Below are positions 1-64,000 of a stretch of 64,000 bases of DNA, one piece after another (position 1 is the stretch's first letter; every line of letters starts with the position of its first letter). Both the position numbers and the translations under genes were made by a program. Location: NCBI RefSeq assembly GCF_022414535.1, contig NZ_JADWYM010000002.1, forward strand, positions 270,304 to 334,303, read 5' to 3'. The notes below the pieces were generated by a model. The model did not search any database, was not told the origin of the DNA, and saw only the letters and a program-made list of their open reading frames with translations. This DNA comes from Streptomyces sp. MUM 2J (GTDB lineage Bacteria > Actinomycetota > Actinomycetes > Streptomycetales > Streptomycetaceae).

Positions 1-30
1 TGCATGATCATAAAAATTGAGGGGCGGGTT

Positions 31-57
31 GGGAATTCTGTCCGGATTCCAGTCGTT
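31..57 (+). promoter_or_regulatory. SigR-type promoter of hrdD
   Basis: GGGAAT at 31-36, an 18-nt spacer, then GTT at 55-57. This is the consensus of the thiol-oxidative-stress sigma factor SigR of Streptomyces. hrdD is an established SigR target in S. coelicolor. The deduced transcript would have a 5' leader of about 130 nt before the hrdD start at 197. Confidence 0.8.
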
Positions 58-196
58 GTTTCCATCGGATGCAGGGCACCCGAGGAGAGTCCGGAGAGGG
101 CTTGAAACGGAGTTCGGGGGCAACCGAGGAAGAGCTCGAGCAAGTGTGCGGCGTCCGAAGGACCACCCGCTGACCCACCATCGCAAGGGAGCACGC

Positions 197-1192
<996 letters not shown>

Positions 1193-1825
1193 CCCCGCCG
1201 ACGACGGGAACGGCCGCTGGTGCGCCCGCCTGCCGGTGCCCGGCGGCGCCGAGGGGACGCACCGGCCCGTCGCGCCGCCCGGCACGCCGGGCAGCGCGAC
1301 GGGTGGCGAACCGGGGCGGTCGTCCGGGAGTCTGGCCGGTGGGCGGGCGGCGCCGTACCGGTCGCCTCCGGTCGGTTCCGGACGATGTGAACCTCCCGGT
1401 GGGGGTGTGCGCCCTGCGGTCACCGCGTACGCGGGGTGGCGAAAGCCCGCGCAAACATGGCGATGTAACGTCGCTTCAACCGATACTGCCCAGGGAACAA
1501 GACTTCAGGGAACGGTCGTTCGGGACTCGGCCCGGATGCAGACCCCCTCGGCAGAGCCAAGTCCCGACGCACTCCCCCCGGTGCCGGGACTTTCCCGAGC
1601 CGGGCTTCGGCGCCCTCCCCCCGGTGCCGGGGCCCGGCTTCTTCTGCGTGTGGCCCGCGACGGACGGGCGCCGTCGGCTTGATCGGCGGGAGCCGGCAGG
1701 CCGGTGCGACTGCCGGGCCGAACCCATGGGGCCGGGCCGACCGGAGGAGCGGGTCACCCCGTACCTGAACCACGGGGTGACCCGCTGGATGGCAGATTGT
1801 GTCACATCGGCATAGCCTGCCCAAC
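1193..1825. other. intergenic region between hrdD and tetR
   Basis: About 630 bp without a convincing gene. It holds a repeated segment CTCCCCCCGGTGCCGGG (near 1571 and 1615) and the strong inverted repeat at 1748-1786. Open frames here have no ribosome site or recognisable protein. Confidence 0.6.
1748..1786. repeat. 15-bp perfect inverted repeat upstream of tetR
   Basis: AGCGGGTCACCCCGT at 1748-1762 is repeated inverted at 1772-1786 across a 9-nt loop. It ends 39 bp before the TetR start at 1826. It could be an operator for that regulator or a transcription terminator. There is no T-run. Confidence 0.6.
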
Positions 1826-2695
1826 ATGAGCACCACCCCTTCCAGCGGCACGCCCTCCGCCTCCGCCTCCCGCCCCGCCTCCGGCTCGCTGACCGAGAGG
1901 CGCAAGGCGGCGACCCGGATGGAGATCGCCCGCGCCGCAGCCCGGCTGTTCGTCACCCACGGCCTGCGGGCCACCCGTGCCGAGGACATCGCCCAGGCCG
2001 CCGGTGTCGCCCCCCGCACCTTCTACCGCTACTTCGCCGCCAAGGAGGAAGCCGTCTCCCCGCTGTACGCGGCGGGCGCCCGGCGCTGGACGGACGCCGT
2101 GCGTGACGCTCCGGCAGACCTCGCACCGCCGGACGCCCTCGAACACGCGGCACGGAACACGCTCACGCCGGGTACCGGGGTATCGGCGGCCTCCTGGGAA
2201 TGGGTCCGCACCCTGATCCGCCTCGCCGACTCCAGCCCGGCGCTGCGGCGCGTCTGGGCCGAGGCCTGCCACGCCGCCGAGGCCCAGTTGGCCGACGTCC
2301 TGGCCCACCGCTTGGCCCGCGGTGCCGGCAGGGGGGTTGTGGGGCTGGGAGCGGTCGGTGGCGAGAACCAGGGCGTGTTGGCGCGGGGCGGGGCCGATGG
2401 CGACAGCGGGGACGCTGCTGCCCAGGGCATGGTGGGCGACGAGCTCGCCGGTGGTGCCGACGCCACGCCCGACGGCGACGACAACGTTGCCGCCGACCTG
2501 GCCGCCTCACCCTGCCTCCGCTTCGCCGCAGCCGTCGCCGGCGCGGCGGTCCGGGTCGCCGTGGAGGCGTGGGCGGCCGGAACCGCGGAGGGGCCCGGGG
2601 CTCAGGGGCCCGCGGACATGGCGGTGCGGAACCTGGGGGCGGTGCGTGGATTCCTGGGCGCGGTGGCGCTGAGCGAGGACGAGAGAGGCAGCTGA
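1826..2695 (+). CDS. TetR family transcriptional regulator with Gly/Asp-rich insertion
   Basis: A 289-aa TetR-type repressor. The N-terminal helix-turn-helix spans about residues 30-75 (AEDIAQAAGVAPRTFYRYF). A ligand-binding domain follows, with SWEWVRTLIRLADSSPALRRVW. Residues about 166-222 are a low-complexity stretch rich in Gly, Ala and Asp that separates two otherwise typical helical segments. This makes the protein longer than the usual 190-230 aa. The target is unknown; the inverted repeat at 1748-1786 is a candidate operator. ATG 1826 was chosen because the conserved region follows and the upstream frame is short; no clear Shine-Dalgarno sequence is seen, so it may be leaderless. The gene converges on the WYL gene. 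Confidence 0.8.
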   Translation: MSTTPSSGTPSASASRPASGSLTERRKAATRMEIARAAARLFVTHGLRATRAEDIAQAAGVAPRTFYRYFAAKEEAVSPLYAAGARRWTDAVRDAPADLAPPDALEHAARNTLTPGTGVSAASWEWVRTLIRLADSSPALRRVWAEACHAAEAQLADVLAHRLARGAGRGVVGLGAVGGENQGVLARGGADGDSGDAAAQGMVGDELAGGADATPDGDDNVAADLAASPCLRFAAAVAGAAVRVAVEAWAAGTAEGPGAQGPADMAVRNLGAVRGFLGAVALSEDERGS

Positions 2696-3024
2696 TCGAG
2701 GGCGGGGGCGGCTGCGGGAGAGGGGGAGGAAAGGGGGACGAGACGTGGAGGAGCGGGAACGAGACGTAAGGGTGCAGACGAAGGGGGAGCGTGGGCTACG
2801 GGTGGGCGAGCGAGAAGGGGGAGCCGGGACGAAGGTTCGCTGCGGAGGATCCGGGGTGACGGTCGGCCGATCATCCGTCGGGTCCGTGCGCGGCCGGTAG
2901 GACCCGGCGCGGTGGCGCACGTCCACCGGGTGGGTCCGCGTGCAGCCGGTGGGGTGCGTGCGGTCGCGGCCGTGCGGGTCCGAACCCCGGCCTTGCGGGT
3001 CCGGACCCGCACCGGCGCCGTGGC
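2696..3024. other. intergenic region between convergent genes
   Basis: About 330 bp between the tetR and WYL stop codons. The left half is purine-rich on the + strand. A 16-bp perfect palindrome GCGGGTCCGGACCCGC lies at 2995-3010, just past the WYL gene stop, and may end transcription. No gene was recognised. Confidence 0.5.
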
Positions 3025-3990
3025 TCAGTCCCCCGTGGACCGGCGCAGCCGCCCGCTCAACTCCCTCACGGAATCCACCAGTTCCGCGGGCTCCCGTACC
3101 CGGAACTCGAACCCGAGCATCGCCAACCGCACGGCCAGCCACTCCACCTGGTCCGCCACGACCCCGCGCAGCCTGCACCCGCCCCCCTCCTCCGGCTCCG
3201 GCACGCCCAGCCACCCCGGCACGCGGGTCGCCACCGCCTCCGCGGACGCTGTGAACGTCACCTCGAAGGCGTAGGAGGCCTGCTGACGCTGCATCGACCG
3301 GCGCAGGAACTCCGCCGCACTCCCCGTCGGCAGCTCCCTCGGCTCGAACCGCACACCCGTCGCGAACGGCTCGCTCACCCGGTCCACACGGAACGTCCGC
3401 CAGTCGGCGCGGTCGAGGTCGTACGCGACGAGGTACCAGCGCTTCCCCGCCGACACCAGCCGGTACGGCTCGCACACCCGCCGCGACTCGGCGCCGTCCC
3501 TCGCCCGGTAGGCGAAGCGCAGTCGCTCCCGCCCGGCGACCGCGGAAGCCATCACGGTGAGTGTCTCGGGTGCGATGCTCGGACCGTCCCCGCTGGTCAG
3601 CGGGGTCGTCGCGGCCTGGAGGGTGGACACGCGGTGCCGCAGCCGGGACGGCAGGACCTGCTCCAGCTTGGCCAGCGCCCGCACGGACGCCTCGTCGACG
3701 CCCGCCACCGCGTGCCCGGCCCCGGCCCGCAGCCCCACCGCGATGGCCACCGCCTCCTCGTCGTCCAGGACGAGCGGCGGCATCGCCTTGCCCGCGACCA
3801 GCCGGTACCCGCCGTCGGCGCCCTTCGTCGCCTGCACGGGATAACCGAGCTCCCGCAGTCGGTCGATGTCCCGGCGGACCGTGCGCCGGGAGACGCCGAG
3901 CCGGTCGGCAAGCTCGCCGCCCGGCCATTCGCGGGGCGTCTGGAGGAGGGAGAGGAGTTGCAGGAGCCGGGCCGGGGTGTCCGTCGTCAT
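3025..3990 (-). CDS. WYL-domain, HTH transcriptional regulator
   Basis: A 321-aa regulator of the YafY/PafC type. It has an N-terminal winged helix (LADRLGVSRRTVRRDIDRLRELGYPV, about 25-55). A WYL domain at about 140-215 contains RRVCEPYRLVSAGKRWYLVAYD, followed by a C-terminal WCX-like extension. WYL domains sense ligands, often nucleic acids or small molecules. The open frame continues to 4020, but ATG 3990 starts the conserved protein; the longer form would overlap the putative operator. It is divergent from the MFS exporter at 4053 with 62 bp between starts, so it probably controls that gene and itself. The inducer is unknown. Confidence 0.85.
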   Translation of the reverse strand: MTTDTPARLLQLLSLLQTPREWPGGELADRLGVSRRTVRRDIDRLRELGYPVQATKGADGGYRLVAGKAMPPLVLDDEEAVAIAVGLRAGAGHAVAGVDEASVRALAKLEQVLPSRLRHRVSTLQAATTPLTSGDGPSIAPETLTVMASAVAGRERLRFAYRARDGAESRRVCEPYRLVSAGKRWYLVAYDLDRADWRTFRVDRVSEPFATGVRFEPRELPTGSAAEFLRRSMQRQQASYAFEVTFTASAEAVATRVPGWLGVPEPEEGGGCRLRGVVADQVEWLAVRLAMLGFEFRVREPAELVDSVRELSGRLRRSTGD

Positions 3991-4010
3991 ACGTCCGAGC
4001 ATGCCGCAGT

Positions 4011-4033
4011 AGTAGGACATGATCTGACCTAGT
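4011..4033. promoter_or_regulatory. candidate operator between WYL regulator and MFS gene
   Basis: An imperfect dyad TAGGnCA-N5-TGnCCTA centred at 4022 in the 62-bp divergent intergenic space. It lies 20 bp before the MFS start and 21 bp from the regulator start. The placement fits a shared operator; binding is inferred. Confidence 0.55.
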
Positions 4034-4052
4034 CGGCTCCTAGCGTGAGGGC

Positions 4053-5657
4053 ATGACCTCCACCGAGACCTCTCTCAGCGCACCGGGCGCCGCGTCGGCG
4101 CCGCCCTCTGCGGGTGACCGGCGTCGCTGGTTCGCCCTCGCGATCGTGATGACCGCGGCCTTCATGGACCTCGTCGACGTGACGATCGTCAACATCGCCA
4201 TCCCGTCCATCCAACGGGAGGCCGGCGCCTCCTTCAGCCAGATCCAGTGGATCACGGCGGGCTACGCGCTCGCCTTCGCCGCCGGTCTCATCACCGGCGG
4301 ACGGCTCGGCGACATCCACGGCCGCAAGCGGCTCTTCCTCGCCGGCATCGCCGGGTTCACCCTCGCCTCCGCGCTGTGCGGCTTCGCCGCGAACCCCGAG
4401 ATGCTGGTCGCTTCCCGCATCCTTCAGGGGACGATGGCAGCGATGATGGTCCCCCAGGTCCTGTCGATCGTGCACGCCACCTTCCCCGCGCACGAACGCG
4501 GCAAGGTGTTCGGGCTGTTCGGAGCGGTCGTCGGACTGGGTGCGGTGTCCGGACCGCTGCTGGGCGCCCTGCTGACGGAGTGGGACCTCTTCGGCCTCGC
4601 CTGGCGGCCGATCTTCCTGATCAACCTGCCCGTCGGCATCGCGGGACTCGTCCTCGGCAGCCGGTTCATCACCGAGTCCAGGGCCCCACGCGCCCTGAAG
4701 CTGGATCTCGTGGGCGTCGCCCTGGTGACGCTGGGCCTGCTGATGCTGCTGTACCCGCTGACTCGCGGTCGCGAGCTGGGCTGGCCGCTGTGGGGGTACG
4801 TCTCGATGGCCGGCGCGTTCGTCGTGTTCGGAGCGCTCGTGGCGTACGAGCGGCGCAAGGCCGCACGGGACGGTTCGCCGCTGGTCGAACTGTCCCTGTT
4901 CCGTGTGAAGAGCTTCGCGGCGGGCATCGCCGTGCAGACCGTCTTCGGCGTGGCGCTCGGGGTGTTCTTCCTGGTCTGGACGCTCTACATGCAGGTGGGC
5001 CTCGGGTGGAGCGCTCTGCGCGCCGGGCTGACCGGCGTGCCGTTCTCCCTCGCCGTGTCGACGGCGGCGGGGATGTCGGTGCAGAAGCTGGTGCCGCGCT
5101 TCGGCCGCGGGGTGCTGCAGGCGGGCGCGCTGGTGATGGCCGTGGGCGTGCTGCTCTACATCTGGGAGGCCCACCGCTACGGCCTCGGCATCGCCTCCTG
5201 GCAGATGGCGTTGCCGCTGGTGGTGATGGGCGCCGGCATGGGACTGATCGTCGCCCCGCTGACGGACGCCGTGCTGTCGGAGGTGCCGCGTGAGCACTCC
5301 GGATCGGCGTCCGGACTCATCAACACCGTCCAGCAGATGGGCAACGCGCTCGGGCTCGGGCTGGTGTCCGTGGTCTTCTTCGGCGAGATCGGCGACCGGT
5401 TGCGGCCCGAGCAGGTGGGGCCCGCCTTCGTGCACGCCTTCCAGCACGCGCTGGTCTGGGTCGCCGCGGTCATGGCCGTCATCTTCCTGCTGATGTTCGC
5501 GCTGCCGCGTCGCCCGGCACAGCATGTGGAGGGAACCGGCGCCGGCACCGGCGCCGAGGACGCCGAGCGCGCCGGGAAGGCCGAGCGCGCCGGGAAGGCC
5601 GTAGAGGACGGTCGGGCCGGTGAGACCGGGGGCAAGCATCCGGAGCTCGTTCCCTGA
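4053..5657 (+). CDS. MFS drug/H+ antiporter, DHA2 (EmrB/QacA) family
   Basis: A 534-aa integral membrane exporter with about 14 hydrophobic segments. It carries the DHA2 signature near TM1 (FMDLVDVTIVNIAIPSI) and the motif-A loop GGRLGDIHGRKR between TM2 and TM3. The C-terminal 40 residues are cytoplasmic and low-complexity, with a duplicated AERAGK unit. ATG 4053 has GTGAGGG just upstream. It is divergently paired with a WYL regulator, a common local control arrangement for multidrug exporters. The substrate cannot be read from the sequence. Confidence 0.88.
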   Translation: MTSTETSLSAPGAASAPPSAGDRRRWFALAIVMTAAFMDLVDVTIVNIAIPSIQREAGASFSQIQWITAGYALAFAAGLITGGRLGDIHGRKRLFLAGIAGFTLASALCGFAANPEMLVASRILQGTMAAMMVPQVLSIVHATFPAHERGKVFGLFGAVVGLGAVSGPLLGALLTEWDLFGLAWRPIFLINLPVGIAGLVLGSRFITESRAPRALKLDLVGVALVTLGLLMLLYPLTRGRELGWPLWGYVSMAGAFVVFGALVAYERRKAARDGSPLVELSLFRVKSFAAGIAVQTVFGVALGVFFLVWTLYMQVGLGWSALRAGLTGVPFSLAVSTAAGMSVQKLVPRFGRGVLQAGALVMAVGVLLYIWEAHRYGLGIASWQMALPLVVMGAGMGLIVAPLTDAVLSEVPREHSGSASGLINTVQQMGNALGLGLVSVVFFGEIGDRLRPEQVGPAFVHAFQHALVWVAAVMAVIFLLMFALPRRPAQHVEGTGAGTGAEDAERAGKAERAGKAVEDGRAGETGGKHPELVP

Positions 5658-5696
5658 GGCGCCCGGGGCTCGGTGCTCGGTGCTCCAGGTCCTCGG

Positions 5697-5736
5697 GAGA
5701 GGGAGGCCCCGCGTTCGAACGGCGCGGGGTCTCTCG
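5697..5736 (+). terminator. terminator after MFS gene
   Basis: Hairpin with CCCCGCG at 5707-5713 pairing with CGCGGGG at 5723-5729. It is extended outward by a GAGAG/CTCTC pairing and lies about 40 bp past the MFS stop. Confidence 0.6.
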
Positions 5737-5903
5737 TTCCCGCTGGCGCTGGCGCTTTCGCCGTCACCGCCCTTGCCGCCCCGAGCGATTCCGGGGCAGA
5801 GGCCCCGGCCGGGGGCGGTGGCCGTCGGCACGGGTTTCGCTCGCGAAGCCCCAGGTCATAGGCGACCGCAGACGGAGCGTCCCCGAAACCGGCGTGCCCC
5901 GCT

Positions 5904-6650
5904 TCAGGAGACCTGCGCCGCCCGGCGCTCCATCGCCTCACGCGCCTCCTCCTCGCTGGGGTACACCTCGCACATGTGCCGCCCGTCCGGGGTGACCGTG
6001 TGCTCGACCTCCCAGAACGCGACCTCCTGCCCGTCCCGCAGCAGGAAGGCATGCTCGTAGAGCGAGAAGCACAGCCCGGCGCGACCCGCGCGGCACGGTC
6101 GGCCGAAGGCCTGCGTGATCTGGTGCGCGACCGCGGTGGTCAGCAGCGCCGCCGTGTCCGCCCCCGGCCGGTCCGGGTTCTCGGCACGGCGCAGCAGCCG
6201 ACGCGCATGATCGGAGGAGTCGTCCGGCGCGTACACGTGTCGTGGCCGGGTGACCGGCGACAACTCCACCACGACCGGCAGTTCGAAATCGGAGACGTCC
6301 GGCGGTAACGGCAGCCGCGCCGTCGCCGTGCCGAGCTCCTCCTCGTCCACGTACACCTCGTGCTGGGGCTCTCCGCCCCGCGTCGTGTTGTGGACGAGTT
6401 CCCACAGGGTGAGCGCCGAGCCGTCGGCGAGCAGCCACGTGTGCCGGTAGGTCTCCCGGTGCAGGCCCGCGCTGTGGTGGGCGGAGTACAGCGAACTGTC
6501 GTGCGCGAGTGCGCTGTCCAGCCGCCGTATCGTCTCGTCGGGCAGCTCGAAGGAGTTCAGGGCGCGGCCGAGCAGCCGCGCGAGGTGCTCCTCCGGAGAC
6601 TCGGGCGACTCGGCTGGTTCGTACGGTGCGGTCTCGTACGGAACGCTCAA
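5904..6650 (-). CDS. DUF6227-like Streptomyces protein
   Basis: A 248-aa soluble acidic protein with no signal peptide or membrane segment. It contains two related halves: ETYRHTWLLADGSALTLWELVHN near residues 65-90 and SLYEHAFLLRDGQEVAFWEVEHT near 200-220. Each has the pattern aromatic-x-H, LxDG, W-E-hxH, so it may be an internal duplication. I recall this as a conserved Streptomyces family (DUF6227) without known function; that name is from memory. It ends close to the MFS terminator and is probably monocistronic. Confidence 0.7.
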   Translation of the reverse strand: MSVPYETAPYEPAESPESPEEHLARLLGRALNSFELPDETIRRLDSALAHDSSLYSAHHSAGLHRETYRHTWLLADGSALTLWELVHNTTRGGEPQHEVYVDEEELGTATARLPLPPDVSDFELPVVVELSPVTRPRHVYAPDDSSDHARRLLRRAENPDRPGADTAALLTTAVAHQITQAFGRPCRAGRAGLCFSLYEHAFLLRDGQEVAFWEVEHTVTPDGRHMCEVYPSEEEAREAMERRAAQVS

Positions 6651-6827
6651 GGCTTCTCCCGGCGTTGCTGCATGTCACCTAGTGGGTGCATACCGTAGTC
6701 CCTCGGCAGGACATCATGTCCGGGAACCGGGAAAACGTGCGCCGAGAAAACGCGGGGGCTGCGCGGGAAGTTCCCGCGCAGCCCGGCCTCCCGGCAGAAT
6801 CCGCTGGTCAGAAGGGACTCTGAGGAG

Positions 6828-8069
6828 TCATGTGGCACTTCCGGCGATCCATTGGTTCCACGGCATGTTCCACCCGTTGAGGCCGTTGTCGGGCGCCACG
6901 GTCCGGTCCGCGGAGTTCTTCACGATCACCACGTCGCCGACGAGCGAGTTGTCGTAGAACCACTTCGCGGGCGTGTCGCCCTGCGCCCCCCGCACATCCC
7001 TCAGCCCGACGCAGCCGTGGCTGCTGCCGTAACGACCGAAGGGAGGGTTGTCCGCCCTGTACCAGTAGTTGCCGTGAATGAACGTGCCCGACTTCGTCAG
7101 GCGCATGGCGTGCGGCACGTCCGAGATGTTGTACGCGTTGCCGAGACCGACGGTCCGGCTGTCCATGCCGGTCTGGGTGAACTTCTCGGAGATCACCATC
7201 TGCCCGTTGTACGTGGTGAACTGTGCACTGCCGGTCGAGACCGGGATCGTCCTGATGGTCCGGCCGTCCTTTACCACCGTCATCGTCTGCGTGTTCGCGT
7301 CGACGGTCGACACCTGCGACCGTCCGATCGTGAAGGTGACCGTCTTCCTCTGTACCCCGAAGCTGCCGTTCGCGCCCTCGACGCCGTCCAGGTCGATCTT
7401 CATGGTGACCTTAGAGCCGGCCTTCCAGTACGTGTCGGGCCGGAAGTCGAGCCGCTGTGCGCCGAACCAGTGCCCGACCACCTTCTGCCCGCTGCTGGAG
7501 GTCACGGTGATGTGCGACTGCACGGCCTTCCTGTCACTGATGGCCTTGTCGAACTTGAACGACACGGGCATCCCGACCCCGACCGTCGTACCGCCGTCCG
7601 GCGTGTAGGTCCCGATGAAGCTGTGCTCCGCCGTGACCGTCGTGAAGGCGGAGTTCGCGGTTGTGGCGTGCCCCTCGCCGTCCTCCGCCGCCGCGGAGAT
7701 CCTGTACTTCGTCCCCCGCTCCAACTGCTCCGCGGGCCTCCACGCACGGGCGTTCGCGGACATCGAGCCGGCCACCGACCGCCCGGTCCCGGCCACCGTC
7801 ATCTTCACCTCGGTGAGCCTGCCGTCGCTCACCCGTACGCCGGTCGTGTTGATCGATGCGTCGGTCGAACCGTCCTCGGCCGAAATGACGATCTTCGCCG
7901 TGGAGGTCTTGGTGGTGTTCGAGCCGCCCGTGCCGCTCTTCGCGTCGCCGCTCTGGGCCGTGGCGCTTCCCCCGCACGCCGTCAGGGTCAGAGCGCCCAC
8001 CGCCAGGACGGCGCATGCCCCCAATGCGCGCCGCACTGCTATGTCCGGCGTTATCACAAGCTGCTCCAT
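6828..8069 (-). CDS. L,D-transpeptidase lipoprotein (Ig-like plus YkuD)
   Basis: A 413-aa secreted lipoprotein that forms 3-3 cross-links in peptidoglycan. The signal peptide ends in lipobox LTAC (Cys32). Two Ig-like domains (about 60-260) precede a C-terminal YkuD domain. The catalytic motif is HGNYWY followed by SSHGCVGL, with Cys353 as nucleophile. The layout matches the mycobacterial LdtMt2 group. The frame stays open to 8222, but ATG 8069 gives a proper signal peptide. No strong ribosome site is visible. It would act on the outer face of the membrane. Confidence 0.9.
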   Translation of the reverse strand: MEQLVITPDIAVRRALGACAVLAVGALTLTACGGSATAQSGDAKSGTGGSNTTKTSTAKIVISAEDGSTDASINTTGVRVSDGRLTEVKMTVAGTGRSVAGSMSANARAWRPAEQLERGTKYRISAAAEDGEGHATTANSAFTTVTAEHSFIGTYTPDGGTTVGVGMPVSFKFDKAISDRKAVQSHITVTSSSGQKVVGHWFGAQRLDFRPDTYWKAGSKVTMKIDLDGVEGANGSFGVQRKTVTFTIGRSQVSTVDANTQTMTVVKDGRTIRTIPVSTGSAQFTTYNGQMVISEKFTQTGMDSRTVGLGNAYNISDVPHAMRLTKSGTFIHGNYWYRADNPPFGRYGSSHGCVGLRDVRGAQGDTPAKWFYDNSLVGDVVIVKNSADRTVAPDNGLNGWNMPWNQWIAGSAT

Positions 8070-8510
8070 ATTCGTGTGATGTGCGTTCTCCGCTCCGGTT
8101 CGTGATGAAGGAGGGGAACGGCGGCCGGAGGGGTTCCATCCGCCCGCCGTCCACGGCGTCACGTGACAGAACCGGGACAATCGCGTGCCGCCGCACCACA
8201 CCCGGACCACCCACCGGACCAACGCCGTGCCGCTCGCCGGAGCGTGGCCGGATCAGCGCCGGCCGCTTCCGGTTCGCGTCTGTCGCCGGGTGCGCTGCGC
8301 CCCGGCTGCGCGCGGCGCGCGGCGCTCGGCCGGGGCGCAGCGCGTGGCACCACCCCACCTCACCCCCCCAGTGGCGCGACGTGGTGCGCACGCGTCCTCA
8401 CCACTCGTGCCGCACGTGCGGAAGCGGCCGACCGCCCACGCGCCCCGGGCGGATCGCCGGACGGTGCCTCGGGTCGCGCCCCGGAGCCGCTACCGCGCCT
8501 TCGCGCCGCC
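8070..8510. other. intergenic region upstream of L,D-transpeptidase
   Basis: About 440 bp between the peptidase stop and the L,D-transpeptidase start. It holds the promoter region of the latter and GC-rich repeats of GCGCGCGGC type around 8310-8330. I see no gene. Confidence 0.5.
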
Positions 8511-9545
8511 CTAGCCTCCGGTACTGCCGTACAACTCTTCGTAGGACGGCCAGGACCCCCCTGCCCCGTCCACCGACTCGGCGGCGCGCACGGCGCGTAC
8601 GATGGCCCGTGTCACCACATCCGCGCCGGCCGCCAGCAGGTCGTTCAGCGCCAGAGGGCTGCCGTCGTCGAGTGGGCGCGTGCCCGTTGCCAGCGTGAAC
8701 ACCGTGTCTCCGTCGTGGAGGAGATGCACCGGCCGCACGGCGCGCGCGATCCCGTCGTGCGCCGTGCCCGCCAGTTTCTGCGCCTGCGCCTTCGACAGTG
8801 CCGCGTCGGTGGCGACCACGGCCAGTGTGGTGTTGAGCGGAGGGGGCGCGTTGTTCTGGGCGACCGCCGCCAGGCGCCGTTGTGCCGCCTCGTGGACGTG
8901 CCTCGGCGGGTAGGCGACGCGCCCCTGGAACAACTCCCCGTACAGGACGCCCGTCTCCGGATCCGCCACCGATCCCGCCGCGTTGGCCACCACCAGCGCC
9001 GCGACGCTGATGCCGGAGTCGAGCACGCTGCCGGCCGTGCCGACGCCCCCCTTCATCGCCCCGACCACGGCCCCCGTCCCCGCGCCCACACACCCCTCCG
9101 GCACGGCTGAACCGGGCGCGCTCGCTGCGGCGGCCTCGATCGCCGCGCGCCCGGTGGCCGCGTCCGGCCTGGCCCGGAAGCTGCCGCCGCGGCCCAGGTC
9201 GAAGACACAGGCGGCGGGCACCACCGGAACGACGTGCGCCGGGTCCGTACCGACCCGCACCCCCCGCTGCTGCTCCTCCAGCCACGCCATGACGCCCGAG
9301 GCCGCGTCCAGTCCGTAGGCGCTGCCGCCCGTCAGTACGATCGCCTCGACCTTCTGGACGACATTGCGCGGGTCGAGGGCGTCGGTCTCCTTGGTGCCGG
9401 GACCGCCTCCACGCACGTCCACGGCGGCAACGGCCCCGCCTTCCGGGGCGAGCACGACGGTGGTGCCGGTGAGCCAGCCGCCGCCGGCCCGTGTCGCATG
9501 TCCGACCCGCACTCCGGCGACTTCCGTCAAAGCATTGAGTGTCAT
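8511..9545 (-). CDS. P1 family peptidase (DmpA/S58, Ntn hydrolase)
   Basis: A 344-aa enzyme of the L-aminopeptidase/D-esterase group. These proteins cleave themselves to expose a Ser or Thr nucleophile. The expected cleavage site is Asn238-Thr239 in PPLNTTLAVVATDA. The N-terminal half has the family sequences VGHAT and VLTGGSAYGLDAASGV (70-85). Nylon-oligomer hydrolase NylC also belongs here and uses Asn-Thr. The protein is cytoplasmic with unknown natural substrate. It has its own promoter space, and the upstream gene is the broken LtrA gene on the same strand. Confidence 0.88.
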   Translation of the reverse strand: MTLNALTEVAGVRVGHATRAGGGWLTGTTVVLAPEGGAVAAVDVRGGGPGTKETDALDPRNVVQKVEAIVLTGGSAYGLDAASGVMAWLEEQQRGVRVGTDPAHVVPVVPAACVFDLGRGGSFRARPDAATGRAAIEAAAASAPGSAVPEGCVGAGTGAVVGAMKGGVGTAGSVLDSGISVAALVVANAAGSVADPETGVLYGELFQGRVAYPPRHVHEAAQRRLAAVAQNNAPPPLNTTLAVVATDAALSKAQAQKLAGTAHDGIARAVRPVHLLHDGDTVFTLATGTRPLDDGSPLALNDLLAAGADVVTRAIVRAVRAAESVDGAGGSWPSYEELYGSTGG

Positions 9546-9611
9546 GGACGAAGTGTCGCCCGGACCACGGCGGGCCGGAGAGCTGCGCGCCGGTGCCTGG
9601 TGGTCGCTGCG

Positions 9612-10850
9612 TCATGCCGCCCGAGCGGCCTGCCGCCTCGCGCCGTCCCCGGCCGCCATGCGCGCCGTCAACGTCACCCCCACCGCCACGGCGAGCGCCG
9701 AGACCAGGCCTGCTGCCAGAACCGCCCAGTCGCCCAGGAAGGTGCAGCAGATGACGAGCAGTGCCGTCGTCGGCAGCACCGTCTGCTGGGTGATGCCGAC
9801 CTTGAAATGGCGCGAGTGCAGCGCCCAGACGCTGATCAGGTAGAGGGCCGTCGGCAGGGTCACCGCGGCCGACGCGGCCATCGTGGAGATCTGCGACGTG
9901 CCCACGGTCTGCTCGACCGCGACCTCAAGGCCGGCGCCGATCGCGGCCGCGGAGGCGAAGACCAGGTAGTGGCCGTAGCCCCACAGGAACGCCTGTTTGT
10001 TGGAGCGCAGGTGTCCGTGGATGGGAACCACGAAGTAGATCCACCAGGCGGAGAACACGATCAGCAGGCCGCCGGCTGCGATCGGCAGGAGTTCCCCGAG
10101 GGCATCGTGCTCGTCGACGGCCGACTTGACGGCGATCGTGGCCGCGGCGACCGACTCGCCGAGCACGATGATGGTGAACAGGCCGTACCGCTCGGCGATG
10201 TGATGCGGCTGCCAGGAGGTGGAGCAGCTCTTCTCCGCGTACACGGGCAGGCACAGCTCCGCGGCCGCCATCGCCAGGAACAGCCAGGGGCGGGCGGGTT
10301 CGGGAAGGAGCACCAGGCCCAGCCAGCCCACCTGACACAGCAGCACGCCGCCGACGTAGCGCAGAGCCATGGCCCTCTCCGCGGCACGGGCCGATCTCGC
10401 GACCCGCAGCCACTGGCCCGCCATCGCCAGCCGCATGATCACGTAGCCCGAACCAGACCACCAGGAAGTCGTGTTCGTCGAAGGCCTGTGTCACCCCCGC
10501 CGCCAGTACCAGGACGCCGGCGATCTGCACGAGGGTGACGACCCGGTAGAGGGTGTCGTCGTTGTCGTACGCCGAGGCGAACCAGGAGAAGTTCATCCGG
10601 GCCCACCAGATGGCGAAGAAGACCATCGCGTAGTTGAGGATGCCCTCGCCCGCCTGCCCCTCCGCGAGCGCGTGCACGAGCTGGACACGGCCTGCGCGAT
10701 CGCGACGACGAAGCACAGGTCGAAGAAGAGTTCCAGGGGCGAGGCCACTCGGTGGGATTCGTCCCGGCCGGGCGCGGTGAGCTTGCGCAGTGGACCGGAA
10801 CGTGTGTCCGGACGGGACGGCGCAGGCGGCGGGCTCGAAGCGGACGTCAT
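9612..10850 (-). pseudogene. low-temperature-requirement A (LtrA)-like membrane protein, frameshifted
   Basis: The conserved protein is read in three pieces. From ATG 10850 the frame gives VASPLELFFDLCFVVAIAQAV. It must shift at 10683-10684, where GG seems to have lost one G, to continue as QLVHALAEGQAGEGILNYAM and MNFSWFASAYDNDD. It shifts back at 10447-10449, where CCC has one C too many, to continue as VIMRLAMAGQWL through to the stop at 9612. The two indels cancel, so about 79 codons are out of frame and total length (about 412 aa) is normal for LtrA. The intact form has about ten membrane segments; function is unclear. Either sequencing errors or a very recent pseudogene. Confidence 0.8.
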
Positions 10851-10884
10851 GCCTCCTAGCACAGCAGACAACCGCCCAAAAATC

Positions 10885-10902
10885 TTGTGAAGGAATTCAC
10901 AA
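10885..10902. promoter_or_regulatory. Rex operator (ROP) upstream of pflB
   Basis: TTGTGAAGGAATTCACAA: arms TTGTGAA and TTCACAA around a 4-bp centre, an exact match to the operator of the NADH/NAD+ sensor Rex as defined in Streptomyces. It lies 34 bp before the LtrA start (minus strand) and 176 bp before the pflB start (plus strand). Control of pfl by Rex is the more likely role. Confidence 0.85.
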
Positions 10903-11078
10903 ACAGAGGAGGGGGTGGCGATCACGTGAAACGGCCAGGTCAAGCGATATGGGAGGCCCTCTCGCCGGCCACGGGCGGGACCTTCGGGCCCTGATCGGGG
11001 ACCAACGCGGCGCCCGTGGCGCTCGGCGCGGGAGTGCAATGGGGCCGTACCGGTGAAGCGATGCGGAAGGTGTCGGAC

Positions 11079-13376
11079 ATGACTGCCACTCCTGCGGAAA
11101 CCACGACCGTCACTCCTGCCGAGCAGACGGCTGACAAGACGTCGGCGCCGGGTGACGCCTGGACCGGCTTCCGCGGCGGTCTGTGGCGCGACACCAGCGA
11201 CGTGCGGGACTTCGTCCGGGCCAACTACACCCCGTACGAAGGGGACGGCTCCTTCCTCGCCGGGCCCACCGAGCGCACCACCAAGGTCTGGAACAAGCTC
11301 CTGGCGATGTTCCCCGCCGAGATCGAGCACGGCGTCCACGACGTCGATGTCAGCACGCCCTCTCGCATCGACGCCTTCGCGCCCGGCTACATCGACCGTG
11401 ACCTCGACCTCGTCGTCGGCCTCCAGACCGACGCCCCGCTCAAGCGGGCCATCATGCCCAACGGCGGCTGGCGCATGGTCGAGAACGCCCTCAGGGCGTA
11501 CGGGTACGAGCCCGACCCCGCGGTCCGGGAGATCTACACCAAGCTCCGCAAGACCCACAACGACGGTGTCTTCGACGCCTACACCCCCGAGATCCGTGCC
11601 TGCCGCTCCTCCGGCATCATCACCGGGCTGCCCGACGCCTACGGTCGTGGACGCATCATCGGCGACTACCGCCGTGTCGCCCTCTACGGCGTCGACCGGC
11701 TCATAGCGGCCAAAGAGGCGGTCAAGGTTTCCCTCGATGCCCAGTGGCCCACGGAGCAGGTCATCAAGGAACGCGAGGAAACCCGGGAGCAGATCCGGGC
11801 CCTCGAAGAACTCAGGACCATGGCCCTCTCCTACGGCTACGACATCTCCGGCCCCGCCCGCACCGGCCGCGAAGCCGTCCAGTGGCTCTACTTCGCCTAC
11901 CTCGCGGCCGTCAAGGAGCAGAACGGCGCGGCCATGTCCATCGGCCGCATCGACGCCTTCCTCGACATCTACCTCCAGCGCGACATCGACCGTGGCCTGC
12001 TCACCGAGTCCCAGGCGCAGGAACTCATCGACGACTTCGTCATCAAGCTGCGCATCGTGCGCTTCCTGCGCACCCCGGAGTACAACGAGCTGTACTCCGG
12101 GGACCCCACCTGGGTCACCTGGTCGATGGCCGGCATCGGCGAGGACGGGCGCCCCCTGGTCACCCGCACCACCTTCCGCGCGCTGCACACCCTCTACAAC
12201 CTCGGCCCGGCGCCCGAGCCCAACCTGACCGTCTTCTGGTCCCCGCGCCTGCCCGAGCCGTTCAAGGAGTACGCCGCCCGGGTCGCCGTCGACACCAGTG
12301 CCCTGCAGTTCGAGTCCGACGAGCTGATGCGTCCCAAGTACGGGGACGACACCGCCATCGCCTGCTGTGTCTCCGCCATGGCCACGGGCCGGCAGATGCA
12401 GTTCTTCGGAGCCCGTGTCAACGTCGCCAAGGCCCTGCTGTACGCCATCAACGGCGGTCGCGACGAGATCTCCGGCAAGACGGTCGTCGAGGGCTTCGAG
12501 CCGATCACCGACGAGTACCTCGACTACGACACCGTCCTGGCCGCCTACGGCGCCATGCTCGACTGGCTCGCGAAGACCTACGTCCACGCGCTGAACGTCA
12601 TCCACTACATGCACGACAAGTACGCCTACGAGCGCTTGGAGATGGCTCTGCACGATCGCGAGATCCTGCGCACCATGGCCTGTGGCATCGCCGGCCTGTC
12701 CGTCGCCGCCGACTCGCTGTCCGCCATCAGGTACGCCCGCGTGAAGGTGATCCGCGACGACACCGGCCTCGCCGTCGACTACGCCGTCGAGGGCGACTAC
12801 CCGGCGTACGGCAACAACGACGACCGGGCCGACGACCTCGCCCGCTGGATCGTCCACGAGTTCATGGAGAAGCTGCGCCGGCACCCGACGTACCGCGACG
12901 CGGTGCACACCCAGTCGGTCCTGACCATCACCTCCAACGTCGTCTACGGCAAGAAGACGGGCAACACGCCGGACGGCCGACGCGCCGGCACCCCCTTCGC
13001 GCCCGGCGCCAACCCCATGAACGGCCGCGACCAGCACGGCTACGTCGCCTCGGCGCTGTCCGTCGCCAAGATCTCCTACGACGACGCGGAGGACGGCATC
13101 TCGCTGACGAACACCATCACGCCCGAGGCACTGGGGCGTACCCCTCAGGACCGGATCGCCAACCTCTCCGGCGTACTGGACGGCTTCATGGACGCCGGTG
13201 GCTTCCACATGAACGTCAACGTGCTCGACCGGGCGACCCTCGAGGACGCGATGGAGCACCCCGAGAAGTACCCCCAGCTGACCATCCGGGTCTCCGGTTA
13301 CGCGGTCAACTTCATCCGTCTCACGCGTGAGCAGCAGCTCGACGTCATCAACCGCACCTTCCACGGAACGTTGTGA
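11079..13376 (+). CDS. pflB: pyruvate formate-lyase (formate C-acetyltransferase)
   Basis: A 765-aa glycyl-radical enzyme that converts pyruvate and CoA to acetyl-CoA and formate without oxygen. The catalytic Cys pair is Cys429-Cys430 in IACCVSAM. The radical Gly is Gly740 in RVSGYAVNF near the C-terminus. Spacing and length match E. coli PflB (C418/C419, G734, 760 aa). The frame is open from 11016, but ATG 11079 has GGAAGG 8 nt upstream. The activase gene follows after 12 bp. A Rex operator upstream suggests derepression when NADH rises at low oxygen. The enzyme is oxygen-sensitive and is unusual equipment for an aerobic actinomycete. Confidence 0.95.
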
Positions 13377-13388
13377 GGGAGCAGGACG

Positions 13389-14219
13389 ATGACCGCGTTT
13401 CCTCCGCCGGCGCCGGACACCCCGGCGCCGGCCGGGACCCCTTCCCCCGGGTCCGCCGCCACGCCCGCTGCCGCGGCGACCCGCCGGCCCGCGGTCGGCT
13501 CGGTCCACTCCTGGGACCTGTCGACCGGGGTCGACGGCCCCGGCACGCGGTTCGTGACCTTCCTGTCCGGCTGTCCGCTGAGCTGTCTCTACTGCCACAA
13601 CCCCGACACATGGCGGATGCGCGACGGCAAGCGCACCACGGCTGAAGAGATCGTCGCCGAGGCCCGCAAGTACACGCGCTTCATAGCGGCCGCCGGGGGC
13701 GGCGCCACCATCAGCGGGGGAGAACCCCTGCTGCAGCCCGTCTTCACCGGTGAGCTGCTGCACCGTTTCAAGCACGAACTGGGCCTGCACACCGCCCTTG
13801 ACACCTCGGGGTTCCTCGGCGCACGCGCCACCGACGCGCTGCTGCGCGACACGGACCTCGTCCTGCTCGACATCAAGTCCTGGAACCGGGGCACCTACCG
13901 CAAGGTCACCGGGCGCCCGCTGCACCCGACCCTCGACTTCGCCCGCCGCCTCGCCGACCTGGGCAAGGAGGTCCACGTCCGCTTCGTCCTCGTGCCCGGA
14001 CTCACCGACGAGGCGGCGAACGTCGAGGGCGTCGCCGCCTTCGCCGCCGGCCTCGGCAACGTCACGCGTGTCGACGTCCTGCCTTTCCACAAGCTGGGCG
14101 AGTCCAAGTGGAACGCGCTCGGGCGGCCCTTCCTGCTCCACGACACGCCCAGCCCGACGCCCGAGCAGATCGCCCGGGCCCGGAGCATCTTCACCGGTCA
14201 CGGCCTGTACGCCGTGTGA
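13389..14219 (+). CDS. pflA: pyruvate formate-lyase activating enzyme (radical SAM)
   Basis: A 276-aa radical SAM enzyme that installs the glycyl radical on PflB. The [4Fe-4S]-binding motif CPLSCLYC has Cys62, Cys66 and Cys69. It is followed by HNPDTW and the SAM-binding GGEPLLQ segment. The first 35 residues are Pro/Ala/Thr-rich and look disordered, an extension not needed for activity. It starts 12 bp after pflB with a GGGAGCAGG ribosome site, so the two form one operon. Confidence 0.94.
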   Translation: MTAFPPPAPDTPAPAGTPSPGSAATPAAAATRRPAVGSVHSWDLSTGVDGPGTRFVTFLSGCPLSCLYCHNPDTWRMRDGKRTTAEEIVAEARKYTRFIAAAGGGATISGGEPLLQPVFTGELLHRFKHELGLHTALDTSGFLGARATDALLRDTDLVLLDIKSWNRGTYRKVTGRPLHPTLDFARRLADLGKEVHVRFVLVPGLTDEAANVEGVAAFAAGLGNVTRVDVLPFHKLGESKWNALGRPFLLHDTPSPTPEQIARARSIFTGHGLYAV

Positions 14220-14313
14220 CCGGGCCGTCCGAGCAGCCCGTCGGCCGGGCCGCTCGGGCGAGGGGCGCGCGCACTCCCGAGGGGCGCCGTTCCCGGAGCC
14301 GTACCCTGGAGGC

Positions 14314-14490
14314 ATGACCACCGCACCCACGCCCGAGCCCCGCGACCCGAAGGCCGCGCTGATCTTCGAGGACCCGCTCGACCAGCAGTCGTCGGACGAC
14401 ACGGACCGCGGCTGGGGCGAGCGGCCGGGCGGCGACACCGCCGGTGACCTGAAGCGCTTCCTGGACGAGAAGCCGCCCCACCACCTCTGA
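14314..14490 (+). CDS. small acidic conserved protein
   Basis: 58 aa, hydrophilic and acidic, with no cysteines or membrane segment (MTTAPTPEPRDPKAALIFED and a tail ending DEKPPHHL). Function unknown. GGAGG lies only 1 nt before ATG 14314, too close for normal initiation. TACCCT at 14301-14306, 7 nt before the start codon, could instead be a -10 box giving a leaderless transcript. It converges on mscL. The codon pattern (GC at third positions) supports a real gene. Confidence 0.6.
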   Translation: MTTAPTPEPRDPKAALIFEDPLDQQSSDDTDRGWGERPGGDTAGDLKRFLDEKPPHHL

Positions 14491-14542
14491 GCCTCCCGGG
14501 CCCAGCGGGCCGCTGCCCGCAATGCCGCACGTACGGCCGTGG

Positions 14543-15016
14543 TTACCTGCCGTCGCCGGCGCTGCGCTGGGCGACCACGACGTCCCGGATCTCCTTGAGC
14601 ACCTCGAGCTCGGTCACCTCGACGACTTCCTTCGTACCCTCGCGCGCAGCTTCCCGGTTCGCCTGCCGCGCCAGGTACTTCGACATCGGCAGCACCATCA
14701 GGAAGTACACCACCGCCGCGGTGATCACGAAGCTGAGCGTGGCGCCGAGCACCGAGCCCCACATGATCTGGATGCCGCTCGCGACCGTGCCGTCGGCCGC
14801 TTTCGTGCACGGCGCCTTCAGGCACGTGCTGTAGTTGTCGAGGTTCTGCGTGCCGATCGTGCCGACCAGCGGATTGATGATCCCCTTCACCACCGAGTTG
14901 ACGATGTTCGTGAAGGCGGCGCCGATGACCACCGCTACCGCCAGATCGACGACGTTGCCGCGCATCAGAAAGGCTTTGAAGCCCTGCAAGACGCTCGGTC
15001 CCTTCTTCTCCCTCAC
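14543..15016 (-). CDS. mscL: large-conductance mechanosensitive channel MscL
   Basis: A 157-aa membrane channel that opens under membrane tension to release solutes during hypo-osmotic shock. The N-terminus has the amphipathic helix and TM1 (GFKAFLMRGNVVDLAVAVVIGAAF, about 12-35). A periplasmic loop contains two Cys (YSTCLKAPC). TM2 follows at about 85-110, and the cytoplasmic tail is charged and coiled-coil-like. GTG 15016 is the start, with GAAAGG upstream. Monocistronic. Confidence 0.94.
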   Translation of the reverse strand: MREKKGPSVLQGFKAFLMRGNVVDLAVAVVIGAAFTNIVNSVVKGIINPLVGTIGTQNLDNYSTCLKAPCTKAADGTVASGIQIMWGSVLGATLSFVITAAVVYFLMVLPMSKYLARQANREAAREGTKEVVEVTELEVLKEIRDVVVAQRSAGDGR

Positions 15017-15154
15017 CTCGGGGCCCTTTCTCGTATGTACCTGTCGTGGAACGAAACGCTCCGCAACCTACGCCAGGGCGAGGGACCTCTGTCCAATTCG
15101 ATAGCTCCAAAGAGGGACTTGACAGCAGGATCCGCAACCTGCGGACGGCTCGGC

Positions 15155-15739
15155 TCAGCACAGCGTCACCGCCAACCGGGCCGTCGCACCCGCGGCGACC
15201 AAGCGCGCTGCCGTGGCACGCGGCACCGAGAGAACCACCAGCGCTCCGGCGCCGGCAGCGCCGTCGCCGGACTCCGGCAGCGCGGTCACCAGCGCCGCCC
15301 GCGCCATCACCCGGGCGCCACCGCCGCCGGATGCCGTCTGCGCGGCGGCGATGACGTCGACGCGGTCGCCCGGCTTCAGCAGCCGTACCGTGTCGGCGTC
15401 GGCGATGCGCACCGGCGCCGACACCCGCGCCTCGGTGGTGCGCCGCTCACGCGCGCCGGCTTCGGCGGCCGCGGGCGCATGAACCGGTGTGCCCCCCTCC
15501 GGACGGCCGCGAGCGCGGTCGGCACGTGGACCCGCCGCCACGAGCACGGCGGCCGTGAGGGCCAGCCCGACCGCCGCGGCGAGTCGCCGACGGCGCAGGA
15601 ACCGGTGCAGCCGGTGGCGCACACCGCCCACGCGCACGGGAGCGAAGTGCGGCACTTCGCACGTGGGTGGGGCATCCGTGCCGGGCGGTTGCGGAAAGGG
15701 AGAGGGCGGGGGCGGGGACGGAGAGAGGGGAAGGGACAT
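15155..15739 (-). CDS. SAF-domain (CpaB/RcpC-like) membrane-anchored protein
   Basis: A 194-aa protein. A Pro-rich cytoplasmic N-terminus (1-25) is followed by a basic segment and one membrane helix (about 53-70, LAAAVGLALTAAVLVAAG). An extracytoplasmic SAF domain comes next, with RIADADTVRLLKPGDRVDVIAA at about 110-135. This resembles CpaB/RcpC of Flp pilus assembly, but there are no other pilus genes nearby, so the role is open. It lies downstream of mtnP and upstream of mscL on the same strand with sizeable gaps. Confidence 0.75.
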   Translation of the reverse strand: MSLPLSPSPPPPSPFPQPPGTDAPPTCEVPHFAPVRVGGVRHRLHRFLRRRRLAAAVGLALTAAVLVAAGPRADRARGRPEGGTPVHAPAAAEAGARERRTTEARVSAPVRIADADTVRLLKPGDRVDVIAAAQTASGGGGARVMARAALVTALPESGDGAAGAGALVVLSVPRATAARLVAAGATARLAVTLC

Positions 15740-15908
15740 GCGGGATCACCACCTGCGACGGGAGACCGTCTGACCAGGCCACGATGAGGCCTTGCGCGTT
15801 CGCTCGCCGGAGCCCGTGGGCTACCGGCGGGTTGTGGACAAACGGCTCACTCGAACGGGGAGTTCCGTATCGTCGCAGCCCCTGCCGTCCCTTCTGTCAC
15901 GGTCCGGC

Positions 15909-16742
15909 CTACGGCAGTTCGAAACCGGGATCCATTCCACCGAGAGCGTGCGTGCACAGGCAGTCCCGCTGCTCGGTCGAGGGCAGCGCGGCCACCGCGT
16001 CGAACAGCACGCCGCGCAGCCGGTCGACGTTGGCCGCGAACACCCGCAGCACCTCGTCGTGCGAGACTCCCTCGCCGGTCTCGGCTCCCGCATCCAGGTC
16101 CGTGACCAGGGTCATGGACGCGTAGCAGAGTTCCAGCTCGCGGGCGAGCGCCGCCTCCGGGTGGCCGGTCATCCCCACCACCGACCACCCCTGTGCCTGG
16201 TGCCACAACGATTCGGCACGGGTCGAGAAACGCGGTCCCTCGACGACCACGAGCGTTCCGCCGTCCACCGGTTCCCAGTCCCGGCCGCGAGCCGCCTTCA
16301 ACGCAGCCGTCCGCCCGGTGGGGCAGTAGGGATCCGCCAGGGACACGTGCACCACGTTCGGCAGCGTGCCGTCGGGCAGCGGCAGCCCGTCGAAGTACGT
16401 TCCCGCCCGGGACTTCGTCCGGTCGACCATCTGGTCGGGGACGAGCAGTGTGCCCGGCCCGTACTCGGGGCGCAGGCCGCCGACCGCGGACGGGCCGAGG
16501 ACCTGGCGCACGCCGATCGAGCGCAGCGCCCAGAGGTTGGCCCGGTAGTTGATCCGATGCGGCGGGAGATGGTGGCCGCGGCCGTGCCGGGGCAGGAACG
16601 CGACCCGCCGTCCGGCGATCTCACCGAGGAAGAGGGAGTCGCTGGGCGGCCCGTAGGGGGTGTCCACCTGGACCTCGGTCACGTCCTCGAGGAACGAGTA
16701 GAACCCGGAACCGCCGATTACACCGATCTCTGCGTTCGCCAT
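15909..16742 (-). CDS. mtnP: S-methyl-5'-thioadenosine phosphorylase family protein
   Basis: A 277-aa purine phosphorylase of the MTAP/PNP class, which cleaves methylthioadenosine to adenine and methylthioribose-1-phosphate for methionine salvage. The phosphate/ribose sites are seen in GVIGGSGFYSF (N-terminus) and FLPRHGRGHHLPPHRINYRAN (about 50-70). VVVEGPRFSTRAES and VTDLDAG follow. The usual NMT motif before the catalytic region reads GMTGHPE, so strict MTA specificity is not certain. The frame starts at 16766, but ATG 16742 begins the conserved NAEIGVIGGSG. Confidence 0.85.
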   Translation of the reverse strand: MANAEIGVIGGSGFYSFLEDVTEVQVDTPYGPPSDSLFLGEIAGRRVAFLPRHGRGHHLPPHRINYRANLWALRSIGVRQVLGPSAVGGLRPEYGPGTLLVPDQMVDRTKSRAGTYFDGLPLPDGTLPNVVHVSLADPYCPTGRTAALKAARGRDWEPVDGGTLVVVEGPRFSTRAESLWHQAQGWSVVGMTGHPEAALARELELCYASMTLVTDLDAGAETGEGVSHDEVLRVFAANVDRLRGVLFDAVAALPSTEQRDCLCTHALGGMDPGFELP

Positions 16743-16838
16743 GAGGTGCACAGTAGTCGGCACCACGCAGGACTCGGTGCCGGCCTCCGAAGACGTGGAA
16801 GGCCGTGCCGTCCGGGGCGGAGTTCCGGGCGATGCGCC

Positions 16839-17174
16839 TCAGGCGGCGGTGGTGCCGGTGGAGGCGCCCGAGCCCGACGACGAGGAGGTCGAGGAGGCCG
16901 ACGAGGACGAGCCCGACGACGAGGACGAGTCCGACGACGACGAGCCCGAGGAAGACGTCGACGGCTTCGACGACGAGGGGGCGCTGCTGGACGACGCGCC
17001 GCGACTGTCGTTGCGGTAGAAGCCGGATCCCTTGAAGACAATGCCCACCGCGGAGAACACCTTCTTCAGGCGGCCACTGCAGCTGGGGCACTCGGTCAGG
17101 GCGTCGTCGGTGAACTTCTGCACCGCCTCGAGGCCCTCGCCGCACTCGGTGCACTGGTACTGGTAGGTGGGCAC
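16839..17174 (-). CDS. FmdB family zinc-ribbon protein with Ser-rich tail
   Basis: A 111-aa protein. An N-terminal zinc ribbon (YQCTECGEG, ECPSC) has Cys8, Cys11, Cys29 and Cys32, followed by LKKVFSAVGIVFKGSGFYRND. From about residue 58 the tail is almost all Ser, Gly, Ala and Thr and looks disordered. FmdB proteins are putative regulatory zinc proteins of unclear role. GTG 17174 has AGGAGG 6 nt upstream. A CIRCE element lies immediately upstream at 17185-17211, so the gene is probably repressed by HrcA and induced by heat. Confidence 0.88.
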   Translation of the reverse strand: MPTYQYQCTECGEGLEAVQKFTDDALTECPSCSGRLKKVFSAVGIVFKGSGFYRNDSRGASSSSAPSSSKPSTSSSGSSSSDSSSSSGSSSSASSTSSSSGSGASTGTTAA

Positions 17175-17184
17175 TGTCTTCCTC

Positions 17185-17211
17185 CTGGCACTCTCACTCG
17201 ATGAGTGCTAA
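17185..17211. promoter_or_regulatory. CIRCE element (HrcA operator) upstream of fmdB gene
   Basis: CTGGCACTC-N9-GAGTGCTAA. The right arm is perfect and the left arm differs at two positions from TTAGCACTC; the 9-bp spacer is exact. It sits 11 bp before the FmdB GTG start. CIRCE normally marks groE-type chaperone operons. Confidence 0.8.
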
Positions 17212-17241
17212 CGACGCTCCATAGTGACGTATTCCGCGGGA

Positions 17242-18531
17242 TCAGTCCACCGTGACCGGCACGCGGTGACCGACGCCACGTGCGACGGTGAGCCCGGCGG
17301 GCCGTGCCGCCAGTCGCGAGCGCAGCGCCAGCAGGGTGGTCAGGGCGAGCAGGGTGCCGCCCATCGGCACCAGGAATCCGGCCCCGCCCCAGAAGCGGTC
17401 CTCCAACTGCCCGGCGACCGTGACGGCCGCGGCCTGGCCGAGCGCCACCGCACCGGTCAGCCACGTGAACGCCTCGGTGCGCGCCCCGGCCGGGACGAGG
17501 GCCTCCACCAGCGTGTAGCCGGTGATGAGCGCGGGCGCGATGCACATGCCGACCAGTAGGCCGAGGCCGGCGAGCACGAGTGCAGAGTGCGCCGTCCACA
17601 GCGCGGAGGCGGTCAACGCCAGCGCCGCGTACCCCATGAGGAGGCGCTGCTGCGGAGTGGACCGCCAGGCGATCGCGCCGCACGCGATGCCGGAGAGCAT
17701 GTTGCCCGCCGCGAAGACGCCGTACAGGACGCCGTTCAGCCCGGGCTCGCCGATCGACTCGGTGAACGCGGCGAGGGAGACCTGCATGCCGCCGAAGACC
17801 GATCCGATGCCCAGGAACGTCACGATCAGCACGCGCACGCCGGGCACGCGCAGCGCGGAGGCGTGCGCCACGCGCGCGTGAGCGCCGGCGCGCACCGCGG
17901 GCTGGGTGTTCTTCTGCGCGGCGAACAGCAGACCGCCGACCAGGGTCAGCGCGGCTTCCGTGACCAGGCCCGCCGCGGGGTTCACGGCCGTGCAGAGCGC
18001 GGTGGCGAGCAGCGGGCCGACGACGAAGGTCAGCTCGTCCGTGACGGACTCGAAGGCCGCCGCGGTGGTCATCAGGCGCGAGCCCTTCAGCTTCACTCCC
18101 CACCGGGCGCGCACCATGGGGCCGACCTGCGGCACCGAGGCGCCGGTCGGCACGGCCGCCGTGAACAGCGCCCACAGGGGCGCGTGGGAGAGAGCGAGCG
18201 CCGTCAGCGTGAGCCCCGACAGCGCGTGCACGATCACTCCGGGAACCAGCACGATGCGCTGCCCGTAGCGGTCCGCGAGACGGCCGCTGTAGGGAGCGAA
18301 CAGCGCCATGGAGACACCGGTGACGGCCGCGGCGGCGCCGGCCGCTCCGTAGGAGCCGGTGGTGTGCTGGACCAGCAGCACGATGGAGATGGTCAGCATC
18401 GCGAACGGCTGACGGGCCGCGAAGCCGGGGAGCAGGAACGTCCATGCGCCGCGTGTGCGCAGCAGCTGCCCGTATCCCGGGCGCGCGGCGGCCGTCGTGT
18501 TCTGCGGCTCGGTGGTGACCGTGGATGCCAC
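17242..18531 (-). CDS. MFS transporter
   Basis: A 429-aa permease with about 12 hydrophobic segments. The motif-A-like loop is GRLADRYGQR after TM2. An Arg/Lys-containing central loop (about 195-240) separates the two six-helix halves. GTG 18531 was chosen because AGAAAGG lies 8 nt upstream; the frame remains open to 18657. Substrate unknown. Two inverted repeats upstream (18563-18580 and 18667-18691) may be operators. Confidence 0.8.
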   Translation of the reverse strand: MASTVTTEPQNTTAAARPGYGQLLRTRGAWTFLLPGFAARQPFAMLTISIVLLVQHTTGSYGAAGAAAAVTGVSMALFAPYSGRLADRYGQRIVLVPGVIVHALSGLTLTALALSHAPLWALFTAAVPTGASVPQVGPMVRARWGVKLKGSRLMTTAAAFESVTDELTFVVGPLLATALCTAVNPAAGLVTEAALTLVGGLLFAAQKNTQPAVRAGAHARVAHASALRVPGVRVLIVTFLGIGSVFGGMQVSLAAFTESIGEPGLNGVLYGVFAAGNMLSGIACGAIAWRSTPQQRLLMGYAALALTASALWTAHSALVLAGLGLLVGMCIAPALITGYTLVEALVPAGARTEAFTWLTGAVALGQAAAVTVAGQLEDRFWGGAGFLVPMGGTLLALTTLLALRSRLAARPAGLTVARGVGHRVPVTVD

Positions 18532-18562
18532 GGCCTGTGCCTTTCTGCCGCCTGGTAGCGCG

Positions 18563-18580
18563 GCCCCCTTGTAAGGGGGC
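18563..18580. repeat. inverted repeat upstream of MFS gene
   Basis: GCCCCCTT-GT-AAGGGGGC, a perfect 8-bp dyad 32 bp before the GTG start of the MFS gene. Operator or leader hairpin; role unknown. Confidence 0.5.
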
Positions 18581-18666
18581 GCGGGCGCCGAGAGCTGTCC
18601 TCTTGCGCGGACTGCGGTAGATGCCGGCGCCCACTGCGGGGGCGACCCGGCCGCCATACGGTCGCG

Positions 18667-18691
18667 CCAGCTCTGCGTCAGGCAGAGTTGG
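18667..18691. promoter_or_regulatory. candidate operator upstream of MFS gene
   Basis: CCAGCTCTGC-N5-GCAGAGTTGG, 10-bp arms with one mismatch, 136 bp before the MFS start. The size and symmetry are typical of a dimeric repressor site. No regulator gene is adjacent. Confidence 0.5.
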
Positions 18692-18952
18692 TTCGATCAG
18701 GGTGCGGCCTTCATCGTACAGGGGGAAGCAGATGGCGCACCTGTGAAAACGAGCACCATGGAGACGTTCGCCTGGGAATGGCGGTGGAACGGAGCGTGCC
18801 TGAACGAGCCCGCCCCGTAACCGCCCCGGGGCTCCCGCGCCGCGAGCCGCCCGCGCGCCGTAATCCGCCCGGGAACCGCGCGGTCTTCCCGGCGCCCGCC
18901 GGGCGTGCCGTCCCACCGCCCGCGCGGGAGGCGCGCGCTGTGGGCGCTCGGC

Positions 18953-20503
18953 TCAGTGTTCCGCGCCCCCGTTGCCCGCGCCGAGCCATCCGGCCAGCTT
19001 GCCGCCCTTGCCCACGGCACGCAGGCGTCTTTCGGTCGCGTCGCGCACGGGGTCCGTCGCCACGACGAGCAGTTCGTCCCCGCGCCGCAGCGCCGTCGTC
19101 GGCATCGGCACGAACGACGCGCCGTCGCGCACGACGAGCGTGACCGCCGCCCCGGCCGGCAGCCGCAGTTCGTTGATCTCGACGCCGTGCATCTTCGACC
19201 CCCCGGGGATGGAGACCGACAGCAGGTGGCCGCGGAGCCGTTCCAGCGGAGCCGATTCGATGCCGAGGTCGGCGGCCTCCGGTCCCTGCCCCAGCCGCAG
19301 CTTGCGGGCCAGCCAGGGCAGTGTGGGCCCCTGGACCAGGGTGTAGACGACGACCAGGACGAAGACGATGTTGAAGATGCGCCGGCTGCCGTCGACGCCG
19401 TTCACCATCGGAATGGTCGCCAGGATGATGGGCACGGCCCCGCGCAGCCCGGCCCACGACATCAGGGCCTGCTCCTGCCAGGGCACCCGGAAGGGCACGA
19501 GGCAGGAGACGACGCTCAGGGGGCGCGCGATCACGGTGAGCACCAGCCCGATGACGAGCGCGGGCGCCACGTCGCCGCCCAGCTCGTGTGGTGTGACCAG
19601 CAGGCCGAGCAGGACGAACATGCCGATCTGGGCGATCCAGCCGAGTCCGTCGGCGAACCCGCGGGTGGCGGGCCAGTGCGGCAGCTTCGCGTTGCCCAGC
19701 ACCATCGAGGCGAGGTAGACGCCGAGGAAGCCGCTGCCGTGCGCCAGTGCGCCCGCCGCGTACGCGGTGACCGCGATCGCCATGACGGCGATCGGATACA
19801 AGCCGGACGCGGGCAGCGCGACGTGCCGCAGGGTCCACGCGCCCAGCCAGCCGACCGAGAGGCCGACCGCGGCGCCGATGGCCAGCTCCAGGGCTATCTC
19901 GCCGAGCAGGACGTACCAGTGCTCGACCGGCCCCGCCGCGGAGAACGCGACGACCATGATGACGACCGGGGCGTCGTTGAAGCCGGACTCGGCTTCCAGG
20001 GTGCCCGTCACGCGCGCGGGGAGCGGGATCTTCCGGAGCACCGAGAAGACGGCCGCCGCGTCCGTGGAGGACACCACCGCGCCGATGATGAGGGCCTGCC
20101 GCCACTCCAGTCCGGTCAGGTAGTGCGCGCTCGCGGCCGTGACGCCGACGCTCACCGCGACGCCGGCCAGGGCCAGGGCGGTGGCGGCCGGCAGGACCGG
20201 TCTGATCTCCTTCCACTTCGTGCCGAGTCCGCCCTCGGCGAGGATGACGACCAGGGCGGCATATCCGATGACCTGGGTCAGTTCGGCGTTGTCGAAGTGG
20301 ATGTTGCCGACGCCGTCCTGACCCATGAGGACGCCGATGCCCAGGTACACGAGCAGGCTGGGGAGCCCGCTGCGCGACGAGATCCGGACTGCCGCCACGG
20401 CGACGAGCAGGACGAGCGAGCAGACGAGCAGGAGCTGGTTGAGCTGGTGGACGGTCAGCGGCGGATCCCTTCCCTGGCGCACGAGCTTCGCGCGCGGACA
20501 CAT
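18953..20503 (-). CDS. potassium/proton antiporter (NhaP2/CvrA-type, CPA1)
   Basis: A monovalent cation/H+ antiporter of up to 516 aa with about 12 membrane helices. It has the ion-binding segment ESGFNDAPVVIM near residue 170, preceded by SSTDAAAVF. A C-terminal TrkA-C-like domain (about 410-490, GVEINELRLPAGAAVTLVVRDG) probably senses nucleotides. The start is uncertain. ATG 20503 lacks a ribosome site, GTG 20482 is possible, and CTG 20458 has GGAAGGG upstream and would give the family-typical N-terminus TVHQLNQLL. Function: cytoplasmic K+ or Na+ efflux. Confidence 0.88.
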   Translation of the reverse strand: MCPRAKLVRQGRDPPLTVHQLNQLLLVCSLVLLVAVAAVRISSRSGLPSLLVYLGIGVLMGQDGVGNIHFDNAELTQVIGYAALVVILAEGGLGTKWKEIRPVLPAATALALAGVAVSVGVTAASAHYLTGLEWRQALIIGAVVSSTDAAAVFSVLRKIPLPARVTGTLEAESGFNDAPVVIMVVAFSAAGPVEHWYVLLGEIALELAIGAAVGLSVGWLGAWTLRHVALPASGLYPIAVMAIAVTAYAAGALAHGSGFLGVYLASMVLGNAKLPHWPATRGFADGLGWIAQIGMFVLLGLLVTPHELGGDVAPALVIGLVLTVIARPLSVVSCLVPFRVPWQEQALMSWAGLRGAVPIILATIPMVNGVDGSRRIFNIVFVLVVVYTLVQGPTLPWLARKLRLGQGPEAADLGIESAPLERLRGHLLSVSIPGGSKMHGVEINELRLPAGAAVTLVVRDGASFVPMPTTALRRGDELLVVATDPVRDATERRLRAVGKGGKLAGWLGAGNGGAEH

Positions 20504-20715
20504 ACATATCGGACACGAGGCGATGCGTGCCCGTGCACGACTACTTCGTTACCTTACCTAACTCTTGACGATTTCTTGACGTTCTCCCGAGCGTGCTCGA
20601 ACGCTCGCCCGTACTGGTTCCAGACTCCGCGTCAAGTGCCACCGGGCCCTGCGCCTATGGTTGCTCCAGCACTCCAGGACCGCCTGCCGCTCGCGTTAGG
20701 ACAGCAAGGACAGCG

Positions 20716-23472
20716 ATGCCCCCCAACACCACCGCCACAACGGGTGACAAGCCCGGCAAGTCCGGCAGGAAGAAGGGGCGCAAAGCCCGTTTTATCGTGC
20801 TTGTCCTGGTGCTGGCCGTCATCGGAGGTGCCGGCTACGGGGGGTACTGGTCCGTCAGCACCGTCCGCGCCTCGTTCCCGCAGACGAAGGGATCGATCAC
20901 GCTCCCGGGGCTGTCCGGCCCCGTGGACGTCAAGCGTGACGGATACGGCATCCCGCAGATCTACGCCTCCTCCGACGAGGACCTGTTCATGGCGCAGGGG
21001 TACGTCCAGGCGCAGGACCGGTTCTACGAGATGGACGTGCGCCGCCACCTGACGTCCGGGCGTCTGTCGGAGATGTTCGGCGCGAGTCAGGTCGACAACG
21101 ACGCGTTCCTGCGCACGCTCGGCTGGGACCGGGTCGCGAAGCAGGAGTACGCCACCGAGCTGTCGCCCGCCACGAAGAAGTACCTCCAGGCCTACGCCAA
21201 GGGCGTCAACGCCTATCTCGACGGCAAGGACGGCAAGGACCTCTCGCTGGAGTACGCCGCCCTCGGCTTCGCCAACGACTACAAGCCGGGGAAGTGGACC
21301 CCGGTCGACTCGGTCGCCTGGCTGAAGGCGATGGCCTGGGACCTGCGCGGCAACATGCAGGACGAGATCGACCGCGCCCTGATGACCAGCCGCCTCGGCC
21401 CGAAGCAGATCGCCGACCTCTACCCGCAGTACCCCTACGACCGCAACCGGCCGATCGTCCGGGAGGGCGCGTACGACGAGCTCGCCAAGACGTTCGAGCA
21501 GCAGGGCGCCTCCAGCGGCTCGGGCGCGTCGACGAGCGGCGCGGCGGGCACCTCCTCGGGCACCGCCTCCCCGGCTCTGCAGAGCCAGCTGGCGGGCCTC
21601 TACAAGGTCCTGGACGACATCCCCTCGGCCGTCGGCGTGAACGGCAACGGCATCGGCTCCAACTCCTGGGTCGTCGCCGGGGAGCACACCATCACCGGCA
21701 AGCCCCTCCTGGCCAACGACCCGCACCTGTCGCCCTCCCTGCCGTCCGTGTGGTACCAGATGGGCCTGCACTGCCGCAGCGTGTCCAGCACCTGCCAGTT
21801 CGACGTCGCCGGCTACACCTTCGCCGGCATGCCCGGCGTCGTCATCGGTCACAACAAGGACATCGCCTGGGGCATGACCAACTCCGGTGTCGACGTCACC
21901 GACCTCTACCTGGAGAAGCTCGCCGGCGACGGCTACCTCCATGACGGCAAGGTCGTCCCCTTCACGACCCGTGAGGAGACCATCGAGGTCGCCGGCGGCG
22001 ACTCGAAGAAGATCGTCATCCGCCAGACCGAGGACGGGATGCCGTTGCTGTCCGACCGCAGCGACGAACTGGTGCAGGTCGGCAAGAAGGCGACGGTCGA
22101 CACCTCGGCCCCCGACCGCGGCGACGGCTACGGCATCGCGCTGCGCTGGACCGCCCTGGACCCGGGCACCTCCATGGACGCCGTGTTCGCCATGGACAAG
22201 GCGGCCGACTGGGAGGGCTTCCGCGCCGCGGCCAAGCTGTTCGAGGTGCCCTCGCAGAACCTCATCTACGCCGACACCAGGAACAACATCGGCTACCAGC
22301 TGCCCGGAAAGATCCCCACGCGAGCGAAGGGCGACGACGGCTCGGTGCCCGCGCCGGGCTGGGACTCCGAGTACCGCTGGACCGGCTACCTGGACTTCGA
22401 CGAGCTGCCCCACGAGTACAACCCCGAGCGCGGCTACATCGTCACCGCCAACCAGGCCGTGATCGGCAAGGACTACCCCTACACGCTCACCACCGACTGG
22501 GGCTACGGCGCCCGCAGCCAGCGGATCAACGACCTGATCGAGCAGAAGATCAAGGGCGACGGCAAGATCTCGACCGACGACATGCGGCAGATGCAGCTCG
22601 ACAACAGCAGCGAGATCGCCAAGCTGCTGGTGCCGTCGCTGCTGAAGATCGACATCGGTGACAAGGACGTCCGCCAGGCGCAGAAGCTGCTGGAGGGCTG
22701 GGACTACACCCAGGACGCCGACTCGGCCGCCGCCGCCTACTTCAACTCCGTCTGGCGCAACATCCTCAGGCTCGCCTTCGGCAACAAGCTGCCCAAGGAG
22801 CTGAGGGTCGAGGGCCAGTGCCTGTGGGTGGACCCGGCCGACACCACCGGCCCCGTCGACGACACCGAGAAGGTGCGCGAGTGCGGTCAGCGCGACGCCG
22901 ACCAGGCGCAGCCGGACGGCGGCGACCGCTGGTTCGAGGTGGTGCGCAACCTCATGGACGACGAGAAGAACGACTGGTGGACGGCGCCCGGGTCGGGCAC
23001 GCACCCCGCGGCGCACAACCGGGACGAGCTGTTCAAGCGCGCCATGATCGACGCTCGCTGGGAACTCACGGCCAGGCTCGGCAAGGACATCGATACCTGG
23101 AGCTGGGGCCGGCTGCACCGGCTGTTCCTGAAGAACCAGACCCTGGGCACCGAGGGTCCCGGCGTCCTGCAGTACGTGCTCAACCGCGGTCCGTGGAACC
23201 TCGGCGGAGGGGAGGCCGCGGTCGACGCGGCCGGCTGGAACGCCGCCGGCGGCTACGGTGTCGTATGGGTGCCGTCGATGCGGATGGTGGTCAACCTCGA
23301 CAACATGGACAAGTCGAAGTGGATCAACCTCAGCGGCGCCTCCGGGCACGCCTACAGCGCCCACTACACCGACCAGACCGGAAAGTGGGCCAAGGGCGAA
23401 CTGCTTCCCTGGTCGTTCTCCCGGCAGGCGGTCGACGGCAGCACCAGCGACGCCCTCGTCCTGAAACCGTGA
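20716..23472 (+). CDS. penicillin acylase family protein (S45, membrane-anchored)
   Basis: A 918-aa Ntn hydrolase precursor. A basic N-terminus and one hydrophobic helix (about 24-45) anchor it with the enzyme outside. The alpha region starts at about 60. Autocleavage is expected before Ser315 in GSNSWVVAG, which becomes the catalytic N-terminal Ser of the beta chain, as SNMW does in penicillin G acylase. NDPHLSPSLP follows. A Ser/Gly/Ala linker near 270-290 could be the spacer peptide. Homologues cleave penicillins, acyl-homoserine lactones or cyclic lipopeptides; the substrate here is unknown. ATG 20716 has AAGGA upstream. Confidence 0.9.
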   Translation: MPPNTTATTGDKPGKSGRKKGRKARFIVLVLVLAVIGGAGYGGYWSVSTVRASFPQTKGSITLPGLSGPVDVKRDGYGIPQIYASSDEDLFMAQGYVQAQDRFYEMDVRRHLTSGRLSEMFGASQVDNDAFLRTLGWDRVAKQEYATELSPATKKYLQAYAKGVNAYLDGKDGKDLSLEYAALGFANDYKPGKWTPVDSVAWLKAMAWDLRGNMQDEIDRALMTSRLGPKQIADLYPQYPYDRNRPIVREGAYDELAKTFEQQGASSGSGASTSGAAGTSSGTASPALQSQLAGLYKVLDDIPSAVGVNGNGIGSNSWVVAGEHTITGKPLLANDPHLSPSLPSVWYQMGLHCRSVSSTCQFDVAGYTFAGMPGVVIGHNKDIAWGMTNSGVDVTDLYLEKLAGDGYLHDGKVVPFTTREETIEVAGGDSKKIVIRQTEDGMPLLSDRSDELVQVGKKATVDTSAPDRGDGYGIALRWTALDPGTSMDAVFAMDKAADWEGFRAAAKLFEVPSQNLIYADTRNNIGYQLPGKIPTRAKGDDGSVPAPGWDSEYRWTGYLDFDELPHEYNPERGYIVTANQAVIGKDYPYTLTTDWGYGARSQRINDLIEQKIKGDGKISTDDMRQMQLDNSSEIAKLLVPSLLKIDIGDKDVRQAQKLLEGWDYTQDADSAAAAYFNSVWRNILRLAFGNKLPKELRVEGQCLWVDPADTTGPVDDTEKVRECGQRDADQAQPDGGDRWFEVVRNLMDDEKNDWWTAPGSGTHPAAHNRDELFKRAMIDARWELTARLGKDIDTWSWGRLHRLFLKNQTLGTEGPGVLQYVLNRGPWNLGGGEAAVDAAGWNAAGGYGVVWVPSMRMVVNLDNMDKSKWINLSGASGHAYSAHYTDQTGKWAKGELLPWSFSRQAVDGSTSDALVLKP

Positions 23473-23547
23473 GCCGACGGTGAGTCAGGGGCCTGCACGC
23501 GCGTGTGCAGGCCCCTTTCGCGCGCCGGGACCGCGCGGCAGCCCGCC

Positions 23548-24165
23548 TCAGCTCCCGAAGCGGCGCACTCCCGAAGGGGTCACCACCGCGTGCACCGGTC
23601 GGTCGTGCGCCTCCTCGGGGAGACGCGTCACGACCTCGGTGTCGTACAGCAGTACCACCAGCGCGGGGTGTGCGCCCGCGCGTTCCAGACGGGCCAGTAC
23701 GCGGTCGTACGAGCCGCCGCCGCGCCCCAGGCGCATGCCGCGCGCGTCGACCGCAACCCCCGGCAGCAGGACGACGTCCGCCGTGGTCACGGCCTCGGGG
23801 CCCAGACGTTCGCCGGCGGGTTCGAAGAGCGCCATCCGCCCCCCGTGCCGGACGCGCGCGAGGGAGCCCGCGCCGGAGTACTCGCCCCAGTCCAGGTCGT
23901 TGTCGGGCAGCAGCGCCGGCAGCAGGACGCGCGCGCCCCGCGTGCGCAGCGCGTCCAGGAGCGCGAGCGTTCCCGGTTCGCTCCCCACCGAGACGTACGC
24001 CGCCACCGTGCGCGCCCGAGCCAGCTCGGGCAGCTCCAGCGCGCGCCGGGCCAGGGCGCCGGCCGCTTCCCGCAGATCGTCGGCGTTCAACCGGTTCCTC
24101 ACCGAGAGGAATTCCCGCCGCAACATCCGCTTGTCAGAGTCAGCCGCAGGTCCGCTGTCGTTCAC
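23548..24165 (-). CDS. 5-formyltetrahydrofolate cyclo-ligase
   Basis: A 205-aa enzyme that uses ATP to convert 5-formyl-THF to 5,10-methenyl-THF. Family features are KRMLRREFLSVR at the N-terminus, the mid-protein Val/Leu-rich strands, and the C-terminal nucleotide-binding GRGGGSYDRVLARL. GTG 24165 was chosen since GGGAG lies 6 nt upstream and it starts the conserved part; the frame is open far beyond because of the GC-rich sequence opposite galU. Divergent from galU with 96 bp between starts. Confidence 0.88.
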   Translation of the reverse strand: MNDSGPAADSDKRMLRREFLSVRNRLNADDLREAAGALARRALELPELARARTVAAYVSVGSEPGTLALLDALRTRGARVLLPALLPDNDLDWGEYSGAGSLARVRHGGRMALFEPAGERLGPEAVTTADVVLLPGVAVDARGMRLGRGGGSYDRVLARLERAGAHPALVVLLYDTEVVTRLPEEAHDRPVHAVVTPSGVRRFGS

Positions 24166-24261
24166 TCGTGGCTCCCGTACCGTTTTCCGTGCGCTCATAT
24201 GAGCAGTTTTGGTTGCGGAGAGACGCAATTCCCCGCCAAGGGCACCGGATAGGGTGACGCC

Positions 24262-25164
24262 ATGACCCAGTCCCACCCCAGGATCAGCAAGGCTGTCATC
24301 CCCGCGGCAGGCCTCGGCACGCGATTCCTGCCCGCCACCAAGGCGACGCCCAAGGAGATGCTGCCGGTCGTGGACAAGCCGGCGATCCAGTATGTGGTCG
24401 AAGAGGCCGTGTCCGCCGGTCTCGACGACGTCCTCATGATCACGGGGCGCAACAAGCGCCCGCTGGAAGACCACTTCGACCGCAACTACGAGCTCGAGTC
24501 GGCCCTGGAGAAGAAGGGCGACACGGAGCGGCTGGCCAAGGTCCAGGAGTCCAGCGACCTCGCGACCATGCACTATGTCCGGCAGGGTGACCCCAGGGGG
24601 CTCGGCCACGCCGTGCTGTGTGCGGCGCCGCACGTGGGACAGGAGCCCTTCGCCGTTCTGCTGGGCGACGACCTCATCGACCCCCGGGACCCGCTGCTGC
24701 AGCGGATGATCGAGGTCCAGGAGCAGTCCGGCGGCAGTGTCGTCGCGCTCATGGAGGTCGCCCCCGAGCAGATCCACCTCTACGGCTGCGCGGCCGTGGA
24801 GGAGACCGAGGACGGCGACGTCGTCAAGGTCAGTGGCCTCGTCGAGAAGCCGGACCCCGCCGACGCCCCCTCGAACTACGCGATCATCGGCCGTTACGTC
24901 CTCGACCCGCACATCTTCGACATACTCCGCACCACCGAGCCGGGCCGCGGCGGCGAGATCCAGCTCACCGACGCCCTCCAGCAGCTCGCGCAGGACGAGA
25001 AGGTCGGCGGCCCGGTGCACGGCGTCGTCTTCAAGGGACGCCGCTACGACACCGGCGACCGCGGTGACTATCTGCGTGCCATCATCAGACTCGCGTGCGA
25101 ACGTGAGGATCTGGGCCCGGACTTCCGGACCTGGCTTCGCAGTTACGTCACCGAGGAGATGTAG
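24262..25164 (+). CDS. galU: UTP-glucose-1-phosphate uridylyltransferase
   Basis: A 300-aa nucleotidyltransferase that makes UDP-glucose for glycans and teichoic-type polymers. The N-terminal signature AVIPAAGLGTRFLPATKATPK binds UTP. LLGDDLIDP is the metal/UDP site and FKGRRYDTGDRGDYL the C-terminal sugar-binding part. Length is typical. Its stop is 5 bp before the TTG of the MoeA-like gene, so the two are co-transcribed. Confidence 0.95.
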   Translation: MTQSHPRISKAVIPAAGLGTRFLPATKATPKEMLPVVDKPAIQYVVEEAVSAGLDDVLMITGRNKRPLEDHFDRNYELESALEKKGDTERLAKVQESSDLATMHYVRQGDPRGLGHAVLCAAPHVGQEPFAVLLGDDLIDPRDPLLQRMIEVQEQSGGSVVALMEVAPEQIHLYGCAAVEETEDGDVVKVSGLVEKPDPADAPSNYAIIGRYVLDPHIFDILRTTEPGRGGEIQLTDALQQLAQDEKVGGPVHGVVFKGRRYDTGDRGDYLRAIIRLACEREDLGPDFRTWLRSYVTEEM

Positions 25165-25169
25165 CCACC

Positions 25170-26492
25170 TTGAGCAGCGCCGCGCCCCGCACCACCGGCC
25201 AGGACCCCTTGTGGTCGGTGGACGAGCATCTGGAGGACATCCTCGCCACCGTCCGCCCCCTCGACCCCATCGAGCTGCAACTGCTCGACGCCCAGGGCTG
25301 CGTCCTGGTCGACGACGTCACGGTCCCGGTCTCGCTGCCACCGTTCGACAACAGCTCCATGGACGGGTACGCGGTGCGGGTCGCGGACGTCGCGGGTGTG
25401 AGCGAGCAGTTCCCGGCGGTCCTGGAGGTCGTCGGGGACGTCGCGGCGGGCCAGTCCGACCTGCTCCGGGTCGGCCCCGGTCAGGCCGCCCGCATCATGA
25501 CCGGCGCCCCGCTGCCGTCCGGGGCCGAGGCGGTCGTCCCCGTCGAGTGGACCGACGGGGGGCTCGGCGAGGGCCCGGTGAGCGGGATGCGCGCGCGCAG
25601 CCTGGCTCCGGAGGGCGCCGCCGGGCAGGTGCGCGTGTACCGGCCGGCCGAGGCCCGCGCGCACGTGCGGGCGAAGGGCAGTGACGTGAAGGCGGGGGAG
25701 CGGGCCCTCGCGGCCGGAACAGTGCTCGGCCCGCCACAGATCGCGCTGCTCGCGGCGATCGGCCGGGGCTCGGTGCACGTGCGCCCGCGCCCGCGCGTGG
25801 TGGTGCTGTCCACCGGCAGCGAACTCGTGCAGCCGGGTGAGGAGCTCGGCAGCGGCCAGATCTACGACTCCAACAGTTTCGCGCTGACCGCGGCGGCCCG
25901 TGACGCCGGTGCCATCGCCTACCGGGTGGGGGCCGTCGCCGACGACGCCGAGACCTTGCGTTCCACCGTCGAGGACCAGCTCATCCGCGCGGATCTGCTG
26001 GTCACCACCGGCGGGGTGAGCGTGGGGGCGTACGACGTCGTCAAGGAGGCGCTGTCCCACGTCGGTGACGCGGACGAACCGGGCAGCGGCATCGAGTTCC
26101 GCAAGCTGGCCATGCAGCCGGGCAAGCCCCAGGGCTTCGGCTCCATCGGCCCCGATCACACACCGCTGCTCGCGCTGCCGGGCAACCCGGTGTCCTCGTA
26201 CGTCTCCTTCGAGCTGTTCGTCCGCCCCGCGATCCGCACCCTGATGGGACTTCAGGACGTGCATCGCCCGCGCATCACGGCCACGCTGGCCGCGGACACG
26301 GCGCTGAGCTCGCCGAAGGGGCGCAGGCAGTTCCTGCGAGGCGCTCACGCCGGGGGCACGGTCAGTCCGGTCGGCGGCTCCGGCTCGCATCTGGTGGCCG
26401 CGCTGGCGCACGCCGACGCGTTGATCGTCGTCCCCGAGGACGTGGAGTCCGTCGAGCCCGGTAGCGACGTCGAGGTGGTCCTGCTCGGCTGA
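25170..26492 (+). CDS. glp: molybdopterin molybdotransferase-like protein Glp (MoeA family)
   Basis: A 440-aa protein with the MoeA domain order: N-terminal domain with [11 protein letters not shown], MoCF-binding domain with [11 protein letters not shown] and [12 protein letters not shown], and a C-terminal domain. MoeA inserts molybdate into molybdopterin. In actinobacteria a paralogue (Glp) has been shown to bind FtsZ and the membrane protein GlpR and to act in cell division. SepX/GlpR is encoded only 2 kb downstream at 28537, which favours the divisome role, although moaC and mog neighbours also keep the cofactor link. TTG start 25170. Confidence 0.88.
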
Positions 26493-26628
26493 GCGCACGC
26501 GCGCGTGCCCGTATGCCGGGACGGCGGGTCCCGGGCCGCTCGCGCGGCCGGCTTGGCGGTACCGTGTCGCGCACAACAGGCCCGCGCGCCGCACCGCACC
26601 GGGCCCGGACCGGGAGCGCCACACGAGC

Positions 26629-27108
26629 ATGAGTACGCAGGACCGACTGACGCACATCGACGAGGCGGGCGCGGCCCGCATGGTCGACGTATCGGAGAAG
26701 GACGTGACCGCCCGCACGGCCCGTGCCAGCGGGCGCGTCCTCGTCTCGCCCCGTGTGGTGGAGCTACTGCGCGGCGAAGGCCTTCCCAAGGGCGATGCCC
26801 TGGCCACGGCACGGATCGCGGGCATCATGGGAGCCAAGCGCACGCCGGACCTGATCCCGCTGTGCCATCCGCTGTCGGTGTCCGGTGTGAAACTGGACCT
26901 GTCGGTCGCGGACGACGCCGTGGAGATCCTGGCCACGGTGAGGACGACGGACCGTACGGGCGTCGAGATGGAGGCCCTCACAGCGGTCTCCGTCGCCGCG
27001 CTCACCGTGATCGACATGGTCAAGGCGGTCGACAAGGGAGCGGTCATCACGGACGTGCGGGTGGAGGAGAAGACGGGCGGCAAGTCGGGCGACTGGAGCC
27101 GGACGTGA
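26629..27108 (+). CDS. moaC: cyclic pyranopterin monophosphate synthase
   Basis: A 159-aa enzyme of molybdenum cofactor synthesis. It acts with MoaA to turn GTP into cyclic pyranopterin monophosphate. Conserved stretches are [51 protein letters not shown] and [16 protein letters not shown], with the active-site Lys, His and Asp residues present. Full length. Its stop overlaps the GTG of the next gene (GTGA), showing translational coupling. Confidence 0.95.
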
Positions 27109-27677
27109 CACGGGACGTCCCGATGGGCGGGGCGCTGACCGCTCCGTACAGCGCCTTGGTCGTGACCGCCTCCAACCGGGCTGCCGCAGGCGTGTACGAG
27201 GACAGGGGCGGACCGCTCGTCGCGGCGGGGCTGGAGGGTTCCGGGTTCGCCGTGGACGGCCCGAGGGTCGTCCCGGACGGGGATCCGGTCCTGGCCGCGC
27301 TGCGGGCGGGGGTCGAGGCCGGATACGACGTGATCGTCACCACCGGCGGCACCGGCGTCTCGCCCACCGACCGCACCCCGGAGGCCACCCGGGCACTGCT
27401 CGACTTCGAGGTGCCGGGCATCGCGGAGGCGATCCGGGCCTTCGGCCGGGAGAAGGTACCCACGGCCGTGCTCTCCCGTGGCCTGGCGGGGGTGGCCGGT
27501 GGAACCCTGATCGTCAACCTGCCGGGTTCGACCGGTGGGGTGCGGGACGGCCTGGCCGTGCTGGAGCCGCTGCTGGTGCACGTCGTGGACCAGATCCGAG
27601 GCGGGGACCACCCGCGGCCGGCCGGGGAGCGCGGGCACGGCGAGGACCGCTCCAGACATGGTGGGGGTGCGAGCTGA
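27105..27677 (+). CDS. MogA/MoaB-type molybdenum cofactor protein
   Basis: A 190-aa protein with the MoCF-binding fold. It contains [18 protein letters not shown] (about 78-95), the adenylylation-site loop, and [15 protein letters not shown] near 130-145. These proteins adenylylate molybdopterin before metal insertion. The first 10 residues are extra; ATG 27123 is an alternative start. The C-terminal 30 residues are polar and low-complexity. It overlaps moaC by 4 bp. No moaA or moaE lies in the window. Confidence 0.88.
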
Positions 27678-27694
27678 ACAGCCCTTCCTGGCCC

Positions 27695-28357
27695 GTGGTG
27701 CTCGCCGAGGGCGACGTCGTCCTGCGGCCGATAAGGATGCGCGACCAGCGGGCCTGGCGTGAGGTCAACCGGCGCAACCGTGACTGGCTCAGGCCCTGGG
27801 AGGCGACGATCCCGCCACCCACGCCGAGCGGCCCCATCACGCACCGGCCGACCTACCGCCAGATGGTGCGCCATCTGCGGCACGAGGCGCACGCAGGACG
27901 GATGCTGCCCTTCGTCATCGAGTTCGAGGGACGGCTGGTCGGGCAGCTGACCGTCGCCGGCATCACCTGGGGTTCCATGTGCTCCGGGCACATCGGCTAC
28001 TGGGTGGACGAGAGCGTGGCCGGCCGCGGGGTGATGCCGACGGCGGTGGCGCTCGTCATGGACCACTGCTTCCGCACCGTCGGCCTGCACCGCATCGAGG
28101 TCTGCATTCGCCCGGAGAACCGGCCCAGCCGCCGGGTCGTGGAGAAACTCGGATTCCGCGACGAGGGCCTGCGCCCTCGCTATCTGCACATCGACGGCGC
28201 CTGGCGGGACCACCTCGTGTTCGCGCTCACCGCGGAAGAGGTTCCCGAGGGGTTGATGAACCGCTGGAAGCGCATGCGGGCGCAGAGCGCGCCGCGCAAT
28301 CCGCACGGTGCGCCCCGGGATCCGCAGAACACGCCGGGGAATCCGGGGCAGGCATAG
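27695..28357 (+). CDS. GNAT family N-acetyltransferase (RimJ-like)
   Basis: A protein of about 220 aa that transfers acetyl groups from acetyl-CoA. RimJ/RimL features are VVLRPIRMRDQRAW at the N-terminus, VGQLTVAGITWGSMCSGHIGYWVDESVAGRGVMPTAV (acetyl-CoA binding) and HRIEVCIRPENRPSRRVVEKLGFRDEG. The Pro/Asn-rich tail is unstructured. GTG 27695 has no good ribosome site; CTG 27674, which overlaps the previous stop, is possible. The substrate may be a protein N-terminus. It lies in the moa/sepX run. Confidence 0.85.
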   Translation: MVLAEGDVVLRPIRMRDQRAWREVNRRNRDWLRPWEATIPPPTPSGPITHRPTYRQMVRHLRHEAHAGRMLPFVIEFEGRLVGQLTVAGITWGSMCSGHIGYWVDESVAGRGVMPTAVALVMDHCFRTVGLHRIEVCIRPENRPSRRVVEKLGFRDEGLRPRYLHIDGAWRDHLVFALTAEEVPEGLMNRWKRMRAQSAPRNPHGAPRDPQNTPGNPGQA

Positions 28358-28536
28358 AAATTGAATAAATGTTCGAATTTGATCGCCGGACGACCGTCCC
28401 GGGGTGTGGAATTCGCACCTCCGACGGGCTAGTGATCGCATCGGTCACAAAAAAAGCTCGAAATATCAGGCAGATCGTGCGACACACCGGCCCAATTGGC
28501 GGATGGGCTCGCGCAAACCCCTCTACCGTGTGAGGC
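28358..28536 (+). promoter_or_regulatory. sepX promoter region
   Basis: 180 bp, locally AT-rich (AATTGAATAAATGTTCGAAT near 28359-28380; ACAAAAAAAGCTCGAAATATC near 28446-28466), unlike the surrounding coding DNA. It probably holds the sepX promoter; no exact boxes are assigned. Confidence 0.4.
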
Positions 28537-29736
28537 GTGAGCAGCAGCGGCCTCATCTACGCAGTCATCGTCGGGGCCTGGGCCGCCTACTTGGTGCCGA
28601 TGTGGCTCCGTAGGCAGGACGAGCTGAACGAGGCCCGTCCGACGGAACGCTTCAGCACGGCCATCCGGTTGCTGTCCGGACGGGCGGGCATGGAGCGCCG
28701 GTACGCCAAGGACCTGCAGGCGCGCTCCACCGACGAGGGGGAGGGCGACGCCGGCGCACCGGACGCCGTCACCGACTCGGTGGACGTCCGGTCCTTCGCC
28801 GTGCCTCCGGCGTCCGCCCAGGAGGCATCCGCGGCCCGCGCGCAGGCGCAGGAGCGTGCCGAGCCGGAGCGCGACCACCCCGTGGGACCGGCGGCCCATC
28901 CCGATGCCGAGCCGGAGCGCAAGCGTGTGCCGAACGCCCGGCGTACGCCCTCCGCGCAGGCGGCAGCGGCGCGCGCCCAGCGCTCGAAAGTACTCGCGCG
29001 CCGCAGGCGCACCACCGTGATGCTCTTCCTCGCCTTCACGCTCGGCGCGATCATCGCGGCCGTCGGAGGGCTCGGGCTCCTCTGGGCGCCGGCCGCGCCC
29101 GCGGTACTCCTCAGCGCCTACATCGCCTACCTGCGCCGCCAGGAGCGCCGTCGCTTCGCGTACCAGATGGACCGCCGCCGGGCCGAGGCCGCGGCGCAGC
29201 GGCTGCGGGAGCGTCAGCCACGCCGGCGTACGTCCGTCGGCGCGGACGACCGTGCCGAGGCCGAGGACCCGGACGACGGGGCCGAGCCGGAGATCGACCC
29301 CGGGATGTCGGTGCTCGCCGCGGACCGCCGCGCGCTCGTCGAGCAGACGGACCACGCCGAGTGGGTCGACCAGCAGCGGGAGCGGCAGCGCAGGCCGGGC
29401 CACGGGGAGAGCTGGGACCCGGTGCCGGTGCCGTTGCCGACGTACGTGACCGCCCCGGTCGCGCCGCGCGCGACGGCGGAGGTGGACCTGGGGGCGCCGG
29501 ACGCGTGGAGCTCGGCGCGTTCCAGCACCGTGGCGCCGGAGCACGAGGTGCAGCCGCCCGCCGTGCCCGAGCAGGAAGGGGAGGAGCCGGCGCCCGGCGC
29601 GGACAGCAAGTCGACGGCGCACGCCCGTACTGATGCGCGCCGCGCCGCCTCCGCGCGCCGGGCACGCGAGCGTGGACGCACGCCCCTCTTCGACCAGTAC
29701 GAGGACGGGCAGCGCCCCCGTGCGGCCAACGAGTGA
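28537..29736 (+). CDS. sepX: divisome membrane protein SepX/GlpR
   Basis: A 399-aa protein with an N-terminal membrane helix (SGLIYAVIVGAWAAYLVPMW, 4-23). A charged cytoplasmic stretch follows, then two adjacent helices at about 160-200 (TVMLFLAFTLGAIIAAVGGL and APAAPAVLLSAYIAYL) and a long Arg/Glu-rich tail with probable coiled-coil. In Streptomyces SepX stabilises Z-rings in hyphae and spores; its corynebacterial counterpart GlpR is the membrane receptor of Glp. A glp gene lies 2 kb upstream. GTG 28537 is the start. Confidence 0.85.
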   Translation: MSSSGLIYAVIVGAWAAYLVPMWLRRQDELNEARPTERFSTAIRLLSGRAGMERRYAKDLQARSTDEGEGDAGAPDAVTDSVDVRSFAVPPASAQEASAARAQAQERAEPERDHPVGPAAHPDAEPERKRVPNARRTPSAQAAAARAQRSKVLARRRRTTVMLFLAFTLGAIIAAVGGLGLLWAPAAPAVLLSAYIAYLRRQERRRFAYQMDRRRAEAAAQRLRERQPRRRTSVGADDRAEAEDPDDGAEPEIDPGMSVLAADRRALVEQTDHAEWVDQQRERQRRPGHGESWDPVPVPLPTYVTAPVAPRATAEVDLGAPDAWSSARSSTVAPEHEVQPPAVPEQEGEEPAPGADSKSTAHARTDARRAASARRARERGRTPLFDQYEDGQRPRAANE

Positions 29737-29887
29737 CCCGCTCCCACTCGTGTGTCCCGAGCCTCCCGGGCCCGTGAGCCGGAGGGCGCGCAGGAGCGGA
29801 ATGACCTTGGCATCCTCGCCCGCAGACCCGAGCGGGAACGGATTTTCAAGCACGCCGATCGGGATGCTAGAGTTTCACTCGTTGCAA

Positions 29888-29961
29888 GGGCCTGTGGCGC
29901 AGTCCGGTAGCGCACCTCGTTCGCATCGAGGGGGCCAGGGGTTCAAATCCCCTCAGGTCCA
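29888..29961 (+). tRNA. tRNA-Ala (anticodon CGC)
   Basis: 74 nt without encoded CCA. Acceptor stem GGGCCTG/CAGGTCC, D-arm GCGC/GCGC, anticodon stem CCTCG/CGAGG with loop TTCGCAT (anticodon CGC), T-arm AGGGG/CCCCT with TTCAAAT, discriminator A. Its 3' end overlaps a decayed integrase on the other strand. Confidence 0.95.
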
Positions 29962-30180
29962 CGCAGCTCAAAGCCCCGGTCGGGTTGTCTCGACCGGGGC
30001 TTTGACGTGTCGTACAGCAGTTGAAGTACGGCAACTGCGTCGGAACTTGCTTCCCGAGACGCTTCGCCCCGCTTGCGCGGTGCCCGCCGAGTCGCCTCGG
30101 GCGGATGTGTGCGTGCACCTCCATGGTCACGGCGATCCTGCTGTGTCGCAGGATCTGCTCGGGTATCACCGAACTCGGTG
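29943..30180 (-). pseudogene. tyrosine integrase remnant (C-terminus)
   Basis: In one minus-strand frame (around 30110-30180) EQILRHSRIAVTMEVHAHI matches the C-terminal His/Tyr box of phage-type integrases, where H-S-R-I-xx-T-M-E-hY-x-H-h is typical. Here the catalytic Tyr position reads His. After a frameshift near 30110 the next frame continues EATRRAPRKRGEASREASSDAVAVLQLLYDTSKP and stops at 29943, inside the tRNA. The rest of the gene upstream is unrecognisable. It marks an old integration at the tRNA-Ala gene. Confidence 0.6.
29968..30005 (+). terminator. terminator after tRNA-Ala
   Basis: A 15-bp perfect hairpin, TCAAAGCCCCGGTCG at 29968-29982 with its complement at 29991-30005 and an 8-nt loop, starting 6 nt after the tRNA. 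Confidence 0.8.
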
Positions 30181-30850
30181 ACGGGCCGGTGCACTTCCGT
30201 GAAGCCGTTCCCGCATACCGCAAAAGGGCGGGGCGGCGCAGTGGGGGATCTCGGCCGGCACGCCGGTCGTCCTGGTCTGCCGAACCACGTGCCGTCGAGG
30301 GGCTCCCCGTCGTGAACGCCGGATGAGGGGAGAGGCTCGGCGCCACCTCGTATGAGGTGTTCACGAACCGTCAGGCTCCGTGGGAGCCGGTTGCGGCCGC
30401 GTTCACGGAGTACCCGCGGCGCGTCGGCCGGTCCGGCTTCGGTGCCGAGGACCTCGGCCGAGTCGATGCACCCGACCGCGTGATCGTCTTCCGCGGTGTC
30501 GGTGGCATCGGGAGAACCGCGCCGCCCAGGAAGCCGGAGGAGCCGTCCGGGTGAGCCGCTGGAGAGGCGGCTGCGCCGCGACGGTCCCGCCTCCCGCTTC
30601 GGCCGGGCTCTGCCTCGGGAGAAGGGGCAGGGCTTGGGTGCCCGCGCCTTGGCGGGTCGCCCCGGTCGGTCTCCGCGCAGTGGCCTTCGGCAGGGGCCCG
30701 GTGCGCGGCTCTTGGAGGGGGCGGTCGGTTGACCGGTCCGCCGGATGTGTCTGCCCGGTGAGTGATCACCGATGCGACGCCGCGCCGGATCGAGCCGCTG
30801 CGCGGGGCGCGCGGCCGGGGGCGGCGTGCTGTCGCCCCCCTTCCGGGTCC
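30181..30850. other. degenerate region next to the tRNA integration site
   Basis: About 670 bp between the integrase remnant and the SRPBCC operon promoter. No frame gives a recognisable protein, and open frames lack ribosome sites. It is probably the rest of the decayed integrated element. Confidence 0.45.
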
Positions 30851-30857
30851 CCACGGT

Positions 30858-30917
30858 GCAACGTTTGGTTGCGTGACCGGTGGGGGTGGCCTAGTCTTGT
30901 GTGCAACCGATGGTTGC
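30858..30917 (+). promoter_or_regulatory. promoter with paired operators for the SRPBCC-ArsR operon
   Basis: TTGCGT (30869-30874), 17-nt spacer, TAGTCT (30892-30897) forms a good vegetative promoter. Two related 15-bp dyads flank it: GCAACGTTTGGTTGC at 30858-30872 overlaps the -35, and GCAACCGATGGTTGC at 30903-30917 covers the start site. The layout suits autorepression by the ArsR protein of the operon. Confidence 0.75.
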
Positions 30918-30933
30918 GAATGTGGAGGCGGGT

Positions 30934-31398
30934 ATGGAGTACGGGAGCATCGAGCGCGAACTGCACGTCGAGGCCTCGCCCGAGGTGGTGTTCGAGGTGC
31001 TGACCAGCCCCGAGCACATCCGGGACTGGTGGAGCGCCGAGGCCGACCTCGAACCGGCCGCCGGAGCGACGGGCAGCCTCACGTGGACGGACGAGGGCAG
31101 CGGTCGGCGTCAGTCCTCGCCGTTCACGGTGGTCGAGGCCGACCCGCCGCGGACGTTCTCGTTCCGCTGGACGTACGACGAGGCGGAGACGGCGGGGCCG
31201 GGCAACTCGCTGCTGGTGACCTTCGAGCTCGTCCCGACGGGGAACGGGACCACCGTGCGCTTCCGCGAGAGCGGTTACCGCGAGCGGGGCTGGGAGGCCG
31301 CCGTGCTCGAGGCGCACTACAGCGACCATCGGCAGGGCTGGGACTTCTTCCTGCCCCGCCTGGCCGCGGTCGCGGGCCGACTGGCGGCCGCGCGATGA
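30934..31398 (+). CDS. SRPBCC (AHSA1-like) domain protein
   Basis: 154 aa with the START/Bet v1-like fold: IERELHVEASPEVVFEVLTSPEHIRDWW at the N-terminus, then beta strands and a C-terminal helix ending FFLPRLAAVAGRL. This family binds hydrophobic ligands or client proteins; activity is unknown. ATG 30934 has GGAGGCGGGT upstream. Its stop overlaps the ArsR start (ATGA). Such proteins are often co-encoded with ArsR regulators, as here. Confidence 0.85.
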   Translation: MEYGSIERELHVEASPEVVFEVLTSPEHIRDWWSAEADLEPAAGATGSLTWTDEGSGRRQSSPFTVVEADPPRTFSFRWTYDEAETAGPGNSLLVTFELVPTGNGTTVRFRESGYRERGWEAAVLEAHYSDHRQGWDFFLPRLAAVAGRLAAAR

Positions 31399-31739
31399 GC
31401 ACCGCGATCGACGACGGCCTCTGGTCCGCGATAGGGGACCCGACCAGGCGCCGCGTGATCGACCTTCTGCTGGCCGAAGGGCAGGGGACCGCGACGACCC
31501 TCAGCGCGAACCTGCCGGTGACCCGGCAGGCCGTGGCCAAGCATCTCGCGGTGCTCGACCGGTCCGGTCTCGTGCGGTCCGCTCCGGCGGGGCGGGAGAG
31601 GCGGTACCGCGTGGACGAGGCGCAGCTGGCCCGTGCCGTCGCCCAGCTGAACTCCGTCGGCGCGATGTGGGACGCCCGCCTGCAGCGCATCAAGAGACTC
31701 GCCGAGGCGATCCAGCGAGCCGAGAACGCGGAGAAGTGA
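31395..31739 (+). CDS. ArsR family transcriptional regulator
   Basis: A 114-aa winged-helix repressor with IGDPTRRRVIDLLLAEGQGTATTLS and recognition helix LPVTRQAVAKHLAVLDRSGLV (about 40-60). The ArsR cysteine metal-site motif is absent; no Cys occurs in the protein, so it is not a classic metal sensor. It overlaps the preceding SRPBCC gene by 4 bp, with another SRPBCC gene 12 bp downstream. The paired dyads at 30858 and 30903 are likely its operators. Confidence 0.9.
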   Translation: MSTAIDDGLWSAIGDPTRRRVIDLLLAEGQGTATTLSANLPVTRQAVAKHLAVLDRSGLVRSAPAGRERRYRVDEAQLARAVAQLNSVGAMWDARLQRIKRLAEAIQRAENAEK

Positions 31740-31751
31740 AGGGAGAGCGAG

Positions 31752-32189
31752 ATGGTGGACATCCTGCACCGGGTGGGAATCGCGGCGCCGCCGGAGAAGG
31801 TCTACGAGGCGCTCACGACGGTCGAGGGCCTGGCCGGCTGGTGGACGACCGACACGAGCGGCAGCGGGGACGGCGTCCTGAGGTTCCGCTTCGGTGACGT
31901 CGGCGGCTTCGACATGAAGGTCCTTGATCTGCAGCCGAACACGCGGGTGCTCTGGGAGGTCGTCGCAGGCCCGGCGGAGTGGATCGGGACGACGGTCGCC
32001 TTCGACCTGTCCCGGGACGGGGAGTGGACGATCGTCCTGTTCGCGCACGAGGGCTGGCGCGAGCCGGTGGAGTTCATGAACCACTGCAGCACCAAGTGGG
32101 CCGTGTTCCTGATGAGCCTGAAATCCATGGTGGAGACGGGGGCCGGTGCACCGCATCCGCACGACGTGCGGATCGGCGACTGGCACTGA
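31752..32189 (+). CDS. SRPBCC domain protein
   Basis: 145 aa, a second START-like protein: VDILHRVGIAAPPEKVYEALTTVEGLAGWW, FRFGDVGGFDMKVLDLQPNTRVLWEV, and a C-terminal helix STKWAVFLMSLKSMVETG. It diverges strongly from the first copy at 30934, so this is not a recent duplication. Ribosome site GAAGGGAG lies upstream of ATG 31752. Third gene of the ArsR operon. Ligand unknown. Confidence 0.85.
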   Translation: MVDILHRVGIAAPPEKVYEALTTVEGLAGWWTTDTSGSGDGVLRFRFGDVGGFDMKVLDLQPNTRVLWEVVAGPAEWIGTTVAFDLSRDGEWTIVLFAHEGWREPVEFMNHCSTKWAVFLMSLKSMVETGAGAPHPHDVRIGDWH

Positions 32190-32373
32190 CGCCGCTCGCG
32201 GCGGCCCGTCCCGGCGGCCTGGTCCCAGCGGGTTCGTCGGCGCCTCGTCGGCGGTCGACGGGCCTGCGCGCGCCGGTTGGTCGAGCCCGCTCCTGCCCCG
32301 GCTGGCGCCGGGTGCGGCGGAGGCGGTGGGGCGGGCTCGACGCCGGAGGCTGGGGGCGTGGAGTCCGGCGGTG

Positions 32374-32850
32374 TCACAGGGCCTTCGCGTAGCAGCGGCT
32401 CGCCTCGTGGAACCGGTAGTAGCCGAACTTGGTGCACGGTGCGTAGCCGCTGGAGAGGTACAGGGCGATGGCCTCGGGCTGCTTGGTGCCGGTCTCCAGC
32501 ACCATGCGGATGCGGCCCGCCGTGCGGGCGTCGTCCTCCAGTGCGGCCAGGATGCGCCGGGCGATCCCCCGGCCGCGCATGTCGTCGACGACGTACATGC
32601 GCTTGAGCTCGGCGTCGCCGTCCTCGTTGCCCTTGTCGTTGACGTCCTGGCTGCGCCAGCCACCGGTGGCGACGGGCCGGTCGGACTCGTCGTAGGCGAT
32701 GAGGTAGACGCCGTTCGGTGGGGCGAAGTCCGAGGGGTCCAGGAAGGTGGCGTCCCCTCCGTCGCCGTAGCGGACGTGGTACTCGGCCTGGACCTGGTCG
32801 TTGAGCTTGACGGCGTCGGGATGGTCGAAGGCGACCCGGCGAATATTCAT
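32374..32850 (-). CDS. GNAT family N-acetyltransferase
   Basis: A 158-aa acetyltransferase. The acetyl-CoA site is MYVVDDMRGRGIARRILAALEDDA (about 85-108), the classic R/Q-x-x-G-x-G/A pattern. YLSSGYAPCTKFGYYRFHEAS follows at the C-terminus. ATG 32850 begins the conserved part; the frame is open to 32943. No clear ribosome site, so it may be leaderless. Substrate unknown. Confidence 0.85.
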   Translation of the reverse strand: MNIRRVAFDHPDAVKLNDQVQAEYHVRYGDGGDATFLDPSDFAPPNGVYLIAYDESDRPVATGGWRSQDVNDKGNEDGDAELKRMYVVDDMRGRGIARRILAALEDDARTAGRIRMVLETGTKQPEAIALYLSSGYAPCTKFGYYRFHEASRCYAKAL

Positions 32851-33002
32851 GCGGTCAATCGTAGGAGTATGCAGCCGGTGGGTGGGCCGCGGGTGGACAT
32901 CGGGACGTCGTCCAGTGTGCCGGTATCGTGCCCTGGTGCTCACCGTGGCCCCGGACGACGCGTCCTGCCGATGGGGCCGACTGTGAGGTCGAGGAGAGTG
33001 TT

Positions 33003-33806
33003 GTGCTGACAGTGACCTCTGTGAACGTCAACGGGCTGCGGGCCGCCGCGAAGAAGGGCTTCGTGGAGTGGCTCGCCGGCACGGACGCCGACGTGCTGTG
33101 CCTGCAGGAGGTGCGCGCGGAGCAGCACCAGCTGCCCGAGCATGTCCGCGCCCCGGAGGGCTGGCACACGGTGTACGCCCCCGCCGCGGCCAAGGGCCGT
33201 GCCGGCGTCTCCCTGTACACCCGGCGTGAGCCGGACCGCGTCCGGGTCGGCTTCGGCTCCGCGGAGTTCGACGGCAGCGGCCGGTACGTCGAGGCCGACC
33301 TGCCGGGTGTGACCGTCGCCTCCCTCTATCTGCCCTCCGGCGAGGTCGGCACCGAGCGGCAGGACGAGAAGGTCCGCTTCATGGGGGAGTTCCTGGCGTA
33401 TCTGAAGGAGCTGCGTGAGCGGGCCTCCGCCGACGGCCGGGAGGTCCTGGTGTGCGGCGACTGGAACATCGCCCACCAGCGGGCCGACCTGAAGAACTGG
33501 CGCGGCAACGCCAGGAGCTCCGGCTTCCTGCCCGAGGAGCGCGCCTGGCTGACCCGGGTACTGGACCCGGCGGACGGCGGCTACGTGGACGTCGTGCGGG
33601 CGCTGCACCCGGACGCGGAGGGGCCGTACTCGTGGTGGTCGTACCGGGGGCGGGCCTTCGACAACGACACGGGCTGGCGGATCGACTACCACTGTGGGAC
33701 GCCGGGGCTGGCCGGCAGGGCCGTCAAGGGGTACGTGGAGCGCGCGGCGACGCACGCCGAGCGCTGGTCCGACCACGCGCCCGTCACGGTCGTCTACGAG
33801 GCGTAG
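33003..33806 (+). CDS. exodeoxyribonuclease III (AP endonuclease)
   Basis: A 267-aa DNA repair nuclease of the Xth family that cleaves abasic sites. Catalytic motifs: SVNVNGLRAA (metal/phosphate), LCLQEVRAEQ (Glu metal ligand), CGDWNIAH (Asp and Asn), WRIDYHC and the C-terminal SDHAPV (Asp-His). GTG 33003 has GAGGAG upstream; the open frame begins at 32928. Divergent from the GNAT gene. Confidence 0.93.
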   Translation: MLTVTSVNVNGLRAAAKKGFVEWLAGTDADVLCLQEVRAEQHQLPEHVRAPEGWHTVYAPAAAKGRAGVSLYTRREPDRVRVGFGSAEFDGSGRYVEADLPGVTVASLYLPSGEVGTERQDEKVRFMGEFLAYLKELRERASADGREVLVCGDWNIAHQRADLKNWRGNARSSGFLPEERAWLTRVLDPADGGYVDVVRALHPDAEGPYSWWSYRGRAFDNDTGWRIDYHCGTPGLAGRAVKGYVERAATHAERWSDHAPVTVVYEA

Positions 33807-34014
33807 GCCCGGGCTCGCCCCTTGGGTTCCGGTCCCGTCGGCGGGCACGGGCACGCGGGCCCGCCGGTCCCCGGGCACGGCCCCCGGACCCGCCGCCCGC
33901 CACCGGGGCCGGTGCCCGCGTCACGCCCTCGCCCGGGTGGCCCGCCGGTCGGCGGGTGGGCCGGGTGCCCGCCGGTGGGCGGAGTGTGCGAAGGGGCCGT
34001 CACGGCGCCCGGGC

Positions 34015-34680
34015 TCAGGACGGCTGTGGTCCGCCCCCGAGGTGCTTGCCGAGCCGCCTGTCCAGGGCGAGGGACAACTCCGCGTCCACGACGCTGCGGG
34101 CCAGTGGGCGCAGGCGCTGCAGGTCCTCCTCCGGGCCGTGGCGCAGGATCAGGTCGGCGAAGAGTTCGGCGAGGGTGTCGGCGTGCTCGCGGACGCGGGC
34201 GCCCGCCGTGAGGACCTCCGCGAGCGGGATGCCCTCGCGGACCAGGGCGGAGGAGACGTCGAGCAGGCGGCGGCTGATGTGGACGATCTCGTCGCCGTCC
34301 GTGCCGAGGTAGCCGAGTTCCATGGCGGCGGCCAGGTTCTCGGGGGTGACCTCGCCCTCGAAGCGTGCGGCGAGTTCCTCGGGGGTGAGGCGGACCGGCT
34401 CCTCCTCGGTGGGGGGACCGACGCCGAGCAGGTCGGCGACGTCCCGGCCGTGGTCGAGGGCCTCGGCGAGTTCCGCGATGCCGCTGAGGGTGTGGCCGCG
34501 TTCGAGTAGCGCCGCGATGGTGCGCAGGCGGGCCAGGTGGTGGTCGTCGTACCAGGCGATGCGGCCCTGGCGGCGGGGTGGCGGGATCAGTTTGCGCTCG
34601 CGGTAGAAGCGCAGGGTGCGCACCGTGATGCCGGCCAGCTCCGCCAGCTCCTCCATGCGGTATTCACGCTTCTCTGCCAC
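34015..34680 (-). CDS. MerR family transcriptional regulator
   Basis: 221 aa. The N-terminal MerR winged helix (YRMEELAELAGITVRTLRFYRERKLIPPPRRQGRIAWYDD, 7-46) is followed by a dimerisation helix and a longer effector domain (about 85-210) of Leu/Glu-rich helices. There is no Cys metal site. GTG 34680. Divergent from the Baeyer-Villiger monooxygenase operon with 136 bp between starts, hence its probable controller. Confidence 0.88.
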   Translation of the reverse strand: MAEKREYRMEELAELAGITVRTLRFYRERKLIPPPRRQGRIAWYDDHHLARLRTIAALLERGHTLSGIAELAEALDHGRDVADLLGVGPPTEEEPVRLTPEELAARFEGEVTPENLAAAMELGYLGTDGDEIVHISRRLLDVSSALVREGIPLAEVLTAGARVREHADTLAELFADLILRHGPEEDLQRLRPLARSVVDAELSLALDRRLGKHLGGGPQPS

Positions 34681-34765
34681 ACCGGAAGCCTATGTTGTAC
34701 CGCGGGTGACTTTCCTCGCCCCGCCCCCTACCCATGAGTACGAGGCTCCTCTACCCTCCCCATTG

Positions 34766-34783
34766 TGCCAGTGTTCACTGGCA
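34766..34783. promoter_or_regulatory. palindromic operator upstream of the monooxygenase operon
   Basis: TGCCAGTG-TT-CACTGGCA, perfect 8-bp arms, 33 bp before the monooxygenase ATG. The form is more like a TetR-type site than the spacer-bound operators of MerR proteins, so a second regulator elsewhere is possible. Confidence 0.65.
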
Positions 34784-34816
34784 GGGTTTGGGTACGGGTG
34801 TGGGAGGGGCTTCGGC

Positions 34817-36478
34817 ATGGCTGAGCACGAGCACGTACGGGTGGCGGTGGTCGGGTCCGGATTCGGCGGGCTGGGAGCCGCCGTGCGACTACGGCGGGAG
34901 GGCATCACCGACTTCGCCGTCCTGGAGCGGGCGGGCAGCGTCGGCGGCACCTGGCGGGACAACAGCTACCCCGGTTGCGCCTGCGACGTACCCTCCCACC
35001 TGTACTCCTTCTCCTTCGCTCCCAACCCCGACTGGCCGCGCACCTTCTCCGGGCAGGAACACATCCGCGCCTACCTGGAGCGCGTCACCGACACCTTCGG
35101 GCTGCGCCCGCACATCCGCTTCGACTCCGAGGTGAAGCGGATGACCTGGGACGGCGAGCAACTGCGATGGGTCATCGAGACCACCGGCGGCAACCTCACC
35201 GCGGACGTCGTCGTCTCCGCCACCGGCCCGCTCTCCGACCCCAAGATCCCCGACATCCCCGGCCTCGACTCCTTCCCCGGCAAGGTCTTCCACTCCGCCC
35301 GCTGGGACCACGACCACGACCTCGCCGGCAAGCGCGTCGCGATGATCGGCACGGGCGCGTCCGCGATCCAGATCGTGCCGTCCATCCAGCCGGAGGTCGG
35401 CAGGCTGACCCTCTTCCAGCGCACCCCCGCCTGGGTCATGCCCCGCGTCGACCGCGCCATCGGCGGGTTCGAGCGCGGGCTGCACCGGCAGCTGCCGTTC
35501 ACCACCCAGCTGCGCCGCGGAGCGCTGTGGGGCCTGCGCGAGCTCCAGGTGCAGGCCTTCACCAAGCACCCCAACGAGCTCGGCTTCGTCGAGCGGATCG
35601 CCGAGCGCAACATGGCGCACGCCATCAAGGACCCCGTGCTGCGCGCAAAACTCACCCCGGACTACCGCATCGGCTGCAAGCGGATCCTCCTGTCGAGCAC
35701 CTACTACCCGGCGCTCGCGCAGCCCAACGTGGACGTCGTCGCGAGCGGGCTCAGCGAGGTCCGCGGGTCCACCGTCGTCGCCGCCGACGGCACGGAGACC
35801 GAGGTCGACGTGATCATCTTCGGTACCGGTTTCCACGTCACGGACATGCCGATCGCCGAGCGGGTCGTGGGCGCCGACGGCCGGACGCTCGCCGAGACCT
35901 GGACCGGCGGCATGGCGGCCCTGCGCGGCGCCTCCGCCGCCGGCTTCCCGAACTGGATGACCATCATCGGGCCCAACACCGGCCTCGGGAACTCCTCGAT
36001 GATCCTCATGATCGAGTCCCAGCTGAACTACCTCGCCGACTACATGCGCCAGCTGGACGTCCTCGGCGGCCGTGCCGCGCTCGACGCGCGCCCGAGCGCC
36101 GTGCACGCCTGGAACCGCCGGGTGCAGGAGCGCATGAAGCGGACGGTGTGGAACACGGGTGGCTGCACCAGCTGGTACCTCGACGCGAGCGGACGCAACA
36201 CCACCGTCTGGCCGGGGACGACCAGCGAGTTCCGGCGGGCCACGCGCCGCGTCGAACTCTCGGAGTACCAGGTGCTGCGCCCCTCCGACGGCCGCACGCC
36301 CGGGAAGACGACCCTCGGTGGAAGGGCGGCCGAAGGGGCCGGCTCCGACGGGGAGTCGCCCGGGGCGAGCGGAAGCGGCTCCCGGCGGAAGGCCCGCGCC
36401 CAGCAGGCTCCGGCGCGGGGGGCTGTCGGGGCCCCGGCGCGGCAGGCCTCCGGCCGCACCCGGGGGGCCGCCGGATGA
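34817..36478 (+). CDS. flavin-containing Baeyer-Villiger-type monooxygenase
   Basis: A 553-aa NADPH/FAD enzyme that inserts oxygen next to carbonyls or oxidises heteroatoms. The FAD Rossmann motif GSGFGG is at the N-terminus, with GGTWRDNSYPGCACD after it. The Baeyer-Villiger fingerprint FxGxxxHxxxW appears as FPGKVFHSARW, and the NADPH motif as GTGASAIQI. The C-terminal 60 residues are basic and low-complexity. It overlaps the hydrolase gene by ATGA. A monooxygenase-hydrolase-SDR set resembles the mycobacterial mymA operon. GGGAGGGG lies upstream of ATG 34817. Confidence 0.9.
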   Translation: MAEHEHVRVAVVGSGFGGLGAAVRLRREGITDFAVLERAGSVGGTWRDNSYPGCACDVPSHLYSFSFAPNPDWPRTFSGQEHIRAYLERVTDTFGLRPHIRFDSEVKRMTWDGEQLRWVIETTGGNLTADVVVSATGPLSDPKIPDIPGLDSFPGKVFHSARWDHDHDLAGKRVAMIGTGASAIQIVPSIQPEVGRLTLFQRTPAWVMPRVDRAIGGFERGLHRQLPFTTQLRRGALWGLRELQVQAFTKHPNELGFVERIAERNMAHAIKDPVLRAKLTPDYRIGCKRILLSSTYYPALAQPNVDVVASGLSEVRGSTVVAADGTETEVDVIIFGTGFHVTDMPIAERVVGADGRTLAETWTGGMAALRGASAAGFPNWMTIIGPNTGLGNSSMILMIESQLNYLADYMRQLDVLGGRAALDARPSAVHAWNRRVQERMKRTVWNTGGCTSWYLDASGRNTTVWPGTTSEFRRATRRVELSEYQVLRPSDGRTPGKTTLGGRAAEGAGSDGESPGASGSGSRRKARAQQAPARGAVGAPARQASGRTRGAAG

Positions 36479-37590
36479 GCCGTCTCGCCCACGTGACCTC
36501 CGGGCCCTATGCCCCGCCCGCGCCCGCGCGCGAGCTGACCGTCGTCTCCGCCGACGGCGCGCGGCTGCACGTCGAGATGCACGGCCCCGTCGACGACCCG
36601 GCCGCTCCCGCGGTCGTCCTCGCGCACGGGTGGACCTGCTCGACCGCGTTCTGGGCGGCGCAGATTCGCCTGCTGGCGGCCGACCACCGGGTCATCGCCT
36701 ACGACCAGCGCGGCCACGGACGCAGCCCGGCGAGCCCCGCGTGCAGCACCCGGGCCCTCGCCGACGACCTGGAGGCCGTGCTCTCGGCCACGCTCGCGCC
36801 CGGCGAGAAGGCGGTGATCGCCGGCCATTCCATGGGCGGCATGACGGTGATGGCAGCCTCGGCGCGCCGGACGTTCCGCGAGCACGCGGCGGCGGTTCTG
36901 CTGTGCAGCACCGGCAGTTCGCGTCTGGTCGCGCAGTCCACCGTCGTACCGATCCGGGCCGGGCGGACGCGGACCTGGCTGACCCGGCGCGTCCTCGGTT
37001 CCCGCGCCCCCCTCGGACCCGTCACGCCACTCGCCCGGCGCGTCCTCAAGTACGGGACGATGGGCCCGGGTTCGGCCCCGCTCATGGTGGAGGCGTGCGC
37101 GCGGATCGTGCACGCCTGCCCGCGCACGGTCCGCCACGCCTGGTCGCAGGTGCTGGCGCGGCTCGATCTCGACCACGGGGTGAGGGAGTTGCGGGTGCCG
37201 GTGGCGGTCGTCGTCGGCACCGCGGACCGGCTCACGCCGCCCGTGCACGCCCGGGCTCTGGCCGCCGAGCTGCCCCGGTGCACCGGGCTGACCGAGCTGC
37301 CCGGGCTCGGTCACATGACGCCGGTGGAGGCGCCGGACGCGGTCGGCGAGGCGATCCGCGAGCTGGTCGCGACCCACCTGGTGGCCGCGCGTGCCACGGA
37401 CGTCCGGGACACCGCCGGGCATGCGCACACCGGCCCCGCGGACACCGGCCCCGCGGACACCGGCCCCGCGGACACCGGTCACGCGGGCGTGCGGGACGCA
37501 GCGCAGGACACGCACGCCCGGGACGCGGGCGGACGACAGGAAGCGGCCGGCGCGCAGGTCGCCGGCGCACCGATCGAGGAGGGCGCATGA
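36475..37590 (+). CDS. alpha/beta hydrolase
   Basis: A 371-aa serine hydrolase with nucleophile elbow GHSMGG (Ser119). The oxyanion segment is LAHGWTCSTAFW, and AYDQRGHGRSP and the C-terminal GLGHMTPVE (catalytic His) follow. After about residue 305 the tail is repetitive, with four copies of a five-residue unit TGPAD or close variants encoded by a 15-bp tandem repeat. The likely role is hydrolysing the ester made by the upstream monooxygenase. Its stop overlapped the SDR start before the IS110 insertion. Confidence 0.88.
   Translation: MSRLAHVTSGPYAPPAPARELTVVSADGARLHVEMHGPVDDPAAPAVVLAHGWTCSTAFWAAQIRLLAADHRVIAYDQRGHGRSPASPACSTRALADDLEAVLSATLAPGEKAVIAGHSMGGMTVMAASARRTFREHAAAVLLCSTGSSRLVAQSTVVPIRAGRTRTWLTRRVLGSRAPLGPVTPLARRVLKYGTMGPGSAPLMVEACARIVHACPRTVRHAWSQVLARLDLDHGVRELRVPVAVVVGTADRLTPPVHARALAAELPRCTGLTELPGLGHMTPVEAPDAVGEAIRELVATHLVAARATDVRDTAGHAHTGPADTGPADTGPADTGHAGVRDAAQDTHARDAGGRQEAAGAQVAGAPIEEGA
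37431..37485 (+). repeat. 15-bp in-frame tandem repeat in hydrolase tail
   Basis: Unit ACCGGCCCCGCGGAC repeated about 3.5 times, encoding TGPAD repeats. The copies are nearly identical, suggesting recent slippage expansion. Confidence 0.75.
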
Positions 37591-37607
37591 GTTTCCTGAG
37601 TCGACCT

Positions 37608-38831
37608 CTAGGCCGCCAGAGGCTCGTCGGCGGGTGTGTTGATCTTGCTGTTGGCTTGGTGGATGGCGGGGTCGTAGCAGGTGCCGTCGCGCCAGCAGGC
37701 CCACATCACGCGGAGCCAGGCGCGGGCCAGGATGCGGACGGCGTGTGGGTGCCGCTTCTTGCGGGCCCGGGCGTCGTTGTAGGTCCTGGCGGCCCAGTCG
37801 CTTCCGTGGCGGCTGTTGTCCGCGAAGGTGGTCAGCGCGACGCGTGCGCGACGGTTGGTCGCGAAGCGGAAGGAGACCGTGCGGGACTTGCCCGAGGCAC
37901 GGGTGACGGGGACGACACCGGCTTCGGCGATGAGCTGTTCGCAGGTCTGGGCGCGTTCCAGGATCGGGCCGATCTCGCCGATGACCTGTCCGAGGCTGAC
38001 CGTGCCGATGCGGGGCATGGTGGCGCACAGCGGTGCGTAGGGGTGGGTTCGGGTGGCTTCGGCGATGGTCTTGTCCAGGGTGCGGATGGTCGCGCGTATG
38101 CCCTGCACGAGCTGGACCTGGACACGTACCAGCTGCTCGACGACGGCGTCACTGAGGCGGGAGGCGGCCTTCGGGGCGGCGCGCAGGCGCTCTATGAGGA
38201 CGCTGCCGGGCTTCTTGCCGGGGTAGCCGCGGCGCTTGCACCAGGCCTGAAGCCGTCCGGCGGTGAGCTTCGCGGCGGAGGCCGGGGTGGGATGACGCTC
38301 CAGGAACGCGAGAGCGATGTCGCTGTCCGGGTCGGCGAAGACCGCCTTGCCGCCGGGCCAGTGCCCGTCCAGCAACGCGGCGAGCTGGTTGACGGCGGCG
38401 ATGCGGGCCTCGATGTGGTCTGCCCGCTGCCGGGTCAGCGCCTGCAGACCGGGAGTGGCCTGCTCGGTCGGCTCCAGGCGGGACAGCAGGTGGCCGTCGG
38501 TGCGCAGGCAGTCGGCGAGCTTCATGCTGTCGCCGGCGTCCGTCTTGGCCTTCGAGGCGCCCCAGCGCGCCCGCATGGCGTGGAAGGCATTGGGGTGCAC
38601 CGGTACGACCGGGTGGCCGGCGGCCAGAAGCCGGTCGACGGCCAGGCCCCGGGTGGTTTCGATGGCAACGGGCAGGTCGGCCGGGTCGCCGTGCCTGCGC
38701 AAGCGGGCCAGGGTCTTGGCGAACCCTTCCTCGGTGCGGGCCAGTTCCCACCGGTCGATGCGCTTGCCGAAGGGGTCCATGACGGTCACGTCATGGGTTT
38801 CGGTCGCCCAGTCCCATCCGATGAACACGTG
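37608..38831 (-). CDS. IS110 family transposase (DEDD plus Tnp20 domains)
   Basis: A 407-aa recombinase. The N-terminal RuvC-like DEDD domain has Asp6 (FIGWDWATE), Glu57 (VAIETTRG), Asp97 and Asp100 (KTDAGDSMKLAD). The C-terminal transposase_20 domain (about 260-380) contains MPRIGTVSLGQVIGEIG and ASGKSRTVSFRF, expected to supply the catalytic Ser. Intact. The frame is open to GTG 38966 (452 aa), but family proteins begin a few residues before the first Asp, so GTG 38831 is preferred. Related enzymes use a bridge RNA from the non-coding end. Confidence 0.9.
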   Translation of the reverse strand, partial: HVFIGWDWATETHDVTVMDPFGKRIDRWELARTEEGFAKTLARLRRHGDPADLPVAIETTRGLAVDRLLAAGHPVVPVHPNAFHAMRARWGASKAKTDAGDSMKLADCLRTDGHLLSRLEPTEQATPGLQALTRQRADHIEARIAAVNQLAALLDGHWPGGKAVFADPDSDIALAFLERHPTPASAAKLTAGRLQAWCKRRGYPGKKPGSVLIERLRAAPKAASRLSDAVVEQLVRVQVQLVQGIRATIRTLDKTIAEATRTHPYAPLCATMPRIGTVSLGQVIGEIGPILERAQTCEQLIAEAGVVPVTRASGKSRTVSFRFATNRRARVALTTFADNSRHGSDWAARTYNDARARKKRHPHAVRILARAWLRVMWACWRDGTCYDPAIHQANSKINTPADEPLAA

Positions 38832-38898
38832 CGTCGTACTCCACTGCCGTTCCAGGAGCACCTGCCCGGTGGTGAGGTCGTCTGCCGGGAGCTCACTA

Positions 38899-39048
38899 AT
38901 CGGCCCTCTGCGGGGCGTGTCCCTGAAGCCGATCAGACGGCCTCGGCCCGGCAGGGCTGGCGTCACTCATGCAGGCCGTCGAACGGCACGCAAGACAGGC
39001 CGTGCACCCGCCGGGACCGAGAGGTCACAACCCTACCCGTGAGGGCTG
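38899..39048 (-). ncRNA. candidate bridge RNA of the IS110 element
   Basis: Read along the minus strand the non-coding end has three successive stem-loops: 39048-39028 (CAGCCCT/AGGGTTG), 38980-38936 (GACGGCCT/AGGCCGTC) and 38933-38899 (ATCGGC/GCCGAT). This is the order 5' hairpin, target loop, donor loop known for IS621. The middle loop contains GCATGAG and CCCTGC, which match the two sides of the real insertion site. No promoter or expression evidence. Confidence 0.45.
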
Positions 39049-39067
39049 CAGAAGGGATGGTCCTCTA

Positions 39068-39970
39068 ATGAGCAGGGTCAGCCTGGAGGGACAGGTCGCG
39101 GTCGTCACCGGCGCGGCGCGGGGCGTCGGCGAGCTGCTCGCCCGCAAGCTCTCCGCGCGCGGCGCGACGGTCGCCCTGGTCGGCCTGGAGCCGGACGCCC
39201 TCAAGCAGGTCGCCGAGCGGCTGCACGGCGAGAGCGGCCACTGGCACGCGGACGTCACCGACCACGAGGCGATGACGCGGGTGGCGCAGGAGGTCAAGGA
39301 GCGGTTCGGGAAGGTCGACGTCGTCGTCGCCAACGCCGGTGTCGCCAGCGGTGGGCCCTTCGTCGACTCCGACCCGCGGGCCTGGCGACGGGTGATCGAG
39401 GTCAACCTCGTCGGGTCGGCGGTGACGGCCCGCGCGTTCCTGCCGGTGCTGATGGAGAGCCGCGGTTACCTGCTGCAGATCGCCTCCCTCGCCGCGATCA
39501 CGCCGGCGCCGATGATGACCGCGTACTGCGCGTCCAAGTCGGGCGTGGAGGCGTACGCGCACAGTCTGCGCGCCGAGGTCGGTCACAGGGGCGTGCGGGT
39601 CGGCGTCGGCTACCTGTCGTGGACCGACACCGACATGGTGCGTGGGGCCGACCAGGACGACGTCATGCGGGAACTCCGGCAGCGACTGCCGTGGCCGTCG
39701 AACAAGACGTACCCGCTGGGACCCGCGGTCGACCGGATCGTCGCCGGGATCGAGCGGCGGTCCAGCCATGTCTACGGCCAGTGGTGGCTGCGCGGGATGC
39801 AGGGCGTGCGCGGGTACCTGCCGGGGCTCATCGGCACCGTCGGGCAGCGTGAGATGCGGCGCTTCGCGGACCGGTTGGAGGGCATGCGGACCGGGCTGGT
39901 GGGCGCGGGCGGAGCTGCCGACGAGCGGGAGCGGACCCCGGCCGCGGGGGCTGCTACGGAGCGTGAGTGA
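39068..39970 (+). CDS. short-chain dehydrogenase/reductase
   Basis: A 300-aa classical SDR: cofactor motif TGAARGVG (14-21), NAG at 89-91, catalytic Ser140, Tyr153 and Lys157 (YCASK). The C-terminal extension (about 235-300), with VYGQWWLRGMQGVRGYLPGLIG, resembles SDRs of mymA-type operons. Before the IS110 insertion its ATG overlapped the hydrolase stop. The IS end now provides GAAGG about 12 nt upstream, so translation may continue. Likely oxidises or reduces the alcohol/ketone handled by the monooxygenase pathway. Confidence 0.88.
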   Translation: MSRVSLEGQVAVVTGAARGVGELLARKLSARGATVALVGLEPDALKQVAERLHGESGHWHADVTDHEAMTRVAQEVKERFGKVDVVVANAGVASGGPFVDSDPRAWRRVIEVNLVGSAVTARAFLPVLMESRGYLLQIASLAAITPAPMMTAYCASKSGVEAYAHSLRAEVGHRGVRVGVGYLSWTDTDMVRGADQDDVMRELRQRLPWPSNKTYPLGPAVDRIVAGIERRSSHVYGQWWLRGMQGVRGYLPGLIGTVGQREMRRFADRLEGMRTGLVGAGGAADERERTPAAGAATERE

Positions 39971-40078
39971 TCGACATGCGGTGCGTCACCCCCCGTGTGA
40001 GTCTGGTCGAGGCCCCACCGCCGCCGGAATCCGGCCGGTCGGAGGCCGTCCCCCTCACCCACACAGGAGTGAACCCAC

Positions 40079-40270
40079 ATGGGCATGAAGGACAAGTTCC
40101 AGGACCAGGCCGAGCAGTGGCAGCAGCAGGCCAAGGACAAGCTCGGCGAGAGCCGTGAGAAGTCCGGCCGACGCAGCCCGCAGCGCCAGCAGCCCGAGCG
40201 TGGCCGCCACGAGACGGAGGACGCGGACCGGGAGATGCAGGAGCAGTTCGACCAGGACTACGACGCGTAG
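40079..40270 (+). CDS. small hydrophilic protein
   Basis: 63 aa, very hydrophilic and rich in Gln, Glu, Asp, Lys and Arg, with no hydrophobic core (MKDKFQDQAEQWQQQAKDKL then a GRRSPQRQQ stretch). Probably disordered or a single helix. The start of the helix recalls CsbD-type stress proteins, but similarity is weak. ACAGGAG lies upstream of ATG 40079. A strong terminator follows. Confidence 0.75.
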   Translation: MGMKDKFQDQAEQWQQQAKDKLGESREKSGRRSPQRQQPERGRHETEDADREMQEQFDQDYDA

Positions 40271-40298
40271 CCGCTGCGCTCGGCCTGTTCCGCACGCC

Positions 40299-40332
40299 GT
40301 GGGGCGCCCCCTTCTCCTCGGGGGCGCCCCAC
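40299..40332. terminator. bidirectional terminator between small protein and tricorn genes
   Basis: GTGGGGCGCCCCC at 40299-40311 pairs perfectly with 40320-40332 over an 8-nt loop. It lies 28 bp past the small-protein stop and about 110 bp past the tricorn stop on the other strand. Confidence 0.8.
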
Positions 40333-40442
40333 GCCGTGTGCCGCGCGTGGTGCCGTCGCCGGAGCCGCCGGGGGCGTCCGCGCCGCCCGGCCGCCCGCGT
40401 CCCCGGGGCGTTCCATCACCACCCCGCGGACCGCCGTGAGTC

Positions 40443-43400
40443 TCAACTGCTGCGTGGTGGCAGCTTCGGGCGGGACCTGTCGGGTACGTCCCGGTAGTCC
40501 GGCGGTGTGGCCGGCGGGTTGGACTCCAGCAGTTCCAGGGCGAGTCGGACGGCGTCGCCGAGCTGGGCGTGGCGGCCCTCGGCCCAGTCGAGGGGGGTGC
40601 GCAGTGCCTCGACGTCGGGGCTGACGCCCAGGTTCTCCACCGACCAGCCGTAGGCGTCGAACCATGCCGCGTTCATCGGCACGGTGATCACCGAGCCGTC
40701 GCCGAGACGGTGGCGGCCGGTCATGCCGACGACGCCGCCCCAGGTCCGCTGCCCGACCACGGGCCCCAGTCCCAGCAGCTTGAACGCCGCGATGATCATG
40801 TCGCCGTCGGAGGACGTCGACTCGTCGCACAGGGCCACGACCGGACCGCGCGGTGCGTTGGAGGCGTACGAAACGGGCTGGGCGTTCCTCGTCAGGTCCC
40901 AGCCGATGATCGTGCGGGTGAGTTTCTCGACGACCAGCTCGCTGATGTGGCCGCCGGCGTTGCCGCGGACGTCCACGATGAGCGCGGGCCGGGACACCTC
41001 CATGCGCAGGTCCCGGTTGAACTGCGCCCAGCCGGAGCCGCCCATGTCGGGGATGTGGAGGTAGCCGCACCGGCCGTCGCTCAACTGCCGTACGACGCCG
41101 CGGCGTTTGGCGACCCAGTCCTGGTAGCGCAGCGGGCGTTCGTCGGCGAGGGGGACGACCGCGACGCGGCGGGCACGGCCGGCGACCCCTTCCGCCGGGG
41201 TGAACGTCAGCTCCACCGTGGTGCCCCCCGACCCCGCCAGCAGTGGGTACGGTCCGGTGGCCCGGTCCACCGGGCGCCCGTCGACGTGGGTGAGGACGGC
41301 GCCCTCGCGGATGCCCGTGCCGGCCAGCGGTGAGCGGGCCCTGGAGTCGGAGGAGTCGCCCGGCAGGATCCGCTTCACCGTCCACCCGGCCTCCCGGCGG
41401 GCGAAGTTGGCGCCGAGGAGGCCCTGCAGACGCTGGTAGTGCGCCGGGCCCTCGTTGCGGCGGGCGGCGGAGACGTAGGCGTGGGAGGTGCCCAACTCGC
41501 CGAGCACCTCGCGCAGCAGGTCGGCGAACTCGTCGGGAGAGGCGACCCGTTCGAGCAGCGGCCGGTACTGCGCGAGCACGGCGTCCCAGTCGACGCCGCT
41601 CATCCCCGGGTCCCAGAAGTAGGCGCGGACGAGCCGGCCGGCCTCCTCGTAGGACTGGCGCCACTCGGCGGGCGGATCGGCCTCGTGGAGGATGCGGCGC
41701 AGGTCGATCCAGGTGGTGGTGTCGCCCTCGCCGGACTCGGTGGCGGGCACGGCCCGCAGATCGCCCTCGTCCATGACGACCAGACGGCTGCCGTCGCCGC
41801 TGACGGCGAACCAGTCCAGGTGGCCGACGAGTTCGGACTTCTTCGCCCGGGTCGGGTTGAAGTGCTCCAGCGTCGGCCGTTCGCTGGGGTCGCCGGGGTT
41901 GGCGAACGTCTCGCCCAGCGCGCCGGAGATGGGCCAGCGCAGCCAGACCAGTCCGCCGCCCGCCACCGGGCGCAGCCCCGAGTACTTGGAGGCCGCGACC
42001 GGGAAGGGCGTCACCCTGCTCTCCAGGCCCGCCACCTCCACCGTCACCGCGCTTCCGTCGCCGGTCCCCTCGTCCTCCACCGGGTCCAGGCCTCCGGCGG
42101 CCGGCCTGCCCTCGGGGTTCAGTGCGAACGGGGAGGGCGTGGCGGAGGACAGGGGGACGAGGTAGGGGCGGCAGCCCAGCGGGAAGGACAGGTCGCCGGT
42201 GTGGACGTCGTAGACGGGGTCGAAGCCGCGCCAGGACAGGAAGGCGAGGTAGCGGCCGTCGCGGGTGAAGACCGGGTTCTCGTCCTCGAAACGGCCGTTG
42301 GTCACGTCGACGATCAGGCGGTCCTTCATCCGGGCCAGCCTGATCTGCCGCAGCGACCGCCCGACGCCCGGGTGCGACCAGGTCAGCCAGCAGCAGTCCG
42401 GGGCGAAGGCCAGGTCGCGCACGGGACCGTTGCCGGACCGGACCAGCTCGGTGACCTCGCCGTTGGAGTCCTCGGTGACGTCCAGGAGCAGCAGCCGCCC
42501 GTCGTGCGCGGCGACGGCGACCCGTTCGCCCGTGGGGTCGGACACCATCTCCAGCACGCGGCCCAGTTCGCCGGAGGCCAGGCGGCGCGGCGCGCGGTCG
42601 CCGGTGGCACGGGGCAGGTAGGCGATCTCGACCGCGTCCTCGCCGTCGGCGTCGGTGACGTAGGCGACCTGCCCGGTCGAGCCCAGCATCTCCGGCAGCC
42701 GCACCCGCACCCCGGGGGTGTCGGTGAGGGTGCGGGCGGGACCGTCGCGATGGGTGAGCCAGTACAGGCTGCCGCGGACGACGACGGCACTGGCCCGGCC
42801 CGTCTCGTCGACGGAGAGACCGTCCACGTGCTGGGACGCCGGGACCTGGTAGCGGCGGCGCCCGGCGCGCGGCCCGGACAGCCGCACGTCCAGGCGGCGT
42901 GGCAGCGCGTCCGGTGACAGGTCGTCCACCAGCCACAGGTCGCCCGCGCACTGGTACACCACGCGGGTGCCGTCGCTGGCGGCGTGCCGGGCGTAGAAGG
43001 CGTCGTGGTCGGTGTGGCGGCGCAGGTCGGAGCCGTCATGGGCGCAGGAGTAGAGGTTGCCGACGCCCTCGTGGTCGGAGAGGAAGGCGATCCGGCCGCC
43101 GACGAACATGGGGGAGTGGAGATGGCCGCCGAGGTCCGGCAGCAGCCGCTCGCCGTGCAGCCACAGGCGTCCCGTGGCGCCGCCCCGGTACCGCTTCCAG
43201 GCGGCCGGCTCGTGCGGTGGGGTGCCGGTGAGCAGCAGGGTCCTGCGCTCGCCGTCGAGGTCGGCCACCTGGATGTCGGAGACGGGGCCCCAGGGGAGCT
43301 TGCGGCCCGGGTCGTCCTCGGTGGCGACCTTGTAGGCCCAGGTGAAGTGCGGGAAGGGCTCGCCGTGCGAGGCGACGGCGAGGATGTCGCCGTCCGGGGT

Positions 43401-43679
43401 CCAGCCGCGCACCTGGGTGTCGGCGCTGCCCCAGTGCGTCAGCCGCAGGCTCTCCCCGCCGTCCGTTCCGACCAGGTGGATCTCGGGCGCCAGACTGCGC
43501 CACGAGGTGTACGCGATGCTGCGGCCGTCGGGCGAGAAACGCGGGTGCCCGGTCTTCGTCCGGTCGACGGTGAGCCGCCAGGCGCGGTCCGGACCGTCGA
43601 GGGGGGCCAGCCAGAGGTCGTCCTCGGCCACGAAGCACAGCAGATCACCGTGGAGGTGGGGCAGGCGCAGATAGCTCAC
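40443..43679 (-). CDS. tricorn protease (S41 peptidase with beta-propellers)
   Basis: A 1,078-aa cytoplasmic peptidase that trims proteasome products. Beta-propeller repeats fill about 1-650. A C1 helical region follows, then a PDZ domain (about 745-840) and the S41 tail-specific protease core. The catalytic set is visible as GTSHAYV (His), DESTSSDGDM (Ser) and VENLGVSPD (Glu). GTG 43679 starts the conserved YLRLPHLHGD; the frame is open to 44069 across the TetR promoter, so the longer form is unlikely. Divergent from tetR-mmpL. Confidence 0.92.
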   Translation of the reverse strand: MSYLRLPHLHGDLLCFVAEDDLWLAPLDGPDRAWRLTVDRTKTGHPRFSPDGRSIAYTSWRSLAPEIHLVGTDGGESLRLTHWGSADTQVRGWTPDGDILAVASHGEPFPHFTWAYKVATEDDPGRKLPWGPVSDIQVADLDGERRTLLLTGTPPHEPAAWKRYRGGATGRLWLHGERLLPDLGGHLHSPMFVGGRIAFLSDHEGVGNLYSCAHDGSDLRRHTDHDAFYARHAASDGTRVVYQCAGDLWLVDDLSPDALPRRLDVRLSGPRAGRRRYQVPASQHVDGLSVDETGRASAVVVRGSLYWLTHRDGPARTLTDTPGVRVRLPEMLGSTGQVAYVTDADGEDAVEIAYLPRATGDRAPRRLASGELGRVLEMVSDPTGERVAVAAHDGRLLLLDVTEDSNGEVTELVRSGNGPVRDLAFAPDCCWLTWSHPGVGRSLRQIRLARMKDRLIVDVTNGRFEDENPVFTRDGRYLAFLSWRGFDPVYDVHTGDLSFPLGCRPYLVPLSSATPSPFALNPEGRPAAGGLDPVEDEGTGDGSAVTVEVAGLESRVTPFPVAASKYSGLRPVAGGGLVWLRWPISGALGETFANPGDPSERPTLEHFNPTRAKKSELVGHLDWFAVSGDGSRLVVMDEGDLRAVPATESGEGDTTTWIDLRRILHEADPPAEWRQSYEEAGRLVRAYFWDPGMSGVDWDAVLAQYRPLLERVASPDEFADLLREVLGELGTSHAYVSAARRNEGPAHYQRLQGLLGANFARREAGWTVKRILPGDSSDSRARSPLAGTGIREGAVLTHVDGRPVDRATGPYPLLAGSGGTTVELTFTPAEGVAGRARRVAVVPLADERPLRYQDWVAKRRGVVRQLSDGRCGYLHIPDMGGSGWAQFNRDLRMEVSRPALIVDVRGNAGGHISELVVEKLTRTIIGWDLTRNAQPVSYASNAPRGPVVALCDESTSSDGDMIIAAFKLLGLGPVVGQRTWGGVVGMTGRHRLGDGSVITVPMNAAWFDAYGWSVENLGVSPDVEALRTPLDWAEGRHAQLGDAVRLALELLESNPPATPPDYRDVPDRSRPKLPPRSS

Positions 43680-44031
43680 CTCCCCATGCTTTTCCGGGGG
43701 AGGGGCGGCAGCAACTCGTGACCGCCGGGATTCCCCCCCGCCCGCGAACGCACCCGCCCGGCGCCGGGTCCGGCCGGCTGCTCCCGGTCCCGACGGGTCC
43801 TCGGTGCCGTTGCCGGCGCCCTGGCGCGGGCCGCGGTGCGCCGGACCGGGGGCGGTGCGGCCGCCGCCTCCGGCGCGCGGCTCGTTTATGCGGATCCGAC
43901 AGTCGTGACCCAAGACACGTACGAAACCGTTTCGTTTCGAAAAGACGCTGCGGTACATTCGTGGAGTACCCAGTGGAGTACGAAACCGTGTCGTTCGAAG
44001 CGGCACCACCGGAGCGGAAAGGGTGAGTGGC
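43680..44031. other. divergent intergenic region tricorn/TetR
   Basis: About 350 bp. The tricorn side is GC-rich. The TetR side (43915-44000) is relatively AT-rich and holds the two operators and promoter listed separately. Confidence 0.6.
43919..43995 (+). promoter_or_regulatory. paired TetR operators and promoter of tetR-mmpL
   Basis: GTACGAAACCGTTTCGTT (43919-43936) and GTACGAAACCGTGTCGTT (43978-43995) differ at one base. The core ACGAAA-CCG-TTTCGT is a dyad. A possible promoter TTCGTT-N17-TACATT (43931-43959) lies between, so one site overlaps the -35 and the other lies past the start site. Confidence 0.75.
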
Positions 44032-44634
44032 ATGACCGAGGTCACGACCGCGCGTCGCAGCCGGATCACACCCGAGCGCCAGGCCGAGCTGTACGAGGCC
44101 GTGCTCGACCTGCTCCGGGAAGTCGGCTACGACGCCCTCACCATGGACGCCGTGGCCGCCCGCACCCGGTCCAGCAAGGCGACGCTCTACCGCCAGTGGG
44201 GCGGCAAGGCCGAGCTGGTCGCGAAGGCGGTGCGGCACAACAAGCCGGGCGGCGCGGCCGGCGCGGTCGACACCGGGTCCCTCCGCGGGGATCTGCAGGC
44301 GCTCACCCTGCGGTCGGACGACTGCGAGATGGCGCAGAACTCCGCCCTGCTACGGGCCCTGGCCATGGCGGTCCACAGCAACCCGGACCTGCTGCAGGCC
44401 TTCCGGGAGCACCTGATCGAACCGGAGACGGCGGAGTTCCGCAGCATGCTGCAACGCGCCGTCGACCGGGGCGAGGTGCGCCCGGACAACCCGGCGATGG
44501 CGTACATCGTGCACATGATGGTCGGCGCCTTCGCCGCCCGCACCCTGATCGACGAGCAGCCGCCCACCCAGGCGTTCCTGCTGTCGTACATCGACGCCGT
44601 GGTCCTCCCCGCCCTCGGCGCCTCCACCTCCTGA
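44032..44634 (+). CDS. TetR family transcriptional regulator
   Basis: A 200-aa repressor. The helix-turn-helix lies at about 30-65 (LTMDAVAARTRSSKATLYRQWGGKAEL) and a C-terminal TetR_C domain ends with AFLLSYIDAVVLPAL. ATG 44032 has AAAGGG 8 nt upstream; GTG 44023 is an alternative. It lies 162 bp before the MMPL gene on the same strand, and the near-identical operators at 43919 and 43978 suggest autoregulation. It probably represses the exporter. Confidence 0.9.
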   Translation: MTEVTTARRSRITPERQAELYEAVLDLLREVGYDALTMDAVAARTRSSKATLYRQWGGKAELVAKAVRHNKPGGAAGAVDTGSLRGDLQALTLRSDDCEMAQNSALLRALAMAVHSNPDLLQAFREHLIEPETAEFRSMLQRAVDRGEVRPDNPAMAYIVHMMVGAFAARTLIDEQPPTQAFLLSYIDAVVLPALGASTS

Positions 44635-44796
44635 CACGTCACCCCTGACACGTCGACGGCGGCACGTCGCCGCCACCGACGCGTCACGCTCCGACCTGTC
44701 CCCGAGCGAGCCCTCCACCTGACGCCACCGCTCACGTCGTCGGGCCGATCACCCCTGCCCTGAACACCCCCACGACCTGACCGGGAGTACGCCCTC

Positions 44797-47007
44797 GTGG
44801 CCACGTTCCTCTACAGACTCGGCCGGCTGGCCTTCAGGCGACGGCACTTCGTCGCCCTGATCTGGGTCGCGCTGCTGACCCTCGCCGGGGTCGGCGCGGC
44901 CAGCGCCCCCGCCGCCGGCAACTCCTCCTTCTCCGTTCCCGGCACCGAGGCCCAGAAGGCCTTCGACCTGCTGGAGCAGCGGTTCCCCGGCATGAGCGCC
45001 GACGGCGCCACCGCCCGCGTCGTCTTCAAGGCGCCCGGCGGCGAGAAGATGACCGACCCGGACAACAAGGCGACCGTCGAGAAGACGGTCGAGGAGCTCT
45101 CCGACGGCTCCGAGGTCGCCTCGGTCGCCGACCCCTACGCGGGCAAGGCCGTCAGCAAGGACGGCACGATCGCGTACGCCTCGGTGAAGTACAAGGTCTC
45201 CGGCATGGAGTTGGAGGACGCGACCAAGGACGCCCTGAAGGAGTCCGCGCAGCACGCGCGCGACGCCGGGCTGACGGTGGAGGTCGGCGGTGACGCGCTC
45301 AGCGCCGTTCCCGAGACCGGTGCCACCGAGGTCATCGGCATCGCCATCGCGGCCGTCGTCCTCGTCATCACCTTCGGTTCGCTGCTCGCCGCCGGCCTGC
45401 CGCTGCTGACCGCGCTGATCGGTGTCGGCATCGGTGTCTCCGCGATCACCGCGCTGGCCGACCCGCTCGACCTCGGCTCGACCACCTCCACCCTGGCGAC
45501 GATGATCGGCCTGGCCGTGGGCATCGACTACGCCTTGTTCATCGTCTCGCGCTACCGCGCCGAACTCGCCGAGGGCCGTGACCGCGAGGAGGCCGTGGGC
45601 CGCGCCGTCGGCACCGCCGGCTCCGCCGTCGTCTTCGCCGGTCTCACCGTCGTCATCGCGCTGGTCGGCCTGTCCGTCGTCAACATCCCGATGCTGACGA
45701 AGATGGGCGTCGCCGCGGCCGGCACCGTGGCCATCGCGGTCCTCATCGCCCTGACGATGATTCCCGCGCTGCTGGGCTTCGCCGGGCGGAAGGTGAAGCC
45801 GGCCGGGCAGAAGAACAAGCTGCTCGGCGGCGGTGGGAGGAAGGCTCCCACGGCTGCGGGCAAGCCCAACACGGGCACGCGCTGGGCGAGCTTCGTGGTG
45901 CGCCGGCCGGTCGCCGTCCTGCTGCTGGGCGTGGTCGGCCTCGGCGCGGCGGCGGTCCCGGCCGCCTCGCTGGAGCTGGGCCTGCCCGACGACGGCTCCC
46001 AGCCGACGTCGACCACCCAGCGCCGCGCCTACGACCTGCTGTCGGAGGGCTTCGGCCCCGGCTTCAACGGCCCGCTGCTGGTGGTCGTCGACGCGCAGCG
46101 CGCCGACGACCCCAAGGCCGCCGTCGCCGACGTCTCCGAGGAGATCAAGGGCCTGAAGGACGTCACCACGGTCACGCCCGCGGCGTTCAACAAGGCCGGC
46201 GACACCGCGACGATCACCGTGATCCCAGGATCCAAGCCGTCCTCCACGACGACCGAGGACCTGGTGCACGGCATCCGCGACGCGGGCGCCGGGATCGGGG
46301 CGAGGACGGACGCGCAGGTCCTGGTCACCGGTTCGACGGCGATGAACATCGACGTCTCGCAGAAGCTGAACGACGCGCTGGTCCCGTACCTGGTCCTGGT
46401 CGTCGGCCTGGCGTTCCTGCTGCTGATCGTGGTGTTCCGGTCGATCCTGGTCCCGCTGAAGGCCGCGCTGGGCTTCCTGCTGAGCGTCATGGCGGCGCTG
46501 GGCGCGGTCGTCGCGGTCTTCCAGTGGGGGTGGCTCGCCGATCTGATGGGCGTGGAGGAGACCGGTCCGGTCATGTCGATGATGCCGATCTTCATGGTCG
46601 GCGTGGTCTTCGGCCTGGCGATGGACTACGAGGTGTTCCTCGTGACGCGGATGCGCGAGGCGTTCGTCCACGGCGAGAAGCCCGGCCAGGCCGTGGTGAC
46701 CGGCTTCCAGCACGGCGCGAGAGTCGTCACGGCCGCGGCCGTGATCATGATGGCGGTCTTCGCGGGCTTCATCGGCTCGTCCGAGTCGATGGTCAAGATG
46801 ATCGGCTTCGGCCTCGCGGTCGCCGTCTTCTTCGACGCGTTCATCGTCCGCATGGCCATCGTCCCGGCGGTCCTGGCCCTGCTCGGAAGGCGGGCCTGGT
46901 GGCTGCCGAAGTGGCTGGACCGCGCCCTGCCCAACGTCGACGTCGAGGGCGAGGGACTGCGCACGCGCTCCGGCGCGGAGGAGGACCGGGAGCTGGTACG
47001 GGTCTGA
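44797..47007 (+). CDS. MMPL family RND transporter
   Basis: A 736-aa inner-membrane transporter. The first helix is at 17-37, a large extracytoplasmic domain at about 40-175, then a block of helices including the RND motif GLAVGIDYALFIVSRYR (about 230-245). A second extracytoplasmic domain and a second block with GVVFGLAMDYEVFLVTRMREA near 605-625 follow; the paired Asp-Tyr motifs drive proton coupling. MMPL proteins export lipids, siderophores or drugs. GTG 44797. Paired with an upstream TetR regulator. Confidence 0.92.
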   Translation: MATFLYRLGRLAFRRRHFVALIWVALLTLAGVGAASAPAAGNSSFSVPGTEAQKAFDLLEQRFPGMSADGATARVVFKAPGGEKMTDPDNKATVEKTVEELSDGSEVASVADPYAGKAVSKDGTIAYASVKYKVSGMELEDATKDALKESAQHARDAGLTVEVGGDALSAVPETGATEVIGIAIAAVVLVITFGSLLAAGLPLLTALIGVGIGVSAITALADPLDLGSTTSTLATMIGLAVGIDYALFIVSRYRAELAEGRDREEAVGRAVGTAGSAVVFAGLTVVIALVGLSVVNIPMLTKMGVAAAGTVAIAVLIALTMIPALLGFAGRKVKPAGQKNKLLGGGGRKAPTAAGKPNTGTRWASFVVRRPVAVLLLGVVGLGAAAVPAASLELGLPDDGSQPTSTTQRRAYDLLSEGFGPGFNGPLLVVVDAQRADDPKAAVADVSEEIKGLKDVTTVTPAAFNKAGDTATITVIPGSKPSSTTTEDLVHGIRDAGAGIGARTDAQVLVTGSTAMNIDVSQKLNDALVPYLVLVVGLAFLLLIVVFRSILVPLKAALGFLLSVMAALGAVVAVFQWGWLADLMGVEETGPVMSMMPIFMVGVVFGLAMDYEVFLVTRMREAFVHGEKPGQAVVTGFQHGARVVTAAAVIMMAVFAGFIGSSESMVKMIGFGLAVAVFFDAFIVRMAIVPAVLALLGRRAWWLPKWLDRALPNVDVEGEGLRTRSGAEEDRELVRV

Positions 47008-47449
47008 CGTACCGTCTCCGCCGCTGACGGCCGGTGAGGGTTCCGTGGGGACGGGCACTCTCACCGGCCTTTCGCCGCACGGCAGCCGGCGCGGGACCGC
47101 CGCAGCGGGCAAGCCACCATCGGGCGGTCGCGGCGCCGGGCTGACCGGCGCCGCGCTGTGGGGGACGCGCGGGCGGCGACCGGACCGGGCCGCGATCGGC
47201 GCGGCCTTCGCCACCGGGCCGACCACCGCGGTCTGCACCGTCCTGGACGGTCTCGGCGTGCGGGCCTCGGGGCCGCCCCTCGGGTACGCCGCCCGGCCGA
47301 CGGCCCTCCCGGCTGGTGGTGCCCGTGTACGCCGTGTGCTGCGGTGGCGGGGCCACGACCGGGGCGAGGCTGTCCGGTACGGGCACCCGTGGATGCGGGG
47401 GCGGGCCGGGAGGAGCACCCTGGAAGCAGGTGTTCCGGAGGTGATCGTC
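47008..47449. other. gap between MMPL and DUF1876 genes with a gene relic
   Basis: 440 bp with no intact gene. It contains the EamA-like relic at about 47150-47400, listed separately. Confidence 0.5.
47150..47400 (+). pseudogene. EamA/DMT-type permease relic
   Basis: One frame reads GPTTAVCTVLDGLGVRASGP then PLGYAARP, close to the conserved YTVVDGLGVRASGSPLGYAAW segment of EamA-family permeases. After a frameshift near 47300 another frame reads LVVPVYAV, the next conserved block. No start, no stop context and no full domain remain. Assignment rests on pattern memory. Confidence 0.5.
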
Positions 47450-47725
47450 ATGATGCACACCGCAGTGGGATGGCACGTGGAGATGGAATTCATGGAGGAC
47501 GACCAGCACACGCGCGCCGTGGCGCTGGTCCGTCTGCCCGACGGCACGGAGGTGCGGGCCCACGGGCGCGCCACCCGCCATCACACCGACTCCAACCAGC
47601 CCCGTGTCGGCGAGGAGATCGCAGGTGCCCGGGCCCTCAACGAGCTGGCCATGCAACTGCTGACCAAAGCGCACGGGGAGATCGACGACGCGTCCGGCAG
47701 AGCGTCCCAGCCGATCCACGTCTGA
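47450..47725 (+). CDS. DUF1876 domain protein
   Basis: A 91-aa protein matching the DUF1876 family common in actinobacteria (WHVEMEFMEDDQHTRAVALVRLPDGTEVRAHGRATRHHTD, then GEEIAGARALNELAMQLLTKA). The fold is dsRBD-like; function unknown. CGGAGG lies 8 nt before ATG 47450. The upstream frame belongs to a relic, so the short form is right. Confidence 0.88.
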   Translation: MMHTAVGWHVEMEFMEDDQHTRAVALVRLPDGTEVRAHGRATRHHTDSNQPRVGEEIAGARALNELAMQLLTKAHGEIDDASGRASQPIHV

Positions 47726-48094
47726 TCCCCCTCCCCAGCACACCTGAACCGCGCCCGGAGCCGCGCGTGGTTCAGCGCTGATCCACCCCCTGGCCCCGTC
47801 CGGCCGACCACCGTCCCGCTCCGGGCTGCGCACCGATCCGCGCGGCGGGTACCGATCCGCGCGGCGAGTACCGATCCGTGCGCTGAACCGTCGCGGGTCC
47901 GGCGCGCGAGGCGTGCGCCGGGCCCCGCGCTGCCGTGCCGTGCCGGTCCGCCGGAAACGGGCCGGTGAAGATTGCCGAGGCTTGTCGCGTGTCTGACGTG
48001 GAGCTTGCACTCCACTGTCGTGCCGGGGCGTATCAAGGGAGCAGGGACGTGTGGACGGACGGCGCCGCACGGCGGTGCCGCGAGGGGCGGTCTG
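47726..48094. other. intergenic region upstream of the first receptor gene
   Basis: About 370 bp with a 19-bp tandem repeat (47832-47888) and otherwise no gene. It is the leader/promoter region of the TetR gene at 48095. Confidence 0.5.
47832..47888. repeat. 19-bp tandem repeat
   Basis: Three copies of about 19 bp beginning ACCGATCCGCGCGGCG. The first two differ at one position and the third is more diverged. Located 207 bp before the receptor-like TetR start. Confidence 0.7.
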
Positions 48095-48748
48095 ATGGCG
48101 GGCAGGCAGAAGCGGTCGGAGCAGACCGTGGAACGGCTGGTGGCCGCGGCTGCCGACGCGTTCGCGCGGCACGGCTATACGGGGGCGACGCTCGCCGACA
48201 TCAGCCGGCACGCCGGGGTGACCAAGGGGGCGCTGTTCTTCCACTTCTCCACCAAGGACGAGATCGCCGTGGCCGTGCTGGAGCGGGCCCGGGAGACCAT
48301 GGAGCGGGCGGCGCTGCGGCTGGAGGCAGCCGGCGGCCCCTTTCTCCAGATCATCGTCGACCTGACCTACGTGCTGGGGCGGTTGCTGCGCGAGGACGTG
48401 TACGTGCGGGCCTCGGTTCGCATCGCGCGGGAGCGCGACGACGCCGGGCCGCAGGGACACGATGACGACCCGCCGGACTTCTACCGGCAGTGGCTCGGGC
48501 GGCTCGGCGGACTCCTCGATCAGGCCCGCCGGGTCGGCGAACTGGACGGCTCCGTGTCGCAGGCATCCGCACGCACGCCGGTGACGGCGGCCGTCACCGG
48601 GCTGGAGACCCTGACCTGGCTGGGCGCGCCGGCCGCACAGTGCGACACCTGGCTGGCCGACCTGTGGGAACTCACCCTCACGGGCCTGGCGTCCCGGGAG
48701 GGCCTGCGGGGCGTGCGTACCACGCCGCCCGGCCATGGCGGCACCTGA
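48095..48748 (+). CDS. gamma-butyrolactone receptor-like TetR regulator (ScbR/ArpA family)
   Basis: 217 aa. The HTH segment (TGATLADISRHAGVTKGALFFHFSTKDEIA, about 28-58) carries the ScbR-family hallmark VTKGAL-F/Y-FHF. The ligand domain includes PDFYRQWLGRL with a Trp placed like the pocket Trp of CprB. It may be a true receptor or a pseudo-receptor responding to other ligands. GAGGGGCGG precedes ATG 48095. A second, more canonical family member lies convergently at 48938. Confidence 0.85.
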   Translation: MAGRQKRSEQTVERLVAAAADAFARHGYTGATLADISRHAGVTKGALFFHFSTKDEIAVAVLERARETMERAALRLEAAGGPFLQIIVDLTYVLGRLLREDVYVRASVRIARERDDAGPQGHDDDPPDFYRQWLGRLGGLLDQARRVGELDGSVSQASARTPVTAAVTGLETLTWLGAPAAQCDTWLADLWELTLTGLASREGLRGVRTTPPGHGGT

Positions 48749-48937
48749 ACGGCACGCCGTCACACCGTCACGCCCGGCACACCTTCCGGCCGGGCGACCC
48801 TCCCCCGGGGCACGTCGGCCCGCCGACGCCGGTGAGGCCCGGGCGGCGGCCGGCGCCCGGCCGGGACGGCAGCCTGCCGTGCCGGCTCACCGGCCGCGGG
48901 CGCGGTGCGGGTCCGGGACGTGCGGCCCGCGGGCCGG

Positions 48938-49612
48938 TCAGGCGTTCTTGGCCTGCCCGTCGAAGAGCGGCGGCAGGCCCAGTTCCGCGCGGCACTCCGG
49001 GGAGCCCGCCGGTTCGAAGCGGGAGACGCGCCGGGGCGGGACGACGCCGGGCAGCAGGAACCGCCACAGGTCGGTGACGCGGTCGTCCAGGTCCTTGCGT
49101 GCCGTCAGGACGTGCGAGGTGAGCTGAAGTCCGGTGAACGCGCTGGACAGGACGTTCGCCAGGTCCGTGACGTTGATGCCGGCCTGGACGTCGCCGCGGG
49201 CCTGGGCGTGGACCAGGCAGTCCCGGATGGCGTTGATCCAGGCACTGTAGGGAGCCGGGTCGGGCGAGCCGAACGAGCCGAACTCCACCACGAGCCGCAC
49301 CCCCGCCCGCAGGCGTACGTCGTTGAGCAGCCCGTGGGCCATCCGGTGGCCCATGTCGATGAGCGTTTGTACGCCGGGCTTCGGTACGTCGGCCAGCAGT
49401 TCGGCGTACTGCCGCTGCTCCTCCACCAGGGCCTGGGCCAGGGCCTCCTTGGACGAGAAATGGAAGTAGAGCGCTCCTTTGGTGACGCCGGCGTGCTGGG
49501 CGACGTCGCTCAGGCTCGTGCTGCCGTAGCCGGTCGCGTCGAAGGCGGCGGCCGCCCCGTCGAGGATCGCCTGCCGGGTGATCTCCGCCCGTTCCTGCCT
49601 GGCCCTGGCCAC
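48938..49612 (-). CDS. gamma-butyrolactone receptor (ScbR/ArpA family)
   Basis: 224 aa with the canonical motif SDVAQHAGVTKGALYFHFSSKEALAQALVEEQ (about 34-65). The all-helical ligand domain has VRLAGVRLVVEF-type helices and a pocket Trp in PYSAWINAIRDC. It represses target promoters until a gamma-butyrolactone or butenolide binds. Divergent from the AfsA-type synthase gene, the usual receptor/synthase pairing. A site for the shared 16-bp motif lies between the two (49717-49732). Confidence 0.9.
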   Translation of the reverse strand: MARARQERAEITRQAILDGAAAAFDATGYGSTSLSDVAQHAGVTKGALYFHFSSKEALAQALVEEQRQYAELLADVPKPGVQTLIDMGHRMAHGLLNDVRLRAGVRLVVEFGSFGSPDPAPYSAWINAIRDCLVHAQARGDVQAGINVTDLANVLSSAFTGLQLTSHVLTARKDLDDRVTDLWRFLLPGVVPPRRVSRFEPAGSPECRAELGLPPLFDGQAKNA

Positions 49613-49716
49613 GTGGTACCTCCCTGTGCGTCTCGGCGCCGAGATCCGGCCGGGGTGCCGGCCGCGTGTCTCGACTCCTCTCAGTCATCAGACTGCCATG
49701 AAGAGGTAGAGAAAAA

Positions 49717-49732
49717 AAACCAGTCAGCTAGT
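49717..49732 (-). promoter_or_regulatory. autoregulatory element between receptor and AfsA-type synthase
   Basis: ACTAGCTGACTGGTTT on the minus strand, followed by a T-run. It fits ACYRGYYGAMTGGTWT, shared with 52091 and 52124. It is nearly midway between the divergent starts 49612 and 49837. Confidence 0.65.
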
Positions 49733-49836
49733 ACGCTATCGCCCCGGTGGTGCCCATGCGCGACGGCGGCCCATCTCTCGCACTGTCCTGGTCCTTTCGC
49801 GGAAGGCTGCGTTCCTTTCGTGTCACCGGAGGCGCA

Positions 49837-50823
49837 ATGATGAGTCCACTTGTGCAAGCCGAGCGGCTGGATTTTTTAACGCAGGAGAGGGAGGAGGCCC
49901 AACTCTTCGAACGGACGGTGCCGCGCTGGCTGGTCCACCGCGCTGCCGTGTCCGAGGTTCTCCTCACGGGGGTGCGGCCCCGGGGGAGGGACGCGTATCG
50001 CATCGGCGCCCAGTGGGCGCGCTGCCACAGCTACTACGGACCGGTCGCCGGGAGCTGGCACGATCCGATGCTGTTCGCGGAATCGATTCGTCAGGCCGCG
50101 CTCCTGCTCGGCCACCAGGCTCTGGGCATCCCGATGGGGCATCAGTTCCTGACGCGCACCATGACCTTCGAGACCACGGAGGAGGGGATGCGGCTCGCCG
50201 GGACCCCGGCGGACGTGGTGATCGACGCGAGCATGCGGGACATCCGCTGCCGCGCCGGCCATGTGACCTCCTTCGGATGCGACTTCACCGCGCACCGCGA
50301 CGGCACGCTCATCGCCCGCGGAAGCGGGTCGACCGACTGCGTCGCGCCGGCGGTGTACCACAGGCTGCGCGGCGGGCGGGCGGCCGACGACCCCGCCTGC
50401 GTGCCGTCCCGGGCGGTCGCGCCGCACCTGGTCGGCCGCATGCAGGAGTTCGACGTGGTGCTGGGCGTCCGGGACGGGGAGGCCGCGGACGAACAGAGCC
50501 ATGCCTATCTGCTGCGCGTCGACGCCACACACCCCGTGCTGTTCGACCACCCGGTGGACCACGTGCCGGGCATGGTCGTCCTGGAGGCCGCCCGGCAGGC
50601 GGCCCTGGCCTCGCTCGGGCTGCCGCGCGGGCTGCTCGTCGGCTGCGACGCCGCCTTCCACCGGTACATCGAGCTGGACTCGCCGTGCCTGGTGATGGTC
50701 ACGCCCGCCCCGCCCGGAGGTGAACCGGGGCGCGGAGAGGCCATGGTGACGTTCCATCAGCAGGACGCGGTGGCCGGCAGCTGCCGTGTCTCCCTGCTGG
50801 ACGCGGGGAGCGGACGCTTGTAG
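49837..50823 (+). CDS. AfsA/ScbA-family gamma-butyrolactone synthase
   Basis: 328 aa with two hotdog-like AfsA repeats. The first (about 15-140) contains VHRAAVSEVLLTG, and HDPMLFAESIRQAALLLGHQALGIP. The second (about 205-320) contains HPVLFDHPVDHVPGMVVLEAARQAA. The H/N-D/E...E-xxRQ pattern occurs in both, as in AfsA, which condenses a beta-ketoacyl chain with DHAP to start signal synthesis. ATG 49837 or 49840; GGAGG lies upstream. Some homologues, such as the Alp and Jad types, make butenolides. Divergent from its likely receptor. Confidence 0.92.
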   Translation: MMSPLVQAERLDFLTQEREEAQLFERTVPRWLVHRAAVSEVLLTGVRPRGRDAYRIGAQWARCHSYYGPVAGSWHDPMLFAESIRQAALLLGHQALGIPMGHQFLTRTMTFETTEEGMRLAGTPADVVIDASMRDIRCRAGHVTSFGCDFTAHRDGTLIARGSGSTDCVAPAVYHRLRGGRAADDPACVPSRAVAPHLVGRMQEFDVVLGVRDGEAADEQSHAYLLRVDATHPVLFDHPVDHVPGMVVLEAARQAALASLGLPRGLLVGCDAAFHRYIELDSPCLVMVTPAPPGGEPGRGEAMVTFHQQDAVAGSCRVSLLDAGSGRL

Positions 50824-51246
50824 GGGAGTTCCGCCCCGGGGCAGGGCGGGGGCGGCGCCGCGAGAAGGCCTACCGCTGGGAGGGGACACCGCGGTACGCA
50901 CGACCGCCGACGGCGGCGCGCCCTCGTCACCTGCCCGACCCGGTCATGCGTACGGGGCCGGCCACCGTGCCCCGGGGGCCTGGGCGGCGGCCGCCGCGAA
51001 GCCGTGCTCAGCCGTGGAGGGTCTCCGTGGTCCGCCAGGGGGCGTTGCGGAGAGGACTGCCGCCCCTCCTCCGCGATGGCTCCCGGTCCTCCGCCGACGG
51101 GGCGGTTCTCCGCGGTGTCCCCCGGGCCTCCGCGGTGCCTCCCCCCGGGCCTCCGCGGCGGTCCCCGGCCCCCCGCGACGGCCTCCCCCGGCTCTCCCCG
51201 CCCGGCGGCCCCGAACTCCGCCGCCCACCCGCGCCGGCGGGTGGGC
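50824..51246. other. convergent intergenic region
   Basis: About 420 bp between the AfsA-type gene and the response regulator stop. It contains three copies of a CCCGGGCCTCCGCGG-like unit around 51115-51175 and no gene. Long open frames here are GC artefacts. Confidence 0.5.
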
Positions 51247-52035
51247 TCAGCGGCCCGTGGACGCGGGGACGTGGGCGGCCCCGGGCGTGGGCGGTCCCGC
51301 GGGGACCGTCAGGCGGTAGCCGATTCCGCGCACCGTCTCGATCCACTCCCGGCTGCCCAGCTTCGTGCGCAGGGAGCCCACGTGTACGTCCAGCGTGCGT
51401 GTGGAGCCGAACCAGTTCTCGTCCCAGACCCGCGCCATGATGTCCTGCCGCCGCCGCACCGTGCCGGGTTCCTCGATGAGCAGTGCCAGCAGGTCGAACT
51501 CCCTGCGGGTGACGGCCACCTCCTCGTCGCGCAGCAGCACCCGGCGGGTGCGCAGGTCGAGACGGAGCGGGCCGGCGCGGAGCAGGTCGGGGCCGGTCGG
51601 CCGGGCGGGTGGGTCGGGGCTGGCATGCGTCTCGGCCGGCTCCGCCGGCGCCTGTTCGTCCGCGGTGTGCCGGGGGCAGTCGCCCGCCCGCCGGAACAGC
51701 GCCTGCATCCGGGCCACCAGTTCGTAGCCGCCCACGGGCTTGAAGGCGAAGGCGTCGGCGCCCATGTGGAAGGCCATCACCCGGTCGAGTTCCTCGGCCC
51801 GGTCGCTCATGGCGAGGATGGGCACGCAGGACCGCTCGCGGATGCGCCGGCACACCTCGTGCCCCGCCAGGTCGGGCAGGGTGAGGTCGAGCACGACGAG
51901 TGAGGCCTCGCCGAACAGGTCCAGTGCCTCGGCTCCGGTCCTGGCGCGCAGCGGGGTGTAGCCGTGCACGGCCAGGGTCTGCACGAGAGCCTCGGCCATG
52001 CCGTCGTCGTCGTCGACGATCAGAATGGTCCTCAT
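51247..52035 (-). CDS. OmpR-family response regulator (orphan)
   Basis: 262 aa. The receiver domain (1-120) has acidic residues at 8-11, phospho-acceptor Asp50 (VVLDLTLPDLAG), Ser77 and Lys99 (FAFKP), so it is chemically complete. A charged linker (about 120-150) leads to a C-terminal winged helix (about 160-245, VTRREFDLLALLIEEPGTV, RTLDVHVGSLRTKLG). No histidine kinase lies nearby. Orphan OmpR-type activators such as JadR1 control angucycline clusters and are themselves set by butyrolactone-receptor homologues. Two copies of the shared motif lie upstream. ATG 52035. Confidence 0.88.
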   Translation of the reverse strand: MRTILIVDDDDGMAEALVQTLAVHGYTPLRARTGAEALDLFGEASLVVLDLTLPDLAGHEVCRRIRERSCVPILAMSDRAEELDRVMAFHMGADAFAFKPVGGYELVARMQALFRRAGDCPRHTADEQAPAEPAETHASPDPPARPTGPDLLRAGPLRLDLRTRRVLLRDEEVAVTRREFDLLALLIEEPGTVRRRQDIMARVWDENWFGSTRTLDVHVGSLRTKLGSREWIETVRGIGYRLTVPAGPPTPGAAHVPASTGR

Positions 52036-52090
52036 CCGATGTCTCCCAGAGCCGTGGCCCGCCCGCGGAGCGGCCCTTGCGTCTAAAAAA

Positions 52091-52106
52091 ACTGGTCGAA
52101 TGGTAT
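52091..52106 (+). promoter_or_regulatory. autoregulatory element copy 1 at response-regulator promoter
   Basis: ACTGGTCGAATGGTAT, preceded by A7, matches ACYRGYYGAMTGGTWT. It lies 56 bp before the response regulator start. Confidence 0.65.
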
Positions 52107-52123
52107 CTTCTACTAGGTCTATC

Positions 52124-52139
52124 AAACCAGTCGACCGGT
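52124..52139 (-). promoter_or_regulatory. autoregulatory element copy 2 at response-regulator promoter
   Basis: ACCGGTCGACTGGTTT on the minus strand, same consensus, with a near-palindromic core ACCRGTCGACYGGT. It lies 17 bp from copy 1 in opposite orientation. Confidence 0.65.
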
Positions 52140-52430
52140 CAGCAAGGTGCTTCCGCGCCGTCCGCCCCGCCGCTTCGGCCCGCCCCCGCTTCGGCCCGCG
52201 GTCGGATCCGGCCGCCGGACCGCAGGGCAGCCGCCCCGGCGGCCCCTTCCGTCACAGCGGTCCCACCCCGGGAGCGTGCCGATCCAGCCACTTGACGCCC
52301 CGTTGACGCTCCACTGACACAGCTGCAGATGCTTGTCGGAAATATGCCCCGGACGGCGTTGAAGCCCCTTCCGGCCGCACCTGAGGATGGACGCAGTCTC
52401 AGGCGCACCCAGGGATTCAGGGGGATGGAT

Positions 52431-53060
52431 ATGCACGGGCATCGACTGCTCGGCGACGAGCACGGGAGCAGGGACTGCGCACGGCTGTGCGGTCGGATCT
52501 GCGCCAAGTGCGTGGCGAGGATCGACGGCGAACTGCGCACCCTGCTCGACCTGTACGAGGAAAGCGATCTGGCACTCGCGCCCGCTCCGCCGCAACTGCG
52601 CGAACGGGTCAGCGGCAGCCGTGGTGCCGCGGGCATCGTGCTCGACGAACGGGCCGTGGCACTGCGCTCCCGGCTGTCGGAGGTACTGGGGCTGTGGGCG
52701 CGGCTCGTCGTGGACGAGCGCGACGAGGCGGGGCACCGTCCGGTGGAGCGCGGGGTGGGGGCCCTCGTCCCGTTCCTGCGGCGGCAGCTGCCGTGGCTGG
52801 CGGGGCATCCCGCGGGGGTCGACTTCGACGAGGAACTCGTCGAACTGCGCTCCGAGCTCGGCGCGCTCTTCGGGCCCGGGCCGGTGCGCAGGTTCCCCCT
52901 CGGCGCGTGCGTGGAGCCCGACTGCGCCGGGAACCTGCACGGCGTGCTGCCGGCCGACGGCGACCGGGTGCCGAGCCATGTCTCCTGCGACGCGGGTCAC
53001 GCGCTGCCGCCGCGGCGCTGGCTGCTGCTGGCCGACCGGGCGAGGAGGGACGCGGCGTGA
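52431..53060 (+). CDS. Cys-rich protein, OvmZ-like
   Basis: 209 aa. An N-terminal Cys cluster (Cys16, Cys20, Cys24, Cys27: DCARLCGRICAKC) suggests metal binding. A helical middle contains LRSRLSEVLGLWARLVVDE, and a C-terminal Cys set (ACVEPDCAGNL, HVSCDAGH) resembles a zinc ribbon. I recall similar proteins as OvmZ, paired with a small HTH protein (OvmW) in the oviedomycin and other aromatic polyketide clusters; that link is from memory. ATG 52431 has AGGGG at suitable distance; ATG 52425 is too close to it. Overlaps the next gene by GTGA. Confidence 0.65.
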   Translation: MHGHRLLGDEHGSRDCARLCGRICAKCVARIDGELRTLLDLYEESDLALAPAPPQLRERVSGSRGAAGIVLDERAVALRSRLSEVLGLWARLVVDERDEAGHRPVERGVGALVPFLRRQLPWLAGHPAGVDFDEELVELRSELGALFGPGPVRRFPLGACVEPDCAGNLHGVLPADGDRVPSHVSCDAGHALPPRRWLLLADRARRDAA

Positions 53061-53254
53061 CCGGGCCGGGCCCGGCGGGAGGGGGGCGGCGTACCGTGCC
53101 GACGGAACTGGCCGCCCTCGCGATGGGCGTGAGCCAGGCCACGATCCGCAAGTGGGCCAGTCGCGGGAAGATCACCCGCTACGGCGGGCCGCAGCGGGCC
53201 GAGTACGACCTCGACGAACTGCTCGCGCTCGCTCGCGACGGCGAGTCCGGGTGA
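53057..53254 (+). CDS. small HTH protein, OvmW-like
   Basis: 65 aa. After a Gly/Pro-rich N-terminus it has one helix-turn-helix: LAALAMGVSQATIRKWASRGKITRYGG (about 18-44), then EYDLDELLALARD. This is the MerR/excisionase-type DNA-binding unit. It overlaps the preceding Cys-rich gene by 4 bp, so the two products probably act together. The function of such pairs is not established. Confidence 0.75.
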   Translation: MTGPGPAGGGRRTVPTELAALAMGVSQATIRKWASRGKITRYGGPQRAEYDLDELLALARDGESG

Positions 53255-53367
53255 CGCGCACCGCCCGGCCGCCGGCAACGGGCTGACCGCAGCCGTTGAC
53301 CATCACGGAACACGACAGACCATCACGGAGCACGACCCGGATCCGTGCGGGGATCCGGAGGCGACAG

Positions 53368-53395
53368 CCCCCGCGGCCCCCCTCGGCCGCGGGGG
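53368..53395 (+). terminator. terminator after the OvmZ/OvmW-like pair
   Basis: CCCCCGCGGCC (53368-53378) pairs perfectly with 53385-53395 across a 6-nt loop. It lies about 110 bp after the small HTH gene. Confidence 0.7.
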
Positions 53396-53451
53396 CCGCT
53401 TGCCGTGCGTCATTCCCCGTTCCCCTTCCCGCCGCTGTGCGCAAGCCCGTG

Positions 53452-53465
53452 ATTCATCAGCCAGT
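53452..53465 (-). promoter_or_regulatory. candidate operator, motif shared with 57731
   Basis: ACTGGCTGATGAAT on the minus strand. The same words ACYGGCTGATGAWT recur at 57731, both in unusually AT-rich promoter DNA of this cluster. GCAAGTTGAT lies beside it, as GCAGGTTGAT does at the other site. Confidence 0.5.
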
Positions 53466-53672
53466 GATGCATCAACTTGCTTTATTAAAAGGACAGTTGA
53501 CGGGTCGCGCGCCGGGGTGTCACACTTTTTCCGGCGCCCTCATGCCCTGACGCACCCGCCCTTCGGCCGGTGGTTCTCCCGGGCGGCGCTATTCCGAATC
53601 CGTATCCAGGTCGGCTCATGACCGGGTGCGGATTTCTTGTTTCCTGTCGCCCGACTGAAGGAAGTGTGGTCG

Positions 53673-54044
53673 ATGCCTGTTTCTACCTGGACGCCCGTCG
53701 GTCGCTGGACGGGTACCGTGACGCACGACGGCGAGGTGGACGACTACACGGTCACCTTCGAGCCGGACGGGTCGCTCACGGTCGTCACCAAGAAGAGCAC
53801 CGGTACCGGCTCCTGGACCGTCACCGGTGACGACTCCCTGGAGTTCTCCCTGCGCGAGGACTTCAACGTCGACATCACGCAGATCAGCCCCAACGGCCAC
53901 CACGCCGCCTACATACAGATCGACATCAGCGCGCAGCGCGACGGCGAGACCATCGCCGGCGAGGGCAAAGCCGTCGTGCACGGCCCCGACGACGTCGTCA
54001 TCTACGCGACCGACGCGCAGACCGAAGCGCGCCGGGTGTCATGA
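53673..54044 (+). CDS. small beta-rich protein of unknown function
   Basis: 123 aa, acidic and soluble, with alternating strands: VGRWTGTVTHDGEVDDYTVTFE, SLTVVTKKSTGTGSWTVTGDDSLEFSL, GHHAAYIQIDISAQRDGETIAGEG. The pattern suggests a calycin-like barrel that could bind a hydrophobic ligand. I do not recognise the family. GAAGGAAG lies upstream of ATG 53673. Its stop overlaps the start of the next SnoaL-type gene (ATGA), so it is the first gene of that operon. Confidence 0.75.
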   Translation: MPVSTWTPVGRWTGTVTHDGEVDDYTVTFEPDGSLTVVTKKSTGTGSWTVTGDDSLEFSLREDFNVDITQISPNGHHAAYIQIDISAQRDGETIAGEGKAVVHGPDDVVIYATDAQTEARRVS

Positions 54045-54577
54045 CCCGGCACGAGGCCGCGGACCGTGACGCCCTGGCGGCCGAGGTCGCCCGACTCGGC
54101 GACCTCGCCGAGCTGAAACAGCTCGTCGACCGCTATCTGGCCAGCCTCGACGAGGGGGTCTTCGACCGGGCCTGGTCCGGCTCGCTGTTCACCGACGGCA
54201 TCGAGATGACCTTCCCGGTGGGCAGCCACCGGGGCATCGCCGGTGTCGCCGCCTTCACCGCCGAGATCATGAAGCGCTGGGGCCGCACGCACCACCACGG
54301 CTCCGACAGCTCGATCGACCTCGACGGCGACCGTGCCGAGGTGAGCTGGAGCCTGATCGCCTCGCACGTGCACCACGGCTCGCCCCTGCCGCCCGACGCC
54401 TCCGAGTACTTCCAGCTCGGCGGCCGTTTCACGGGCATCGCCCGCCGCACCCCGGGCGGCTGGCGCTTCGAGCGGCTGCAGCTGCGGATCGTGTGGACCA
54501 CGGGCGCCGTACCGAAGGGCGTCACCCACGTCGACCGGCAGACCCTCGACACCCGCGGCAACACCCCCGCAATCTAA
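54041..54577 (+). CDS. SnoaL-like (NTF2-fold) protein
   Basis: 178 aa with the NTF2/SnoaL-4 fold: LAELKQLVDRYLASLDEGVFDRAWSGSLFTDGIEMTFPVGSHRGIAGV, then HHHGSDSSIDLDGDRAEVSWSLIASHVHH and FTGIARRTPGGWRFERLQLRIVW. Members include polyketide cyclases, dehydratases and isomerases. His residues in the cavity region could be catalytic. ATGA overlap with the previous gene and 18 bp to the next SnoaL-type gene make this an operon in the polyketide-like cluster. Confidence 0.82.
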   Translation: MTRHEAADRDALAAEVARLGDLAELKQLVDRYLASLDEGVFDRAWSGSLFTDGIEMTFPVGSHRGIAGVAAFTAEIMKRWGRTHHHGSDSSIDLDGDRAEVSWSLIASHVHHGSPLPPDASEYFQLGGRFTGIARRTPGGWRFERLQLRIVWTTGAVPKGVTHVDRQTLDTRGNTPAI

Positions 54578-54595
54578 GCGAAGGAGAACGCACCG

Positions 54596-55078
54596 ATGGC
54601 CACCACGCTCACTGCCGAGCAGCAGAAGGAACTGATCGAGAAGGTCTTCCACGAGGGCCTTGACCTGGGCGACCTGTCGGCCGCCGACCGCTACCTCACC
54701 GCCGACTTCCGCAACAACGGCAGCCACGACGACTCGCTGCGCGGTCCGGAGGCCTTCAAGCACACCATCAAGATCCAGCAGTCCGCGTTCACCGGCATCA
54801 AGTACGAGATCCTCGACTTCATCTCGATGGGCGACAAGGCGGCCATCCGCTGGGTGATGCACGGCAAGCACACCGGCCCGTTCATCGGCATCGCGCCGAC
54901 CGGCCTGCAGGTCCAGCACCAGGCGATCATCTGGTTCCGCTTCGAGGGCGACAAGATCGCCGAGCGCTGGGGCATCGTCGACAACTTCGCCCTCCAGAAG
55001 TTCCTGCAGTCCGGCGGCAAGCCGGCCGGCCCGATCACCCCGGCCGGCGGCCCGGGCGCGGGCAAGCCCTCCGCCTGA
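54596..55078 (+). CDS. SnoaL-type ester cyclase family protein
   Basis: 160 aa: EKVFHEGLDLGDLSAADRYLTADFRNN, LRGPEAFKHTIKIQQSAFTGIKYEILDFISMGDKAAIRWVMHGKHTGPFIGIAPTG, and FRFEGDKIAERWGIVDNFALQKFL. This is the pattern of SnoaL-type polyketide cyclases, which close the last ring in anthracyclines. The C-terminal 25 residues are Gly/Pro-rich. AAGGAGA lies upstream of ATG 54596. Two very strong hairpins follow. Confidence 0.85.
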   Translation: MATTLTAEQQKELIEKVFHEGLDLGDLSAADRYLTADFRNNGSHDDSLRGPEAFKHTIKIQQSAFTGIKYEILDFISMGDKAAIRWVMHGKHTGPFIGIAPTGLQVQHQAIIWFRFEGDKIAERWGIVDNFALQKFLQSGGKPAGPITPAGGPGAGKPSA

Positions 55079-55097
55079 CCGCGCTGCCCGCACCGCC

Positions 55098-55194
55098 GTG
55101 CGCCGGGACGGGGCACCCGTCCCGGCGCACGGGACCCGGGCTCCCGCCCCTCCCCCACCCCCGCTGTCGGCGGTGGGGGAGGGGCGGGAGCCCG
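55098..55194 (+). terminator. tandem hairpins after the SnoaL genes
   Basis: Hairpin 1: 15-bp stem 55098-55112/55116-55130. Hairpin 2: 23-bp perfect stem 55137-55159/55172-55194 with a 12-nt loop. Together they would separate the SnoaL operon from the downstream genes on the same strand or protect the upstream mRNA. Confidence 0.75.
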
Positions 55195-55264
55195 CGCGGC
55201 GCCGGCGGTTCGGACGGCACGGGCAGCACAGGCACAACGCCAGGCAGAGCAGAGGAGGGAAGAC

Positions 55265-55669
55265 ATGCCGATCGACAGGAAAGTGGCGCGCTTCAACCGC
55301 AAGTTCGCCAACCGTTTCGTGGGACCGCTCTTCAGCAGGCTCCCCGGGTTCGGGAAGGTGCACCACCGCGGGCGCAAGTCGGGCCGGGAGTTCAGCACGC
55401 CGGTGAAGCTGTTCCGGCGCGGCGACGACATCGTCATCACGCTGCCGTACGGCCCGGGCTCGGACTGGGTCAAGAACGTGCTGGCGGCGGGCGGGTGCGA
55501 GATCACCACCCGCGGGCGCCGCATCAGGGTCACCGACCCGGTCGTCTTCACCGACGACGGTACGACGAAGATGCCCGCCCTGACGCGCCGCATCCTGAGC
55601 CGGGTGGAGGCCAACGAGTTCATCGCGCTGACGCCGGTGCCCGCGTCGCACCGGGCGGGCCGGCGATGA
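55265..55669 (+). CDS. nitroreductase/DDN-like deazaflavin-dependent oxidoreductase
   Basis: 134 aa with the split-barrel flavin fold of the DDN family: KVHHRGRKSGREFSTPVKLFRRGDDIVITLPYGPGSDWVKNVLAAGGCEI. The Lys/Arg-Ser-Gly phosphate-binding and W-xx-N motifs are intact. Such enzymes use F420 or flavin to reduce quinones and related substrates. It overlaps the FMN reductase gene by ATGA. A tailoring or detoxification role in the cluster is inferred. Confidence 0.82.
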   Translation: MPIDRKVARFNRKFANRFVGPLFSRLPGFGKVHHRGRKSGREFSTPVKLFRRGDDIVITLPYGPGSDWVKNVLAAGGCEITTRGRRIRVTDPVVFTDDGTTKMPALTRRILSRVEANEFIALTPVPASHRAGRR

Positions 55670-56277
55670 CCGCCCCCGCGGGCCCCGCGGCGCGTCCGGC
55701 CGGCGACGCACGGCCGGTGCGGGTCACGCTCCTGGTCGGTTCGGCGCGCGACGGCCGCCTCGCCCCGGACGTCGCCGGCTGGTTCGCCGGTGTGGCCGGG
55801 CGCCGCGACGACCTCGTCCTGGACACCGTCGACGTCGCCGGCCACCTGCTGCCCGCGAGCCTCGACGCCGACGACCCGCTGGCCGCCGCCCTGCGTCCGC
55901 GGCTGACGCGGGCCGAGGCGTACGTGGTGGTCGTCCCCGAGTACAACCGCAGCGTCCCCGGACCGCTGAAGACGCTCATCGACAGCTTCCAGCGGGAGTG
56001 GGAGGCCAAGCCGGTCGGCTTCGTCGGCTACGGGCTCGGCACGGCCGGCGGGGTACGCGCGATCGAGCACCTGCGGCAGATCTTCGCCGAGTTCCACTGT
56101 GTGGGGATGAAGGACATCGTCACCTTCCCCCGGATCCTCGACCACTACGACGACGAGGGCCGGTTCCCCGCCGACCCCGGGGGCGCGGCAGCCGCCGCCA
56201 AGCTCATGCTCGACCAGCTGCTGTGGTGGGCCCGCGCCCTGCGGGCGGCCAAGGCCGCCGTGCCGTACGGCTCCTGA
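55666..56277 (+). CDS. NADPH-dependent FMN reductase family protein
   Basis: 203 aa with a flavodoxin-like fold: RVTLLVGSARDGRLAPDVAGWF at the N-terminus binds FMN phosphate, VVVVPEYNRSVPGPLKTLID (about 82-101) is the family signature, and VGFVGYGLGTAGGVRAIEHL follows. It would reduce FMN or quinones with NADPH and could feed a flavin-dependent oxygenase. Translationally coupled to the DDN-like gene. Confidence 0.88.
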   Translation: MTAPAGPAARPAGDARPVRVTLLVGSARDGRLAPDVAGWFAGVAGRRDDLVLDTVDVAGHLLPASLDADDPLAAALRPRLTRAEAYVVVVPEYNRSVPGPLKTLIDSFQREWEAKPVGFVGYGLGTAGGVRAIEHLRQIFAEFHCVGMKDIVTFPRILDHYDDEGRFPADPGGAAAAAKLMLDQLLWWARALRAAKAAVPYGS

Positions 56278-56371
56278 CGGGGCATCGGCGCAGCGGCGGG
56301 CGAGGCACCGCATCCCGTTCGATCCAGGTACCCGCGCGCTTTCCCGCCCCTCCCCCTGTCTGGAGTACGTG

Positions 56372-57676
56372 ATGGCCGCTGCCCCCGATCCGTTACCCGA
56401 CCTGCTGGTCGCCCTGCCCGTGGTGATCCTCGCGTGCCGGGCCGGCGCGCAGCTCGTCAGACGGCTCGGCCAGCCGCCGGTGGTCGGTGAGATCGCCGTC
56501 GGCATCCTGCTCGGCCCCTCGCTGCTGGGCCTGCTGTGGCCCGGCGCGCAGGGCTGGCTCTTCCCGCCGTCCGTCCTGCCGTACCTCGGTGTCCTCGGCG
56601 ACGTCGGACTGCTCGCCTTCATGTTCCTCGTCGGGCTGGAGCTCGACCTCGGCTCGCTGCGCGGCCACAGCCGTACCGCCGTCGCGGTCTCCCAGGCGAG
56701 CATCGCCCTGCCGCTGGCGCTGGGCACCCTGCTCGCCCTCGGCATGTACGGCACGTTCGCCCCGGCCGGGGCCGACCGGCTGTCGTTCGTGCTGTTCATC
56801 GCGGTGTCGATGAGCATCACCGCCTTTCCGGTGCTGGCCCGCATCCTCACCGACCGGGGCCTGTACCGCTCTCGGGTGGGGGCGCTGGCGATGGCCAGCG
56901 CGGCCGTGGACGACGTGACCGCCTGGTGCCTGCTGGCGGCCGTGGTGGCGGTGACCGGCAGCAGCTCGCCGCTGGGGGCGGTCACCACCGCGCTGTACGC
57001 CGTCGGCTTCGCCGCGGTCATGGTGCTCGTGGTGCGTCCGCTACTGGCCCGCTGGGCCGCGCGCGCCGAGCGCCGCAACGCCGAGGGGGTCGTCCTCGTC
57101 GTGCTGTTCAGCGGCGTGTGCCTGGCCGCCTGCGCCACCGACGGGATCGGGGTGCACGCGCTGTTCGGCGCGTTCGTGTTCGGTGTCGTCGCGCCGCGCG
57201 GGAACCGGGCGATCGAGGTCACCGCGACCCGGCTGCGCGCGTTCGCGCTGCCGGTGCTGCTGCCGCTCTTCTTCGTCGGCACCGGTCTGAAGACCGATGT
57301 CTCGCTGCTGGCCGCGGACCCGCGGCAGTGGCTGTGGGCGGGTGCGGTGCTGGCGGTGGCGGTCCTCGGCAAGTGGGGCGGCGGCTCGCTGGCGGCCCGG
57401 TTGTCGGGCCAGGGCCGGCGTGACGCGATGACGCTCGGCGCGCTGATGAACTGCCGCGGCCTGACCGAGCTGGTGGTTCTGGACATCGGTCTCGGGCTGG
57501 GGGTCATCGGCCCGCAGCTGTTCACGATCCTCGTGCTGATGGCGCTGGTCACCACGGCGGCGACCACGCCGGCGCTCGCCCTCATCCGCAAGGGGCAGAC
57601 CGATCCCGGCCGTGTCGCCGAAACGGCCGGAAACGAACCCGAGGAACCCGCGATGTCCTCCGGCACACCTCTCTGA
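56372..57676 (+). CDS. cation/H+ antiporter (CPA2/KefB-like)
   Basis: A 434-aa membrane protein with about 12 helices: VVGEIAVGILLGPSLLGLL, GLLAFMFLVGLELDLGSLRG, SMSITAFPVLARILTDRG, SAAVDDVTAWCLLA (paired Asp of the ion site) and MNCRGLTELVVLDIGL. It lacks a RCK/TrkA-N domain. Similar antiporters occur in some aromatic polyketide clusters and may give ion homeostasis or self-protection. ATG 56372 has TGGAG upstream; GTG 56369 is an alternative. Confidence 0.88.
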   Translation: MAAAPDPLPDLLVALPVVILACRAGAQLVRRLGQPPVVGEIAVGILLGPSLLGLLWPGAQGWLFPPSVLPYLGVLGDVGLLAFMFLVGLELDLGSLRGHSRTAVAVSQASIALPLALGTLLALGMYGTFAPAGADRLSFVLFIAVSMSITAFPVLARILTDRGLYRSRVGALAMASAAVDDVTAWCLLAAVVAVTGSSSPLGAVTTALYAVGFAAVMVLVVRPLLARWAARAERRNAEGVVLVVLFSGVCLAACATDGIGVHALFGAFVFGVVAPRGNRAIEVTATRLRAFALPVLLPLFFVGTGLKTDVSLLAADPRQWLWAGAVLAVAVLGKWGGGSLAARLSGQGRRDAMTLGALMNCRGLTELVVLDIGLGLGVIGPQLFTILVLMALVTTAATTPALALIRKGQTDPGRVAETAGNEPEEPAMSSGTPL

Positions 57677-57730
57677 CCTGCATTTTCATGGCCGGGTCGG
57701 TACGGCGGATGGCCGGAGACCATTTGATTC

Positions 57731-57792
57731 ACCGGCTGATGATTGGCAAATTGCTAGTTGGCAGGTTGATAGATAAGTGAGTTGACGATACT
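57731..57792 (+). promoter_or_regulatory. AT-rich promoter/operator region of the hemerythrin-MFS block
   Basis: It includes ACCGGCTGATGATT (57731-57744; motif shared with 53452), direct repeats TTGGCA at 57743 and 57758, and GCAGGTTGAT at 57761-57770. Possible hexamers TTGATA (57766) and GATACT (57787) are only 15 bp apart, so exact promoter boxes are not assigned. Confidence 0.5.
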
Positions 57793-57852
57793 CTCGCAGG
57801 GCAGGCAGACGCAGAGCACGACGGAGCACCGAGGCACGAGGGAGAGAGAACG

Positions 57853-58530
57853 ATGAGCCAGAACGTCTGGAACGTCGAGAAGTTCAAGAACCTGGACATG
57901 ACGATGATGTTCGCGATCCACGACGCGCTGCGCCGCGAGCTGGAGCGGATCGCACGGATCACCGCCCGGGTCGACGAGGACCCCCGTCACGTGCTGAGCA
58001 CCGCGGTCGGCTGGGAGCTGTTCAAGAAGTTCCTCACCATCCACCACACCAGCGAGGACGTCACGGTCTGGCCGGTGATGCAGCAGGCTCTGGTGGGCAA
58101 GCCCGACGAGCTGGCCCTGCTGGACGCGATGGAGGCCGAGCACGCCCTCATCGACCCCCTGCTCGCCGACATCGACGCCGCCCTCGCCGACCGCGACTCC
58201 GGTCTGGAGCGCCTGAGCGGCCTCACCGACACCCTGTACACCAGCCTCAGCCACCACCTCGACCACGAGGAGCGCGAGGCGCTCGCCCTCATGGACCTGA
58301 CGATGACCCAGGAGCAGTGGGCGGCGTTCAGCGCCGAGCAGCGCACCCGCGTCGGCGAGGACTCCAGTCGCTACCTGCCCTGGCTGCTCGACGACATGGC
58401 CGCCGCCAAGCTCACCGCGGTCCTGGGCAAGATGCCCGAGCAGCTGCGCAACGCCTACGAGACCGAGTGGCGCGCCGCCTACGAGGACCTGGACATCTGG
58501 GGCAGCAGGGCCGGCTCCACCGCCCGCTGA
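57853..58530 (+). CDS. hemerythrin-like domain protein
   Basis: 225 aa, helical. Putative metal ligands lie in AIHDALRRELERI (His near 23), FLTIHHTSEDVTVWPVM (HHxxED, near 63), EAEHALIDPLL and SHHLDHEEREAL. This is the H...HxxxE...H...HxxxE pattern of hemerythrin proteins that bind a di-iron centre and O2 or NO. The second half adds an unassigned helical tail. In a redox-rich cluster it may sense oxygen or supply iron chemistry; this is inference. GAGAG lies upstream of ATG 57853. Confidence 0.82.
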   Translation: MSQNVWNVEKFKNLDMTMMFAIHDALRRELERIARITARVDEDPRHVLSTAVGWELFKKFLTIHHTSEDVTVWPVMQQALVGKPDELALLDAMEAEHALIDPLLADIDAALADRDSGLERLSGLTDTLYTSLSHHLDHEEREALALMDLTMTQEQWAAFSAEQRTRVGEDSSRYLPWLLDDMAAAKLTAVLGKMPEQLRNAYETEWRAAYEDLDIWGSRAGSTAR

Positions 58531-58698
58531 CCCGGGACGGCCCGCACCCGGCCGTCCGCCACGCCCCGCCGGACCAGGGGACCGGCCTCCCGCAGGCGCC
58601 CGCCCGCACCCGCCCGGGCAGCTGCGCGCCGCGTCCCCCGCGCCTGCCCGCGCCGTTCCGCTCCGCACCCCCCATCCCTGAGACATCGGAGAGAGCTC

Positions 58699-60174
58699 AT
58701 GTCGCTGCAAGACAGCACCCAGGCCGTCCCCCAGGCCGCGGCGCCGCCGCAGCAGGACGGCAAGCTCGGCCTCGCGCTGCTGGTCATCGCCGCAGCACAG
58801 CTGATGCTCGTCCTCGACAACACCATCGTCGCCGTCGCCCTGCCGAGCATGCAGGGCGCGCTGGGCCTGAGCGAGTCCAGCCTCGGCTGGATCGTCACCG
58901 CCTACGCCCTGACCTTCGGCGGCCTGCTGCTGGCCGGCGGCCGGGCCGGCGACCTCTTCGGCCGTCGCCGGGTCTTCCGCACCGGCCTGATCCTGTTCAC
59001 CGGCGCATCCCTGCTCGGCGGTCTCGCCCAGAGCGGGGAACTGCTCATCGCGGCCCGGATGATCCAGGGTGCGGGCGCGGCCATCGCCGCCCCCACCGCT
59101 CTGTCGCTGCTGGCCACCACCTTCCCCGCCGGACAGGCCCGCAACAAGGCGCTCGGCGTGTACGGCGCGATGGGCGGCCTCGGCTCGGTCGTCGGCCTGC
59201 TGCTCGGCGGCGCGCTCACCGAGTACCTGAGCTGGCGCTGGGTGATGTTCGTCAACATCCCGATCGCCCTGGCCGTCCTGCTCGGCACCACCGTCCTGAT
59301 CGAGGGCGAGCGCGAGCGCGGCAAGGTCGACGTGCCCGGCGCGTTCACCGCCACCTTCGGCTTCGGCGCGCTCGTCTACGGCATCAACCGGGCCGGGGAC
59401 AAGGGCCTCGACGACGCCGTCACCCTGATCGGCCTGGCCGTCGCGCTCGTGCTGCTCGCCGTCTTCGTCGCCATCCAGCGCTCCAGCAGCGCGCCGATGA
59501 TCCCCCGCGGGGTCCTGGCCGACAAGAGCCGTGTCGGCGCCAACCTGATCATGCTTCTGGTCGGGGCCGGCATGCTCGCCACCTTCTACTTCCTGACCCT
59601 GTACATGCAGGTCGTCAAGGGCTACCAGCCGATGGTCACAGGTGTGGCCTACCTGCCCTTCGCGCTCGGCATGGGCATCGCGGCCGGCGGCCTCGGCCCG
59701 CAGCTGCTCGCCCGTCTCCCCGAGCGCACCGTCATCGCCCTCGGCCTGGTCATCGGCACCGCGGGCATGGTCTGGTTCAGCCTCCTGGCCCCGGGCCAGA
59801 ACCCGATGGTCGCCCTGCTGCCCGCCCAGCTCGTCGTCGGCCTCGGCCTCGGCATGGTCTTCGTGGCCGTCACCGTCATCAGCGTCCGCGGCGTCGCCCC
59901 GCAGGCCACCGGTGCCGCCTCCGGCCTGGTCAACACCGCCCAGCAGATCGGCGGCGCGATCGGCCTGGCCACCCTCGCCGCGACCGCGACGGTCGTCACC
60001 GAGCACGAGCTGCCCGGCAGCAAGCTGCCCGACGCGCTGACCACCGGATACTCCTACGGTTTCCTGCTCGGCGGCGCACTGTACCTGCTGGGCCTGCTGA
60101 CGGCCGTCCTGACCCTCCCCGGTACCGCCCCGCAGCAGCGGCCCGCCGCGGAGCAGTCCCCCGCCGCGCTGTGA
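58699..60174 (+). CDS. MFS drug exporter, DHA2 (EmrB/QacA) family
   Basis: A 491-aa exporter with 14 predicted helices: QLMLVLDNTIVAVALPSMQGALG at TM1, GGRAGDLFGRRR motif A, GAGAAIAAPTALSLLATTFPAGQARNKALGVYGAMGG, and GAASGLVNTAQQIGGAIGLA near the end. It is likely the self-resistance and export pump of the cluster product. GGAGAG lies upstream of ATG 58699. It lies between the hemerythrin-like gene and the double-MarR regulator on the same strand. Confidence 0.9.
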   Translation: MSLQDSTQAVPQAAAPPQQDGKLGLALLVIAAAQLMLVLDNTIVAVALPSMQGALGLSESSLGWIVTAYALTFGGLLLAGGRAGDLFGRRRVFRTGLILFTGASLLGGLAQSGELLIAARMIQGAGAAIAAPTALSLLATTFPAGQARNKALGVYGAMGGLGSVVGLLLGGALTEYLSWRWVMFVNIPIALAVLLGTTVLIEGERERGKVDVPGAFTATFGFGALVYGINRAGDKGLDDAVTLIGLAVALVLLAVFVAIQRSSSAPMIPRGVLADKSRVGANLIMLLVGAGMLATFYFLTLYMQVVKGYQPMVTGVAYLPFALGMGIAAGGLGPQLLARLPERTVIALGLVIGTAGMVWFSLLAPGQNPMVALLPAQLVVGLGLGMVFVAVTVISVRGVAPQATGAASGLVNTAQQIGGAIGLATLAATATVVTEHELPGSKLPDALTTGYSYGFLLGGALYLLGLLTAVLTLPGTAPQQRPAAEQSPAAL

Positions 60175-60175
60175 A

Positions 60176-60225
60176 GGCTCCGGCGGCCCCGCTTCCTTCC
60201 CCCGCGGCGGGGCCGCCGGCTCTTC
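60176..60225 (+). terminator. terminator after MFS gene
   Basis: Hairpin with GGCGGCCCCGC pairing with GCGGGGCCGCC in the 50 bp after the MFS stop, closed further out by CCGG-type pairs. Confidence 0.6.
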
Positions 60226-60310
60226 CGGTGGTCGCGGGGGTACCGGATCCGCGGGCGGCCCGCCGCCGCGCCGATCCACGTCGGGATCGACACCGGCGGA
60301 CGTGCCGGCA

Positions 60311-60374
60311 CGGGTGCGTCCGGCACGGGTGCGTCCGGCGCCGGCCCGGGCCGTACCGGCGCCGCGCCTATACT
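60311..60374 (+). promoter_or_regulatory. promoter region of the double-MarR gene
   Basis: TATACT at 60369-60374 is a near-consensus -10, 19 bp before the GTG start 60393; no good -35 is seen. Upstream lies a perfect 15-bp tandem duplication CGGGTGCGTCCGGC(A/G) at 60311-60340. Confidence 0.6.
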
Positions 60375-60392
60375 CGGGCAGGAGGTGCTGCA

Positions 60393-61352
60393 GTGCGGCG
60401 TGAACGCGAGGAAGTCCAGGGACCCGTGACGCGGACCGAGGAGACGGCCGAGGTCGCCGGTGCGCTCCCGGCGTCACTCACGGACTTCATCGGCTACCTC
60501 CTGCGCCGTGTGTACGCCCAGTTCTCGCAGGCCGACCACGGCACCGACGGCACCGACTCCCGCGACTTCCTCGTCCTCGACGCGCTCACCGGCCGCGACT
60601 GGGAGTCCCAGCTCGACCTCGCCGAACGCCTCGGCATCAACCGCACCATCATGGTCGCGGTGATCGACCGCCTGGAGGCCCGCGGCGAGGTGCAGCGCAC
60701 CCGCAACCCCGACAACCGCCGCCAGTACGTGCTCTCGCTGACCGACCGGGGCCGCCGCGCCCTGGAGGAGCGGCGCAGGGCGGTCGCCGACCGGGACGCA
60801 CAGCTCACCGCGGCCCTCACCCCCGCGGAGACGGCCCGGCTCGACGAACTGCTCGCCCGGCTGCTGCCCGAGCAGGCGCAGACCCTCGTGCAGGGCACCG
60901 AGTACCTGGTGGCCCAGGCCCACCACCGGCTCCGCCGGCAGGGCGACGACAAGCTCGCCGGCACCGGACTGCGCGTGCGCCACTACGGCCCGCTGTCGGC
61001 CCTCGCCGCCTTCGGCCCCTGGTCCCAGCAGCGGCTCGCGGAGTTCCTCGCCATCACCGGGCCCGCCGCCTCGCAGCTGGTGGACGAACTGGTCAAGCAG
61101 GACCTGGTCCGCCGCGGCCGGGACCCGCACGACCGGCGCCGCTACGCCCTCGAAGTGACCGAGCCCGGCCGGCAGAAGCTCGTCCTGGTCACCGCGGCCG
61201 TGACGGAACTCGCGTACGACGTGGCGCAACTGCTCGGTCCCGGCGGAGAGGAGGAACTCCGCACCCTGCTGTGGAAACTCCTCGAACCGGAATCGTTTTC
61301 CACGACCGACATCCCCGAGGACGCCAAGTCGTCCGTGCCGGCCCGGGGTTGA
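60393..61352 (+). CDS. double MarR-domain transcriptional regulator
   Basis: A 319-aa protein with two MarR winged helices in one chain. The first (about 40-140) reads LAERLGINRTIMVAVIDRLEARGEVQRTRNPDNRRQYVLSLT. The second (about 190-290) reads LAEFLAITGPAASQLVDELVKQDLVRRGRDPHDRRRYALEVT. MarR proteins normally dimerise from single-domain chains; here one chain could form an intramolecular pair. GTG 60393 has GGAGG 7 nt upstream. Between an exporter and a halogenase it is the likely cluster-specific repressor, perhaps sensing the product. Confidence 0.88.
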   Translation: MRREREEVQGPVTRTEETAEVAGALPASLTDFIGYLLRRVYAQFSQADHGTDGTDSRDFLVLDALTGRDWESQLDLAERLGINRTIMVAVIDRLEARGEVQRTRNPDNRRQYVLSLTDRGRRALEERRRAVADRDAQLTAALTPAETARLDELLARLLPEQAQTLVQGTEYLVAQAHHRLRRQGDDKLAGTGLRVRHYGPLSALAAFGPWSQQRLAEFLAITGPAASQLVDELVKQDLVRRGRDPHDRRRYALEVTEPGRQKLVLVTAAVTELAYDVAQLLGPGGEEELRTLLWKLLEPESFSTTDIPEDAKSSVPARG

Positions 61353-61407
61353 CCCTCAGGCCAAAGCCTGTCACGCTTAATCCAGCGGCTGCGTCGCGCC
61401 CTTTTCC

Positions 61408-61474
61408 AAGGCTCCTCATTCCGCCCCCTCGCTTCGAACAGAAGCCACCCGGGGGCGAATGAGGGGCCTTTTTT
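61408..61474 (+). terminator. T-run terminator/attenuator before the halogenase gene
   Basis: A 20-nt arm 61408-61428 (AAGGCTCCTCATTC then GCCCCC) pairs with 61451-61470, with one bulge and one mismatch, and is followed by TTTTTT (61469-61474). It is a classic intrinsic terminator 48 bp before the halogenase start. Confidence 0.8.
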
Positions 61475-61522
61475 CGACCTGAATTCCCTGCTGTGCACCG
61501 CCCCTGACGAAGGAGACAGCAC

Positions 61523-63235
61523 ATGGTCGCGAAGAAGACCGAAGGAGCGCCCGAAACGGCGCACATACCCGAGGAGATGACCTTCGACGTCATCATCCTG
61601 GGCTCCGGCCTGGCCGGTTCCGTCACCGGTGCCATCCTGGCCAAGCACGGCGCGAAGGTCCTGCTGGTCGACGCCGCGGCCCATCCGCGCTTCGCCATCG
61701 GCGAGTCCATGACCCCGCAGCTCGTGGAGTGGATCCACATCCTCGCCGAGCGCCACGACATCCCGGAGCTGAAGAGCCTGGCCAGCGTGGAGGCCTCCAC
61801 CCGGGACATCGGCCCCACGTTCGGCACCAAGGCGCACTTCGGCTTCATGAAGCACGAGGTCGGCAAGGAGCCCGACCCGCGGCAGGCAACCCAGCTGGCC
61901 CTGCCGAAGATCTTCCACCAGAACAGCCACATGTTCCGCCAGGACAGCGACTCCTTCATGTTCCACGTCGCGATCAAGTACGGCTGCACCCCGCGGCAGA
62001 ACTGGCGTGCGAGCGAGGTCGATTTCGATGACGACGGGGTGACCGTCCTCGGCCGCAGCGCCGCCCCGAACGCCCAGCCCGAGCTGTACCGGGGCAAGTA
62101 CCTGGTGGACGCCTCCGGCTTCCGCTCGCCGCTGGCCGACAAGTTCGACCTGCGCGACAAGCCGGCCCGCTTCAAGCACCACTCCCGGTCGATGTTCACG
62201 CACTACGTCGGGGTCAAGCGGTTCGACGACGTCAGCGGGCACGCCAAGGAACTGCGCCCGCCGGCCGACTGGCACACCGGCACCATGCACCACCTCATCG
62301 AGCGCGGCTGGTTCTGGATCATCCCGTTCGACAACCACCCCAAGTCGCGCAACCCGCTGTGCAGCGTCGGCCTGACCATGGACGAGCGCACCTATCCCAA
62401 GCCCACGGACCTGACCCCGGAGCAGGAGTTCCAGCTCTTCCTCGACAAGTACCCGGCGGTCAAAAGGCAGTTCGACGGAGCCACCCGGGTGCGCGAGTGG
62501 ATCTCCACCGACCGGCTCCAGTACTCCTCCAAGAAGACCATCGGCGACCGCTGGTGCCTGATGTCCCACGCGGCCGGCTTCCTGGACCCGCTGTTCTCCC
62601 GCGGCCTGTCCAACACCATGGAGGTCGTCGACGCGCTCACCTCCCGCCTGGTGGCCGCCGTGAAGGACGGCGACTTCTCGGCCGAGCGCTTCGAGTACGT
62701 CGAGCGCCTGGAGCAGGGCCTGCTCCAGTACAACGACGAGCTGGTCAACAGCTCCTTCATCTCCTTCTCCCACTTCCGCCTGTGGAACGCGGTCTTCCGG
62801 GTGTGGGGCTCCTTCATCACGCCGGGCACCATGCGCCTGACCCGGGCCCGCCTCAAGCACGTCCGCGACGGCCGCCCCGAGCACTTCGACGAGCTGGAGA
62901 ACGTCTCCCACCCGGGCCTGTGGTGGCCGCAGAGCGACTCCTTCAAGCGTCTGCTGGAGGCCACCGCGGAGACGTGCGAGAAGTACGAGGCGGGTGCCCT
63001 CACCGGCGACGAGGCCGCCGACATCGTCTTCAGGCTGCTCCAGGACTCGCCGGTGGTGAATCCGGTCTTCGGCTGGAAGGACGAGCAGAAGCGGTTCATC
63101 TACCCGTCCACGCCGACCATGGCCCGTTTCCTGTACTGGGCGTCGGTCGAGGCCCCGCCCGAGATGAACAGCGTCGGCCGGGAGTTCCTGCTCGGAATCG
63201 TCAAGGCCGGGGCCAAGGTGCGCAAACTCCTCTGA
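61523..63235 (+). CDS. FADH2-dependent halogenase
   Basis: A 570-aa flavoenzyme that makes hypohalous acid from FADH2, O2 and halide to halogenate an electron-rich aromatic ring. FAD motif GSGLAG is at the N-terminus and GESMTPQ follows. The halogenase hallmark WxWxIP is Trp263-Phe-Trp265-Ile-Ile-Pro268 (GWFWIIPF). AAGFLDPLFSRG contacts FAD. Its length and C-terminal helical extension match the group acting on aromatic polyketides and phenols rather than free tryptophan. A flavin reductase gene follows. GAAGGAGA lies upstream of ATG 61523. Confidence 0.92.
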   Translation: MVAKKTEGAPETAHIPEEMTFDVIILGSGLAGSVTGAILAKHGAKVLLVDAAAHPRFAIGESMTPQLVEWIHILAERHDIPELKSLASVEASTRDIGPTFGTKAHFGFMKHEVGKEPDPRQATQLALPKIFHQNSHMFRQDSDSFMFHVAIKYGCTPRQNWRASEVDFDDDGVTVLGRSAAPNAQPELYRGKYLVDASGFRSPLADKFDLRDKPARFKHHSRSMFTHYVGVKRFDDVSGHAKELRPPADWHTGTMHHLIERGWFWIIPFDNHPKSRNPLCSVGLTMDERTYPKPTDLTPEQEFQLFLDKYPAVKRQFDGATRVREWISTDRLQYSSKKTIGDRWCLMSHAAGFLDPLFSRGLSNTMEVVDALTSRLVAAVKDGDFSAERFEYVERLEQGLLQYNDELVNSSFISFSHFRLWNAVFRVWGSFITPGTMRLTRARLKHVRDGRPEHFDELENVSHPGLWWPQSDSFKRLLEATAETCEKYEAGALTGDEAADIVFRLLQDSPVVNPVFGWKDEQKRFIYPSTPTMARFLYWASVEAPPEMNSVGREFLLGIVKAGAKVRKLL

Positions 63236-63318
63236 CCCGCGCATTCTCCGAATGCCCCGAGTTCGGAATTCCGCGCCTTCCGCCGATCTCCCTTGAATTC
63301 CCAGGAAAGGGATCCGCA

Positions 63319-63924
63319 ATGTCCGCAGCAGCGCGGTCGCTGACCCGCACCCATGAGCGCCAGCCCATCGAGCCACTGAGCCTGCGCCGCGTGTGCGGCC
63401 TGTTCACGACCGGGGTCACGGTGATCACCACCGGGCCGGACGGCCGCGCCGACGGCACGACCGTCAACTCCTTCACCTCGGTCTCGCTGGAGCCCCCGCT
63501 CGTGCTGTTCTGCCTGCACAAGCAGTCACGGCTGCACTCCCTGCTCCAGGAGAGCGGCGGCTTCACCGTGAACTTCCTGTCCGCGCGGCAGCAGCCGCTG
63601 GCCCGGCACTTCGCCGAGCGGCGGCCCGACGTGTTCGACGGTCTCCCGCACCACTTCACCGCCGACGGCCTGCCGGTGCTCAGCGAGGCACTCGCCTTCC
63701 TCACCTGCACCACCGTCGACATCCACGGTGCCGGCGACCACGACATCCTCGTCGGTGAGGTGGTGGAACTGGGCGTGCCCCAGCACGGCCAGGAGCCGTT
63801 GGTCTTCTTCGACGGCTCCCTGGGCCCGCTGCAGACGGGCGCCGAACGCTTCGGCCACGCCGGGCCCGAGCACGCGGCGGCACGGCGGAGCGAGGTCCCG
63901 GCACCGGCCCGGCAGGCGTCCTGA
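63319..63924 (+). CDS. flavin reductase (partner of halogenase)
   Basis: A 201-aa FMN-binding split-barrel reductase of the HpaC/PheA2 type: VCGLFTTGVTVITTGPDGRADGTTVNSFTSVSLEPPLVLFCLHKQSRLHSLLQESGGFTVNFLSARQ. It reduces free FAD or FMN with NAD(P)H and would supply FADH2 to the halogenase encoded just upstream. AGGAAAGG lies before ATG 63319. Its stop is 1 nt before the next ATG. Confidence 0.92.
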   Translation: MSAAARSLTRTHERQPIEPLSLRRVCGLFTTGVTVITTGPDGRADGTTVNSFTSVSLEPPLVLFCLHKQSRLHSLLQESGGFTVNFLSARQQPLARHFAERRPDVFDGLPHHFTADGLPVLSEALAFLTCTTVDIHGAGDHDILVGEVVELGVPQHGQEPLVFFDGSLGPLQTGAERFGHAGPEHAAARRSEVPAPARQAS

Positions 63925-63925
63925 C

Positions 63926-64000
63926 ATGCGCAGGGTGCTCATCGCCAACCGTGGCGAAATCGCTGTCCGCGTGGCCCGGGCCTGCCGGGACTCCGGGATC
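63926..64000 (+). CDS. acyl-CoA carboxylase biotin carboxylase subunit (partial)
   Basis: Only the first 25 codons are in the window: RRVLIANRGEIAVRVARACR is the signature N-terminus of biotin carboxylase alpha subunits. In a biosynthetic cluster this enzyme makes malonyl-CoA extender units (compare JadJ of the jadomycin cluster). It runs beyond the right edge. Confidence 0.9.
   Translation, partial: MRRVLIANRGEIAVRVARACRDSGI

What the first reader, a model, noticed from the sequence alone, without database searches (positions are those of the whole stretch)
38899..39067. Candidate bridge RNA whose loop matches the element's own insertion site
The IS110 non-coding end folds into three consecutive hairpins in the bridge-RNA order. 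The middle one (stem 38936-38943/38973-38980) carries GCATGAG and CCCTGC. The reconstructed target reads GCATGAGCAGGG, so one segment equals the left half and the other is the complement of the right half. Caveat: in IS621 the 5' guide corresponds to the half next to the transposase 5' end, but here it corresponds to the other side. The donor loop shows only weak matches.
Basis: partly seen in the sequence, partly recalled or inferred. Interest (0 to 1): 0.8.

Follow-up and report, generated by a model that had tools for sequence, protein, structure and literature searches.

The report
Jumping gene's guide RNA, loop redrawn

Summary
Real, and partly as claimed, but ordinary in layout. The window holds an IS110-type element (transposase 37608-38828, minus strand) with a non-coding left end (LE). 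Its insertion site is secure: nine of nine opened relatives cross the junction without a gap, seven with the full GCATGAGCAGGG. GCATGAG (38966-38972) is a target guide: 31 of 34 distinct sites match their copy's guide at all seven positions, and guide and target change together. The left guide, TGTCTTGC (38990-38997), sits in the opposite strand of that hairpin's loop and tracks the left target over 42 sites. A scan of the whole LE ranks these two segments first. Donor guides agree with the element's ends only roughly and by eye. RNA expression is untested. The family likely aims at start codons, often where a stop and a start overlap (A/GTGA), leaving both genes readable (13 of 29 sites, against 2 of 81 background motifs).

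The parts
37592..39072 (-). IS110-type insertion element, counted with the CT core on the LE side (the shared core makes the ends ambiguous by 2 to 5 bases)
   Evidence: Alignment of related copies ends at the same two points; uninterrupted site in relatives
37608..38828 (-). Transposase gene, GTG start, 406 aa, open throughout
   Evidence: PF01548 103.8 bits and PF02371 38.4 bits (given with one codon more at the start); NF033542 IS110 family RNA-guided transposase 156.9 bits, cut-off 140
39028..39048 (-). 5' hairpin CAGCCCT/AGGGTTG of the predicted bridge RNA
   Evidence: Minimum free energy fold; coordinates
38942..39021 (-). Target-binding hairpin: long stem 38999-39021 with 38942-38961, apical hairpin 38975-38987
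38990..38997 (-). Left target guide (LTG) TGTCTTGC; its last letter is the core C
   Evidence: Tracks the left target over 42 distinct sites; first in a scan of the whole LE
38966..38972 (-). Right target guide (RTG) GCATGAG; the last AG pairs with the CT core
   Evidence: 31 of 34 sites match at all seven positions; first in a scan of the whole LE
38951..38956 (-).
   Evidence: p = 0.11 against the left target; stem counts
38879..38939 (-). Donor-binding hairpin, outer stem CGTCTG-TCGG/CCGG-CAGACG
   Evidence: 97.8% of cells paired in 18 homologues, but no two-sided change
38919..38927 (-). Predicted left donor guide TTCAGGGAC, resembling the right end CTCAGGAAAC
   Evidence: Read by eye; partial match
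38892..38899 (-). Predicted right donor guide TTAGTGAG (TTAATGAG in most copies), complementary with wobble to the left end CTCATTAG
   Evidence: CAGTGAG where the left end is CTCACTGG; by eye
39068..39079 (+). Left half of the target as read along the transposase: ATGAG (supplied by the element end) plus CAGGGTC; start of the short-chain dehydrogenase gene
37585..37591 (+). Right half of the target, GCATGAG; holds the TGA stop of the upstream hydrolase-like gene

Best explanation
The left end of this IS110-type element likely encodes a bridge RNA whose target loop would pair TGTCTTGC with the left half and GCATGAG with the right half of the insertion site, and so is predicted to steer the transposase to start codons of the form GCATGAGC. 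Shown here: the element, its site, the empty site in relatives, and copy-by-copy tracking of both target guides. Inferred: that the RNA is transcribed on the minus strand, binds the transposase and bridges target and donor as in IS621. Predicted from few changes read by eye: that the second loop pairs with the element's own ends (TTCAGGGAC with the right end, TTAGTGAG with the left end) around the shared CT core. The guide order is the IS621 order. Because the element's left end finishes in ATGAG, insertion hands the downstream gene an ATG (sequence) and would leave it translatable, while the upstream gene keeps its TGA stop.
For: Family: PF01548, PF02371, NF033542 above cut-off. Site: 9 of 9 opened relatives cross the junction without a gap. 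LTG against left target, 42 distinct sites: 166 matches over seven positions, null mean 119.9, null maximum 145 in 20,000 permutations; one site per distinct LTG (16): 64 against 45.1, p = 5e-5. RTG against right target, 34 sites: 184 against 138.2, null maximum 163; one site per distinct RTG (9): 49 against 36.4, p = 1.5e-4. A scan of the whole LE puts LTG E79-82 first (excess 34.4; best unrelated segment 9.0; 38 sites) and RTG E101-104 first (45.3; next off-diagonal 15.2; 34 sites). Different guides sit with different targets: CTCATGC, CTCACAG, CTCATGT, CTCATCG, CTCATAC, CTCACTT. In four distant relatives (37.0 to 54.2% identical transposases) the seven letters CT plus five match 7, 7, 7 and 6 of 7 (L085, L087, L089, L088). 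Structure: 96.3% of cells paired and 9 cells with two-sided change, 0 of 500 shuffles as high for either.
Against: No RNA data. Only 2 pairs carry two-sided changes, and 220 of 500 shuffles reach that number. Fold energy is unremarkable (z -1.59), and in that fold the two target guides partly pair with each other. Three of 34 right targets miss at position +5 (L005, L009, L064) and 12 of 42 left targets miss somewhere at -3 to -1, the window's own copy and its sister L002 among them; the window's LTG pairs with its left target by four Watson-Crick and three wobble pairs of eight. Most of the ATGAG match is shared with the element end itself; on the right only positions +3 to +5 are informative. 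Donor guides match imperfectly. Copies are related, so sites are not fully independent, although the one-per-guide tests answer part of that.
Confidence: 0.92

Rival explanations
1. One reading: a bridge RNA with the middle hairpin 38936-38980 and guides GCATGAG then CCCTGC, so a reversed, IS1111-like order in an element with an upstream non-coding region.
For: In the window copy alone both segments match, and the stem can form in most homologues (87.3% of cells).
Against: CCCYG does not track the left target (p = 0.11, 38 sites); no two-sided change in the stem; forced energy is worse in 16 of 18 homologues; the other segment does track.
Confidence: 0.04
2. The transposase itself reads the target, and the matches in the LE reflect only the ATGAG shared by core and element end.
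For: CTCA follows the junction in 34 of 34 right sites and begins the LE of every copy read except L018, which has CCCA; the left target is G at -1 in 41 of 42 sites.
Against: Positions +3 to +5 of the right target and -3, -2 of the left target vary and follow the LE letters (p = 5e-5 at each), and those letters lie outside the coding region.
Confidence: 0.02
3. The tracking is inheritance only: related copies share guide class and target class without a causal link.
For: Copies are related by descent and the guides fall into few classes (9 RTG, 16 LTG).
Against: Sites are counted once per distinct flank, so targets are not simply inherited; tests with one site per distinct guide still give p = 5e-5 and 1.5e-4.
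Confidence: 0.02

Closest known systems
IS621 bridge RNA (IS110 group)
   Same: RNA from the end upstream of the transposase gene; 5' hairpin, target loop, donor loop; LTG pairs with the left bottom strand, RTG with the right top strand; CT core (PMC11208160: sections 6, 7, 12, part 1 of 43 and found passages seen; no figures).
   Different: Here about 4 left letters and, on the right, 5 letters plus the core track the target, against a nine-base LTG and four-base RTG (7 when extended) in IS621; transposase 406 aa, against 315-330 aa for the IS621 branch (PMC11187229, section 6).
ISEc21 seekRNA (IS110 family)
   Same: Upstream non-coding region; bottom-strand match 5' of the top-strand match (PMC11187229, section 12).
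   Different: Different target; transposase 358 aa (section 6).
IS900 of Mycobacterium avium subsp. paratuberculosis
   Same: Its target motif CATGNNNNNNTCTCCTT (PMC8141618, two passages seen) has the shape of the right targets here, CATG followed some bases on by CCTCC-like letters. That IS900 is in the long-transposase IS110 branch is recalled.
   Different: No IS900 sequence or guide was examined here.
IS1111 group
   Same: DEDD transposase and a guide RNA.
   Different: There the RNA lies downstream of the gene and the guide order is reversed (PMC11187229, abstract and section 12); neither holds here.

Membership tests
IS110 group with bridge RNA | DEDD_Tnp_IS110 and Transposase_20 domains | tested here: met
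   103.8 and 38.4 bits, both above gathering; NF033542 156.9 against 140
[quoted passage not shown]
   38829-39072 upstream, about 16 bases downstream
IS110 group with bridge RNA | Target loop with LTG equal to the left target and RTG complementary to the right target's top strand | tested here: met
IS110 group with bridge RNA | Donor loop with LDG and RDG matching the element's ends | tested here: inconclusive
   Partial matches read by eye; both change between near and distant copies in the expected direction; no statistical test
IS110 group with bridge RNA | Shared CT dinucleotide core at both junctions | tested here: met
   CT at both junctions; uninterrupted sites in 9 of 9 opened relatives
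IS110 group with bridge RNA | RNA expressed and bound by the transposase | not testable with these tools
   No RNA data held
IS1111 group | Downstream non-coding region and reversed guide order | tested here: not met
IS1111 group | Subterminal inverted repeats of 7-17 bp | tested here: inconclusive
   One 7-base inverted repeat within the outer 60 bases of each end, reached by 17% of shuffles

The most novel reading that the evidence does not exclude
A bridge-RNA lineage of actinobacteria whose guides are naturally programmed to overlapping stop-start codons (A/GTGAGC): the RTG writes start and stop codon together, the element end carries ATGAG to rebuild the start, and small guide changes move the family between ATG and GTG starts, so that insertions split operons exactly between two intact genes.
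Probability: 0.55. Interest if true: 0.6.

Novelty: new member of a known kind. Interest (0 to 1): 0.42.

Why it matters
It gives a natural data set (16 left and 9 right guide sequences with their sites) for bridge RNAs of a long-transposase IS110 lineage in high-GC actinobacteria. It also removes an apparent exception to the reported guide-order rule. If the start-codon reading holds, it shows how such elements can spread between genes without breaking them, which would be useful to anyone who wants gene-sparing insertion in Streptomyces.

Tried and rejected
The idea that this element combines an upstream RNA with the reversed IS1111 guide order was my own working view after (first notebook entry); I dropped it when the fold showed the other strand of the loop. 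Rfam gave no match in 37500-39200 at E up to 1. A sequence search of solved structures gave none at E up to 0.001. No phage record matched the LE at E up to 1e-5. An open-frame count alone could not show start-codon targeting: at 100 codons the ATG frame is open in 33 of 44 sites and the +2 frame in 32 of 44; composition by codon position was used instead. A TTGAC-like hexamer in the right end and GACCAT in the left end could form a promoter in the circle; only the right-end hexamers were counted. Fetched but not analysed further: L096-L099 (Variovorax, Mesorhizobium, Nonomuraea), and L100.

Rows left out of the guide tests: 12 loci with a right end but no LE (L010, L011, L015, L055, L058, L059, L061-L063, L068, L073, L076), L022 and L075 (LE cut short), and copies whose site repeats another (same 20 flanking bases); L040-L044 had only three left-flank letters, so they count on the right side only (all five read GTG). 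L020, whose LE is broken beyond the RTG, is in the left test. L012, L019, L021 and L023-L032 gave no element end. L013 and L020 were left out of alignment A1.

Full report
What is there. The window lies in a 7.3 Mb genome whose genus is probably Streptomyces (inference): the second contig of G351, called same genus, has the length (967,890) and an element position of plasmid NZ_CP030772.1 of Streptomyces sp. YIM 121038. An open transposase gene lies at 37608-38828 on the minus strand with both IS110 domains and the NCBIfam IS110 RNA-guided transposase model above cut-off. Read along the transposase, the left junction is CCCTG-CT-CATTAGAGGACC and the right junction TCAGGAAA-CT-CATGC.

The site. 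Joining the two flanks and searching 150 relatives gave contiguous matches; the nine that I opened (L102-L110) all cross the junction without a gap. Seven read GCATGAGCAGGG, L105 reads GCATGAGCAAGG, L107 ACATGAGCAGGG. A second copy in the same genome (G000:C76, L002) has lost about 700 bases inside the transposase gene, keeps a nearly identical LE, and sits at GCATGAGCACG.

The redrawn RNA. Its internal loop has TGTCTTGC on the 5' strand and CTGCATGAG on the 3' strand. On an alignment of 18 distinct LEs (A1) 96.3% of cells pair; two pairs carry two-sided changes (columns 26-70, six sequences; 44-50, three sequences), 9 such cells, reached by 0 of 500 shuffles, although the number of such pairs is reached by 220 of 500. 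Forcing each structure favours the redrawn one in 16 of 18; L014 and L018 go the other way. Fold energy by itself is not unusual.

Guides track targets. From every locus with a readable LE and flank, duplicates removed, 42 left and 34 right sites remained (rows left out are listed under Tried and rejected). Left, positions -7 to -1: 5, 18, 13, 18, 34, 36, 42 of 42, expected 5.8, 13.7, 10.0, 11.6, 17.3, 21.4, 40.0. Right, positions +1 to +7: 34, 34, 34, 34, 31, 1, 16 of 34, expected 34, 34, 21.8, 16.4, 14.7, 1.3, 16.0. So about four left letters and five right letters plus the core matter, and +6, +7 do not. With one site per distinct guide the totals were 64 against 45.1 (16 LTG, p = 5e-5) and 49 against 36.4 (9 RTG, p = 1.5e-4). 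A scan of the whole LE in both orientations, without being told where to look, ranked E79-82 (same strand) first for the left target (38 sites) and E101-104 (complement) first for the right target (34 sites); E position p is window 39073-p. All letters match in 31 of 34 right sites (CT plus five), in 30 of 42 left sites at -3 to -1 and in 36 of 42 at -2 to -1. The window's own left guide is one of the imperfect ones.

Further away. An RNA model of the LE (R1) matched 6 of 394 genomes of the class at E up to 1e-4, one being the window's own. Of the five others, three gave a right end to compare. Over nine letters the RTG meets the right target at 9 of 9 in L087, 8 of 9 in L085 and 7 of 9 in L088; in L089, found by DNA and not by the model, 7 of 9. 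Over CT plus five letters these are 7, 7, 6 and 7 of 7. L084 has only the first part of a transposase match and no right end was read; L086 gave no readable ends. In L085, L087 and L088 the left end is CTCACTGG and the right donor guide CAGTGAG, where most near copies have CTCATTAG and TTAATGAG; the left donor guide reads ACAGGGC and the right end ACAGGGC (L085, L088; ACAACGC in L087), against TCAGGGA with TCAGGGA or TCAGGAA in near copies. These donor readings are by eye; the window's own right donor guide TTAGTGAG fits its left end only with wobbles.

What it aims at. Read on the other strand, the target is a start codon: ATG in 29 and GTG in 14 of 43 distinct right sites. On the LE side, composition by codon position peaks at position 3 of the frame that begins at the LE-supplied ATG in 36 of 44 sites; on the other side it peaks in 32 of 43 sites in the phase of a gene ending at the overlapping TGA. 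A Shine-Dalgarno-like motif lies within 16 bases upstream in 21 of 43, against 6, 7 and 13 of 43 in windows further up. In the five plasmid loci with a near copy and annotation (L090-L093, L095; L090 and L091 share one site) the annotated gene begins at the ATG of the element end; a sixth, L094, has no annotation there. In the window the upstream hydrolase-like gene keeps its TGA and the dehydrogenase gene its ATG. Requiring an open, gene-like frame of 100 codons on both sides, 13 of 29 sites pass (21 on the downstream side, 16 on the upstream side), against 2 of 81 A/GTGAGC motifs in the window outside the element; tighter motifs gave 0 of 2 and 0 of 32. So 16 of 29 sites fail the joint test. 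Whether the pattern is the guide's choice or the survival of harmless insertions cannot be told here.

Literature. In PMC11208160 I saw the outline, sections 6, 7, 12, part 1 of 43 and found passages; in PMC11187229 the outline, sections 6, 12, 13 and found passages; in PMC8141618 two passages; in PMC12500396 and PMC3706429 found passages only. PMC12500396 notes an IS110 element with an upstream seekRNA region in the actinobacterium Kocuria; the passages seen give no guide or target. PMC3706429 describes an IS110-like insertion in phage Omega with an apparent five-base duplication, which may be the same kind of shared end as ATGAG here (my inference). The listings show no title on bridge RNAs of this lineage or on start-codon targeting by such a guide; only open-licence papers are held and most listed papers were not opened.

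Verdict.

Noticed in passing
L002 1503-2268 (G000:C76): A second copy in the same genome lacks about 700 bases inside the transposase gene but keeps both ends and a nearly identical LE; it sits at its own GCATGAGC site and could probably be moved only in trans.
   Followed up: partly
37590-37605 and 39057-39062, as they would lie side by side in the circle: The right end would give a TTGACT-like hexamer (GTCGAC in this copy; GTTGAC in 17 of 21 distinct right ends) and the left end GACCAT 17 bases on: a possible junction promoter.
   Followed up: partly
34616-39970: A flavin monooxygenase-like gene, a hydrolase-like gene and a short-chain dehydrogenase gene in a row; the element splits the last two exactly at their stop-start overlap.
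   Followed up: partly
about 37430-37480: Three near-identical 15-base repeats (ccccgcggacaccgg) in the 3' part of the hydrolase-like gene, seen in the sequence.
   Followed up: no
L009/L067 (G090), L013/L071 (G261), L064: Other internally deleted copies that keep the LE and the right end; some carry guides of their own.
   Followed up: partly
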